Position numbers and translations under genes: made by a program. Shown here one piece after another: positions 1-47,901 of a stretch of DNA of 47,901 nt (its first letter is position 1; the number at the start of each line of letters is the position of its first letter). This DNA is from Bacillota bacterium (GTDB lineage Bacteria; Bacillota; Clostridia; Acetivibrionales; DTU013). Location: the NCBI GenBank assembly GCA_029778665.1, contig JAKOPX010000002.1, positions 1-47,901 on the forward strand. The letters run 5' to 3'. The notes under the pieces were generated by a model. That model searched no databases. It was not told where the DNA came from and was given only the letters and a program-made list of their open reading frames with translations.

Positions 1-304
1 CGTCCCTGTAGTAAACCCTTATATAAGTGGTATCACCGCGGTCTCCGTCCGCATTGTGCTTTGCGATGTATATCTCCACGTTTTTCTTTATGTCAACAAA
101 AATCCTGTCAAAAATGTCTGTCTGCATCAGCCGGATAATGGAATCTATATATTTTATCGGAGGATGGTTCGATTTTGGCTCGATCAGCACCGGCAGCCTG
201 GACCTGTTGTCCGGGCTCAATATCCTGATATGTATACTTCCTGGTTCGATGCTGTTCTCGGTAGGATACAGCATATCTTTTTCGAAAAGGATTTCCGTAC
301 TCAT
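1..304 (-). CDS. Unrecognised protein, N-terminal part (runs off the window)
   Basis: An open frame of 101 codons with no stop begins at the ATG at 304 and leaves the window at position 1, so the C-terminus is missing. A clear GGAGG lies about 7 bases upstream of the ATG, which supports this start. The visible protein is hydrophilic (begins MSTEILFEKDMLYPTENS), with mixed charged and beta-type stretches and no signal peptide or membrane segment. I recognise no family. It follows the lytic transglycosylase gene by about 60 bp and may be its last operon partner. A 9-bp AT-rich stem (340-348 with 357-365) spans the stop codon of the preceding gene but lacks a U-tract, so it is not a convincing terminator. 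Confidence 0.6.
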   Translation of the reverse strand, partial: MSTEILFEKDMLYPTENSIEPGSIHIRILSPDNRSRLPVLIEPKSNHPPIKYIDSIIRLMQTDIFDRIFVDIKKNVEIYIAKHNADGDRGDTTYIRVYYRD

Positions 305-364
305 GCAAAGCCTCCGCACATCAGTATCGACTTCCATGTATGGTATTTCTCTTATAAAATACCA

Positions 365-931
365 TTAAAACTCATTCTCGTAAAGCTTTTTATATATCAG
401 GTAGCTGTTTCTTACTTTTTTCAAATATTTTTCCGTCTCCCTGAATGGTATCCTGTCAAGGGACCTACCTGTAGAGCTCAGTTCTCTGTCGTTAAGCCAC
501 TTTGTGACATTCCCGCTGCCGGCGTTGTATGCGGCAAGGACCAGGTCCGTATCGCCGAATTCATCATACAGCCATGAAAGGTACCAGCATCCTATGTTGA
601 TATTGACCTCCGGATCAAAAAGCATGTCTGTCGTATAATCCTTCAGCCCTATCTTTTCAGCGCTCCACTTGCCCGTGCCCTCGGTGATCTGCATCAGGCC
701 TCTTGCATTTTTTCGGGAAACGGCCGTGTGCCTGAAACTGCTCTCTGCCTTTATGACTGCGAGCACAAGATACGGGTCAAGATTATAGCGTTCTGAATAT
801 TTTATAACAAGATCGCGGTATTTCAGCGGATAAAAAATCCTGGCAACGTCATCGGCAAACAGCATGGTCGCAGCAAACACAACTGCCATGATTACAACTG
901 TTATCAGCTTTATCTTTCTTTTTCCAGCCAA
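365..931 (-). CDS. Lytic transglycosylase, SLT domain, membrane-anchored
   Basis: This 188-residue protein has a short basic N-terminus, one hydrophobic segment (about residues 8-26) that should anchor it outside the membrane, and then a goose-lysozyme-like SLT domain filling the rest. The catalytic glutamate is E63 in AESSF, followed by GLMQI (78-82), the NINIGCWYL stretch and AAYNAG, all family hallmarks. Family members cleave the MurNAc-GlcNAc bond of peptidoglycan to leave 1,6-anhydro ends. The start is a TTG at 931 with AGAGGTG seven bases upstream; no ATG in frame fits as well. It lies downstream of polA-coaE with a gap of about 60 bp and is probably co-transcribed with them. The product is small, essentially the catalytic domain alone. 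Confidence 0.9.
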   Translation of the reverse strand: MAGKRKIKLITVVIMAVVFAATMLFADDVARIFYPLKYRDLVIKYSERYNLDPYLVLAVIKAESSFRHTAVSRKNARGLMQITEGTGKWSAEKIGLKDYTTDMLFDPEVNINIGCWYLSWLYDEFGDTDLVLAAYNAGSGNVTKWLNDRELSSTGRSLDRIPFRETEKYLKKVRNSYLIYKKLYENEF

Positions 932-990
932 ATGAAAACACCTCTTGAAGATTGATGGAAAACACCCTGTTGACGTCTATCACTGCACGG

Positions 991-1602
991 TTATTGCTGC
1001 CATTTTTGCTTTTTCGACAGAAACAGTCTGACTACCGCCTGTTCCAGTTCTTCGATGCTGTTATCGTTTCTGATCACTTCATCAGCCAGTTCCAGGTATT
1101 CGTCATCGCTCATTTGTGAGTCGATCCTGGCTGCAACTTCGTCATAAGTGTATCCGCTTCTTTCCATGACCCGCCTGATCCTTGCCTCTTTGTCAGCAAC
1201 GACTACCCAGATCTCGTCTGCAAGATCCTTAAAGCCTTTCTCTACCGGAATCGGCGCGTCAATCACGATTGTATCCCATTTCCCTGTGCCCTTCAGGATT
1301 TCCACTGTGTCGTAAATTTTCTCAGCTATATATTTATGGGTGATGGCATTGAGCATTTTCAGCTTTTCCGTGTCGGAAAACGCTGCTTTTGCCAGCTTTT
1401 TTCTGTCCAGTTCTCCGTCTTCACCCACTATTTCATTGCCAAAGTATCCAATAAGTTCGTTAAAGGCTTTTCCTCCTGCAGATGTCACACTTTTCGCCAG
1501 CACATCGGCATCGATCACTGCGGCACCGAGGTCCTTCAATATCCTTGCCACCGAGCTCTTCCCACTGCCGATGCCACCGGTTACTCCGATAATTTTCAAC
1601 AT
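991..1602 (-). CDS. coaE: Dephospho-CoA kinase
   Basis: CoaE phosphorylates the 3'-hydroxyl of dephospho-CoA with ATP, the last step of coenzyme A synthesis, in the cytoplasm. The protein (203 residues from the chosen start) opens with the P-loop GVTGGIGSGKSSVAR, followed by the family's AVIDADVLAKSV and VIDAPIPVEKG segments; its length is typical. I chose the ATG at 1602 because GGAAAGG sits six bases before it and homologues begin right at the P-loop strand. The same frame stays open back to 1644, overlapping the end of polA. The polA stop (1631) lies about 30 bases upstream, so the two genes are almost certainly one operon. Confidence 0.95.
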   Translation of the reverse strand: MLKIIGVTGGIGSGKSSVARILKDLGAAVIDADVLAKSVTSAGGKAFNELIGYFGNEIVGEDGELDRKKLAKAAFSDTEKLKMLNAITHKYIAEKIYDTVEILKGTGKWDTIVIDAPIPVEKGFKDLADEIWVVVADKEARIRRVMERSGYTYDEVAARIDSQMSDDEYLELADEVIRNDNSIEELEQAVVRLFLSKKQKWQQ

Positions 1603-1630
1603 TATCATCCTTTCCAGCCATTGTTCTGTT

Positions 1631-4321
1631 CTATTTTGTCTCATACCAGCTGGATCCTGTTCTGACCTCAGCGACTAGCGGCACTTCCAGCCTGACCGCA
1701 TTCTCCATGCATTCCTTCAGTATCCTCTCCACCTCCTCCTTCTCATCCACGCTCGTTTCGACGATCAGTTCGTCGTGTACCTGGAGTATCAGGGCCGATA
1801 TCATTTTACGTGCCCGAAGTTCCTTATATACATTTACCATCGCGATCTTGATGATGTCGGCGGCAGTCCCCTGTATGGGCATGTTCATGGCTACCCGCTC
1901 GCCAAAGGAACGTGTATTGAAACTGGACGATTTAAGTTCGGGCAGATACCTCCTCCTGCCGAATATGGTCTCCACGTAGCCGTGCTGCCTTCCGAACTCC
2001 ACAACGTCGTGCATATATGCCCTGACGCCCGGATATCTGTCCAGGTAATCGTCGATATATTTTCTCGCCTGTTTCCTGGTGATCCCCAGATCCCTCGAAA
2101 GGCTGAAATCCCCTATTCCATACACTATACCGAAGTTGACGGCTTTTGCCCGTGAACGCATCAGAGGCGTGACCTGCTCCTTCGGCACCCTGAATACACT
2201 TGCTGCAGTGGCAGTGTGGATATCTTCGTTGTTCCGGAATGCTGCCCGCATGTTTTCGTCTCCCGCAATATGGGCCAGCACCCTCAGTTCTATCTGCGAA
2301 TAGTCCGCATCAGTCAGCAGGAATTTCTCGTTCTCCGGAACGAAGACCTTCCTGATTTCCCTTCCCATTTCAAGCCTGACAGGTATGTTCTGCAGGTTTG
2401 GTTCTGTGCTGCTTATCCTGCCTGTGGCAGTAACAGTCTGGTTGAAACTCGAATGTATGCGTTCCGTCGCAGGGTTGATCATGTTGAGCAGCCCGTCGGC
2501 ATATGTGGTTTTCAGTTTGATGAGCTGCCTGTATTCGAGTATCCTTGAAACGATCTCATGTTCGCCTGCCAGTTGGTCAAGCACTTCTGCATCGGTCGAA
2601 TAACCGGTCTTGGTCTTCTTTATGACCGGAAGCCCAAGCTTTTCGAAAAGGATCGCGCCAAGCTGTTTGGGAGAATTGATGTTGAATGTTTCACCGGCCA
2701 GTTGATATATGTCCCTTTCGGCAGTTCCTATCTTTTCATCCAGCCTGGACGAGTATTCCTCAAGTCCCTGTCTGTTTACCCTGAACCCCCTGTATTCCAT
2801 GTCTGCCAGTACTTCTATCAGGGGCATCTCGATTTCATAGCACAGTTTTTCCTGGCCGTTTGCCTTGATCTGTCCCCTGATCGCATCCGCGATCCTTGCA
2901 ATGCTGCTGCTGTGCATCACTGCGACGGGAGCCACACGGTCCGCAGGCAGCAGGTAATAAGGAGTATAATTCTTACCTTTGCCGCAGAGATCCTCCACGG
3001 ATTCGAACGTACTGCCCAGGTACAGCTGAGACAGATCGGACAGCGAATACGAACTTCGGGAAGGATCCAGTATGTAGGCGCCGATCATCGTATCGAAGCA
3101 CAGTCCTTCAAACGCGACTCCTTTGCGTTTCAGATAAACCATTAGATTCTTGAGATTGTGCCCGCATTTTTTTATACCTGCATCTGAGAACAGTTTTCCG
3201 AATATCCCGAGGAACTGCTCTTCACTGATGCCTGTCCCGATGCTGACATAAGCATTGCTCCCGGCCCAAGTAAAAGCGATCCCCGACAGCCTGGTCTCGA
3301 ACCGGCTGGTGTGATCGAGCAGATGGCATATCGATATTTCTCCTGCTTCAGCCATTGAAGCAGCCAGCCCTGCAAGCGCAATGGGATCTTCAACGGTCGT
3401 GAATCCGGGTACTTCTGCCCGCACGGCTTCAATCCTTTCACTTGTGTCAAGGCCGAACTTCTCTATCATGCTTTTGAATCCCAGCCTTGTGAAAATCCCG
3501 TAAAGCCTGTCCCTGTCGATTTCTTTGCGCTTAAGTTCATCGAGCGGGCAAAGATCAGGCACGTTCCTCTCGATGGTGGCAAGCCGACGGCTCATGAATG
3601 CCAGGTCCCTGTTGGCTTCAAGCTTTTCGCGCACTGCTTTTTTGCTGATGTTTTCTATATTTTCATATACTCCTTCAAGGGTACCGTAGGCCTGTATCAG
3701 CTCAAGAGCCGTTTTCTCGCCGATTCCCGGGACTCCCGGTATGTTGTCGGATTTGTCACCCATAAGAGCTTTCACGTCGATGAGCTGCGCCGGTGTCACA
3801 CCATATCTTTCGAACACTGCAGCCGCATCGTAATACTCTGTTTCCGTCCTGCCGGCTCTTGTCACAGGTATTATGATCCTTGTAGTTTCAGATGCAAGCT
3901 GCAGTGAATCCCTGTCGCCTGTGACGATCACGACCTGCATTTTCCTGTCTTCGGCGCATTTTGAAACAGAGCCGATTATATCATCAGCCTCATATCCTTC
4001 AGCTTCAAGGCGTTTTATATTCATTGCATCCAGTATTTCTTTCGTATAGGGGACCTGTTCGGCGAGTTCGGGAGGCATCCCCTTCCTGTGGGCTTTATAG
4101 CCGGCGAATTCGCGGTGCCTGAACGTCGGAGCCCTGAGGTCGAAAGCCACGCATATATACTGGGGATCTTCCTCTGCGAGGTACTTGTTCAGTATATTGA
4201 GGAACGCATATATGGCGTTGGTATGAAGCCCGTCCGCCGCAGTAAGCATCTGCGGACCCTGAAGCCCGTAAAAGGCCCTGTTGAGTATGCTGTTTCCGTC
4301 GATCAGCATCAGTTTTTCCAT
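1631..4321 (-). CDS. polA: DNA polymerase I
   Basis: This 896-residue protein fills gaps and removes RNA primers in replication and repair. The N-terminal third is the 5'-3' exonuclease/FEN domain (GDRDSLQLAS, GDKSDNIPGVPGIGEKTA). The middle third has the 3'-5' exonuclease fold region but lacks the DxE metal-binding motif, so proofreading is probably absent, as in many Gram-positive PolA proteins. The C-terminal polymerase domain has motif A (DADYSQIELRVLAHIAGD), motif B (RAKAVNFGIVYG) and motif C (LQVHDELI). The ATG at 4321 has GGAGGTG six bases upstream. It heads the run polA-coaE-lytic transglycosylase. Its upstream gap holds a tandem repeat but no clear consensus promoter. Confidence 0.97.
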   Translation of the reverse strand: MEKLMLIDGNSILNRAFYGLQGPQMLTAADGLHTNAIYAFLNILNKYLAEEDPQYICVAFDLRAPTFRHREFAGYKAHRKGMPPELAEQVPYTKEILDAMNIKRLEAEGYEADDIIGSVSKCAEDRKMQVVIVTGDRDSLQLASETTRIIIPVTRAGRTETEYYDAAAVFERYGVTPAQLIDVKALMGDKSDNIPGVPGIGEKTALELIQAYGTLEGVYENIENISKKAVREKLEANRDLAFMSRRLATIERNVPDLCPLDELKRKEIDRDRLYGIFTRLGFKSMIEKFGLDTSERIEAVRAEVPGFTTVEDPIALAGLAASMAEAGEISICHLLDHTSRFETRLSGIAFTWAGSNAYVSIGTGISEEQFLGIFGKLFSDAGIKKCGHNLKNLMVYLKRKGVAFEGLCFDTMIGAYILDPSRSSYSLSDLSQLYLGSTFESVEDLCGKGKNYTPYYLLPADRVAPVAVMHSSSIARIADAIRGQIKANGQEKLCYEIEMPLIEVLADMEYRGFRVNRQGLEEYSSRLDEKIGTAERDIYQLAGETFNINSPKQLGAILFEKLGLPVIKKTKTGYSTDAEVLDQLAGEHEIVSRILEYRQLIKLKTTYADGLLNMINPATERIHSSFNQTVTATGRISSTEPNLQNIPVRLEMGREIRKVFVPENEKFLLTDADYSQIELRVLAHIAGDENMRAAFRNNEDIHTATAASVFRVPKEQVTPLMRSRAKAVNFGIVYGIGDFSLSRDLGITRKQARKYIDDYLDRYPGVRAYMHDVVEFGRQHGYVETIFGRRRYLPELKSSSFNTRSFGERVAMNMPIQGTAADIIKIAMVNVYKELRARKMISALILQVHDELIVETSVDEKEEVERILKECMENAVRLEVPLVAEVRTGSSWYETK

Positions 4322-4350
4322 ACGGCACCTCCGTCGCCCGTTTTTTCATC

Positions 4351-4386
4351 TATATGTTTTGCCACAGGTATATGTTTTGCTACAGG
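4351..4386. repeat. Tandem 18-bp direct repeat in the polA leader
   Basis: Two 18-bp units (tatatgttttgccacagg at 4351-4368 and tatatgttttgctacagg at 4369-4386) abut with a single C/T difference. They lie 30-65 bases upstream of the polA start, between it and the terminator of the preceding gene. On the coding strand each unit reads as an AAAACATATA-type AT block. They may be a recent slippage duplication around the promoter or a repeated operator. No function can be assigned. Confidence 0.7.
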
Positions 4387-4424
4387 CTATGCTTTCATCC
4401 AACAGGCATCCAATATATTCTACA

Positions 4425-4454
4425 CAAAAAAACGGCTGCCGTAAATGGCAGCCG
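4425..4454 (-). terminator. Intrinsic terminator of the sigma/anti-sigma operon
   Basis: On the minus strand an 8-bp GC-rich stem (CGGCTGCC/GGCAGCCG, 4433-4440 with 4447-4454, 6-base loop) is followed directly by a run of seven T residues. It lies about 20 bases after the anti-sigma stop codon and before polA, so it separates the two units. Confidence 0.9.
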
Positions 4455-4472
4455 CTCCTGTCCTGAATATAA

Positions 4473-5630
4473 CTATCTGGGGTTGATATATACATTGACC
4501 GTAACGAAGCCAGAACCAGCCCTCAGAGAATAGATCTGCCTGTCTACATCCTCTTTTTCCTTTCGCAGCCTGTCTATTTCCCCGACGCTGTCACCGTCTC
4601 CCTTCTCCTTCATTTCATTTATCAGCTGGTCGTATTCATTTGCCTTATCTATCAGCATGTTCAGTTCATCTGTCCTGTCTTCATGGACCATCGCACCGGT
4701 CTGTACGTTTGCCGCTCCGAACGTATCGTTGAGGGCAGCCGCGAAGTTGCCGAAATCCGTCTCGGTAAAGGCCAGAACCAGTTTCAGTTGTGCCTGGGAA
4801 TCCGTTCTGGATGTGTTTTTAACGGTTTGATTCAAAGGACTGTTCTGGACGGATCCCTGGTCGTGACCATAATCGGCTCTATCCCTGTAAAGCATGCCAT
4901 TATTGTCCGTCGCCAGCGCAATGACGGTTTCCATGGCTGCCGCGGTATCTTCTGCATTAACATACATTTCCGAGGTTTTAAAACTTACCGCCCCGTTTTG
5001 CTGCATCGTAAGGGCGTTCAGGCGTTCATGATCCTCAGAACGATTTATCTCAAAAGGCCTCGGACCCATCAGTTTATGGCCCGGTCCGCCGGTTTTCATC
5101 TCTTCTTCAGCCTCGTCCTTCATTGCTTCCGATCGCTCGTTGAACTGAATGTAAAAAGAACCTTCTTCCGTCATGGTAATCCCTGTGCTGCCGTCGAAAA
5201 TCTCTCCTGCAGGTCTTTCTGATGCGCCGGCAGATGTTGCGTTTTGGTCTGTAACGGCTTTTGATCCGAGTCTGGCTGAAAGCAATCCGAATCTCATGAT
5301 GCTGCCGCCAAGGAAGATAAGGAGTATGCCTGCTGCGATCGATGCAAAGGTCTTCGCAGTCCACTTCCTCTTTGTTTTCTCAGCGCCTGATGCATTGAGA
5401 TCTTTTGCAGCTGCGGTCAGTTTTTCATGGAGTCCGTCCCTGAACCCCTCGGGAAGGTCATACAAAGGCACGCTGCGGCAGAGCTTTATTATCCTGACCA
5501 TTTCATCAAGCTCTTCCCTGCATTCGGGACAACTGCTTATATGTTCTTCGAATGACTTTCTTTCAGCGGCACTTAATTCGTCATCTGCATACGCGCTGAT
5601 ATTTTCCCTTACATCCGCACAGTTCATCAT
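4473..5630 (-). CDS. Anti-sigma factor, zinc-finger N-terminus with DUF4349 extracytoplasmic domain
   Basis: The first 40 residues form a zinc-binding anti-sigma domain (H30, C34, C37 in HISSCPEC, the Hx3Cx2C pattern), which in this family binds and silences the partner ECF sigma factor. One membrane segment follows (about residues 105-130). The outside part carries the DUF4349 pattern with a coiled-coil stretch and ends in GFVTVNVYINPR. Total length is about 385 residues. The start at 5630 is preceded by AAAGGAGG at 7 bases; ATG at 5627 is equally possible, and an open extension to 5666 overlaps the sigma gene. Placement 20 bases after the sigma gene stop supports co-transcription. The signal sensed by the outer domain cannot be read from sequence; regulated proteolysis is the usual release route (inference). 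Confidence 0.85.
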   Translation of the reverse strand: MMNCADVRENISAYADDELSAAERKSFEEHISSCPECREELDEMVRIIKLCRSVPLYDLPEGFRDGLHEKLTAAAKDLNASGAEKTKRKWTAKTFASIAAGILLIFLGGSIMRFGLLSARLGSKAVTDQNATSAGASERPAGEIFDGSTGITMTEEGSFYIQFNERSEAMKDEAEEEMKTGGPGHKLMGPRPFEINRSEDHERLNALTMQQNGAVSFKTSEMYVNAEDTAAAMETVIALATDNNGMLYRDRADYGHDQGSVQNSPLNQTVKNTSRTDSQAQLKLVLAFTETDFGNFAAALNDTFGAANVQTGAMVHEDRTDELNMLIDKANEYDQLINEMKEKGDGDSVGEIDRLRKEKEDVDRQIYSLRAGSGFVTVNVYINPR

Positions 5631-5649
5631 CTCCAACCCTCCTTTCACC

Positions 5650-6246
5650 TTATTTGACGTAATCATCGGTCAAAAGTTCCGTTCTTGCCGACAAAACATT
5701 GCGAAGTGCCTGTCTTGCCCTGTTGATCCTCGATTTCACCGTACCACCCGGTATATCGAGGATCTGTGCGATTTCTTCGTAACTCAGACCGTTGAGATCC
5801 CTCAGCGTTATCACTATCCTCTGATCTTCCGGCAGGCTGTTTATCGCGTCATTCACGATGCTCCGCAGTTCCGCCCGCTCTGCCAGTTCATCAGGGAGGG
5901 GATCGTCACTGACGATCTGGCGCCTCATTTCACCGTCATCCATATGTATGTCCTCGTCGATCGAAATCACTTTCCTGTTCTTCCTTTTCCTTATTTCATC
6001 AAGACACACGTTTGTAGTGATCCTATAGACCCACGTTGAAAAAGACGATTGCTCCTTGAAACCGGAAATCGACCTGAACACCCTGATGAAGGCTTCCTGT
6101 GCAAGATCTGCGGCATCTTCCTGGTTGCCTGTCATCCTCAGGGCAAGATTGTATACCTTTTTCTGATATGCTTCTATCAGCTGCTCAAAGGCTGCGACAT
6201 CGCCAGCCTTGGCTTTGCTGATCAAAAGCCTCTCGTTTTGGTCCAT
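5650..6246 (-). CDS. ECF-type RNA polymerase sigma factor (SigW/RpoE-like)
   Basis: This 198-residue protein has only sigma regions 2 and 4. Region 2 is seen in DAADLAQEAFIRVFRSISGF and FSTWVYRITTNVCLDEIRKRK. A short acidic linker (SIDEDIHMDDGEM) follows, then region 4 with the helix-turn-helix NGLSYEEIAQILDIPGGTVKSRINRAR. It should direct RNA polymerase to a stress regulon when freed from the anti-sigma factor encoded next. The ATG at 6246 has a G-rich Shine-Dalgarno-like tract (AGGGGG) about 13 bases upstream, which is long. A near-consensus housekeeping promoter lies 57 bases before the start, so basal expression does not depend on self-activation. Its own regulon cannot be inferred here. 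Confidence 0.93.
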   Translation of the reverse strand: MDQNERLLISKAKAGDVAAFEQLIEAYQKKVYNLALRMTGNQEDAADLAQEAFIRVFRSISGFKEQSSFSTWVYRITTNVCLDEIRKRKNRKVISIDEDIHMDDGEMRRQIVSDDPLPDELAERAELRSIVNDAINSLPEDQRIVITLRDLNGLSYEEIAQILDIPGGTVKSRINRARQALRNVLSARTELLTDDYVK

Positions 6247-6302
6247 AGGATTTTGTGACCCCCTGCAAAAAATAAGCGTAAATTTACAAGCGCTCCTGTT
6301 AG

Positions 6303-6331
6303 ATTATACATTAATTATACGAACTTTGTAA
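6303..6331 (-). promoter_or_regulatory. Sigma-A type promoter of the ECF sigma/anti-sigma operon
   Basis: On the minus strand TTACAA (6326-6331) and TATAAT (6303-6308) are separated by exactly 17 bases. The predicted transcription start near 6296 leaves a leader of about 50 bases before the sigma gene. Confidence 0.8.
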
Positions 6332-6472
6332 CCACAAAAAAAATACAGCGCGGTACAGGCATCCGGGCCAAAGATGAACCGTAACAGCATCCCGCCTGAT
6401 GGATGAACCGTGACGACCTCCGGCCCTGGTACTGGTATCGGATATTTAAATCCAAAACACCGCCTGATTTCA

Positions 6473-6708
6473 CAAAAGCCGTGCAGGCGGCCGATCTGCA
6501 TTTGGGATTGCTTCGTTAACAGCTGCAAGCCGGCTCATCCGCTCCAATGAGGGCGCTGGTCACTCGCCGTCCATGGCTCGGGACCAGCGCCGGCAGCGTC
6601 CGTGCTGCCGGTTGTGGTTCCTGGCGCCTCATTCGAGCTGCATGAGCCGGATGCAGCTGTAAAACTCGCAGCCCATCAATGCGTGATCGGTCACCTGCAC
6701 GGCTTTTG
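6473..6708. repeat. Dispersed long-hairpin element, copy 1
   Basis: The two ends are a perfect 15-bp inverted repeat (CAAAAGCCGTGCAGG at 6473-6487 with its complement at 6694-6708). Moving inward, further paired blocks are CCGATC/GATCGG, CAGCTGCA/TGCAGCTG, CCGGCTCAT/ATGAGCCGG and GCTC-AATGAGG/CCTCATT-GAGC, so nearly the whole 236 bp folds back on itself. The inner core carries two short hairpins: GCGCTGGTC/GACCAGCGC with a 20-base loop, and CCGGCAGC/GCTGCCGG. A second copy with an almost identical core but different arms is at 27272-27507. The element lies between the broken murA and the sigma-factor promoter. It carries no believable gene. It could be a mobile palindromic element or a structured RNA. 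Confidence 0.85.
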
Positions 6709-6723
6709 CCTGAATCCTTATGC

Positions 6724-6815
6724 ATCCGGGTGGATCAGTCAGCATGCCCGATACCCGGGCCGACTGCCGCTTCGTACTCTTATTTGTGCCCGAAAAGTAA
6801 CGCACCCACCCGGAT
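6724..6815. repeat. 10-bp inverted repeat bracketing the murA break
   Basis: ATCCGGGTGG at 6724-6733 is exactly complementary to CCACCCGGAT at 6806-6815. The right arm is the murA codons for Tyr-Pro-Gly-Gly just before the catalytic cysteine; the left arm lies about 15 bases from the end of hairpin-element copy 1. The 72 bases between the arms have no similarity to murA. It may mark a rearrangement end, or be chance. Confidence 0.55.
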
Positions 6816-7149
6816 AGCTAATAGTCACACAGCCGCACCTGGCAAGCATCGGGCCCATGAAAATGATCGAGGAACGCATCTCAGCCGCCAGTTCGACAGG
6901 GATCCTGGTCTCGTTCAGCCCTGCCGAATTCACGATTATCACATCGTCCTCGATTTTCACGCTGCAGCCTATCTTCCGTAGTATACTGATCATAATTTCG
7001 ACATCTCTTATCCTGGGACAGTTTTTGATGACGCTTTCGCCGGCGTTAAGCAAAGATGCTGCCAAAATCGGCAATACGGCATTTTTGGAGCCTTCGATCC
7101 CAATCTCGCCCTGGAGCCTGGCGCCTCCTGTAATAACCAACCTGCTCAT
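6739..7149 (-). pseudogene. murA: Truncated UDP-N-acetylglucosamine 1-carboxyvinyltransferase (murA remnant)
   Basis: From the ATG at 7149 (GAGGTG six bases upstream) the frame encodes a good MurA N-terminus: GSKNAVLPILAA with the substrate-binding K22-N23, and LARCGCVTISYPGGC ending at the active-site cysteine C116. Homology stops there. Twenty unrelated residues follow to a stop at 6739, giving 136 residues against roughly 420 for the family, so most of the fold is missing and the product cannot be active. No MurA C-terminal sequence was found in any frame down to the sigma gene. The gene follows ftsW by 49 bases, its usual dcw neighbourhood. A palindromic element begins about 30 bases beyond the stop. 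A functional murA must exist elsewhere, or the break is an assembly join. Confidence 0.85.
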
Positions 7150-7198
7150 AAAAACACCTCGCACACATTTCATCTTATGCGTTAAATTTACAATATGT

Positions 7199-8305
7199 TC
7201 AGATTCTTTCATATGAAGAGTAGCGCGAGATGTTGAGCAGTATGCCCGCTTCTGTCATAAAGAGGACAAGGGCCGTGCCGCCGGCACTGAAGAAGGGCAA
7301 TGACACGCCCGTAGGCGGTACGGAATTCGTGACGACCGCCACGTTGAAAAGACTCTGGACGGCGATCAGCGCGGTAATGCCTGAAGCTATCAGGCACCCG
7401 TAAACATCAGGCGCATGGACCGCTATTTTGATCCCCCTCCAGATAAATATGAGAAACAGCAACATAACCAGTAATGCTCCGATGAAACCCAGTTCCTCGG
7501 CAATAATCGGAAAAATATAGTCGTTATGCGGTTCAGGAACATACAGAAACTTCTGCATGCTCTGCCCCAGGCCTCTTCCAAACAGCCCACCGGAGGCGAT
7601 GGCATACAGGGACTGAATGGTCTGATAACCGCTGCCGCGCGGATCGCTCCACGGGTCGATCCAGGAATTTATTCGCGGAGTCATGTAATCGGTAAATGAA
7701 ATGACGGCTATGATCATTACGACGACGGGCACGAACAATATCGCAAAATGCCTGATTTTTGCGCCTGCCACGAACAATATTATCATGGCTATGGAAATCA
7801 TGATTATAGTTGCGCTCAGATGTGTTTCCAGCAGAAGAAGCACACATATGATGCCAAGAGCAAAAAGGTACGGCATCAGGTCTCTGAAAAACGAGTCAAG
7901 CGGTCTCTTCCTCCTGGACAGATTGTATGAAAAGAACAGTATAAGCGCCAGTTTGGCCAGCTCGGACGGCTGGAACCGGACACCGGCTATCACGACCCAT
8001 CTCCGGGAATCGTTCGCTTCACTGCCGATACCCGGGATCAAAACGAGTATGAGAAGGACAACGCTTACCAAAAACAACGCCCATACTGTTTTCCTGCCTA
8101 TCTTGTGATAGTCGTAATTTGCCGCAAGCATCATGGAGACCATGCCGATGGCGGCAAAGACCAACTGCCTTTTAATATAATAGTATATGTTCCCTGTCTC
8201 TTTTTCAGCCATTGGGGCACTTGCGCTGAAAACCATGATAAGTCCCAGCGAAAGCAGTATCAGTACAGTTATGAACAAAATAAAATCAAACGGCTTCTTT
8301 TTCAT
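7199..8305 (-). CDS. ftsW: SEDS-family glycan polymerase, FtsW/SpoVE type
   Basis: This 368-residue polytopic membrane protein starts with a short cytoplasmic tail and has about ten membrane segments. SEDS hallmarks are FQPSELAKLALILFFSYNL, the large extracellular loop with GSGYQTIQSLYAIASGGLFGRGLG, PEPHNDYIFPIIAEELGFIGA, and the last segment VPPTGVSLPFFSAGGTALV. Members polymerise lipid II into glycan with a partner class B penicillin-binding protein; the SpoVD/FtsI-like enzyme in the same cluster is the likely partner. FtsW and its sporulation paralogue SpoVE cannot be separated from sequence alone; the dcw position allows either. The ATG at 8305 has AGAGGG six bases upstream and lies 11 bases after mraY. 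No murD lies between them, unlike many Firmicute clusters. Confidence 0.9.
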   Translation of the reverse strand: MKKKPFDFILFITVLILLSLGLIMVFSASAPMAEKETGNIYYYIKRQLVFAAIGMVSMMLAANYDYHKIGRKTVWALFLVSVVLLILVLIPGIGSEANDSRRWVVIAGVRFQPSELAKLALILFFSYNLSRRKRPLDSFFRDLMPYLFALGIICVLLLLETHLSATIIMISIAMIILFVAGAKIRHFAILFVPVVVMIIAVISFTDYMTPRINSWIDPWSDPRGSGYQTIQSLYAIASGGLFGRGLGQSMQKFLYVPEPHNDYIFPIIAEELGFIGALLVMLLFLIFIWRGIKIAVHAPDVYGCLIASGITALIAVQSLFNVAVVTNSVPPTGVSLPFFSAGGTALVLFMTEAGILLNISRYSSYERI

Positions 8306-8316
8306 AAATGCCCTCT

Positions 8317-9315
8317 CTAGAAAATATCATATCTCAGCATGGCAAGCCCGATCAGGCAGAGTATAATGGTTATCAGCCAGAAAACGCCAACGACCTTTGT
8401 TTCCTTCCATCCCGACAACTCGAAATGGTGATGTATGGGTGCCATTTTGAAAACTCTCCTGCCCCTCAGTTTGAATGAAACTACCTGGATGAATACCGAA
8501 AGGCTTTCCACAGCATATATCGCACCTGCCACCAGCAGCATCCATGGAATTTTCATCATTACGGCCGCGGCTCCTACAACTCCTCCTAAGGCAAGTGAAC
8601 CCGTGTCGCCCATGAAGACCCTTGCAGGGTAGATATTGAATACAAGAAAGCCGAGACATCCGCCGGCCGTGATCGCGCAAATCATCTTCACGCTGTCCCA
8701 TTCAGGCTTCATCATCGCCACTATCGTGAAAAACACCGCAACTATCAGTGTCACGCCCGCAGCAAGCCCGTCGACACCGTCGGTCATGTTCACCGAGTTG
8801 GTAATAAGGTACATGACGATTATGATGAGCGGTATGTACAACAGGAGAGGAAGCTCCACCACCGCGTCGACGCCCAGGAACGGCAGTATCATCCCGGTCC
8901 CGATATCCGGATGGTACGCTGTGTAGAACGCGAAAGCGGCCGACACCAGGAGCAGGCCGAACGACTTCTGCTTCGGACTGAGCCCGTCCGAGTTCTTTCT
9001 GACGACTTTTATCATATCGTCCGCAAAGCCTATCGCAGCATACCCCAATGTGACCAGCAGCACGGGTATTATGCCGGGATGGCCCGGAGCAAGGACAAGT
9101 GACGTGATTATCATCGGTATTATGAAAATAAGGCCTCCGATGGTAGGTATCCCCATCTTTTTCAAATGCGTCGCAGGGCCGTCGTTTCTCACCGTCTGTC
9201 TGAATTTCAGACGTTTGAGCATCGGTATTATGATAGGACCGGCTATGACCGTCATTATGAATGTTCCGGCAAAAGCTGCCACTTCCGTTGACTTCAATAT
9301 GAATTCCAAGTCCAT
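8317..9315 (-). CDS. mraY: Phospho-N-acetylmuramoyl-pentapeptide-transferase
   Basis: MraY transfers phospho-MurNAc-pentapeptide from UDP to undecaprenyl phosphate at the inner face of the membrane, making lipid I. The 332-residue protein has about ten membrane segments and the family motifs GFADDMIKV, the catalytic loop NSVNMTDGVDGLAAG, FMGDTGSLALGG and the histidine-rich PIHHHFELSGW. The ATG at 9315 is the only start before an upstream in-frame stop; a GGGGG tract almost touches it, so the ribosome site is tight. It sits 35 bases after murF and 11 bases before ftsW in the dcw run. Confidence 0.96.
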   Translation of the reverse strand: MDLEFILKSTEVAAFAGTFIMTVIAGPIIIPMLKRLKFRQTVRNDGPATHLKKMGIPTIGGLIFIIPMIITSLVLAPGHPGIIPVLLVTLGYAAIGFADDMIKVVRKNSDGLSPKQKSFGLLLVSAAFAFYTAYHPDIGTGMILPFLGVDAVVELPLLLYIPLIIIVMYLITNSVNMTDGVDGLAAGVTLIVAVFFTIVAMMKPEWDSVKMICAITAGGCLGFLVFNIYPARVFMGDTGSLALGGVVGAAAVMMKIPWMLLVAGAIYAVESLSVFIQVVSFKLRGRRVFKMAPIHHHFELSGWKETKVVGVFWLITIILCLIGLAMLRYDIF

Positions 9316-9350
9316 TCCCCCGTGTTTTTATAAATGTGCATTCCGGTGCA

Positions 9351-10724
9351 TTATCCGCTGATCAGTGAATTAACGATCTCTTCCATCATCATCCCCCTGG
9401 ATCCTTTGACCAGTATGGCGTCTCCCTCGCGGATGATATCCTGGAGATAACGGATAGCTTCGCCGTTATTTGCCAGTACGACTATCCCGGACCCGGGGAA
9501 TCCTGCCTCCATTGCACCTTCCGCTATATGTGCGGCAGCCTGGCCTACCGTGATTATCATGTCTGTACGGCTGCCGGCCACATATGCGCCTGTTTCTTTG
9601 TGCGCGACGGTGCTCCAGCTCCCAAGTTCAAGCATGTCGCCCAGAACGGCTATCCTTCTTTCCGCTTCTATCTCATTCAGTACGTCTATCGCAGCCTTTA
9701 CAGACTGCGGACTTGCATTGTAGGCATCATTTATGACTGTCAGCCCGTTTGACTTCAAAATATTGAGCCGCATGCTCCCGGGAGTGTGCCCTGCGATCCC
9801 GCTTATCAGCAGATCTGCCGGCACCCCGAGTTCATGGCCTGCCGCAAGAGCCGCCAGCGCGTTGTAAACATTGTGTACGCCGGGGGCAGGTACATGTACG
9901 TTATACTCGTTTCCATCCAGCTTAATGTTGAAGTCTGTTCCCTTTTCTCCCTTGGACCTGATGTTGTATGCCTGGTAGTCAACATCTTCCTCAAGGCCGT
10001 ACGACACTGTCCTCACTTCAAGCAGGTCCTTCACGCCGTTCAGCATGACATCATCGCCGTTGAGTATCAGTACGCCGTCAGGCTGCAGGCCTTCGATCAG
10101 TTCCAGTTTTGCTCTCAGGATGTCCTGCCTCGAGCCCAGCTTCTCTATATGAGACAAACCAATATTGGTTATTATTCCCACTTTAGGCTTCACAATACGC
10201 GTCAGTGCCCTGATCTCACCGAAACCGCTCATGCCCATCTCTATGACTGCAGCCTCATGTCCCGGTTCCAGCCTGAAAATCGTCAGCGGAACGCCGATCT
10301 CATTATTCAGGTTCCCTTCATTTTTCAGCACATTGTACCGTGCTCCCAGCGCACATGCAACCATATCCTTGGTGCTGGTTTTCCCAACGCTTCCCGTTAT
10401 TCCGACGAACGGGATGTCAAACCTGTCCCTGTAATATAAAGCAAGATCATGGAGTGCTTTGAGCGTATCTTCGACCTTTATCACAATTCTGCCGGGGAAA
10501 TCTGCTGCTTCCCTGTCGGTCATGACTGCAACGGCCCCGTTTGCAAAAGCTTCTGTGAGAAAATCGTTCCCGTCGAACCTCTCACCCTTCAGTGCAATAA
10601 AAAGACTTCCGGGGTTGATTTTCCGCGAGTCTGTCGATATATCCCCGACCAGGACGCTGCTGTCCCCTCCCTGGAGTTTTCCCTGTGTAGCTTCCATGAT
10701 TTCACTTATTTTCAATCCGATCAT
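9351..10724 (-). CDS. murF: UDP-N-acetylmuramoyl-tripeptide-D-alanyl-D-alanine ligase
   Basis: MurF adds D-Ala-D-Ala to UDP-MurNAc-tripeptide in the cytoplasm, completing the pentapeptide. The 457-residue protein shows the Mur-ligase layout: an N-terminal substrate domain (STDSRKINPGSLFIALKGERFDGN), a central ATPase domain with GITGSVGKTSTKD and NEGNLNNEIGVPLTI, and a C-terminal domain with NDAYNASPQSVKAAIDVL. That last signature separates MurF from MurC/D/E. The ATG at 10724 has GAGGAG about five bases upstream and starts 15 bases after murE. The product feeds MraY, encoded next. Confidence 0.96.
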   Translation of the reverse strand: MIGLKISEIMEATQGKLQGGDSSVLVGDISTDSRKINPGSLFIALKGERFDGNDFLTEAFANGAVAVMTDREAADFPGRIVIKVEDTLKALHDLALYYRDRFDIPFVGITGSVGKTSTKDMVACALGARYNVLKNEGNLNNEIGVPLTIFRLEPGHEAAVIEMGMSGFGEIRALTRIVKPKVGIITNIGLSHIEKLGSRQDILRAKLELIEGLQPDGVLILNGDDVMLNGVKDLLEVRTVSYGLEEDVDYQAYNIRSKGEKGTDFNIKLDGNEYNVHVPAPGVHNVYNALAALAAGHELGVPADLLISGIAGHTPGSMRLNILKSNGLTVINDAYNASPQSVKAAIDVLNEIEAERRIAVLGDMLELGSWSTVAHKETGAYVAGSRTDMIITVGQAAAHIAEGAMEAGFPGSGIVVLANNGEAIRYLQDIIREGDAILVKGSRGMMMEEIVNSLISG

Positions 10725-10739
10725 AATTACTCCTCTTTG

Positions 10740-12191
10740 TCAGAAGTCTTTATCAAGTATTTCCCGAACTATTTCCCTTTCATCAAAATGTACCGTCACA
10801 TCTCCAAATACCTGGTATGTTTCATGCCCCTTACCTGCCAGCAGTACCACGTCTCCTGCGGATGCGGAAGCCAGGGCATGCCTTATGGCTTCCTTCCGGT
10901 CTGTTATGCATGTATACCTTCCCGAAGTGTTCCTGATACCCTCCTCGATCTCCCTGATGATGGCATCGGGATCTTCAGTCCTCGGATTGTCCGAAGTTAT
11001 CACCGTATAGTCCGCATACCGTCCCGATACGGCTCCCATCATGGGCCTTTTGGCCCTGTCCCTGTCACCGCCGCAGCCGAAAACGCATATGACTTTTCCT
11101 CCGGCAAATGCTTTGACCGTTGCAAGTATGTTTTCGAGGCTGTCGGGCGTATGAGCATAATCTATTATAACACTAAAGTCACGACCCGTCTCCACCGGTT
11201 CGGCCCTTCCGGGCACCTGCACCTTTTCGAGTCCCAGAGCGACAGTATCTCCCGGGATACCCGCAATGCCGCACACGCTTGCTGCCGCAAGTGCGTTGTA
11301 TATGGTAAATTTGCCAGGTATATTAACGCTGAAGCTCCTGTTGTACCACGGCGATACCATGTCGAACCTCACCCCTCCCGGCAGATAAACCGGGTTTACT
11401 GCTTTGATATCCGCATCGCCGTCCAGGCTGTATGTCAATATCTCGCACTCCGCCTTTTCGATCACCCTGTCAGCCCAGCTGCCGTCCCTGTTCACCAGTC
11501 CGGTCCTGCAGTACCTGAACAAAAGGGTTTTTGCTTCCAGGTATTCTTCCATGCTTGCGTGTTCTGACGGACTTATATGGTCCCTCGAGAGGTTCGTGAA
11601 CACCCCTGTATCGAAATCGCAGTATTTGACCCTGTCAAGGGCAAGACCCTGGGAGGACACTTCCATAACAACATCCTGGACTCCATCATCTGCCATCTGC
11701 GCAAAAAGCTGCTGCAGATCCAGCGATTCCGGAGTGGTCCTCTCTGTCAGCAGCATCCGGTCGCCGATCCTGACGCCAAGGGTCCCTATCATGCCCGTCT
11801 TTCTTCCCGCCGCTTCGAGTATGGATCTGATCATGAAGCAGGTCGTCGTTTTGCCTTTCGTTCCCGTAACGCCGATCAGATTGAACCTGGCCGACGGGTG
11901 TCCGAAAAACTTGTCTGATACGTATGCCAACGCTGTTCTTGTGTTTCTTACCAATATAACGGGCGCCTCCGCTTCCAGCACGAGCGGTTTTTGCGCGATA
12001 AACGCGGCAGCCCCGTACTCCAGGGCCTGCTTCGCATAGGTGTGGCCGTCTGTTTTTTTGCCGTCTATGCAGACGAACAGACAGCCTTCGCCGACATTCC
12101 TGGAATCGTAAGCGATCCCTTTTATATCAACATTTAGATTTTCTCCTGCGTAAAGGATATCCAATCCATTGATCAGATCAGTCAGCAGCAT
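10740..12191 (-). CDS. murE: UDP-N-acetylmuramoyl-L-alanyl-D-glutamate-2,6-diaminopimelate ligase
   Basis: MurE adds the third residue of the stem peptide. The 483-residue protein has the three Mur-ligase domains, with the ATP loop GVTGTKGKTTT at 107-117, IDYAHTPDSLENIL in the C-terminal domain, and DNPRTEDP at 401-408. The DNPR tetrapeptide is the established marker for meso-diaminopimelate rather than lysine, so this organism probably has DAP-type peptidoglycan. The ATG at 12191 has GGAGA eight bases upstream. About 134 bases without a gene separate it from the penicillin-binding protein gene; I see no strong promoter or terminator there. Confidence 0.96.
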   Translation of the reverse strand: MLLTDLINGLDILYAGENLNVDIKGIAYDSRNVGEGCLFVCIDGKKTDGHTYAKQALEYGAAAFIAQKPLVLEAEAPVILVRNTRTALAYVSDKFFGHPSARFNLIGVTGTKGKTTTCFMIRSILEAAGRKTGMIGTLGVRIGDRMLLTERTTPESLDLQQLFAQMADDGVQDVVMEVSSQGLALDRVKYCDFDTGVFTNLSRDHISPSEHASMEEYLEAKTLLFRYCRTGLVNRDGSWADRVIEKAECEILTYSLDGDADIKAVNPVYLPGGVRFDMVSPWYNRSFSVNIPGKFTIYNALAAASVCGIAGIPGDTVALGLEKVQVPGRAEPVETGRDFSVIIDYAHTPDSLENILATVKAFAGGKVICVFGCGGDRDRAKRPMMGAVSGRYADYTVITSDNPRTEDPDAIIREIEEGIRNTSGRYTCITDRKEAIRHALASASAGDVVLLAGKGHETYQVFGDVTVHFDEREIVREILDKDF

Positions 12192-12325
12192 GGGATTGTC
12201 TCCTTTACTATCAACTACCTGTTAAGCTACATACCCGTCATCTCCATTCCTTCCGGCTGCCGCAGGCTTTCAGAAACCCCGGAAGCCGTTTCCTTTGTGT
12301 TTCGCAATAATGTCAAGGTGTATAA

Positions 12326-14527
12326 TCATTCGACATTGTCCATGTTCCTGAATTCAACTTCAACAACAGTACCTTTTTCGATCACAGTGCCCGGCTTATA
12401 CTGCTGCCTGTATGCGGTCCCGTTTCCGGACACCTTTATGTTCAGTCCTAGGCGGTTCATGGCATAGGCCGCCTCCGATATCGTTTTTCCGGACAGGTCC
12501 GGCATCGCGACAGTCTTTGATTCTTCAGGCCTGTATGTGTAGAGGATCACCACCGAGTCCTCGGGAACGACCGCATTCGGTTTCGGTGTCTGCTGCAGGA
12601 CGATGCTCTCGGTATTCCCTTCCCCTTCGATGTCATATTTCAGTCCGGCGGCTTTAAGCGCCTTCACCGCTTCTCCCACGGACTTGTTCCTGACCTCCGG
12701 AACTGTCACGGCAGCTGCCATGGATTTCATATCTTCATCTGTGTATCTTCTCTCAACCTGCATGTAACTGAGAGTATCCTCGATGATCTTGCCTACAACA
12801 GGTGCAGCTATGACGCCGCCCATATGGGATTCCCCCCTCGGGTCAAACAGGGCGACGAGCACGACTACCTTCGGATCGTCCGCAGGCGCGAATCCGCAGA
12901 AGGATGCTATGTAGACATCCTCCTTGGTCGTCTCTGATGTGCCGGTCTTGCCTCCTACCCGGTAACCCCTGACATAGGCATTGTTTCCTGTACCCTTTGG
13001 ATCTGAGACTACTCCTTCGAGAATATTCCTCATGATGTCAGATGTCTGTTTTGAAATCACAGTCCTGACCACTTCAGGCTCAAACCTGGTGACAACATTG
13101 CCCCCGGAATCGGTCAGTTCTTTCACAAGGCGTGGCTTCATCAGTTTGCCGCCGTTCACTATCGCACAGTATGCAGTCGCCAGCTGCAGCGGCGTTATCG
13201 TGAACCTCTGTCCGAATGAAGCCACGGCCATATCTATCTCCTTCGGTTTCGTCTGGAACTGGGATCTGGCTTCCCCCATCAGTTCGATCCCTGTTTTGTC
13301 CATGAACCCGAATGCCCTGACATAGCTGTAGAAACGTTCGATCCCAAGGCTCTGGGCTACCTTGACGAATGCCGGGTTGCATGAGTTGTAAACAGCTTCC
13401 CTGAATGTTTCTGTCCCGTGCGGCCTTCCTACGCGCCAGCAGTTTATCGGTCTGGGCCAGCCCGTGACCTTTATCGGAAAGTCATCTGTTATGGTATCAG
13501 GCGTTACGACGCCTTCCTCTATACCTGCAGATGCGGTTATGCTTTTGAAGGTGGAACCGGGTTCATAAGTATCGGAAACGGCCTTGTTTCTCCAAACAGT
13601 TCTGCTGAGTATTTCTACCGTTTCTTTGCTCCGTTCCTTCCACTCAGAAGGGTCGATATCGATTTCAATATTCCCGGGGTATGCGAATGGTCTGTTGAGG
13701 TCATAGTCGGGCTTTGACACCATCGCAAGCACGTCGCCCGTATCAGGGTCCATGACGATACCGACGGCGCCGCCCATAACTTTGTTATCTGCGATTGCCT
13801 TGTCAAGCGATTTCGAGACAAGATACTGGATAGTCTCATCAACGGTGAGAACCACATTCAGGCCATCCTGTGCATCTATGCGTTTTTCGCGTTCCGAAGG
13901 GACTGCGCTTCCTCTTGCGTCAACTTCGCTCAGTATCTTACCAGGTACGCCCTTCAGGTATTTGTCCATGACTTCTTCAATGCCGCCCATCAGCCCCTGG
14001 TTGTCGTCCCCGGTGAATCCAAGTATATGCGACATCAGGTTGCCCCCGGGGTAATACCTTTTGGCATCCTCATCGATGTTTATGCCTCTGACGCTGTTTT
14101 CACTGATCCATGTCCTTATTTGTATCTCGGTTTCTCTGTCCACTTTCCTTTTTATTATCGCACTGCTCACGTTTTTTGTGATTATGCCGTATACAGTGTC
14201 TTTGTCCATTGACAGAAACTGTGCAAGGTCTTCAGCTATCTTTTCCTTCGTCAGCTTTTTGTTTTTTGCGATTTCATTGGGATTGCAGCTTATGGTGGCA
14301 GCCTGTACACTGATGGCCAGTTTTTTCCCGTTCCTGTCATATATGGTACCCCTGATGGGACTTATGACCCTGCCGGTATTTTGCTGTATGAAAGCTTTCT
14401 TCTGCAGTTCATATCCCTGTACGAACTGTATCTGGGCGATCCTTCCGATGAGAAAAAGGACAATCACAGTAAAGGACACGAGCAGGACCATCAGTCGTTT
14501 TTTGGTTGCCATTCCCGGTGCCGCCAT
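12326..14527 (-). CDS. spoVD: PASTA-domain penicillin-binding protein, class B transpeptidase (SpoVD/FtsI-like)
   Basis: This 733-residue protein has a short cytoplasmic tail, one membrane anchor (about 11-30), a dimerisation/pedestal domain, and a transpeptidase domain with the three active-site motifs STFK (325-328), SCN (382-384) and KTG (527-529). Two PASTA repeats follow (about 607-667 and 673-728). Class B PBPs crosslink peptidoglycan and work with a SEDS polymerase. PASTA-bearing dcw members in sporulating Firmicutes are SpoVD or the divisome PBP; only one is present here, so it may serve division, sporulation or both (inference). The ATG at 14527 has a GGAGGAGAGG tract upstream. A terminator-like hairpin stands in the gap after ftsL, so its level may be set apart from the upstream genes. 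Confidence 0.92.
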   Translation of the reverse strand: MAAPGMATKKRLMVLLVSFTVIVLFLIGRIAQIQFVQGYELQKKAFIQQNTGRVISPIRGTIYDRNGKKLAISVQAATISCNPNEIAKNKKLTKEKIAEDLAQFLSMDKDTVYGIITKNVSSAIIKRKVDRETEIQIRTWISENSVRGINIDEDAKRYYPGGNLMSHILGFTGDDNQGLMGGIEEVMDKYLKGVPGKILSEVDARGSAVPSEREKRIDAQDGLNVVLTVDETIQYLVSKSLDKAIADNKVMGGAVGIVMDPDTGDVLAMVSKPDYDLNRPFAYPGNIEIDIDPSEWKERSKETVEILSRTVWRNKAVSDTYEPGSTFKSITASAGIEEGVVTPDTITDDFPIKVTGWPRPINCWRVGRPHGTETFREAVYNSCNPAFVKVAQSLGIERFYSYVRAFGFMDKTGIELMGEARSQFQTKPKEIDMAVASFGQRFTITPLQLATAYCAIVNGGKLMKPRLVKELTDSGGNVVTRFEPEVVRTVISKQTSDIMRNILEGVVSDPKGTGNNAYVRGYRVGGKTGTSETTKEDVYIASFCGFAPADDPKVVVLVALFDPRGESHMGGVIAAPVVGKIIEDTLSYMQVERRYTDEDMKSMAAAVTVPEVRNKSVGEAVKALKAAGLKYDIEGEGNTESIVLQQTPKPNAVVPEDSVVILYTYRPEESKTVAMPDLSGKTISEAAYAMNRLGLNIKVSGNGTAYRQQYKPGTVIEKGTVVEVEFRNMDNVE

Positions 14528-14550
14528 CCAAACCTCTCCTCCGATCGTAA

Positions 14551-14605
14551 ATAAAAAAGACTATAGACCGTGCAAAAAATAAATTTTACACTATCCACAG
14601 TCTAT
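14551..14605 (-). terminator. Terminator or attenuator between ftsL and the PBP gene
   Basis: On the minus strand ATAGACTGTG (14596-14605) pairs with CACGGTCTAT (14563-14572), ten pairs with one G-U, across a 23-base AT-rich loop. A T-rich run including six consecutive Ts follows. A second, GC-rich stem (GCCGGGCAT type, 14619-14627 with 14644-14652) sits just before it, right after the ftsL stop. Both lie inside what should be one operon, so partial termination or attenuation is likely. Confidence 0.6.
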
Positions 14606-14655
14606 GCTCGCTGTAACCGCCGGGCATGCCAACCTTCATCTTTATGCCCGGCCTG

Positions 14656-15144
14656 CTATTCGAAAAGCTTAAGAAATCCGGCTGCTCTGTTGATGAGCTT
14701 TGACATGGCGTTCCCGTTTTTTTCATCTTTTGCGTCCGCAGACATCAGTACTGTATAATCATTCCTGGGAACTTTTATGTATATTATCTGGTTTTTGTCC
14801 GGCATCTGCATTCCAAGCCTGTTTTCTGCTATTTCCTTTATTTCGTTCAAATCGGTCTTGGTTTCTATCTGAACTCTGAGCAGCGAGTTTTCGTTCCTTA
14901 TCATTTCATATGCTTTCTGCCTCTGGTTTATCTGGTAACCGATCCTGGTAATTATGGCATATCTGCACATCACGGCAAGGCCGGCGGCGAACACCGCGAG
15001 GATCGCCATGACCATCCTGAGTTTTATCTTTCTGTGGCTTCTGTATGTTTTTTTCGCCTTCAGTACCTGGTTCTCTTCATAGACATCGTATTCGAGCTGT
15101 CTGGCAGCAGAACCATATACGTACTCATAACCCATCTGATTCAA
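14656..15144 (-). CDS. ftsL: FtsL/DivIC-like cell division protein
   Basis: This 162-residue protein is bitopic: a charged cytoplasmic N-terminus (about 40 residues, rich in K/R before the membrane), one membrane segment (about 43-64), then a coiled-coil stretch (NQRQKAYEMIRNENSLLRVQIETKTDLNEI cut here by its heptads) and RLGMQMPDKNQIIYIKVP. That arrangement and the position between rsmH and the PBP gene match FtsL, which links septal wall enzymes to other divisome parts. Sequence conservation is low in the family, so the call rests on layout. Its GTATTCACCTC complement gives GAGGTG upstream of the start. The C-terminal tail after the coiled coil is hydrophilic. Confidence 0.75.
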   Translation of the reverse strand: MNQMGYEYVYGSAARQLEYDVYEENQVLKAKKTYRSHRKIKLRMVMAILAVFAAGLAVMCRYAIITRIGYQINQRQKAYEMIRNENSLLRVQIETKTDLNEIKEIAENRLGMQMPDKNQIIYIKVPRNDYTVLMSADAKDEKNGNAMSKLINRAAGFLKLFE

Positions 15145-15696
15145 TTGTATTCACCTCTGATGCGATATATGCCTTGTCTTTTGCCCTTGATGCCTGACCC
15201 GGCTTTCCATGCGCATGGCTCTTTCAGCGCTATTTATTGGGTTTCGGGAACCGGTCGGAGGACCGATCCCCTGCACCTCTCATTTCTTTTGTATTTTCCA
15301 CGCTCATCATTCGCTTTTACGGCAGCCCTTCCCGGATATCGGACTCACGGTCCTCAAGGTCCCGCTGCTTTTTCTCATGTCGATCCGTCAGGTCATCATC
15401 CGTATCTGTTTGCTTTGTCTTTTGTTTTGTTCTTTTAGTTTTGTGCTTTCTCTTTTGTGTCCCCGTTATTTCTTTTGTGCCTCGTGATCTTCTCCGCAGT
15501 ATTTCAGGATCTTGTCTTTCGTCTGCCGGTCAGTCGTCATTTGCGGTCTATTCCAGCTGCTTTAGCAGCAACAGTACTTTTGTAATTTTTCATCAGCAAT
15601 GTCCGATGCTTTTAATTTCAGAAATTTATCTTTTGTATATCGTTGCAGCCGGCTGTGGACAGCAACACTGCAATTTGTCTTTTGCATGAAACTTTG
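15145..15696. other. 550-bp gene-free spacer between rsmH and ftsL with TCTTTTG repeats
   Basis: No gene with a credible start was found. The plus strand is T/C-rich and carries seven exact TCTTTTG heptamers (starting at 15177, 15285, 15418, 15451, 15471, 15629 and 15678); three are the longer TTGTCTTTTG (15174, 15415, 15675). On the coding (minus) strand these read CAAAAGA in an A/G-rich context. Short charged open frames on the minus strand include a 24-residue one starting MTTDRQTKDKILKY. A longer charged frame has no start codon and ends DLEDRESDIREGLP. It may be a decayed gene or an untranslated leader for ftsL. Confidence 0.6.
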
Positions 15697-16635
15697 TCAC
15701 AGCTTCATCGCTGTCCTCATCTTCGCGCTCCTGGCCCTCGGATTGCGCTCCACTTCCTCTTCCGAAGGGAGCACAGGTTTTCTGGTCAGTATCCTGAGTT
15801 CCGGCTTTTTCCCGCATACGCACGCCGGGAATGACGGCGGGCATTCACAGGGGTTTTCACGTTTCTGGAACTCGGTTTTCACTATCCTGTCTTCCAGTGA
15901 GTGGAATGTTATGATCGTAAGCCTTCCTCCGGGTTTCAGCAGCGATACCGCACCCTCTATTGCCTCCTTCAGAGCGCCGAGTTCGTCATTTACTGCGATC
16001 CTGAGCGCCTGGAACGTCCTTTTCGCTGGATGCGGTCCGTTTCTTCTGGCCCTGGCCGGTATGGCCGCTTTTATGATCTCGGCAAGCTGCCCTGTGGTTT
16101 CGATCCTGTTCCTGGACCTTGCTTCAACTATAAATGAAGCTATCCTGGACGCCCATTTTTCTTCTCCGTATTCACGGATTATGTCCCTCAGCTCTTCTTC
16201 AGGATACGTGTTTACGATCGTGGCGGCATCAAGCGGATTGTCCCTGTCCATCCTCATGTCAAGCGGTGCATCTTTCTGATAGCTGAATCCGCGCCCGGCC
16301 TCATCCAGTTGGTGGGAAGAGACTCCAATATCGAGCAGTATACCGTCGACCCTGTCGAACCCGCGCTGTCTCACCAGGTCCGCCATATACCGGAAGTTCC
16401 CTTTTATCAGTACCAGGCCTGCATTTTTACGGACTTTTGCAAGCCTTTCCTCCGACGCTTTTATGGCATCGGCGTCCTGGTCGATCCCGATAAGCGTTCC
16501 CTTGTCCAACCTTCTGATTATCTCCGACGAATGGCCGGCACCACCCACCGTTCCGTCGATATATATGCCATCTTTGTCTATGTCCAGGCTGGCTATGCAT
16601 TCTTCCAGCATCACAGGCTTATGATCGAACTGCAT
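15697..16635 (-). CDS. rsmH: 16S rRNA (cytosine(1402)-N(4))-methyltransferase
   Basis: RsmH (MraW) methylates N4 of C1402 in 16S rRNA, using S-adenosylmethionine. The 312-residue protein begins [15 protein letters not shown], shows the SAM-binding [16 protein letters not shown] and [17 protein letters not shown], then [39 protein letters not shown] and [12 protein letters not shown]. All are family signatures, and the C-terminal cysteine/zinc-like segment [13 protein letters not shown] is also present. The ATG at 16635 has GGGAGGA six bases upstream. It follows mraZ by 42 bases, the near-universal mraZ-rsmH pair, and should be controlled by MraZ. An unusually long gap separates it from ftsL. 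Confidence 0.96.
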
Positions 16636-16677
16636 CCTTTTCCTCCCGGCGGCTCTGTATACCGCAGATCCTCCACA

Positions 16678-17109
16678 CTAAATACCAAGCATCGCAAACG
16701 TTTCCGACAGGCTTTCCGGGCTGAGGCTGTCGCCACTCATGTATTTTTCCCACCTGTCTCTGCTCCATACTTCGACCCTGTTTCCTACGCCAACTATTGT
16801 AACCTCTTTTTCGAGTCCCGCATGAGCCCGAAGTTCCGGAGGTATCAGTATGCGATAATGGCTGTCTACCTTGCACTCTGCCGCGCTCGAGAAGAAAAAC
16901 CTGCTGAATTCGCGCGCTTTAGTGTTTGAAAGTGGCAGCGTCTCTATTTTCTCCACGAGACTGTTCCATTTTGGCATGGAAAAGATGAAAAGACACCCTT
17001 CCAGCCCTTTCGCTATCATGAACTTCACGTCGAGTTCTTCCCTGAAAGCAGCCGGAATGATTATCCTGCCCTTTGGATCTATAGTGTGCTGGTATTCACC
17101 ATAGAACAA
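16678..17109 (-). CDS. mraZ: MraZ transcriptional regulator of the dcw cluster
   Basis: The 143-residue protein carries two AbrB/SpoVT-like half-domains: GEYQHTIDPKGRIIIPAAFREEL near the N-terminus (quoted in part by its DPKGR core) and CKVDSHYRILIPPELRAHAGL in the second half. Each has the conserved D-x-x-x-R motif. MraZ forms a ring-shaped oligomer, binds repeats ahead of its own gene and represses the cluster. The start is a TTG at 17109 with GAGGTGG five bases upstream; an in-frame ATG is lacking at that point. A promoter and a four-unit 10-bp repeat lie just upstream, so autorepression is well supported. Confidence 0.96.
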   Translation of the reverse strand: MFYGEYQHTIDPKGRIIIPAAFREELDVKFMIAKGLEGCLFIFSMPKWNSLVEKIETLPLSNTKAREFSRFFFSSAAECKVDSHYRILIPPELRAHAGLEKEVTIVGVGNRVEVWSRDRWEKYMSGDSLSPESLSETFAMLGI

Positions 17110-17130
17110 CTAATCCACCTCACACACTAT

Positions 17131-17170
17131 CAACTTCGGACCACTTTCACCCACTTTGTCCCACTTCACT
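17131..17170 (-). promoter_or_regulatory. MraZ operator, 10-bp-spaced GTGG repeats
   Basis: On the plus strand CCACTT begins at exactly 17141, 17151 and 17161, with a weaker unit CAACTT at 17131. The coding strand therefore reads AAGTGGGACA, AAGTGGGTGA, AAGTGGTCCG, AAGTTGATAG in tandem. MraZ of other bacteria binds TGGG-type direct repeats with a 10-bp period near its own promoter. These units lie from the predicted transcription start into the leader, the position expected for repression. Confidence 0.85.
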
Positions 17171-17173
17171 TAC

Positions 17174-17202
17174 ATTTTAAATCAAATTTGTGGAATAATC
17201 AA
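17174..17202 (-). promoter_or_regulatory. Promoter of the mraZ-led dcw operon
   Basis: TTGATT (17197-17202) and TAAAAT (17174-17179) on the minus strand are separated by 17 bases. The expected start, near 17167, falls inside the first operator repeat. The region is AT-rich, unlike its surroundings. Confidence 0.75.
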
Positions 17203-17244
17203 GCACCATTTGGAATATTTTTTAAGGATAGGACCACAGAACCA

Positions 17245-17272
17245 TAAAAAAACCCGCCATTCCGGCGGGTTT
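17245..17272 (-). terminator. Intrinsic terminator after rodA
   Basis: On the minus strand AACCCGCC (17264-17271) pairs with GGCGGGTT (17251-17258) over a 5-base loop, followed by a run of T residues (17245-17252). It ends the lgt-rodA unit before the mraZ promoter. The gap between rodA and this stem (about 85 bases) holds nothing I recognise. Confidence 0.9.
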
Positions 17273-17356
17273 CATGCATGACGGCAGCATCGGTGCTTTC
17301 ATTACCCAAAAATCAGCACCGTAATCACCATATATTTTCAGTGTACCTGGAACCTG

Positions 17357-18505
17357 TTATGAAGAACTCCTGTAAGGATTCCTTTTCCTTCTCATCGAAA
17401 CGCTCAAAAGTATACCAACATTAAGGTAGTTTGCTATGAGGGAACTGTTGCCCTGGCTCACGAAAGGAAGCGGTATCCCTGTAACGGGCAGCAGACCTAT
17501 GCACATGCCGATATTCTCTATGAAATGGAATGCAAACATCGCAGTGATGCATATGACCATGAACGAACCGTATGGATCCCTCGAATTCATGGATATATAC
17601 ACGCACCTGAACAGAAAGAAGAACACGATCAGTATGAACGCGACCGATCCTACAAATCCCATTCCTTCTCCGATCACTGAGAAAATAAAGTCCGTTTCCT
17701 GCTTAGGCACAGCGTACGTACCAGCCTGGCTGTCAAGCCTGCCAAAAATGCCCTTGCCAAAAAGCTGGCCTGATCCGATGGCCATTTTTGACCGGTAAAC
17801 CTGGAGGCCGGAACCCAAAAGGTCAGATTCCGGAAAAATAAAGGATATTATCCTGCTACGTATATGGTCGAACTGCTTCATCGGAAGGACATAGAACCAC
17901 AGAACAGGAGCAGCTGCCACGAACAATCCCGCTGCTATCAGAAAATACCTGTACGGTATCCCGTATATGAAAAGCATGACGACAAAGGAAAAAACAAACA
18001 CCATTGCTGTTCCGACATCAGGCTGCATCAGCACGAGTGCAACCGGCAGGATCGCATACACAATCAGCTTGACCGCATTTTTGCCAATGTCCTTGCCTTC
18101 TTTCAGTCTCTCGAAAAAAACCGGCAGAAGTACCGCATATGCGACCTTGGCCAGCTCAGAAGGCTGAAAAGCACCTATTACCGGAACCGGGAGCCAGCTC
18201 TTGCTCCCGTAGATCCTCATACCTTTGATAAGAACCAGCACAAGAAGCACTATGCTGCCAATGTAGAGAAAAATGCCAAGTGTCCGGAAATCTTTATAGT
18301 CGATGGCACTGATAACGATTGCCGCCACTATGCCTATACACAGGCAGATGACCTGTTTGAGCCATACACTGGAAACACCCTCTCCCCCCAAAGCACTCTT
18401 GAGAGATACGACACCATAAAGTGACATGAGTATAACGGAAATAAACAGCATATAGTCAAACTGCCTGAGATAGTCAGTGCCTTTTGTCTTTTCTACGTAA
18501 AACAT
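17357..18505 (-). CDS. rodA: SEDS-family glycan polymerase, RodA type
   Basis: A ten-segment membrane protein of 382 residues. SEDS landmarks are SWLPVPVIGAFQPSELAKVA, the LMQPDVGTAMVF loop containing the catalytic-type aspartate, GSGLQVYRSKMAIGSGQLFGKG, VPKQETDFIFSVIGEGMGFVG and ENIGMCIGLLPVTGIPLP. The QETDFIFSVIGEE-like region is closer to RodA than FtsW, hence the call. The last motif reads PFVSQGNSSL where most RodA proteins have PF(I/V)SYGGSS. RodA elongates glycan strands along the side wall with a class B PBP. I start at the ATG at 18505 (AGGGTGG five bases upstream) rather than the GTG at 18514, which has no ribosome site. It follows lgt by about 58 bases and ends before a strong terminator. 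Confidence 0.9.
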   Translation of the reverse strand: MFYVEKTKGTDYLRQFDYMLFISVILMSLYGVVSLKSALGGEGVSSVWLKQVICLCIGIVAAIVISAIDYKDFRTLGIFLYIGSIVLLVLVLIKGMRIYGSKSWLPVPVIGAFQPSELAKVAYAVLLPVFFERLKEGKDIGKNAVKLIVYAILPVALVLMQPDVGTAMVFVFSFVVMLFIYGIPYRYFLIAAGLFVAAAPVLWFYVLPMKQFDHIRSRIISFIFPESDLLGSGLQVYRSKMAIGSGQLFGKGIFGRLDSQAGTYAVPKQETDFIFSVIGEGMGFVGSVAFILIVFFFLFRCVYISMNSRDPYGSFMVICITAMFAFHFIENIGMCIGLLPVTGIPLPFVSQGNSSLIANYLNVGILLSVSMRRKRNPYRSSS

Positions 18506-18563
18506 TCGATCCACCCTGTCGATCCGTCAGGCTGTGCAGCGAGCACATCCAGGATCGGAATAG

Positions 18564-19619
18564 TCATGCTTCAGACGAATCATCTTCTGGAATTGTTCCG
18601 GCTGCAGTGCTTCCTTCATCAGATTTTTCTTCTGAAACTGTTCGCTCTGTTTGTTCTTCCTCCGTTGATTCCTTTGCCTCTTCCGCTCCTGCTTTTTCTG
18701 TATCATCTGCTTCTGCTTTCGCCGCTTCAGCTGCTTCTTCTTCCTTCATTTTCATAAGCAGGGCCCCATACCTGCTCTGGCCAAGCACGACTGCCTCCTC
18801 TTCGGTTTTTCTCATTGCAGCCCGCCTGTACAGGAGCAGCACGATACCCACTATGACAAGTATTACGGAAAGCATCTGCGACACCCTGAAGCTGCCCAGC
18901 CACAGGCTGTCAGTCCTGATGCCTTCTATTACTGCCCTGGCTGCGCCGTACAGTATGAAATACAGGAAGAGGACCTCTCCTTCAACCTTTTTTCTTTTCC
19001 TCCGGAACAAAAGGAACAGGAAAATCGCGATATCCAGCAATGATTCGTACAGGAAGGTCGGATGTACACCGAAAATTTCCGGATTATAACCATTCCTCCG
19101 GAGATACCCGTCGATAACATTCCCGTTCATTCTCCACGGGAGTTGCGTTGCCGTGCCAAAGGCCTCCTGGTTTATGAAGTTGCCCCATCTGCCTACACCC
19201 TGCCCGAAAACGAGATAGGGGACGGCGAAATCGCAAAGATTAAGGAACGATATCTTTTTCTTCCTGGTATAGATCCATGCCACAAGCAACGCCCCGATGA
19301 CGGCTCCGTATATCGCAAGACCGCCGTCCCTGATCTTTATGATAGATACCAGGTTGTTCCTGAACTGGTCCCAGTTGAAAACCACGTAATAGAGCCTCGA
19401 AAAAACGATGGCTACAGGCGCGGCGTAAAGCACCAGGTCAAGAACATTATCGGCAGTCAGGTCATATTTCCTGCAGCTTCTCAGTGCCATCAGGACTGCT
19501 GCAAGGAATCCCAGTGTGATTATAACGCCGTACCAGAATATCTCGATCCCAAAAACGGAAAATGCATATCTCCTCAGTTCAAACTCAAGTCCCAGTCCGG
19601 GAAAACTTACAAAATCCAC
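18564..19619 (-). CDS. lgt: Prolipoprotein diacylglyceryl transferase with long acidic C-terminal tail
   Basis: Lgt moves diacylglycerol from phosphatidylglycerol to the lipobox cysteine of prolipoproteins in the membrane. The first 265 residues are the usual seven-segment enzyme, with the signature GRWGNFINQEAFG, RDGGLAIYGAVIGA and HPTFLYESLLD. A tail of about 85 residues follows, very rich in Glu, Ala, Lys, Ser and Thr and ending EDDSSEA; it is absent from the textbook enzyme and should be cytoplasmic and disordered. The start is GTG at 19619, preceded by AGGGGG seven bases away. It lies between the M16 peptidase pair and rodA. Total length is 351 residues, against about 260-280 usually. 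Confidence 0.95.
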   Translation of the reverse strand: MDFVSFPGLGLEFELRRYAFSVFGIEIFWYGVIITLGFLAAVLMALRSCRKYDLTADNVLDLVLYAAPVAIVFSRLYYVVFNWDQFRNNLVSIIKIRDGGLAIYGAVIGALLVAWIYTRKKKISFLNLCDFAVPYLVFGQGVGRWGNFINQEAFGTATQLPWRMNGNVIDGYLRRNGYNPEIFGVHPTFLYESLLDIAIFLFLLFRRKRKKVEGEVLFLYFILYGAARAVIEGIRTDSLWLGSFRVSQMLSVILVIVGIVLLLYRRAAMRKTEEEAVVLGQSRYGALLMKMKEEEAAEAAKAEADDTEKAGAEEAKESTEEEQTERTVSEEKSDEGSTAAGTIPEDDSSEA

Positions 19620-19630
19620 AACGCATCCCC

Positions 19631-19660
19631 CTTATACCTGCGACAGATGATTTATGTCAA
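19631..19660 (-). promoter_or_regulatory. Possible promoter for lgt-rodA
   Basis: A perfect TTGACA (19655-19660) and TATAAG (19631-19636) are 18 bases apart on the minus strand. The -10 box is only 11 bases before the GTG start and overlaps the ribosome site, so a transcript from here would be nearly leaderless. A palindrome, CTGATATATCAG (19666-19677), lies just upstream of the -35 box and could be an operator. Confidence 0.4.
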
Positions 19661-19702
19661 ATCAACTGATATATCAGATCAACTTATGCTGGCCGGCTAT
19701 GC

Positions 19703-20986
19703 TCAGACAGGCCTGATCACCGACATGGCGAGGCTCTCGGGTCTAAAGTGATCATGAAGGACCTCGTTCACATATTCAAATGTTATTTTATCATAAACGT
19801 CCAAATAGTCAAACATGCTGACGCCCTTGAAATACACTGTTATGAACGAGTGCGAGATCCTCTCCACGGAATTGAACTGCCTCATGAACCGACCCCTGTA
19901 AGCCCTGATCAGTCTCTCGCATGCCGGCCTGTCGAGCCCGTCTTTCTTCGCATCTTCCAATGCACTTAAGAATCTTTCCTTCACCTTCAGCGGATCGGGT
20001 GATTCTCCTCCCAGTATTGAAAAGGCATATTGCTTCTCGACACTTACGTCAGTGCCAAAAGACGAGTTGATCAGACCTTCGCCGTACAGTTGCTCATAAA
20101 GCTGAGAGCTTCTGCCGGCAAGCAGTTCCAGCACCAGCTTCACGGCAGTCTCATACATCAGCAGTTCGATGCCTTTCTCGCCATAGAAACTGCCTTTATA
20201 GCCCATCTGGAACATCGGTATCGAAACGGCAAGGCGCTCCTCGATATAATCACGGTGGACTGCCGCACTTTCCTCAGGGTAGAGCCTTTTGACAGGAGGC
20301 TGAGGTTTGCTGTGCGGGATCGCACATTCGACCATCCCGAACACGCTTTCCGGATCAACATCACCGACTGCGAGTATGATCATGTTCGAAGGGTGGTAAA
20401 ACGTGTTGTAGCACATGTACAGCGTTTCCCTGTTTATCATGCTGATACTGTCGATGGTTCCCGCAATGTCGATCCTGACCGGGTGCTTTTCGTACAATGC
20501 CTTCAGCAGATTGAAATGCACTTTCCAGTCAGGGTTGTCCTGGTACATCAGTATTTCCTGGCCGATGATGCCCTTTTCGTTTTCGACGCTTTCCTGAGTG
20601 ATATACGGATTCTGGACATAGTCCAGCAGCAGTCTGAAATTTTCATCGAACCTGTCTGTGCAGGAAAACAGGTAAACAGTCTTGTTGAAGCTCGTGTATG
20701 CATTTGGGTTCGAGCCCAGCATGGAGAATTTCTCCATCACATTCCCGTCTTTTTGCTCAAAAAGCTTATGCTCCAGGAAATGTGCGATACCGTCCGGAAC
20801 GCGGGTAGCATTAGTTTCTCCAGGGATAATAAACTCATTGTCTATGGAACCGTAATTCGTTGCGAAGGCAGCATATTTTTTGGAATACCCGCGCCTTGGT
20901 ATAACAAAGGCTTTCAGCCCGCTGGGATGGTCATAGCTGTAAAGGACTTCGCCCGCTTTTTCGTATTCAATCTTCCTGAAATCCAT
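19703..20986 (-). CDS. ymfH: M16-family zinc peptidase, catalytic-type partner (YmfH-like)
   Basis: This 427-residue protein has the inverted zinc motif HFLEH (69-73) near the N-terminus, followed some 75 residues later by ENEKGIIGQEILMYQDNP, which supplies the third ligand glutamate. Two M16 half-domains fill the length; no signal peptide is seen, so it should be cytoplasmic. M16 subfamilies work as pairs in which one chain keeps the zinc site and the other does not; the neighbouring gene encodes the zinc-less chain. In Bacilli the pair is YmfF/YmfH; substrate is unknown here, and peptide processing is an inference. The ATG at 20986 has GAGGAG eight bases upstream. It begins 33 bases after its partner, so the two are co-transcribed. 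Confidence 0.9.
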   Translation of the reverse strand: MDFRKIEYEKAGEVLYSYDHPSGLKAFVIPRRGYSKKYAAFATNYGSIDNEFIIPGETNATRVPDGIAHFLEHKLFEQKDGNVMEKFSMLGSNPNAYTSFNKTVYLFSCTDRFDENFRLLLDYVQNPYITQESVENEKGIIGQEILMYQDNPDWKVHFNLLKALYEKHPVRIDIAGTIDSISMINRETLYMCYNTFYHPSNMIILAVGDVDPESVFGMVECAIPHSKPQPPVKRLYPEESAAVHRDYIEERLAVSIPMFQMGYKGSFYGEKGIELLMYETAVKLVLELLAGRSSQLYEQLYGEGLINSSFGTDVSVEKQYAFSILGGESPDPLKVKERFLSALEDAKKDGLDRPACERLIRAYRGRFMRQFNSVERISHSFITVYFKGVSMFDYLDVYDKITFEYVNEVLHDHFRPESLAMSVIRPV

Positions 20987-21019
20987 TTAAACAACTCCTC
21001 ATAACATACTTTCATATGG

Positions 21020-22324
21020 TTATTGCTTTCCCGTGCTGTCAGCAGCAGTAAGGAAATAGACCGTATCAGGGACGATGCGCTGCGCCGCCGCTTTGACATC
21101 ATCCTTCGTGACCTTTCTGATCTTTTCCATGATAGTGACGAAATCGTCGTCGGTGCCCGAGATCGTCTGGCTGAGGTAGAAATCGACGATATTTATCTGG
21201 CTGTCTGTCAGTGATTTGATCCCCGTCTCCATATTTTTCACGGTGGCTTCCATCTCATAGTCCGAAATATTGCCTTTTGCCATGTCGTCAAGCTGTTCGT
21301 TTATAATATCCAATGCCCGCTGCCTGTTTCCGATATCGATGCCGCTGCTGATCACCATCAGCCCCTTGAACTTCTCAAGCATCGAATAGCAATAGTATGC
21401 AAGGCTCGCCTTTTCGCGGACATTCCGGAAAAGCTTGGAGTGTATGCCGCCGCCCAGTATCCCGTTATATACCATGAGCGCCGGATATTCATCGCTGCCG
21501 GGAGCCGTGTTTGTCCGGCAGCCCAGGCAAAGCTTGCCCTGTGTCACATTCATCGTTTCCGTTACATGCCTGACCTCAGCCTTTTCCTTCCTGGAAAAAC
21601 TGTCCCGCAGCGTTATCGTATTCCTGCGCGGAAGTCCTGACAACAGTCCGGATACTTCCTCTGCTTCTTTATCCGTTATGCTTCCGACCAGGTAAACCTG
21701 CATCGGAAATGTCTCGATCATTGTACGGTAATGCGCCGTCAGTTCATCGGCGGTAATGCCGGCAAGGTCTTCCACAGACCCGTAATCGTATATTTCAAAA
21801 GGCTCATTGCGGCACATCTCTTCCATACATCTGTCGACACTGTAGCTCATCTTATCGTTGACCCTGCCCTCGATCCTTATCTTCAGGTTTTCCTTTTCCT
21901 GTGCAAGATACTCCCCGCTGAACCTGCCGTCTGCCAGCGCAGGCCTGGCGATTATGTCAAAAAGCAGCGCCAGCGCTTCTGCAAAAGTGTCGGTTCCGTC
22001 CGGAACATACTGCTTTGACAGGAATTCCGTGTAAAAATGGATGACATGCCTCTCGCCTTTCTTGGTCACGCCACAGTCAAAGCTTGCGCCGTAAAGGCTT
22101 TCAAGCTCCATCGAAATGTCCCGCAGTGTGGGATACGCTCTGCTTCCGCGCCTCATGACGGCAGGCAGCAGCGCGTTTTTCGTCGCATTCTCCTTCGTGA
22201 GATTATCCTGGAAAAAGAAATGTATGCTGCTCGTTTTGAACTTGTCCGTATTGACCACGAAAATATCTATCCCGTTGAATGAGGATACCCTGACCGGCCT
22301 TCCCGCGTCGAATCCCGTCTCCAT
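21020..22324 (-). CDS. ymfF: M16-family peptidase-like protein without zinc site (YmfF-like)
   Basis: A 434-residue M16-fold protein that lacks HxxEH; the equivalent stretch reads around NALLPAVMRRGSRAYPTL. Recognisable M16 features include LESLYGASFDCGVTKKG, the GRVNDKMSYSVDRCMEEM segment and LGCRTNTAPGSDEYPALMVYNGILGG. It is the expected inactive subunit beside the zinc-bearing chain encoded next. The best start is the ATG at 22324, with GGAAGGAAGG six bases upstream; upstream in-frame GTG/ATG codons at 22345/22342 lack a ribosome site. An extended -10 promoter lies about 40 bases before the start. Confidence 0.88.
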   Translation of the reverse strand: METGFDAGRPVRVSSFNGIDIFVVNTDKFKTSSIHFFFQDNLTKENATKNALLPAVMRRGSRAYPTLRDISMELESLYGASFDCGVTKKGERHVIHFYTEFLSKQYVPDGTDTFAEALALLFDIIARPALADGRFSGEYLAQEKENLKIRIEGRVNDKMSYSVDRCMEEMCRNEPFEIYDYGSVEDLAGITADELTAHYRTMIETFPMQVYLVGSITDKEAEEVSGLLSGLPRRNTITLRDSFSRKEKAEVRHVTETMNVTQGKLCLGCRTNTAPGSDEYPALMVYNGILGGGIHSKLFRNVREKASLAYYCYSMLEKFKGLMVISSGIDIGNRQRALDIINEQLDDMAKGNISDYEMEATVKNMETGIKSLTDSQINIVDFYLSQTISGTDDDFVTIMEKIRKVTKDDVKAAAQRIVPDTVYFLTAADSTGKQ

Positions 22325-22363
22325 CAGAACCTTCCTTCCCATCACATATCTTGATAATAATAT

Positions 22364-22372
22364 ATTATAACA
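22364..22372 (-). promoter_or_regulatory. Extended -10 promoter ahead of the M16 pair
   Basis: TATAAT (22364-22369) with an upstream TG one base away (TGTTATAAT) on the minus strand, in an AT-rich divergent gap. No good -35 box is seen at 16-18 bases, which extended -10 promoters tolerate. The leader would be about 33 bases. Confidence 0.5.
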
Positions 22373-22474
22373 CTATTATCCGAAGAAAATTTTCGCATTG
22401 AAATATTTTCTCGCCAATAATTTGCGCTTTACCGGCAATAATACACTTAAGCACACTTACCGGAGGTTCAGAAG

Positions 22475-22651
22475 ATGAGGTACACACCAAACAGAAAATA
22501 CCCGATCACCCAGATGAAAAGAAACAGCCAGCCGATGAACGGCGAACGGATACTTGACATAAGTATCGGCACTGCTGCAGGACTGCTCGCCGTCACATTC
22601 CTCAAAGGCCTGTTCTGGGGATATCTGATCAGAAAGTGCCGGGGAAGATAA
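22475..22651 (+). CDS. Small single-span membrane protein, unknown
   Basis: A 58-residue frame on the plus strand, opposite to its neighbours, starts at ATG 22475 with GGAGG eight bases upstream. The first 28 residues are polar and basic (MRYTPNRKYPITQMKRN), then a Gly/Ala/Leu membrane segment (about residues 31-52, SIGTAAGLLAVTFLKGLFWG) and a basic end RKCRGR. No family is recognised. The ribosome site and the tidy topology favour a real gene. No clear promoter was found in the 150-bp divergent gap shared with the M16 pair. Confidence 0.5.
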   Translation: MRYTPNRKYPITQMKRNSQPMNGERILDISIGTAAGLLAVTFLKGLFWGYLIRKCRGR

Positions 22652-22729
22652 TAAACTGCTGTTTGAATAAGGTAATGTAAATTCAGGCATTCCCCGATAT
22701 TTTATATATACAGTATCGGGAGATTGCAG

Positions 22730-22837
22730 ATGCCGGAACGATTCCAGCAGGCAACAGATCTTGCTTCTTTCGTCATATCGGTCTGCCTTTCATTTTGTAT
22801 ACTGGTACTTGCTGTTTTTTCAAAAACGCCGGGCTGA
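22730..22837 (+). CDS. Tiny membrane-segment ORF, possibly the head of a decayed gene
   Basis: A 35-residue frame (begins MPERFQQATDLASFVIS) consists of a short polar head and one hydrophobic segment ending VLAVFSKTPG. GGGAG lies seven bases before the ATG; those Gs form the 3' arm of a CCCGATA/TATCGGG stem (22695-22721 region) that could hide the ribosome site. The stop overlaps a +1-shifted frame holding the end of a GGDEF domain. It may therefore be the membrane-anchor start of a diguanylate cyclase whose middle was deleted, rather than a gene in its own right. Confidence 0.35.
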   Translation: MPERFQQATDLASFVISVCLSFCILVLAVFSKTPG

Positions 22838-22848
22838 AATCGAGACTT

Positions 22849-22965
22849 TCCTCGTACCCTGCAGACGGAAGGGATGCCAGGTCCCTTATCGAAGCTGCGG
22901 ACAGGAGCCTCTGCAGATCAAAGGCAAAAGGCAAAAACGCATTGCCCTGCAGGGATATCTACTGA
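22849..22965 (+). pseudogene. C-terminal remnant of a GGDEF (diguanylate cyclase) domain
   Basis: In the frame ending at the TGA at 22963-22965 the plus strand reads SSYPADGRDARSLIEAAD then RSLCRSKAKGKNALPCRDIY. This matches the closing helix region of GGDEF domains, whose consensus is P-x-DG, about six residues, L-x-x-AD-x-ALY-x-AK-x-x-G-(R/K)-N. The GGDEF motif itself and the rest of the domain are absent upstream, and no start codon with a ribosome site leads into it. It overlaps by seven bases the 3' end of the convergent MFS gene. A diguanylate cyclase gene therefore once lay here and has decayed. Confidence 0.75.
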
Positions 22966-24194
22966 TTGGCGCGGCAGCTCCGTCTGTCCGGAGCCCATGC
23001 GGGTTTCGCGCTCCCGTTCACGGCAAATATGAGCATCAGGATACCGCATACGATAAACACTCCGATCAGCGAATATTTTCTGATGAGAACTGATGTGACG
23101 ACCGTTCCCGCGAGCTTCCCCAGGCCGGCCATCATATCGCTGAAAGCCGTGACTCTCGCCATGTATTCCCGGTCCGCGGCGACCTGGAAACGTGCCGCAA
23201 GAATGATGCCGCTGACTGCTATTATCGTTCCCTCGGCGAACTGAAGCATCAACACCGCTTCATATGTCTTCGTAAATGCATAAAGGATCCATATGACCGC
23301 CGCTGCGGCAAGACAACTGTAAAAAGTCCGTGCATCGCCTTTATCCGGTCTGCTGTCCATCTGTCCGGCAATGAACATGGCAAGAAGGTTGGCGCCGTAG
23401 TATGCGGTGATCATCATGCCCCATCCTTTCGCAGTGACTTTCAGTATATCGAATGCAAACGGGTAAAAAGCAAGGTTTACAGATATGGTGCAGAAGCCGA
23501 CCACAAATTCCGCTGCCAGCAGTTCACGGATCGGAACGGCGGCCATGCAGTACCTGATTCCTTTTTTCATGGCGGATAGTGCTGTCTCATGGGAACTTTG
23601 CACATTTGCGGCGTAATTGCCGGGATGGTCCGCTGCAGCTGAAAAAACGGTGAATAAGGCAGAAACAAGGCAGCAGGCGGATGAAACCAGTATCGAAGGT
23701 GCGGGACCGTATTTGTCTGTAAGGAAGCCGGCCGCCACCGGACCTGCAAGATAAGCGGCACCGCCCGCTCCCGTCAGCAGCGAGTTGGCTTTGAGAGCTC
23801 CCTTTTTGCCGGTCATCCTGAGCACGTATTTCCGCCTTGATGGATTGTAGAAAACATCAAGAATGGAGATCAGTATGATCAGCAGATATATTTGCGCCAC
23901 ATTGCCCGCAGCAAGGAACAGCAAAGCCGTCAGGGACTTCAGTATGTCCATTAGCACAAGCAGGCGTCCTTCACCGGATCTGTCGCCTATCACACCCGCA
24001 AAAGGCGACGCCAGGATGCCCGGCAGTGCGGAAAGCGCCGCACCTGCCGCTGCAGAGATACCAGAGCCTGCAATATCATGGATAAGCATTGTCACTGCTA
24101 TGAACCTGACGGATTCTCCAAAACCCAAAAGGCCCTGGCCGGCCAGGAATATGCGGAAGGCTCTGCCGCCAGGCCCGCTGCGGTCAGTTTTCAT
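22959..24194 (-). CDS. Major facilitator superfamily transporter (MFS_3/EntS-like)
   Basis: A 411-residue protein with about twelve membrane segments, the MFS loop motif GVIGDRSGEGRLL between segments 2 and 3, and a second-half counterpart around DSRPDKGDARTF. The N-terminus (GRAFRIFLAGQGLLGFGESVRF cut to its core) and the VFYNPSRRKYVLRMTGKKGALKANSLL stretch resemble the drug/siderophore efflux branch. Substrate cannot be told. The ATG at 24194 has GGGG about seven bases upstream. It follows the VanW-family gene by about 54 bases without a terminator and may be co-transcribed. Its stop overlaps the GGDEF remnant on the other strand. Confidence 0.85.
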   Translation of the reverse strand: MKTDRSGPGGRAFRIFLAGQGLLGFGESVRFIAVTMLIHDIAGSGISAAAGAALSALPGILASPFAGVIGDRSGEGRLLVLMDILKSLTALLFLAAGNVAQIYLLIILISILDVFYNPSRRKYVLRMTGKKGALKANSLLTGAGGAAYLAGPVAAGFLTDKYGPAPSILVSSACCLVSALFTVFSAAADHPGNYAANVQSSHETALSAMKKGIRYCMAAVPIRELLAAEFVVGFCTISVNLAFYPFAFDILKVTAKGWGMMITAYYGANLLAMFIAGQMDSRPDKGDARTFYSCLAAAAVIWILYAFTKTYEAVLMLQFAEGTIIAVSGIILAARFQVAADREYMARVTAFSDMMAGLGKLAGTVVTSVLIRKYSLIGVFIVCGILMLIFAVNGSAKPAWAPDRRSCRANQ

Positions 24195-24248
24195 TAAGGT
24201 ACCCCAAATATCAGTATCATATTTGAATGGTATTCAGAAATGCGAAGA

Positions 24249-25160
24249 TTATGCCGGCCCTTTTTCATACAGATGCGGCATCGGCTGGTATCTGCTGACT
24301 CCCATGTACTTTACCTGCACGTTGTCGCCGTCGGTTATCCTGATCCAGGACTTGACCACTGCGCCATCCATACCCTCAATCAAAAGCTTCCGTTCATCCG
24401 CGCCCAGACTGCTGTTTATCCTGTACAGCACAGGCGCCTTTGTCGTCTCGAGCACTTCATGGATCCATTCCACCGCCGGAGCGGGCCTGCTTCCGTAAAA
24501 GGCCATGTAAAGCACATTGTCCACCCCCTTAGCCCAGATAAGTATATCGGATCCGGTGGTGTTCATGAATTTGAAGTCCTTATTGCCATACGACACTGTG
24601 GCATCCTGGCCGTACGGGACATAAGGCACCGGCATCGTATGGTTGTGGCGCTCAACTATCTTCACATTCGACAGCACGGCAACATTATACAGCGTGGATG
24701 CGACCTTGCATACGCCTCCGCCCTCTGTGGTCGTGACCATCGTTCCGATATAGGTAGGGCCTTCCCTGAAACCTCTGTTCTTGGTATACGGGCCGATGGT
24801 GGCATTCTGCGAAAATACCTCCCCCGGCCGCACAACAGTGCCAGCCAGCAAGTCAGCAGCATGGTGCACGTTATATTCCTCTCCGGGCAGGGGATCCTTC
24901 AGGACGGTTTTGTACCCGCCAAGCATAACATATGTCTTATGCCTGGCCACCGCCTCGATGAATTCTCTTTCATGGACCCATGGCATATTGCACTCGGGGC
25001 CTGAAACCATTTCGATGCTGAGGCCTTCCCCGATGATCTCCTGCTGCGCCTCCCCGGGGACCCGGGTCCTGCCGCATGGCATTGCAGCAGCATTTTGTGC
25101 AGTTGCAAGACAAGCTGTAATAATTATTACTGTTATCAGTTTCTTCAATTTCGGTTCCAT
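24249..25160 (-). CDS. VanW-family exported protein
   Basis: About 303 residues: a basic start, a hydrophobic signal/anchor segment (LITVIIITACLATAQNAAA) and then the VanW domain, with DLLAGTVVRPGEVFSQNATIGPYTKNRGF (its PGEVFS core), EGGGVCKVASTLYNVAVLSN, ERHNHTMPVPYVPYGQDATV and KFMNTTGSDILIWA. VanW proteins were first seen beside vancomycin-resistance genes; their biochemical role is not established, and no van ligase genes are in this window, so resistance should not be inferred. I start at ATG 25160 (AGAAGGGG adjoining); a TTG at 25175 is the alternative. A TTGACA-type promoter lies upstream, back to back with the EamA gene. Confidence 0.85.
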   Translation of the reverse strand: MEPKLKKLITVIIITACLATAQNAAAMPCGRTRVPGEAQQEIIGEGLSIEMVSGPECNMPWVHEREFIEAVARHKTYVMLGGYKTVLKDPLPGEEYNVHHAADLLAGTVVRPGEVFSQNATIGPYTKNRGFREGPTYIGTMVTTTEGGGVCKVASTLYNVAVLSNVKIVERHNHTMPVPYVPYGQDATVSYGNKDFKFMNTTGSDILIWAKGVDNVLYMAFYGSRPAPAVEWIHEVLETTKAPVLYRINSSLGADERKLLIEGMDGAVVKSWIRITDGDNVQVKYMGVSRYQPMPHLYEKGPA

Positions 25161-25201
25161 CCCCTTCTCAATCAAACTTATTTTTTTCAGCGGGGAGCGG
25201 A

Positions 25202-25231
25202 TTTACAACAATAAATAAATTCCAGTAATAA
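25202..25231 (+). promoter_or_regulatory. Candidate promoter for the EamA transporter gene
   Basis: TTTACA (25202-25207) and TAATAA (25226-25231), 18 bases apart on the plus strand, overlap the opposing VanW promoter. The two genes would share this small divergent control region. Confidence 0.35.
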
Positions 25232-25257
25232 TGCTGTTTCCGGCGACATATTGTCAA
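25228..25257 (-). promoter_or_regulatory. Candidate promoter for the VanW-family gene
   Basis: A perfect TTGACA (25252-25257) and CATTAT (25228-25233) are 18 bases apart on the minus strand, 68 bases before the ATG. Confidence 0.45.
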
Positions 25258-25279
25258 TTGAGGAAGGAATACCGGAACA

Positions 25280-25723
25280 ATGTTAAAAAACGACAGGAGC
25301 AGAAAAAACATGGTAGTGCTGCTTTCACTTTTCGGCATGATCTGCTGGGGCATCGCGCCGGTGTTCGCAAAAGCGGCCTTAAAAGACATCGATCCCACAG
25401 CCGGACTGGTCCTGCGTACCATTTTTGCGGCCAGTGTCGTTTCAGGGTGGGTGATAATAAGTGGTAATTTTTCAAAAGTAAGCAGTATCCCTGCCGGAAC
25501 ATGGTGGCTCATCGGCACGGAAGCACTGCTGGCTACGCTGGTGGGAGATCTGGCATATTATGCTGCGCTGAAAAAAGGAGACGTATCGCTTGTTACGATC
25601 ATTATGTCAAGTTCGCCGCTGATCACGATACTGTGCTCAGCCGTATTCCTTGGTGAGCAAATCACGCTGATGCGCCTTATAGGCGCCATACTCGTAATTG
25701 CAGGGATCATACTCATAGTTTGA
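25280..25723 (+). CDS. Half-size EamA/DMT-family transporter
   Basis: A 147-residue protein with about five membrane segments and a single EamA domain: GMICWGIAPVFAKAALKDIDPTAGLVLRT near the start (core WGIAPVFAKAAL), GDLAYYAALKKGDVSLVTIIMSSSPLITIL, and FLGEQITLMRLIGAILVIAGIILI. Most DMT carriers have two such domains in about 300 residues, so this one should dimerise, like other half-size members. The substrate is unknown. It is one of the few plus-strand genes. The ATG at 25280 has GAGGAAGG 12 or more bases upstream, a loose ribosome site. Its stop is 19 bases from the convergent decarboxylase stop; the GCCCATGGGC palindrome lies between. Confidence 0.85.
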   Translation: MLKNDRSRKNMVVLLSLFGMICWGIAPVFAKAALKDIDPTAGLVLRTIFAASVVSGWVIISGNFSKVSSIPAGTWWLIGTEALLATLVGDLAYYAALKKGDVSLVTIIMSSSPLITILCSAVFLGEQITLMRLIGAILVIAGIILIV

Positions 25724-25742
25724 CAGCCCATGGGCCGCCCGC

Positions 25743-27203
25743 TCATGCGGAGTTGCTGCCAAGGACCCTTATGTACTCCACGTCAGGGTCATACGTGCCC
25801 TGCAGTTCGCATCCTTCCTCTTTCAGCAGCATTATGTAATCGATCACGTCTTTGGTGATCCTCTCTCCAAGGCATATTACAGGTATACCCGGTGGATAGG
25901 ACATCACCATCTCACCCGCGATCTCTCCGGCTGAATCCTCGAGCCTTACTGTTTTCTTGCTGTTATAGAAAGCATCCCTCGGGGTGACGATCATTTCAGG
26001 ACTTTCGGGTATTTCAAAATCCCTGATCTTCGGACTGCTGCCTCTGCCCAGTGACAACTGCCGCAGTGCGTTCACAAGGGCAGTGACGTCTTCTCTCCTG
26101 TCCCCGATTGAAACGATGGCAAGTATGTTGTAGAGATCCGACATTTCAACCTGGATGTTGAATTTCTCCCTCAGCAATGCTTCCACCTGGTAGCCTGTAT
26201 AACCTGTCTGCCTTACATTGATGCCGAGTTTGGTTTCATCAAAATCAAAACACCCCTCTCTTCCTGTCAGTTCCCGGCCGAAGGCGTACAGTCCGGGTAT
26301 CCTGTTGATCTCCTCCCTCGCCCATCTGGCAAGCTCAAGCGCCTCTCCAAGCAATTCCGGGCCTCTCGTTACAAGCTGCTTTCTGGCTATATCAAGTGAA
26401 CACATGAGAAGATACGATGCACTCGAAGTAAAAGTAAGGCCCAGCGACTGCCTTATCCTTTCCTGTGGGATGAAGGCGCCCCTCGACAGCAGTACGGAAC
26501 TCTGTGTCAGTGAACCTGCCGTTTTGTGCACGCTTACAGCACTCATGTCGGCTCCCACCTCCATGGCGGTCAGCGGAAAATCATCGTGGAACATCATATG
26601 TGCGCCATGAGCTTCATCTATGATCACTGACATATCATGCATATGTGCGGTCCTGACTATGGATTTTATGTCAGATGTCATCCCATAATATGTGGGATTT
26701 ACAACGAACACTGCTTTTGCATGCGGATTCTTCCTGATCGCCTCCCGGACCTTTTCAGCGGATATGCCCATCGTTATTCCGAGTTCGCGGTTGATCTCGG
26801 GAAGCACATAGACTGGCATCGCACCGCTGAGGATTATCCCTCCGAAAGCGGATCTGTGTGCGTTGCGCGGCATTATTATCCTGCTCCCCGGGTCGCACGC
26901 GCTGAGGATCATAGCCTGAACGCCTGATGTGGTCCCGTTTACCAGAAAATATGCATTTTCTGCGCCGTAGGCATGGGCCATCAGCTTCTGCGCTTCAAGT
27001 ATGACCCCTGTCGGGTTGTTGGCGAAGTCGAGGTCCTTCATTCCGTTGACATCCATCCTGAGCGCTTTTTCCCCTATGTATTCCACCAGTTCACGGAGCC
27101 CTCTTCCCTGCTTGTGACCGGGCACATGGAAAGGGATAACGTTGTCGTCTATATATTTTTTGACTGCATCAAAAAGCGGAGTCCTGTTCTGGTTTATCCG
27201 CAC
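25743..27203 (-). CDS. Orn/Lys/Arg decarboxylase family protein (PLP-dependent)
   Basis: The 486-residue protein has the fold-type I PLP layout of the biosynthetic SpeA/YaaO branch: FHVPGHKQGRG near the N-terminus, NGTTSGVQAMI, DEAHGAHMMFH, the PLP lysine K227 in SVHKTAGS, and the C-terminal domain with YPPGIPVICLGERIT. It should decarboxylate arginine, lysine or ornithine to a polyamine precursor; the exact substrate cannot be assigned. The start I use is the GTG at 27203 (AGGTG six bases upstream), because homologues begin with an x-x-NQNRTPLFDAL stretch. The frame stays open to 27347 but that part runs into a repeat element. That element lies 69 bases before the start, so it would be in the leader of any upstream transcript. 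Confidence 0.88.
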   Translation of the reverse strand: MRINQNRTPLFDAVKKYIDDNVIPFHVPGHKQGRGLRELVEYIGEKALRMDVNGMKDLDFANNPTGVILEAQKLMAHAYGAENAYFLVNGTTSGVQAMILSACDPGSRIIMPRNAHRSAFGGIILSGAMPVYVLPEINRELGITMGISAEKVREAIRKNPHAKAVFVVNPTYYGMTSDIKSIVRTAHMHDMSVIIDEAHGAHMMFHDDFPLTAMEVGADMSAVSVHKTAGSLTQSSVLLSRGAFIPQERIRQSLGLTFTSSASYLLMCSLDIARKQLVTRGPELLGEALELARWAREEINRIPGLYAFGRELTGREGCFDFDETKLGINVRQTGYTGYQVEALLREKFNIQVEMSDLYNILAIVSIGDRREDVTALVNALRQLSLGRGSSPKIRDFEIPESPEMIVTPRDAFYNSKKTVRLEDSAGEIAGEMVMSYPPGIPVICLGERITKDVIDYIMLLKEEGCELQGTYDPDVEYIRVLGSNSA

Positions 27204-27271
27204 AACGATCACCTGTATTCCGCCAGACATCATCCGTGTATTATATGGCGCGTGTATCGTGACCGTGCATG

Positions 27272-27507
27272 GCCGCGTAGCAGGTACGGGCAGCAGGGCA
27301 TTTGAGGATGCTTCGTGTACGGCTGCATGCCGGATCATTTGCTCCAATGAGGGCGCAGGTCACTCGCCGTCCATGGCTCGGGACCAGCGCCGGCAGCATC
27401 CATGCTGCCGGTTGCGGTGCCTGTTGCCTCATTCGAGCTGCATGCCCCGGCGGCATCCGTAACACTTGCATCCAATAATGCCTTGCTGCCCGTACCTGCT
27501 ACGCGGC
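27272..27507. repeat. Dispersed long-hairpin element, copy 2
   Basis: The ends are a perfect 24-bp inverted repeat (27272-27295 with 27484-27507), followed inward by GGCATT/AATGCC, GGATGC/GCATCC, ATGCCG/CGGCAT and GCTC-AATGAGG/CCTCATT-GAGC. The core from about 27341 to 27445 is nearly identical to copy 1 (about 6541-6645), including the 20-base loop with CCATGG. The stem CCGGCAGCA/TGCTGCCGG has A-T where copy 1 has G-T, so pairing is kept. The outer arms share no sequence with copy 1. It fills most of the gap between the ABC operon and the decarboxylase. The rest of the gap (27508-27575) shows no gene or U-tract terminator, so the hairpin may end the ABC transcript. Confidence 0.85.
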
Positions 27508-27575
27508 GCTTTGTATGTAAGCAATTTCAGGTTTGATTAATCTGATTGGATTCTTTGGAAGGAACAGTATGGCGC

Positions 27576-28790
27576 TCATTCATAACGCAGCGCTTCAATC
27601 GGATCAAGATCTGCCGCGCGTTTGGCCGGGTAGACTCCGAATATTATGCCAAGCGCAACAGAACCGAGAAATGCCAGTACTATGATCTTAAGGTCTACGA
27701 CAGGAGGTATCTTAATCAGTGCTGATATGATGTTTCCGGCAACGACGCCCAGGAATATGCCTGCAAGGCCGGCGCAGCCTGTCATAAGGATGGATTCGGT
27801 CAGAAACTGCAGTATGATGTCTTTCTTCTGCGCCCCAAGGGCTTTCCTGATGCCTATCTCCCGGATCCTTTCAGTCACCGACACCAGAAGTATGTTTACA
27901 ATGCCGATGCCACCGACTATCAGCGTAATGACCGCTATCACGAGAAGGATAGATGATACGACGCCAAGCACATCGCTGAAAGCTTTCTGGATGTCGGCCG
28001 AGTTCTGGGCTATATATACGTCTTCGCTGCCATGTTTCATTTCAAGGTATTTCACGATACGTTTGCCGACTTCCCGCAGCTTTTCTTTCTCAACCACCGT
28101 CACGTCGATGGATGACAGCCTTTCGCTGTTGGGATACAACTGCTGCACTGTCGTTATGGGCATAAAAATACTGACAGGGATCAATTCGCTTTCCATGATG
28201 CCCTCGAACATATTCTCGCCGCTGCTCATCACACCGATTATCTTAAGCGAGACAGAAGTGCCTGATGGCGTCCTGAGCGTGATGGTTTCCCCGGTCACAT
28301 CCTGAACGTCTTTAAAGAACTTCCTTGCAAAGAGCTCATCCACCACGACGAATTTCGCCCTTTTGGTCACATCGAAATCATTTATGAATCTGCCGTATTT
28401 CATTTCGATGATGCCAAAATTCTTGTACTGCGAGGATACGCCGAACACCCATGCGTCCTTTGACTGTTCATTGACACGTACAGTTCCGTTTTTCTGGATG
28501 CTGGTCGCGATATTCTTGATTTCCGGCGCCGCTTCCTTCACATAATCCATATCCTTGAGCGTCAGCCAGTCTTTCCTGTCGACGTTCCTGTTTTTATATG
28601 TGATGCTTATGGTATTGGCGCCTATTTTTTCAAACTGTGCATTCATGTAGCTTTCAGTGGCACTTCCGAGCGCCATGATCGTGATTATGGAGAATACGCC
28701 CATCACGATCCCGAGCATGGTAAGGAAGGATCGGAGTTTATTTGATTTAAGGCTGTCCAGAGCCTGTATGAAGCTTTCAGAGAAATTCAT
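27576..28790 (-). CDS. MacB/FtsX-family ABC transporter permease
   Basis: A 404-residue protein with one N-terminal membrane segment (LRSFLTMLGIVMGVFSIITIMALG region), a large extracytoplasmic MacB-PCD domain, and three C-terminal segments (ILLVIAVITLIVGGIGIVNILLVS and the two that follow), ending GIIFGVYPAKRAADLDPIEALRYE, a classic MacB tail. MacB-type systems use ATP hydrolysis to drive substrate movement outside the membrane rather than through a pore. I start at ATG 28790 (GAGGT six bases upstream); an extension to 28829 overlaps the adaptor gene. It is the last of four co-directional genes with ATPase, Yip1 and HlyD/MacA products. The cargo is unknown; peptides or drugs are typical. Confidence 0.9.
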   Translation of the reverse strand: MNFSESFIQALDSLKSNKLRSFLTMLGIVMGVFSIITIMALGSATESYMNAQFEKIGANTISITYKNRNVDRKDWLTLKDMDYVKEAAPEIKNIATSIQKNGTVRVNEQSKDAWVFGVSSQYKNFGIIEMKYGRFINDFDVTKRAKFVVVDELFARKFFKDVQDVTGETITLRTPSGTSVSLKIIGVMSSGENMFEGIMESELIPVSIFMPITTVQQLYPNSERLSSIDVTVVEKEKLREVGKRIVKYLEMKHGSEDVYIAQNSADIQKAFSDVLGVVSSILLVIAVITLIVGGIGIVNILLVSVTERIREIGIRKALGAQKKDIILQFLTESILMTGCAGLAGIFLGVVAGNIISALIKIPPVVDLKIIVLAFLGSVALGIIFGVYPAKRAADLDPIEALRYE

Positions 28791-28825
28791 CTGCATACCT
28801 CGCTTCTTTCCGGTTGGGCTGCCTG

Positions 28826-30088
28826 TCAATACTGCTGTTTCACCCTTACTTTCATCCCGTCGCTGTAGCTGGGCTGAGGGTCGATGACAACAAGTTCTCC
28901 TTCTTCAAGCCCATCCAGGATCTCAACGCTCATGTCCGAATTGATGCCGGCTTCTATCCGGCGCTGCTCGATCCTGTTCGTTTCAGTATCGATAACGAAT
29001 ACCATCAGGTTGTCGTCCCTGTCAGGTTTTATCGCTTCCATAGGCGCCAGCAGGACTCCGTTTTTATCCACCGTTATGATCTCGCAGGTGACATTGAGAC
29101 CAGGTTTAAGAACGCCTTTTGAGTCATCCACTCCAATGATTATCTCCACCACTGTCTCGCTCCCGCCGGATGTCACTGCCGTGGTGGCCACGGGAGAAAT
29201 GCTCTCAACGGTTCCTGTTATCTCCGTATTCTTATCGATCGCATCCCCCGTCACTCTCGCCTTCTGTCCGACCGCCACGTTCTTTATATCGTACTCGTTT
29301 ACTCTGGCCCGTATCCGCAGCTTATCCGGATCTATGATCCTGTATGCCGGCTGCATGCTTCCGGTATACGCCCCTTCCTGGACGTTCACTGCCGCGACGA
29401 CTCCTTCCATGGCAGCCATGCACATTTCATTTATGTCGTTTATCTTCTTTTCAAGGTCGGAAATCTGTAAATCCGTGACCTTTATATTTTCTTCAGCTGT
29501 TTTTCTTGAGTTGTTCCTGCTTTCTACAGCAGCCTCATAAGCCAGCCTGGCATTCTCAATGGCCGATTCGGCTTCCCTGAACTGCTTTTCCGACATTTCC
29601 ATCTCGGCTTTCGAAATAGCACTTGCCTCATACAGTGCCTTATTGTCTTCATACGCCTTTTTTGCGTCATTATAGTTCCTTTCGGCAGCTTTCAGGCTGT
29701 TGAGGGCTCTTTGGACCTCTGCGTCGCCGGCTTTGGAATCCAGCGCTATCTGCTGGGTCCTCCTGTTGCTCTTCAATGTTTCGAGCCTGGAGTACATCTC
29801 GCTCATGTCCACCTCAATAAGCTGCTGGCCTTGTTTTACCCGCTGGCCCTCGGTGATCATCACCCTCGTCACTTTCAGCGGCGTGTCGAAATATGCCTCT
29901 GACTTCTTTGTTTCCTCGACGACGCCGTCCGCATATATCCATGAAGAAAGATCTCCTTTCACAACTGCAGCGGCCTGTACGCTGACCGCGCCCGAACCTG
30001 CCGTACCCGCAGCCTGCATTGCACCGGCCGTGACAAGGACAGCTGATGATATCACCAGTATGCTTGCGATAATCACCTTTTTCCTCAT
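28826..30088 (-). CDS. HlyD/MacA-type efflux adaptor
   Basis: A 420-residue membrane-fusion-type adaptor: an N-terminal signal/anchor (VIIASILVISSAVLVTAG), a biotinyl-lipoyl half-domain (VTRVMITEGQRVKQGQQLIEVD core), a long alpha-hairpin coiled coil (about 95-215, with KAAERNYNDAKKAYEDNKALYE-type heptads), then the second lipoyl half and beta-barrel (VAAVNVQEGAYTGSMQPAYRI). In Gram-positives such adaptors link the MacB permease to the wall side. GGAGG lies seven bases before the ATG at 30088. The stop is 35 bases before the permease start. Confidence 0.9.
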   Translation of the reverse strand: MRKKVIIASILVISSAVLVTAGAMQAAGTAGSGAVSVQAAAVVKGDLSSWIYADGVVEETKKSEAYFDTPLKVTRVMITEGQRVKQGQQLIEVDMSEMYSRLETLKSNRRTQQIALDSKAGDAEVQRALNSLKAAERNYNDAKKAYEDNKALYEASAISKAEMEMSEKQFREAESAIENARLAYEAAVESRNNSRKTAEENIKVTDLQISDLEKKINDINEMCMAAMEGVVAAVNVQEGAYTGSMQPAYRIIDPDKLRIRARVNEYDIKNVAVGQKARVTGDAIDKNTEITGTVESISPVATTAVTSGGSETVVEIIIGVDDSKGVLKPGLNVTCEIITVDKNGVLLAPMEAIKPDRDDNLMVFVIDTETNRIEQRRIEAGINSDMSVEILDGLEEGELVVIDPQPSYSDGMKVRVKQQY

Positions 30089-30133
30089 TGCATAACCTCC
30101 GTAAATGACTGTCGTGAGAGCGCCGTGCCGCAG

Positions 30134-30901
30134 TTACATCAGCTGCAGCGCCGCAGGCATGCCGTACATGGTACAGGCAACACGAATGGCAAAAATTACG
30201 GCTACCGCTATGTAAACCTGTTTCTTTTTCAGTTTGCTGACGGCAGTTAATCCTATGGCCATTACAGAGTATCTCCATATGGCAAAAACGTCGATACCCG
30301 CAAGGAGCCCGTAAACATACGGGTTCATTTCTTCAGGCGACGCAAGGGAAGCCAGGCTCGTCAATGGCGCTGCCTGGTGCAGGCTTCCCGTATAGAATGA
30401 AACGGCTGTCAGCAACAGGCTGTACAAAACAGGTATGATACCCGCATGTACCACAACGGAGAGGTATGCTTTGTATTTGCCCTCCCCTCCCATGATCCTT
30501 AGTATGATGAAAAACAGCAAAGCCATAAGGGCAAACCCTGCAGCCGCATAGACGGGCGCTGTCACGATCCCTGTAACAACTGCGCGGGGCAATCCTGCTT
30601 CTATCATCTCCGGCGTCATCTCGATGCCGAAGGATTCCATGTACTCAGAACCGGCAGCGATCGACTTCCTCAGCATTTCCTCGTATACAGGCCTCCTTAC
30701 TGCATAGGGAACTGCGGCTGCCAATGAACCAAAAACCATCCAGAACAGCACTCTTGGCTTCCCGGCCAGTTCCTCCATCAGCCTGCCCGGTGAGACGAAC
30801 AGCCACATAAGCCTTTTGAAAAACCCCGGCTTTTCGACGGCCATTTCCCGATCCATGCTCTGTACCCGGATATCAGACAAGTTATCAGCCTCTTTCTTCA
30901 C
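30134..30901 (-). CDS. Yip1-family membrane protein in the ABC operon
   Basis: About 255 residues with a cytoplasmic head (FFKRLMWLFVSPGRLMEELAGKPR), then five or so membrane segments including PVYAAAGFALMALLFFIILRIMGGEGKYKAYLSVVVHA (core GGEGKYKAYLSV) and a C-terminal pair. The pattern matches the Yip1 domain found next to MacAB-like systems in Firmicutes. Its role is not established; a helper in assembly or cargo handling is only a guess from context. The start is uncertain: the GTG at 30901 lacks a good ribosome site, while a TTG at 30880 has AGAGG eight bases upstream. It lies between the ATPase and adaptor genes. Confidence 0.75.
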   Translation of the reverse strand: MKKEADNLSDIRVQSMDREMAVEKPGFFKRLMWLFVSPGRLMEELAGKPRVLFWMVFGSLAAAVPYAVRRPVYEEMLRKSIAAGSEYMESFGIEMTPEMIEAGLPRAVVTGIVTAPVYAAAGFALMALLFFIILRIMGGEGKYKAYLSVVVHAGIIPVLYSLLLTAVSFYTGSLHQAAPLTSLASLASPEEMNPYVYGLLAGIDVFAIWRYSVMAIGLTAVSKLKKKQVYIAVAVIFAIRVACTMYGMPAALQLM

Positions 30902-30959
30902 TTCACAATATAAATCTCGTTATATGAACAGGATCCGGACAGGATGCAGGCGTATGCTG

Positions 30960-31694
30960 TCAGCCCGCAGCCTGTGCCTGCAGTTTTCTTATCACTTCCC
31001 TGGCGTCTGTCGGATCATCGACCCTTTCATCGCTTATGATCCTGCCATCCCTGAACCTGATGATGCGCCCGGTATGCATAGCTATGTCTGGCTCGTGCGT
31101 GACAAGGATGATGGTGACTCCTTCCCTGTTCAGTTCCTGGAATACTGCCATTATGTCTTCTCCCGACGCCGTGTCGAGGTTCCCGGTTGGCTCATCGGCA
31201 AGAAGGATGGCCGGGTCGTTCACGAGAGCCCTTGCGATGGCGACCCTCTGCTTCTGGCCGCCGGATAGCTCATTGGGCCTGTGATCCATCCTTTCCAGCA
31301 GCCCCACCTTCCTGAGCGCTTCAACAGCCTTTTCCCTGCGTTCTTTTTTTCCTGCTCCTGCATATATCATGGGAAGTTCCACGTTTTGAAGCGCGTTCAT
31401 TTTTGGAAGCAGATTGAATGACTGGAACACGAACCCTATTTTTTTATTTCTTATCCTGGCCAGTTCAGTATCATCAAGCTGTGAAATATTGACGCCGTCC
31501 AGTTCGTAATATCCGCTCGTCGCCCTGTCAAGGCATCCGAGTATGTTCATCAGCGTCGACTTCCCCGATCCCGACGGACCCATGACGGCGACGAACTCCC
31601 CTTTGCTGATGCGGAGGTCGACGTCCTTCAGGGCTTCCACCTGCACCTTGCCTGTGTCATATATCTTTCCTATGCCTTCCATCCTGATGATCAT
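30960..31694 (-). CDS. ABC transporter ATP-binding protein (MacB/LolD type)
   Basis: The 244-residue ATPase has Walker A GPSGSGKST (39-47), the Q-loop QSFNLLPKMNALQNVELPM, the signature LSGGQKQRVAIARA (from 143) and Walker B ILLADEPTGNLD (163 on), followed by the switch histidine in LVTHEPDIA. The TSGYYELDGVNISQLDD segment is typical of the MacB/LolD/FtsE branch. It powers the permease encoded three genes on. The ATG at 31694 has GGAAGG seven bases upstream and is the first gene of its operon. A weak GAGACA-18-TATAAC promoter can be read in the 93-base gap after ribF. Confidence 0.93.
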   Translation of the reverse strand: MIIRMEGIGKIYDTGKVQVEALKDVDLRISKGEFVAVMGPSGSGKSTLMNILGCLDRATSGYYELDGVNISQLDDTELARIRNKKIGFVFQSFNLLPKMNALQNVELPMIYAGAGKKERREKAVEALRKVGLLERMDHRPNELSGGQKQRVAIARALVNDPAILLADEPTGNLDTASGEDIMAVFQELNREGVTIILVTHEPDIAMHTGRIIRFRDGRIISDERVDDPTDAREVIRKLQAQAAG

Positions 31695-31787
31695 GGCAGT
31701 ACCTTCCTTTGCAGCTTTACGCCGCCTGTGCGGCTACCCATCGGTTATACGCACTTTCCCAGGGATTTGTCTCATACAACGGAAATC

Positions 31788-32726
31788 TCACAGAGAAGTT
31801 ATTCCGAAATACTCCTTTGCCGCCCTGATGTCACGGTTTATCTGGTCAGAAAGTTCATCAGCGCTTCCGAATTTCATCTCATCCCTGAGCTTTTTCAGGA
31901 AAAAAACTTCTATACCGTTCTCATAAATATCCTTTTCAAAGCCAAGTATATGCGTTTCAACACTTATGGATGCTGTCTCTCCGAATGTCGGGTTGATCCC
32001 GACGTTTGTCACGCTGTTGTATAATGCTCCGTCATAAAGTGTCCTTGTCAGGTATACACCGTTGCAGGGCAGCACGAGGCAGTTTTCAGGCCGCAGATTG
32101 GCAGTCGGGAACCCGATCCTTCTTCCGATGCGCTTTCCGTCCAGCACCTTCCCCATTATCGAATAGTGCCTGCCAAGTAACATGGTTACCTTTTCCATGT
32201 CCCCTTTCAGTACGTATTCCCGTATCGCCGTACTGCTGACGATTTCAGCGCCTATCCTGACAGCCGGGATTATGATGACCCTTATGCCGTACTTCTTTCC
32301 AAGTTCCTTAAGCAGTTCACTGTCGCCACGGCCCATATAGCCGAACCTGTAGTTGAACCCGGCTACTGCCACACATGCCCCGAGCCTGTCAGCCAGGATA
32401 TCCCTCACAAAATCCTCGGGTTCCATCCTTGAGTATTCCTCATCGAATTCATCGAACCAGACATGATCCAGCCTGGTCTCTCCAAGGATCTGTATCCGCT
32501 TGTCCACGGTAGTGAGCAACTGGGTGAACAGATCTTTTCTGATTACATTTTCCGGATGCTTCGTAAATGTATAGACCACTGACCTGAGGCCGCTCATCCT
32601 TGCTTCATTGATAAGGGCATTCACGAGCACCATGTGTCCCACATGCAGCCCGTCGAAATTCCCCAGCCCCACTGCCGTTGAACGTTTATCGAATTTTACG
32701 CCGTCATTGCCGAATATAGTTTTCAA
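31788..32726 (-). CDS. ribF: Bifunctional riboflavin kinase/FAD synthetase
   Basis: RibF makes FMN from riboflavin and then FAD. The N-terminal adenylyltransferase domain shows GNFDGLHVGH (22-31), a nucleotidyltransferase HxGH-type motif, and the later SSTAIREYVLKGDM. The C-terminal kinase domain starts about residue 185 with GKVLDGKRIGRRIGFPTANL and has TNVGINPTFGE. Length (312) is typical. The start is a TTG at 32726 with GGGG upstream; no ATG lies between it and the adenylyltransferase core. It follows truB by 23 bases, the common truB-ribF pair at the end of the infB region. No FMN riboswitch-like structure was noticed before it. Confidence 0.95.
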   Translation of the reverse strand: MKTIFGNDGVKFDKRSTAVGLGNFDGLHVGHMVLVNALINEARMSGLRSVVYTFTKHPENVIRKDLFTQLLTTVDKRIQILGETRLDHVWFDEFDEEYSRMEPEDFVRDILADRLGACVAVAGFNYRFGYMGRGDSELLKELGKKYGIRVIIIPAVRIGAEIVSSTAIREYVLKGDMEKVTMLLGRHYSIMGKVLDGKRIGRRIGFPTANLRPENCLVLPCNGVYLTRTLYDGALYNSVTNVGINPTFGETASISVETHILGFEKDIYENGIEVFFLKKLRDEMKFGSADELSDQINRDIRAAKEYFGITSL

Positions 32727-32749
32727 GTTCGATGACCCCTATTCACTGA

Positions 32750-33667
32750 TCAGAAGAATTTCCTTGCTTTTAAGTAATTGCCGTTCTCTCTGTGTATAAC
32801 CGTGCCGAGAGCTACAAAGCGCCCGTCATTCCCGTATACCCTTATCAGTCCGCCGGCTTCAGTGTCCGTGCCGTCCGTCATGTTTATCCGGTCCGTGGCA
32901 AGCCGTACCTGCATGCCGTTCATGAATTTCTTCGCGGAAACCTCGTCAAGCACACAGGAACAGAAGTTTTCAAAAGCCCGGTCCACATCCATCATCATTT
33001 CTGCCAGGGTGCCTTTTTCTTTCCCGAGGGACAGTTCTTCAAGGGTCACAGAATCGGAAATGCTGAAAGGACCTGCTTTCAGCCTCAGCAAAAAGGACAT
33101 GCATCCGCCGCATCCCAGGACGTCTCCGATATCGGCACACAATGTCCTTATATATGTACCCTTTGAACAGCTGACTTCCAACAGTACCCTGATTCCGTCC
33201 TTCCTGCAGATATCCAGGACTTCTGCGGAATATATCTCGACCTCTCTTTCGGACCGTTCCGTTTCGATACCTTCGCGGGCAAGCTGATACAGTTTTTTGC
33301 CGTTGACCCTCACTGCGGAGTACATCGGCGGAAGCTGCATGTATTTCCCCCTGAAGGATGCCACCGCGTCGATTATGTCGTTATCCGACACTTCCGGCTT
33401 TTTCCTGGCAAGCACAGTACCGGTGGTATCCTGCGTGTCTGTAACGACGCCGAGAGTCACTTCCGCCCGGTATGTCTTGTCCTTCTCCATCAGGAATTCC
33501 ACGGCTTTCGTCGCCCTGCCCACACATACCGGCAAAACTCCTGCTGCCATGGGGTCGAGTGTCCCGGCATGGCCGATCTTCCTGACACCCGTCAGTCCGC
33601 GCAGGTACGCCACCACATCGAAGGATGTCATTCCCGGGGGTTTCAGAATATTGAGTATTCCATCCAT
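32750..33667 (-). CDS. truB: tRNA pseudouridine(55) synthase
   Basis: TruB converts U55 of the tRNA T-loop to pseudouridine. The 305-residue protein begins MDGILNILKPPGMTSFDVV and has the catalytic motif GHAGTLDPMAAG with D38, then YRAEVTLGVVTDTQDTTG and CSKGTYIRTLCADIG, all family marks. A C-terminal PUA-like part (AGGLIRVYGNDGRFVALG) follows. The ATG at 33667 abuts the nrnA stop, with GAGGG about ten bases upstream inside the end of nrnA, so translation is probably coupled. Confidence 0.96.
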   Translation of the reverse strand: MDGILNILKPPGMTSFDVVAYLRGLTGVRKIGHAGTLDPMAAGVLPVCVGRATKAVEFLMEKDKTYRAEVTLGVVTDTQDTTGTVLARKKPEVSDNDIIDAVASFRGKYMQLPPMYSAVRVNGKKLYQLAREGIETERSEREVEIYSAEVLDICRKDGIRVLLEVSCSKGTYIRTLCADIGDVLGCGGCMSFLLRLKAGPFSISDSVTLEELSLGKEKGTLAEMMMDVDRAFENFCSCVLDEVSAKKFMNGMQVRLATDRINMTDGTDTEAGGLIRVYGNDGRFVALGTVIHRENGNYLKARKFF

Positions 33668-33668
33668 A

Positions 33669-34625
33669 TCAGAGCATCCCTCTTAAGTCTTCGAGAAGCA
33701 TTTCCCTGACCGTCTCAAGATCCGAGTTCCTTGCTGTGAATCCTGCAGCTCTCATGTGCCCGCCCCCCGAGTATTTTGACGCCACCGCTGAAACATCCAC
33801 GTAGCTGTTCGACCGCAGATTTACCCTTATGTCTCCGTTTTCCATTTCCCTGATCATGGCGGCCGCCTCAACTCCGCTGATGTTCCTGGCAATGTTTATG
33901 ATACCGTCGGTGTCCTCATCCGCAGCCCCTGACCTCCGCATCGCCTCATACGAAACCGACATGACAGCGATCCTGCCGTCTTCGAACAGTTCCAGGGAGT
34001 TTACCGCTTCACCAATCAGTCTCACCTTTCCCGGCGAAACTGTGTCAAAAATGCGCCTTGATATGTCAGCTACATCGATACCTTTTTCAAGCAGTTCCGA
34101 AGCGATAGTGTGCGTCCTGGAAGTCGTATTGCTGTATCTGAAACCGCCGGTATCGGATGCAATAGCCGTGTACAGGCATATGGCAGCATCCTTTCCCGGG
34201 TCGGCGCCCATCTGTCCGAACAGTTCGTAAATTATCTCACCAACTGCAGCGCAGGAAGTGTCCACATAATCCAGCATGGCAAAACCGGTGTTCGTGGCGT
34301 GATGGTCGATATTTACCGTTACGGCGGCTTTCCCGAAAACAGGCTTCCTTGAGCCGAGCCTTTCGATATCGCCGCAATCCAGCGCAACAGCAAGATCGTA
34401 CTTCGTTTCAACGCCGTCATAAACCCGGGCCATCTCCAGACCGGGAAGGAAGTCATAGATATGCGGCACTTTTTCCTCAAGAAACACCGAAACTTCCTTT
34501 CCCGCTTCGGACAGCCCGATTGCCAGTGCCAGGGAAGAACCTATGGCATCCCCGTCTGCCGCCATATGGGGCAATATCGCTATACTGCCGGCTTCAGCCA
34601 TCGCTTCCGCTATCTTTTTCAGCAT
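33669..34625 (-). CDS. nrnA: DHH-family oligoribonuclease/3'-phosphoadenosine phosphatase (NrnA-like)
   Basis: The 318-residue protein carries the DHH motifs PHMAADGDAIGSSLALA, ALDCGDIERLG and NIDHHATNTGFA for binding two metals, and the DHHA1 C-terminal motif GGGHMRAAGF. NrnA degrades very short RNAs (nanoRNA) and dephosphorylates pAp. I start at ATG 34625 (AGGAGAG about seven bases upstream), which overlaps the end of rbfA by 32 bases; an extension to 34658 exists. It is part of the rbfA-nrnA-truB-ribF run common in Firmicutes. Confidence 0.93.
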   Translation of the reverse strand: MLKKIAEAMAEAGSIAILPHMAADGDAIGSSLALAIGLSEAGKEVSVFLEEKVPHIYDFLPGLEMARVYDGVETKYDLAVALDCGDIERLGSRKPVFGKAAVTVNIDHHATNTGFAMLDYVDTSCAAVGEIIYELFGQMGADPGKDAAICLYTAIASDTGGFRYSNTTSRTHTIASELLEKGIDVADISRRIFDTVSPGKVRLIGEAVNSLELFEDGRIAVMSVSYEAMRRSGAADEDTDGIINIARNISGVEAAAMIREMENGDIRVNLRSNSYVDVSAVASKYSGGGHMRAAGFTARNSDLETVREMLLEDLRGML

Positions 34626-34980
34626 CGGTTTCTCTCCTGTTTTCCCTGATCGTGTCATTTATGAGTTTATTTATATATACCCCGCGTTCTATGGAATCAT
34701 CCAGTTCAAACAAGATTTCCGGCGTATACCGCAGCTGTATGCGGCGCCCTATCTCGCGCCTTATGAACCCTGAGGCGCTTTTCAGTCCGCAGGCTGCTTC
34801 CTTTTTGTCATTCTCATCTCCAAGGACGCTTACATAAACCTTTGCATATCTCAGGTCCCTGGTGACTTCCACCGAAGTTACACTTATCATTTTGGAGAGC
34901 CTGGGATCTTTCAGTTCATTCTGTATGATAAAGCTTATCTCTCTTTTTATTTCTTCCGAAATCCTGTCCGTCCTGTCCAT
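34594..34980 (-). CDS. rbfA: 30S ribosome-binding factor A
   Basis: RbfA helps mature the 3' and 5' ends of 16S rRNA and fold the small subunit. The 128-residue protein has the KH-like core EEIKREISFIIQNELKDPRL (begins ISEEI), then VTSVEVTRDLRYAKVYVSVLG and KSASGFIRREIGRRIQLRYTPEILFELDDS, near-complete family signatures. The ATG at 34980 has AAGGAG about eight bases upstream. A terminator separates it from infB, so a promoter of its own or readthrough is needed; a 14-bp palindrome lies in the gap. Confidence 0.95.
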   Translation of the reverse strand: MDRTDRISEEIKREISFIIQNELKDPRLSKMISVTSVEVTRDLRYAKVYVSVLGDENDKKEAACGLKSASGFIRREIGRRIQLRYTPEILFELDDSIERGVYINKLINDTIRENRRETDAEKDSGSDG

Positions 34981-35003
34981 AATGCCACTCCTTTCGTATC
35001 CTG

Positions 35004-35017
35004 ATGATATATATCAT
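35004..35017. promoter_or_regulatory. 14-bp perfect AT palindrome upstream of rbfA
   Basis: ATGATATATATCAT reads the same on both strands and lies 23-37 bases before the rbfA start, just after the infB terminator. It could be an operator or part of a promoter; no clear -35/-10 pair was found. Confidence 0.35.
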
Positions 35018-35028
35018 GCATCCATTCG

Positions 35029-35070
35029 AAAAAAGGCCGGGCAGACAGTATGACCCGCCTGTCCAGCCTT
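35029..35070 (-). terminator. Intrinsic terminator after infB
   Basis: On the minus strand AAGGCTGG (35063-35070) pairs with CCGGCCTT (35033-35040, one G-T) around an inner part that can also pair (ACAG/CTGT). Six T residues follow (35029-35034). It lies 21 bases after the infB stop, within the usual infB-rbfA operon. Confidence 0.8.
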
Positions 35071-35091
35071 CTTGCCGTACTGATGCAGCAA

Positions 35092-38000
35092 TCAGCGCTG
35101 TACCTCTTCCATTACGAACGCTTCAATAATGTCATTTTCCTTGATGTCATTGAATCTTTCTATTGAAAGCCCGCATTCATAACCCTGCTGCACTTCTCTG
35201 ACATCGTCCTTGAATCGCTTGAGTGAAGCGAGATGTCCCTCGTGTATCACTATACCGTCCCTGACGATCCTGACGTCGCTGTTCCTCATTATCTTTCCGT
35301 CCGTCACATAGCAGCCGGCAATCGTTCCGACACCGGAAATCCTGAATGTCTGCCTGACTTCGGCATGTCCCAGCACGACTTCCCTGTATGTCGGCTCAAG
35401 CATTCCCTTCATGGCTGCCTGCATATCCTCTATCGCATTGTAGATGACGTTGTACAGACGGATGTCGACACCGGCTCTCTTTGCAGCCTCGGCAACATTT
35501 GGCATCGGCCTGACGTTGAAGCCGATGATGATGGCATTTGAGACATCCGCAAATGTCACATCAGACTCCGTAATGCCGCCGACTGCTCCATGTATCACCC
35601 TTACCCTCACTTCGTCATTGGACAGCTTCTCTAACGACTGCTTCAGTGCTTCCACGGTTCCCTGCACGTCCGCCTTGACGATCAGGCTGAGTTCCTTCAC
35701 CTTGCCTTCCTGGATCTGCCTGAACAGGTCGTCAAGCGACACTTTTGCAGCCGCGTGCTGGTGTTCCTGCTGCTGCCTTATCCTGCGCTTTTCCGCAAGC
35801 TGCTTTGCAATCTTTTCATCGGTCACCACGTAGAAGGTCTCACCTGCGACAGGCACTTCGGGCAGCCCGAGTATTTCGACCGGTGTTGACGGTCCTGCGC
35901 TCTTTATCGCTTTCCCCTTGTCATCGATCATGGCCCTGATCCTGCCGACAGTGGTCCCTGTGATTATGGAATCACCGACGTTCAGTGTGCCCCTCTGCAC
36001 CAGCAGTGTTGCTACCGGACCCCTGTTCTTGTCGAGCTTCGCTTCGATGACAGTACCTTTTGCCTGTCTCGTCGGATCGGCTTTCAGCTCCAGAATGTCG
36101 GCCGTCAGAAGTACCATTTCAAGCAGTTGGTCGATATTTATATGCTTCTTAGCCGAGATCTCGACGCAGATCACATCTCCTCCCCACTCCTCGGGAACGA
36201 GTCCGTACTGCGTCAGGTCCTGCTTCACTTTATCCGGGTTCGCACCTGGTTTGTCTATCTTGTTGATTGCTACGATTATCGATACGTTTGCGGCTTTTGC
36301 ATGGTTTATGGCCTCTACCGTCTGCGGCATCACGCCGTCGTCCGCCGCTACCACGAGTATGGCAATGTCGGTTACCTGGGCACCCCTCGCCCTCATAGCG
36401 GTAAAGGCTTCATGGCCCGGCGTGTCGAGGAATGTGATGTTCCTGCCGTTGATCTGCACTGTATAAGCGCCTATATGCTGTGTAATGCCTCCTGCCTCGG
36501 TGTCTATCACATGGGTGGACCTTATAGCATCAAGGAGCGAAGTTTTTCCATGGTCGACATGGCCCATCACAACAACTACCGGCGGCCTCGGCTCCAGCTT
36601 CTCAGGATCGTCCGGCTCATCGTCGAACAGGATATCCTCTTCACTGAGGACAACCTCTTTCTCAGCCCTGACACCGAACTCCTCCGCTACGATTGCGGCA
36701 GTATCGAAATCCACATCCTGGTTGAGGGTGGCCATCACGCCGTATCCCATCAGCTTTTTGATGACCTCTGATGCAGTCTTTTTCAGTGCTTCAGCCAATT
36801 CCTTCACCGTTATGCTCTCCGGGATCCTGATCGTGGTGAGCACCGGCTTCGGAGGCATGTTCTTCGCTTCTTCCTTGCCCTTTTTCTGTTTGCCCTGTTT
36901 CTTCTTCCTTAAGCCCGCATCATCATAGAAATCGTCGAGCAGGAAGTCTTCGGAAAGGATTTCCGAAACGCCCTTCTTCTCATGCAGGCCAATATTGGCA
37001 GGCTTGATCTTCTTGCCGGGTTTGCTCTGGACAAGCCTGGGAGTTTCTTTCCTCTGCTCCCTTTTGGCTCCTTTATCCAGGTCCTTGTTCAGGGATTCGC
37101 GCCTGCTTTCGCTTCTCGCCGGAAGTGATTCGTCCTTCTGGACAGCTGCAAAATCAGGCTTCGGGATGTCAAGCTGCTTGCCGGCAGGTTTGAAACCGCC
37201 GGTCCTGGCACCCTGGTGCTGCCCTTTATCATGATGCGGCTTTGCAGCCTGCTGCGGTTTTGAAGCATGATGCCTTGCTTCCGGGCGCTGCTGGACTTCT
37301 GCCTTCGCTTTCTCAACTGCAGGTGCAGCACTCTTTACAGTCTTTTGAGGTTCGGTCAACGGAACGTCAGCAGGTTTGTCGGCCTGGGCTGCCTTCTCAG
37401 CGGGCGCAGCCTTGGTGCCGGCAATAGCTTCTGCGTCTGCCTGCCGCGGTTTCTCATCCGCCTTCGCCTCAGTATCAGCTTCCTTGGTCTTTGTCTCAGG
37501 CTGTTTTTCAACCGGTCTGGCTTTTTTCTCTTTGGCGGCATCGGCCGCTTCTGCCGCTGTTTTCCTGTCTTTCGGCAATTCCTTTTCCACTTCGGGTTTT
37601 TGGACACGCTCTGCTGCCGCTTCTTTCTTCTCCGGCTGCGTGTCGTCCTTAGGCTCCGGTTTCTGGACATCCCTGCCTGTCTTTCCGGCCGGGCCGGCAG
37701 CTGCAGTGTCCTGCTCCTTTTTGGCCATTTCCTGCTTTTTGGCAGCTAACATCGATTCGATATAATCATTCCCGCTTTTCCTTACAAAACCTGAAAGCAG
37801 GCCCGAATTGCTGTCATCGGATCTGATGTAGGTGCTCCTGGCACTTTTTGCGCCGTCCCTGCCATAACCGCTCCCGAATTTATCACTGTCATTTTTTGTA
37901 TTGATCACTATCTCTGTCGTTCTTATAATACGGGGGGCATTCTTCCTGTCTCTCCTAATTTCCGGCCTGGGCTGTGCAGACACTGCAGGGGCGGTTTTCG

Positions 38001-38193
38001 GTTTATCCGCCTCGCTCTTTTTCTCATCGTGCCTGATCACACCGATATGCCTGTAAAGAGCCTCAAGCTCCTTTTCGTCAAGCAGGCTCATGTGGTTCTT
38101 CACGATGATGTTGATTTCCGCAAGCTTTTCCATCAGCCTCTTGCTTGTTGTATTCAGTTCCTTTGCCAGTTCATAGACTCTGACTTTTTCCAA
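35092..38193 (-). CDS. infB: Translation initiation factor IF-2
   Basis: IF-2 is the GTPase that brings fMet-tRNA to the 30S subunit and helps join subunits. The 1033-residue protein begins with an IF2-N domain ([21 protein letters not shown]). A long low-complexity K/E/A/P region follows (about 55-445), then a second IF2-N domain ([22 protein letters not shown]). The G domain has GHVDHGKT (544-551), DTPGHEAF and NKIDKP, and the C-terminal domains contain the fMet-tRNA-binding part. The start is TTG at 38193 with GGGGGTG about eight bases upstream, unusual for so abundant a factor. The gene starts three bases after ylxQ; a terminator follows it. Confidence 0.97.
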
Positions 38194-38195
38194 AA

Positions 38196-38540
38196 TTATA
38201 CACCCCCATATTCTTTACCGTGATTATCGATCATCTCCAAAAGACGCTTCGAAAAGTTTCCGTCAATCACGGCAACAACTGAACGCATGCTTTTGCCGAT
38301 ATATCGGCCAAGCTTCTCCTTCTTTCCGAAAAATCTCATGGCAATGTTCCTGTAACTGCATATATCTTCGAACTTCTTCCTGGTATTTTCGGAAGCGTCC
38401 TCCGCTACGATGACCAGGCGCACCTTCCCCTTCCTCACGGTCCTCTCACATGTATCGTCGCCTGAAATCAGCTTGCCTGCTTTTGTTGCCAGGCCCAGGA
38501 ATGAGTATATCCTGTTGTCCGTCATCCTGTTATCCGTCAT
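38196..38540 (-). CDS. ylxQ: Ribosomal L7Ae-family RNA-binding protein (YlxQ)
   Basis: A 114-residue L7Ae/L30e-fold protein ([48 protein letters not shown]), a kink-turn RNA-binding fold. YlxQ stands between ylxR and infB in Firmicutes; its RNA target is not settled. The first ten residues are a direct repeat [10 protein letters not shown] from a 15-bp tandem duplication, so the true start may be at either ATG (38540 or 38525). The first ATG overlaps the stop of ylxR by 11 bases, implying coupled translation. Confidence 0.9.
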
Positions 38541-38811
38541 TTTGCTTCATCTGCTCCTCAAGTGCGGCATATACGGTATCATCCACCGGCGTCTCGAAAG
38601 CCCGTTCCAGTTTTTTCCCCTTGCGAGCGCTCCTGAGGCATTCGACGCTCCTGCAGATATACGCGCCCCTTCCGGATTTCTTGCCTGTGAGGTCTACGCT
38701 TATCGTACCTTCCTTGTCCCTTACGATCCGGATAAGCTCTTTTTTGGGCTTCATCTCATGGCATCCTATGCACATGCGCAGCGGTATCCTTTTTTTCTTC
38801 AAACGCCTCAC
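38530..38811 (-). CDS. ylxR: YlxR/DUF448 family protein
   Basis: A 93-residue basic protein with the family marks RMCIGCHEMKPKKELIRIVR near the start and KKSGRGAYICRSVECLRSARK in the middle, a nucleic-acid-binding fold with paired cysteines. The usual place is between nusA and ylxQ, as here. YlxR homologues have been linked to RNase P binding and to expression control; I infer no more. The GTG start (38811) overlaps the nusA stop in a GTGA arrangement, so it relies on translational coupling. Confidence 0.93.
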   Translation of the reverse strand: MRRLKKKRIPLRMCIGCHEMKPKKELIRIVRDKEGTISVDLTGKKSGRGAYICRSVECLRSARKGKKLERAFETPVDDTVYAALEEQMKQNDG

Positions 38812-40046
38812 TCCTGTTCCGGTTCAATGTCCTGTTCCGGATCGGCTTCATCCGGACCGGCCTCACCGTCGTACGCGGCTTCATCATCGTATTCGCCGAA
38901 ACCGTCCGCTCCATCAGTTCCGTCGTATCCGGCCTCGTAATCATCTTCGCTTTCTTCGGCGGACTCGTCGTCATAACTGCCGCCAATGCTGAATATCTGC
39001 TGTTCGATGGCCGCTCTGTACTGAGACTCGCTCTTTATATCTATCTTCCAGCCGGTCAGTTTGGCTGCAAGCCTCGCGTTCTGGCCTTCTTTCCCTATCG
39101 CCAGTGAAAGCTGGAAATCAGGTACTATAACCCGTGCCGTCCTGTTTTCCTCGTCAGCGTCGACCCGTACGACCTTTGCCGGGCTCAGGCTGCTCGAGAT
39201 ATACTCCTCGGGATCGCTGCTCCACTTGATTATGTCGATCTTCTCGCCCCTGAGTTCATCAACGATAGCCTGCACCCTCGTCCCCCTCTGCCCCACACAG
39301 GCACCGATGGGATCGACGTTCGGGTCTTTCGAGTACACGGCTATCTTTGTCCTGGAACCGGCTTCGCGGGAAATGCTCTTTATTTCGACAGTCCCGTCAT
39401 GTATCTCCGGGACCTCCAGTTCAAAAAGCCTTTTGACAAGGCCCGGATGTGTCCTCGACACAAGTATCTGCGGACCCTTTGTGGTCTTTTTGACCTCCAC
39501 TATATAGACTTTCAGCCTGTCATTGAACCTGTATTCCTCTCCGTTGGTCTGCTCCGACGGCAGCATTATCGCTTCGGCTTTTCCGAGATCTATTATCACG
39601 TTCCTCCGCTCGATGCGCTGGACTATCCCGGTGACGATGTCGCCTTCCTTGTTGAAATACTCTTCAAATATCAGGTTGCGTTCAGCTTCCCGTATCCTCT
39701 GCATGACGACGTTCTTGGCTGTCTGGGCAGCAATCCGCCCGAACTTTCTCGGCGTCACCTCTACTTCTGCTATGTCATTTTCTTCATACCTGCTGTCCAG
39801 CTTCAGTGCATCTTCCAGTGAAATCTCACTGTTTTCGTCCTTCGGCTTTGCCGTGACCTTTTTGAGCGCAAATACTTTCACTTCACCGGTGTCACGATCT
39901 ATGGATATCCTGACGTCCTGCGAGGTGCCGAAATTCTTTTTGTACGCTGAAACAAGGGCAGCTTCGATTGCCTCGATCAGGACCTCTTTTTCTATTCCTC
40001 TTTCTTTTTCAAGTTGATCCAATGCACGAATCAGTTCCGCACTCAT
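38808..40046 (-). CDS. nusA: Transcription termination/antitermination factor NusA with acidic tail
   Basis: NusA binds RNA polymerase and nascent RNA to control pausing and termination. The 412-residue protein has the N-terminal polymerase-binding domain (to about 130), an S1 domain (GDIVTGIVQRIERRNVIIDLG), and two KH domains (VDPIGACVGQRGTRVQAIVDEL and LSLAIGKEGQNARLAAKLTGW). The last 57 residues (356-412) are strikingly acidic (Asp/Glu with Gly and Tyr, ending DIEPEQE), an addition not found in the basic Gram-positive NusA. The ATG at 40046 has GGAGG seven bases upstream. It follows rimP by 33 bases. Confidence 0.96.
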   Translation of the reverse strand: MSAELIRALDQLEKERGIEKEVLIEAIEAALVSAYKKNFGTSQDVRISIDRDTGEVKVFALKKVTAKPKDENSEISLEDALKLDSRYEENDIAEVEVTPRKFGRIAAQTAKNVVMQRIREAERNLIFEEYFNKEGDIVTGIVQRIERRNVIIDLGKAEAIMLPSEQTNGEEYRFNDRLKVYIVEVKKTTKGPQILVSRTHPGLVKRLFELEVPEIHDGTVEIKSISREAGSRTKIAVYSKDPNVDPIGACVGQRGTRVQAIVDELRGEKIDIIKWSSDPEEYISSSLSPAKVVRVDADEENRTARVIVPDFQLSLAIGKEGQNARLAAKLTGWKIDIKSESQYRAAIEQQIFSIGGSYDDESAEESEDDYEAGYDGTDGADGFGEYDDEAAYDGEAGPDEADPEQDIEPEQE

Positions 40047-40079
40047 ATTTTTACCTCCTGTAATACCTCTGTATACCTT

Positions 40080-40541
40080 CTAGAAACGGATGATCCGTCT
40101 GACAAGGGCTGTATCCTTCCGTTCAAAGCCCATTGTGACACCGTCATCTGTCCTTATCTCTATGATATCGCCGTTCAGGCCGAGCAGTTCACCCTCAAAT
40201 ATCTTTTTGCCGTTGAGCGGCTGGTAAAGCCTGACCTCCACAAACTCGCCCCTGAAGCGTTCAAAGTCCCTTTCCTTTTTCAGGGGCCTTTCACCGGGAG
40301 ATGAAACCTCCAGGATATAGCTCTGTTTTATCGGATCCTCCCGGTCGAGAATGCTGCTCATCTTCTCGCTCACAGCCTGGCAGTCATCGATTGTGACTCC
40401 GCCGGGTTTGTCTATGTATATCCTCAGATACCAGTTGGCGCCTTCCTTCAGGTATTCCACGTCCACCAGCTCGAAGGACAGTTCATCAACTACCGGCTTT
40501 GCCAGTTCTTCAACGATATCTTCCACTTTTTTTCTTGCCAT
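40080..40541 (-). CDS. rimP: Ribosome maturation factor RimP
   Basis: RimP is needed for 30S subunit maturation. The 153-residue protein shows the RimP N-domain (VELAKPVVDELSFELVDVEYLKEG, NWYLRIYIDKPGGVTIDDCQAVS) and the Sm-like C-domain (LEVSSPGERPLKKERDFERF, GNKIFEGELLG-like GKKIFEGELLGLNGDII). Homologues start at MARKKVEDIV-type positions, which with GGAGAT six bases upstream fixes the ATG at 40541; a frame open to 40712 is not coding. It leads the nusA operon behind a strong promoter and a leader holding two hairpins. Confidence 0.95.
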   Translation of the reverse strand: MARKKVEDIVEELAKPVVDELSFELVDVEYLKEGANWYLRIYIDKPGGVTIDDCQAVSEKMSSILDREDPIKQSYILEVSSPGERPLKKERDFERFRGEFVEVRLYQPLNGKKIFEGELLGLNGDIIEIRTDDGVTMGFERKDTALVRRIIRF

Positions 40542-40590
40542 CGTCCATCTCCGTTCCTTCCGGCCGCACTCACGGCCTGTTGCTAAATAC

Positions 40591-40615
40591 AAAGAGTGGG
40601 GTAAGCCCACTCTTT
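40591..40615 (-). other. Leader hairpin of the rimP-nusA operon
   Basis: On the minus strand AAAGAGTGGG and CCCACTCTTT form a perfect 10-bp stem with a 5-base loop (40591-40600 with 40606-40615). GTATTT follows rather than a clean T-run, so it is a weak terminator or attenuator at best. A second stem, GGCCG/CGGCC (40562-40566 with 40573-40577), lies between it and the ribosome site. As NusA acts at hairpin pause sites, feedback control through this leader is a reasonable guess. Confidence 0.6.
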
Positions 40616-40647
40616 GCCTAAAAAAAGATATACTTGGTCCACGATGT

Positions 40648-40676
40648 ATTATAACACTATAATTTACATTTATCAA
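40648..40676 (-). promoter_or_regulatory. Strong promoter of the rimP-nusA-infB operon
   Basis: TTGATA (40671-40676), 17 bases, then TATAAT (40648-40653) with an extended TG (TGTTATAAT) on the minus strand. It starts about 38 bases after the polC stop and gives a leader of about 100 bases. Confidence 0.85.
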
Positions 40677-40713
40677 TCCTTTTATTTCGGTTTGCTTCGG
40701 TTTGTGCTGCATC

Positions 40714-43700
40714 TCAGAAAAAGCTCATCTGGCTGCTTTCAGGAATGCCGTCGAGGCATCCGCTCTGCTGCAGTATCTCGATGACGCTCTTGCTGATTTT
40801 CGCCCTGATTTTAAGGTCGTCGACCGAAATGAATTCACCTTGCGCACGGGCCTCCGCAATGGCTTTGGCGGCATTGGCTCCAAGACCGGGCAGCGAATTC
40901 AGCGGCGGCCTGATGCCGCTGCCCTGGATGGTGAACCTTACCGCATCGGATTCGTAGAGATCCACAGGCAGGAACTCGATGCCCCTTGCGTACATTTCAT
41001 TTGCAACTTCAAGTATCGTCAACACGTTCTTGTCCTTTGCCGAAATGGCATTGCCCTGTTTTTCCAGTTCCTCTATCTTTTTTTCCACTTTCCTTTTCCC
41101 GCCTGCCATGACTGTGGCATCGAACTCATCAGCTCGCACGGTGAAATATGCGGCATAGAAAGCCAGCGGATGATATACCTTGAACCAGCCGATCCTCATC
41201 GCCATGAGCACATAGGCAGCCGCATGGGCCTTGGGGAACATGTACTTTATCTTTTTGCACGACTCTATGTACCATTCAGGAACGCCGTGTGCCTTCATCT
41301 CCTCCTCGTATTCCGGCTTGAGGCCTTTCCCCTTCCTGACGTCCTCCATGATCTTGAAGGCGGATTTTGGCGGAAGCCCTTTGTACATCAGGTAAACCAT
41401 TATGCTGTCCCTGGTGCCTATGACTTCGGATATGGTGCAGACGCCGTCCCTGATCAGGTCCTGGGCGTTGTTCAGCCATACGTCCGTGCCGTGGGAAAGG
41501 CCGCTTATCTGCAGCAGGTCTGAAAACGTCCTCGGCCTGGTATCCAGGAGCATCTGCCTTACGAACCTGGTCCCGAACTCCGGAAGTGCAAACGTCCCGA
41601 CCTCGCAGTTTATATCTTCCGGTCTGATCCCGAGTGGCTCGGTGGACACGAACAACTGCATGACCTTTTCGTCGTTGACCGGTACATCCTTGATATCAAC
41701 GCCGGTCAGGTCGCACAGCATCCTGAGCATGGTCGGGTCATCATGCCCCAGGATGTCCAGCTTGAGTATGGTGTCGTGCAGCGAATGGAAGTCGAAATGC
41801 GTGGTTATCACGTCTGAGGAAGTATCGTCAGCAGGCCTCTGTATTGGCGTGAAATCATAGACATCCCTGTCGGCCGGGATGACTATGATGCCGCCGGGAT
41901 GCTGTCCAGTGGTCCTCTTTATACCTGTGCATCCCGCCACGAGCCTGTTCACTTCGGCGTTTGTCGCCGCTATCCCCTTTTCCTCAAGATATTTTTTAAC
42001 AAAGCCGTAAGCCGTCTTGTCTGCGACGGAAGCTATCGTGCCTGCCCTGTAGACGTGGTCCTTCCCGAAAAGGACTTCCGTGTATTTATGGGCCCTGGCC
42101 TGATACTCACCGGAAAAGTTCAGGTCGATATCGGGGGCCTTGTCCCCGTCGAACCCAAGGAAGGTCTCGAACGGTATGTCATGCCCGTCGCCTTTCATCA
42201 TCGCACCGCATTCAGGGCAGCTTTTCGCCGGCAGGTCGAATCCCGAACCGACCGAACCGTCCGTTATGAATTCCGAATGCTTGCATTTGCGGCAGATATA
42301 GTGGGGCGGCAGAGGATTTACCTCCGTTATCCCCGTCATCGTCGCGACCAGAGATGAGCCTACCGATCCTCTCGAACCTACAATATATCCGTCGTCATTG
42401 GATTTTTTTACCAGCTTCTGCGCTATCAGATACATAACGGCGAACCCGTTCTTGATGATCGAGTTCAGTTCCTTCTCAAGCCTCTTTTCCACTATTTCGG
42501 GGAGAGGGTCTCCGTATACGTCATGCGCCCGGGCGTAGGTAAGCTTTTCTATCTCCTGCTCGGCGCCTTCGATCTTCGGCGGATATGTCCCCGGCGGTAT
42601 CGGCGCCACTTCCTCCACCATGTCAGCTATCAGGTTAGTATTCGTCACGACGACTTCAAACGCTTTTTCTGCGCCAAGGTAGGAGAATTCCTCCAGCATC
42701 TCATCCGTAGTCCTGAAATACAGCGGCGCCTGTTTCTCCGCATCTGCATAGCCCTGGCCATGCATCAGTATACGCCTGAAGACCTCCTCCTGCGGATCCA
42801 TGAAATGGACGTCGCATGTGGCAACGACAGGCTTGTTCAGTTTTTCTCCGATCCGTACTATCTTCCTGTTCAGTTCCTTCAGCTTCTCATGGTCCTGTAC
42901 TTTCCCGTTTTCAACGAGAAATTCATTGTTTCCAAGCGGCTGTATCTCAAGGTAATCATAGAAACCTGCGATCCTCTCCGCTTCATGGTCGCCTGCGCCG
43001 TCGACGAGAGCCCGGTACAGTTCCCCTGCTTCGCATGCGCTGCCAAGTATGAGGCCTTCCCTGTATTTCATCAGGACGCTCCTGGGCACCCTGGGCCTCT
43101 TGTAAAAATAGTTCAGGTGCGATTCAGAAATGATCCTGTAAAGGTTTTTGAGCCCTGTCCTGTCCCTGACAAGCAGTATCGCATGGTATGACGGCAGGTT
43201 CCTGAAATCGGTCTCCCCGGACAAAACCCTGTCGATGTCGCATACCGTGGCTGCTCCCTTTCCCGATACGATTTCAATGCATTTCATGAATATCTCCGCG
43301 GCTGCCTGCGCATCGTCCACAGCCCTGTGATGGTTTTTCAGCGTCACGCCCAGGTGTTTTGCCACGATGTCCAGCTTGTGCCTGTTGAGTTCAGGGAACA
43401 GTTTCCTGCTGAGCTGCAGTGTGTCCACTATCACATTTCCGAACTCTCTGCCGCACTGCCTGGCATAGTATCTTATGAAACCAGTATCGAATGATGCATT
43501 ATGAGCCACCAGCGGCAGTCCGCCGGCGAAATCCAGGAAGTCCCCGACAGCCTGGCTGATCCCGGGAGCTCCGGCCACCATTGCATCAGTAATACCTGTA
43601 AGCTTTGTGATATGTTCAGGTATCGGCATTCCCGGATCGACAAACGTGCTGAAATGGTCGACGATCTTTCCGTTTTCGATCTTTACGGCGCCTATCTCGG

Positions 43701-45021
43701 TTATCCCGTCCACGGAAGGATTCAGCCCGGTGGTCTCTATATCGAACACCACAAAGCCGCCATTCAGCGGATGTTCCTTATCTGAGCCGTCACCGGCAGT
43801 CACGACTGGTACTTCGTCATTGACAAGATAACATTCCACTCCGTATATGATTTTCACATTATGTTTTTTTCCGGCACTGTAAGCCTCGGGGTATGCCTGG
43901 ACGACACCGTGGTCTGTGACCGCGATGGCCCTGTGGCCCCATTGCGCCGCCCTTTCCACCAGTCTGGCCACCGGTGTGACAGCATCCATCGCGCTCATCT
44001 GTGTATGCAGGTGGAGTTCGACCCTTTTGGTCTCTGCATTGTCAGTCCTTACATCCTTCTTTATTGCCAATATATCCGAAGCCAGCACGGTCAGATCTTT
44101 CGAGAACTTGTCAAACTGGGCATCTCCCCTGACTTTAAGACAGACACCCTGCTTTATGTGCTCTTCTATGACATCACGGTCATCTTTCTGAACAAACAGT
44201 TTTACAGTTATGGAACTCGTATAGTCTGTTATGTCGAATGTGCACAGGTACTGGTTTCCTCGCACCTCTCTGAACTCAACTTTCAATACGTCGCCGCAAA
44301 TGGCCACTTTGCCTGAATCCGGTGTCACCTCGCACATCTTCATCAGGCTGTCGCTGAAGTTTTTGCCTGTGATTATATCTGTCACATCGGAGTCATCCGT
44401 GGTTGCCTTCCTTTTTCTTCTTTGCCTGGATGTCTGCGCTTCTTCTTCGGCTGTCAGCAGGCCCCTGATGCGCGCCTGTTCGTTTTCCTTGAACTCATTG
44501 TATTTTTCCTTGAACTCCTCGTCCAGCCTGCGGTCATGAAAATCCACAACGACCTTCTGCCCGAAGGATTTTGCGACCATTTCCTCGATTATCCTGTCAC
44601 AGCCATGCGATTTCAATATGTCCCGGCCCTGTGTCGCCAGCATTATCTCGAGGCGGTCGCCCTCCAGCTTCCATGTGCATCCGTCAAGTATGCCCCTGCT
44701 CAGCGCGACCCTGGAGTTGACCGTGTAAAGTATGCTTTCCCGGTATTCATCCAGTATCTCAGAAAGCGGGCTTTCAGTCCGGAAGCGCAAATGTATCTCC
44801 ACATCCAGCGAAAAAGCTTCCGACAGAGCGGTCTCCACCTCTTCCATTACCCGGGCAGGTATGAGCCTGTCTGCAGAAGCTTTCACTACCAGTTTTCCAG
44901 TTTTTTTATATATTCCAATGTTCTCGATCTTTACTTCACTGAAAAACTCCGATACAACACCATCTAATCCCAGATCATTCAAAACTTCATTCAATCTTTT
45001 GTTTATTGCAGTCTCCGACAT
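40714..45021 (-). CDS. polC: DNA polymerase III alpha subunit, PolC type
   Basis: PolC is the main replicative polymerase of low-GC Gram-positives. The 1435-residue protein contains an OB-fold region ([20 protein letters not shown]), a PHP domain split around the exonuclease ([26 protein letters not shown]-like [12 protein letters not shown]), and the inserted 3'-5' proofreading exonuclease ([39 protein letters not shown]). The polymerase palm/fingers follow, with a zinc-binding cluster ([17 protein letters not shown]) and [12 protein letters not shown], and a C-terminal helix-hairpin-helix ([17 protein letters not shown]). The ATG at 45021 overlaps the end of ispG by 35 bases; a GGGGG tract lies nine bases upstream. 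The dxr-rseP-ispG-polC order is typical of Firmicutes. Confidence 0.97.
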
Positions 45022-46090
45022 CTGCCAGATCCCCCATCTTCTCTATCTCTTCCAGGAGTTCATCCACGATGCGCTCCTGGGGTATCTTTCTGATTATCCT
45101 GCCTTTCCTGAACAGCAGTGCTTCCCCGACGCCGCCTGCAATACCTATGTCGGCTTCGCGGGCTTCACCGGGGCCGTTCACAGCGCAGCCCATTACTGCC
45201 ACTTTGATCGGTTTGCTGCAACCGGCAAGTCTTCTCTCGACTTCATTCGCAATCTTTATCAGGTCGATCCTTGTACGCCCGCATGTAGGGCATGATATGA
45301 GTTCAGCTCCTCCCCTGCGCAGTTCCAGGGCCTTCAGGATCTCTATCCCTGCTCTAACCTCCTCGGTCGGATCGCCTGTCAAAGAAACTCTCAGCGTATC
45401 CCCAATACCTTCCGCCAGAAGGCATCCAAGACCCACAGCCGACTTCACCATACCCGAGAAGACCGTGCCCGCCTCGGTCACGCCGATGTGCAGCGGGTAA
45501 CAGGTCTTTTCCGACATAAGCCTGTATGACTCTATCGTCACCGGTACATTCGATGCCTTCAGTGAGACAACTATGTCGCTGAATCCCAGTTCCTCGAGCA
45601 TCCTTACATGCCCCATCGCGCTTTCCACCATTGCTTCAGGGGTGACTCCGCCGTATTTCGCCAGTATCTGCTTCTCAAGAGATCCCGAATTCACGCCTAT
45701 CCTTATGGGGATGCCCCTTACCCTGGCTGCTTCCACGACTTTCCTCACCCTGTCGCCTCCGCCGATGTTGCCCGGATTGATCCTGATTTTGTCAGCGCCG
45801 TTTTCGATGCTGGCCAGTGCGAGCCTGTAGTCGAAATGGATATCGGCGACAAGCGGTATCCGGATCGATTTTTTGATCCTCTTCAGCGCATCCGCGGCTT
45901 CGCTGTCAGGCACGGCGACCCTGACTATATCGCAGCCCGCCTCCTCCAGCCTCTTTATCTGTTCGATGGTGGAGGTGACATCCCTGGTATCGGTGTTGGT
46001 CATCGACTGTACCGCTACAGGCGCATCACCGCCTATATAAATATCCCCTATACGGATCTTCCTGGTCTGTTTCCTTATTATTTCATCCAT
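44987..46090 (-). CDS. ispG: 4-hydroxy-3-methylbut-2-en-1-yl diphosphate synthase
   Basis: IspG (GcpE) reduces MEcPP to HMBPP, the next-to-last step of the MEP isoprenoid pathway. The 367-residue protein has the TIM-barrel start ([18 protein letters not shown]) and [29 protein letters not shown] (core [11 protein letters not shown]). The three iron-sulphur cysteines lie in [14 protein letters not shown] and [18 protein letters not shown]. The likely start is ATG 46090, with GGAGG directly before it and GGGAGG further up; the frame is open to 46141, into rseP. Together with dxr upstream it places two MEP-pathway genes in this operon. It overlaps polC at its 3' end. Confidence 0.95.
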
Positions 46091-46127
46091 CCTCCAGTCC
46101 GGGCCTCCCGCGTCAAATGATTCCCGG

Positions 46128-47420
46128 TCAGCCTGACACAAGTCTCAGGATATCATTGTATGCGATATATATCCCGAGCAGTATGATTATGATAAATCCA
46201 GCCAGTGATATTATGGATTCCTTTTCGGGACTCAGGGGCTTTCCCCTGACAGCCTCTATCCCTATCAGCAGGAGCCTGCCTCCGTCAAGCGCAGGGAAAG
46301 GCAGAAGGTTCGTGGCTCCGATCGCCACGCTCAGCAAACCGGTGATATACATCAGATATATGATCATCTGGCCAACGTTCGGAGCCTGGCTTACGGTATT
46401 GGTGATGGTGCTCACCATGCCGATGGGCCCCATCATGTCCGAAACATTGGCTTTCCCGGTTATAAGCCATTCAGGGCTGTAGAAAACGCTCCTTACTATC
46501 GAATAGGTAAAAACGCCCGACTGGACGAATGCATCCAGTACGTCACCCCTGACATAATCAAACTCCAGTCCGACCTCGTACCATTCCCCGGTCTTTACCT
46601 CGATCGGCGTCAGGGTAGTGCTGATTTCGTTACCGTTCCTCATGACCGTTATCTCCAGCTCCCTGATGCCGTTTTTCGTTATCAGCCCGATAAGTTCTTC
46701 ATAGGAGTCCACTTCGACTCCGTTCACGGCAACTATCTTGTCTCCCGCAAGCAGGCCTGCCTTCTCCGCGGGAGAGCCGCTGTTGACTTCTTTCAATACA
46801 TTGGATCCGTCCGGATTTGTCAGGTCCAGCAAAACACCTATCATCGGGGTGGAAGTTTCGGGATGGTATATGGGCTTCAGTTCTCCCCTGAGCAGTTTCC
46901 CGTTCCTTTTGTACTCAACCGTCACCGGCTCGCCTTTCGTAACATACAGGAACTGTATTACATCCATCGGGACATATGTCCTCTTGCCACCGTACGATAC
47001 TATCCTGTCTCCTTCCTGCAGGCCTGCAGCAGCTGCAGGTGAATTTTCCGCTATCCGGCCTACTTTCGTGGTCTGGTATCCCTGGACGGTAAAATATACC
47101 GTCAGCAGGACAGCGGCCAGCAGGAGGTTCGCCAGCGGTCCTGCCAACATGGTAAATGCCCTGGCATATTTCGGTTTGTTCTGAAAAGCGCTCTCGCTGT
47201 CGGAAGCATCATCGTCCCCTTCCAGCTTTACGTACGCCAGTATTGGGAACAGCCTTAAGGAATATGTGGTGCCTCCCCGCGTTATACTGAACAGCTTCGG
47301 TCCGACAAAAAGCGAAAACTCCAGCACTCCGATCCCCATCATCCTTGCGGCAAGGAAATGCCCGAGTTCGTGCACTATGACGATTATGTTGAAAGCCAGT
47401 ATAGCCAGTATCAGATACAT
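46128..47420 (-). CDS. rseP: Site-2 intramembrane metalloprotease (RseP/RasP)
   Basis: A zinc protease that cuts substrates within the membrane, including anti-sigma factors after a first cut outside. The 430-residue protein has the active-site HELGH in the first segment ([19 protein letters not shown]), two tandem PDZ domains (around [21 protein letters not shown] and [21 protein letters not shown]) and the third-ligand motif [12 protein letters not shown]. The ATG at 47420 overlaps the dxr stop by ten bases. The ECF anti-sigma factor encoded at 4.5-5.6 kb is a candidate substrate (inference). Confidence 0.95.
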
Positions 47421-47901
47421 ACTGTTTCACCAACCAATCTTTTCGCCCACCTGTCTGCTTCTATTATATCATCAAGCCCAGGCGATGTATTCACTTCATG
47501 TTTCATCATCGTCTCTTCAATGAGCCTTGGTATATCACAGAACCCGATCCTGCCCTCCAGGAAAAGCCTTACTGCAGCTTCATTGGCACCATTCAGCACA
47601 GCCGGCATCGTTCCTCCGGCCTCAAGCGCGTCATAGGCCAGCCTCAGGCATCTGAACGTTTCAGTATCGGGATCTTCGAAGGTCAAAGGGCCGCATTTTG
47701 TCATGTCCAGTTTCGGAAAATCGTTGGAACATCTCTCTGGCCATGTAAGGGCAAGCTGGATCGGTATCCTCATGTCCGGCTTCCCAAGCTGTGCCATAAC
47801 GGAGCCGTCCCTGAACTCCACCATTGAGTGTATTATGCTCTGCGGGTGTATCAGCACCCTGATCCTGTCCGGGGTGAATCCGAACAGCCACCGTGCTTCA
47901 A
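47411..47901 (-). CDS. dxr: 1-deoxy-D-xylulose 5-phosphate reductoisomerase, C-terminal part
   Basis: The frame enters from the right edge and ends at 47411, giving the last 163 residues (about 40 percent of a normal enzyme). Family signatures are EARWLFGFTPDRIRVLIHPQSIIHSMVEF (core IHPQSIIHSMVEF), DGSVMAQLGKPDMRIPIQLAL and NGANEAAVRLFLEG. Dxr converts DXP to MEP with NADPH, the committed step of the isoprenoid pathway that IspG, encoded further on, continues. The N-terminal NADPH-binding domain lies outside the window. The gene overlaps the start of rseP. Confidence 0.93.
   Translation of the reverse strand, partial: EARWLFGFTPDRIRVLIHPQSIIHSMVEFRDGSVMAQLGKPDMRIPIQLALTWPERCSNDFPKLDMTKCGPLTFEDPDTETFRCLRLAYDALEAGGTMPAVLNGANEAAVRLFLEGRIGFCDIPRLIEETMMKHEVNTSPGLDDIIEADRWAKRLVGETVCI

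Follow-up and report, generated by a model that had tools for sequence, protein, structure and literature searches.

The two long hairpins of the window, by which we mean the whole analysed stretch of 47,901 nucleotides, are probably old, fixed copies of a mobile TwoAYGGAY fold-back element with a putative CsrA-decoy centre and arms kept matched by DNA copying; this explanation accounts best for the observed family, dispersal, folding, loop form, co-occurrence and arm change spectrum. Such an element would lack a gene of its own and would have been mobilised as DNA, its ends probably being acted upon in trans by a transposase; insertion would leave target duplications of about 9 bp, as seen in a relative (genome G038) and presumed for the window. 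The minus-strand RNA, where transcribed, would present two side-by-side C-ANGGAN-G hairpins predicted to fit both sites of the CsrA/RsmA dimer, and the long arms would form the stalk holding both hairpins as well as the element ends. The arms appear to drift in sequence yet to stay paired, mainly through DNA-level copying of one arm from its partner, putatively by template switching during replication or during the production of a new copy, and only the inner stem, the tandem-GA loop and the hexaloops would be held by single-strand selection. The loop sequence suggests that every copy is able to serve as a small decoy for CsrA, a role that we hold to be slightly more doubtful than credible.

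Both copies lie where the initial annotation had placed them, at 6473–6708 (copy 1, 236 nt) and 27272–27507 (copy 2), and all their features refer to the minus strand, the putative RNA 5' end of copy 1 being near 6708. Copy 1 folds at -152.3 kcal/mol, as compared to a mean of -92.3 kcal/mol for dinucleotide shuffles (z -13.1), and copy 2 at -163.7 versus -98.5 kcal/mol (z -13.5); none of the 200 shuffles made of each copy folded as well. BLAST recovers the shared core at about 90% identity over 119 bp, and the outer arms, unrelated in sequence between the copies, are self-complementary over exactly the perfect terminal 15 bp (copy 1) and 24 bp (copy 2) described before. The variable arms of copy 1, delimited by sequence, fold and a mate-swap test (see below), extend over 6473–6531 on the RNA 3' side, with the terminal 15 bp pairing with 6694–6708, and over 6650–6708 on the RNA 5' side. 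Near-invariant alignment columns mark one side of a conserved inner internal loop of the tandem-GA type (GAAGCA on the RNA strand) at 6508–6518, with its partner at 6662–6670. The TwoAYGGAY core of copy 1, consisting of two adjacent hairpins, occupies 6554–6611 (Rfam RF01731, 38.5 bits, E 1e-4; 1.4e-4 in a whole-genome search) and comprises the hexaloops C-ACGGAC-G (6598–6603) and C-AUGGAC-G (6569–6574), assigned from the sequence and a loop census. Copy 2 matches the full RF01731 model (1–168) at 27320–27461, likewise with 38.5 bits, and its sequence contains the hexaloops C-AUGGAU-G (27398–27403) and C-AUGGAC-G (27369–27374). A G-T to A-T change, initially taken to preserve pairing within the CCGGCAGC stem, is not in the stem; it corresponds to the two Y positions of the AYGGAY hexaloop, which on the minus strand changes from ACGGAC to AUGGAU. 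Each of the four loop variants is represented in the loop census. Copy 1 is flanked by a gene for an ECF sigma factor and by a 157-aa EPSP-synthase/MurA-like fragment, and copy 2 by genes for an ABC permease and an Orn/Lys/Arg decarboxylase. The 157-aa ORF (6739–7212, minus strand) matches an EPSP-synthase/MurA-type enzyme over its first quarter only and adjoins an FtsW/RodA gene, and a tandem pair of near-copies of GATGAACCGTRACRRC is found at 6372–6430, just beside copy 1.

The hairpins had been thought to fit no named family, but a permissive Rfam search places their minus strand in TwoAYGGAY, an RNA motif described in 2010 (Weinberg et al. 2010, PMC2864571) and without an assigned function since then. 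The model matches the minus strand only. At gathering scores, the Rfam search of the window returned no match; both copies, at 38.5 bits, fall below the cut-off of 43 bits. BLAST homologues of the core in G006, a genome of the same bacterial family, score 43.5 and 48.3 bits, above the cut-off, and two further copies in that genome reach 56–57 bits. Because these clearly homologous copies score 43.5–57 bits, the lower score of the window copies is attributable to divergence, and they are filed as divergent relatives of TwoAYGGAY rather than as curated members. They share with the motif the adjacent AYGGAY hairpins, a paired stalk, a tandem-GA internal loop and the occurrence in Clostridia; tandem GAs are noted for TwoAYGGAY in PMC4333381, and the own-genus alignment contains the stalk with its tandem-GA loop below both hairpins. 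In contrast to the 168-nt model, the arms extend the element to 236 nt in the window and to as much as 757 nt in relatives.

Searching with the core, as the initial annotation had suggested, retrieved by BLAST about nine copies in the window's genome (G000, 84% complete) and 4–13 matches in each of four congeners. Matches to RF01731 occur in 35 of 393 genomes of the class, many of them with seven or more scored copies; named relatives carrying the family are Clostridia MAGs (Hungateiclostridiaceae UBA3922/UBA3934, Clostridiaceae AS22ysBPME). Owing to arm length, the elements range from about 125 to 757 nt, with 24 of 89 measuring at least 300 nt. No match to the element was found in the plasmid and phage collections searched.

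Insertion with target duplications was observed in the relative G038, whose single contig of 3.1 Mb contains seven copies of 284–285 bp with the common ends CTKYRATTCGTAATAT ... ATATTACGAATYGHAG, the terminal 16 bp being common to all as terminal inverted repeats. Exact direct repeats of 8–10 bp (ATCATATAA, ATGGAATGG, ATCCATAA, TTTTGCAT and GTACATAAAA) flank five of the seven copies, and joined flanks match uninterrupted sites in two congeners, G064 (97%) and G399; the empty G064 site corresponding to copy L155 holds a single ATCATATAA. At another G038 site, both congeners also carry the element, which would be expected if the insertion were older. Exact or 8-of-9 bp flanking repeats are also present in G390 (four copies), G029, G197 and G389, the count of flanking repeats being a lower bound since the hairpin-based search for boundaries misses the true G038 ends, which are set off by an internal gap. 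Among the 24 copies of the window and its own genus, none has flanking direct repeats, conserved ends are absent and the arm ends differ from copy to copy; for this reason, we infer rather than observe mobility in the branch to which the window belongs. Both window copies are missing from the orthologous intergenic positions of G001, whereas G002 is occupied there; loss from G001 may account for this. Four G038 loci (L200, L201, L202, L205) show a further fold-back lying within the element (397 bp), as well as derivatives of 134 and 108 bp that lack the core and retain the same ends, some of them with 8–9 bp flanking repeats. Two opposite-orientation copies in G004 (L013 on C42 and L034 on C57) have a common outer flank, as if inverted or as if their arms had recombined, and a copy in G001 (L015, C154) has the direct repeat TGTTTTACGAGTAAGTG outside its arms, beside an N-run and possibly as a scaffolding artefact.

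The G038 copies resemble bacterial MITEs in being short and non-coding, with terminal inverted repeats, target duplications of 8–10 bp and empty sites in congeners. Insertion polymorphism, a further MITE feature, is seen in the G038 copies and, if loss is set aside, in the window copies with respect to G001. In the usual MITE, however, the ends are conserved, whereas the present element has variable ends and a centre conserved across bacterial families, and a scan of G038 for the end motif detected no autonomous transposase with matching ends. An IS-sized pair of ends in that genome (2801554–2803073) was considered as the partner transposon and rejected, as it encloses host genes and no transposase. 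Transposition would presumably proceed in trans.

The centre of the element resembles a double binding site for CsrA. With GGA and a paired stem as the sole selection criteria, 176 loops were obtained; most are ANGGAN, and 165 are closed by C-G. Judged by its sequence, C-ANGGAN-G is the form of the CsrA/RsmA hexaloop. The presence of at least two GGA motifs in C-G-closed hexaloops, a feature of CsrA-sequestering RNAs, was found here as well, in pairs suited to the dimer as in the sRNAs CsrB/C and RsmX/Y/Z. Unlike these sRNAs, the element has two sites per copy, occurs as several dispersed mobile copies, and its transcription and CsrA binding are putative. Binding of TwoAYGGAY to CsrA was proposed in 2015 (PMC4333381), and we found no test of the proposal in the passages on the motif. 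CsrA is encoded in 32 of the 35 carrier genomes as compared to 102 of 358 others (Fisher 2e-13), or in all 24 carrier genera as compared to 57 of 195 other genera. The CsrA-less carriers among the 35 are the window's genome (84% complete), G161, whose congeners have CsrA, and G285, which is 98% complete, has one element match and lacks both CsrA and flagellin. Searches for CsrA and FliW gave no match in the element carriers G000 (84% complete), G001 (94%) and G005 (87%); CsrA is present in the window's congeners G002, G003 and G004. Since flagellin, present in 34 of the 35 carriers, is associated with the element as strongly as CsrA, and since all CsrA genomes also have flagellin, the link to CsrA is inseparable from motility as a lifestyle confounder; among genomes with flagellin, CsrA has no significant effect (p 0.36).

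The arms behave differently from the centre. Changes on both sides keep the pairing at 35 of 68 consensus pairs, which agrees with the initial picture of a dispersed family whose folded centre is conserved and whose arms co-vary, and outer pairs in the own-genus alignment show up to five standard pair types. When the arms of 28 copies were exchanged, 5' arms paired with their own 3' arms at a mean of -52.5 kcal/mol and with those of other copies at -31.3 kcal/mol, the own partner ranking first of 28 in 17 copies. Matching double changes exceed the independent expectation about 6–20 fold in every genome except the low-divergence G038, which has too few changes for this excess to be judged, and 36–54% of them (about 45%) are of the transversion type; indels are often common to both arms. 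In an RNA helix under selection, G-U pairs are normally accepted and A-C mismatches are not. On the RNA strand, 405 single changes lead to G-U and 433 to A-C (pairwise changes summed over eight genomes, counted over all ordered copy pairs, which are not independent, and hence given without p-value), and there is no consistent G-U excess at any distance from the element centre. Pairwise changes were used because raw within-copy counts of G-U and A-C include fixed internal-loop mismatches. The many transversions, the shared indels and the fact that G-U is no commoner than A-C argue for DNA-level copying between the arms as the better explanation of their pairing, so that the arms would be kept matched mainly through template switching rather than through selection on the RNA strand. 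Some RNA-level constraint on the arms may exist, as the RNAalifold consensus has a mild minus-strand G-U excess of about 2:1, the method favouring the strand that is folded. The inner tandem-GA loop and the hexaloops are nearly invariant in the own-genus alignment and do look selected as single-strand structures on the minus strand; the initial interpretation of conserved structure with changed sequence as selection on folding is retained for this inner part and doubtful for the arms. Stem changes that are concordant, and preserve pairing without passing through G-U, are known from template switching in RNA genes (PMC8794818); that study used ancestral reconstruction of RNA gene histories, whereas the present case is a mobile fold-back element for which pairwise changes only were used. 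Two loci, L026 (G003:C12) and L047 (G002:C40), have tandem repeats of arm sequence (units of about 25–45 bp) beyond the element, in which every unit has kept its complementarity to the opposite arm.

An improbable alternative is that the copies are resident sRNA genes, i. e., an ordinary multi-copy CsrA-sequestering sRNA of the RsmX/Y/Z type whose arms are kept by selection on the RNA fold. The fit of the hexaloops to CsrA, the near-exclusive occurrence in CsrA genera, the strong covariation and the earlier proposal in PMC4333381 all agree with it, as does a consensus fold that is far better on the minus strand (-87 versus -59 kcal/mol). It is contradicted by the G038 insertions with their target duplications and empty sites, by arms of up to about 370 bp in G276/G351, far beyond the needs of a sponge, by pairwise changes without a strand-specific G-U excess, and by the surroundings of the copies, where tests for promoters, terminators and U-runs gave no signal and promoters are not enriched. 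Still less probable is a pure DNA repeat of the REP/BIME type, a cruciform or single-stranded DNA bound at its loops by a transposase or nucleoid protein, with the likeness to CsrA sites being coincidental. The intergenic position and random orientation of the copies, their mobility, arms without strand bias, and the presence of the element where CsrA was not found would suit such a repeat; coincidence accounts poorly, however, for two loops that both match the CsrA hexaloop including the C-G closing pair, and for a family that tracks CsrA-encoding, flagellate genera. Mobilisation by Y1/RAYT enzymes is not known to leave a 9-bp duplication, and the coreless 134-bp derivatives with target duplications suggest that the core is dispensable for movement, although these derivatives may instead have arisen by recurrent deletion between GCGTAGG direct repeats. 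A cis-regulatory leader or terminator of the flanking genes, compatible with the end of copy 2 about 40 bp before the Orn/Lys/Arg decarboxylase start, the minus-strand UUUU at the end of the copy 1 outer stem and the Rfam type Cis-reg of RF01731, is very improbable and was rejected, given random orientation to neighbouring genes (++24, --24, +-20, -+17 at 93 other loci) and no excess of U-runs (3.74 versus 3.81).

Orientation is also random among the intergenic copies of the own genus (++6, --7, +-7, -+2); these counts, like those at the other loci, derive from simple ORF calling without a gene finder, and single cases may be wrong. The initial remark that the hairpins have the same orientation between minus-strand genes is correct for copies 1 and 2 and does not extend to the family.

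As regards the mobile fold-back element favoured here, the TwoAYGGAY family and the proposal of CsrA binding in 2015 (PMC4333381) were already known. What is new, as far as the passages on TwoAYGGAY in the literature go, is its mobility, together with the signature of arm copying and a quantified association with CsrA and flagellate genomes; these passages do not mention mobility or target duplications. Insertion of TwoAYGGAY into DNA with target duplications changes the choice of meaningful experiments, and with the association with CsrA and flagella seen across genomes, the 2015 proposal becomes directly testable in isolates whose genomes are complete. The arms provide a natural case in which pronounced covariation of base pairs does not have to reflect selection for an RNA fold, a point of relevance to the calling of structured RNAs; if TwoAYGGAY arms are indeed copied as DNA, the usual covariation evidence for RNA structure in them would be largely copying-derived. 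Extended to TwoAYGGAY overall, the reading would be that the motif is not an ordinary family of RNA genes and that its mobile fold-back elements spread a two-site CsrA-binding module in flagellate Clostridia, with arms that rewrite each other, so that covariation would largely reflect DNA copying and the ends would be free to change; this generalisation is tentative and, as a whole, rather unlikely.

Several genomes contain opposite-orientation pairs of elements 0.1–1.3 kb apart (L071 in G006:C136, G005:C51, L087 in G181:C2 and L045 in G002:C5). TwoAYGGAY copies furthermore adjoin a 6S RNA gene in G064 (L104, 1177–1360, minus strand) and a CRISPR array in G082 (L091, 2031–2798, minus strand).
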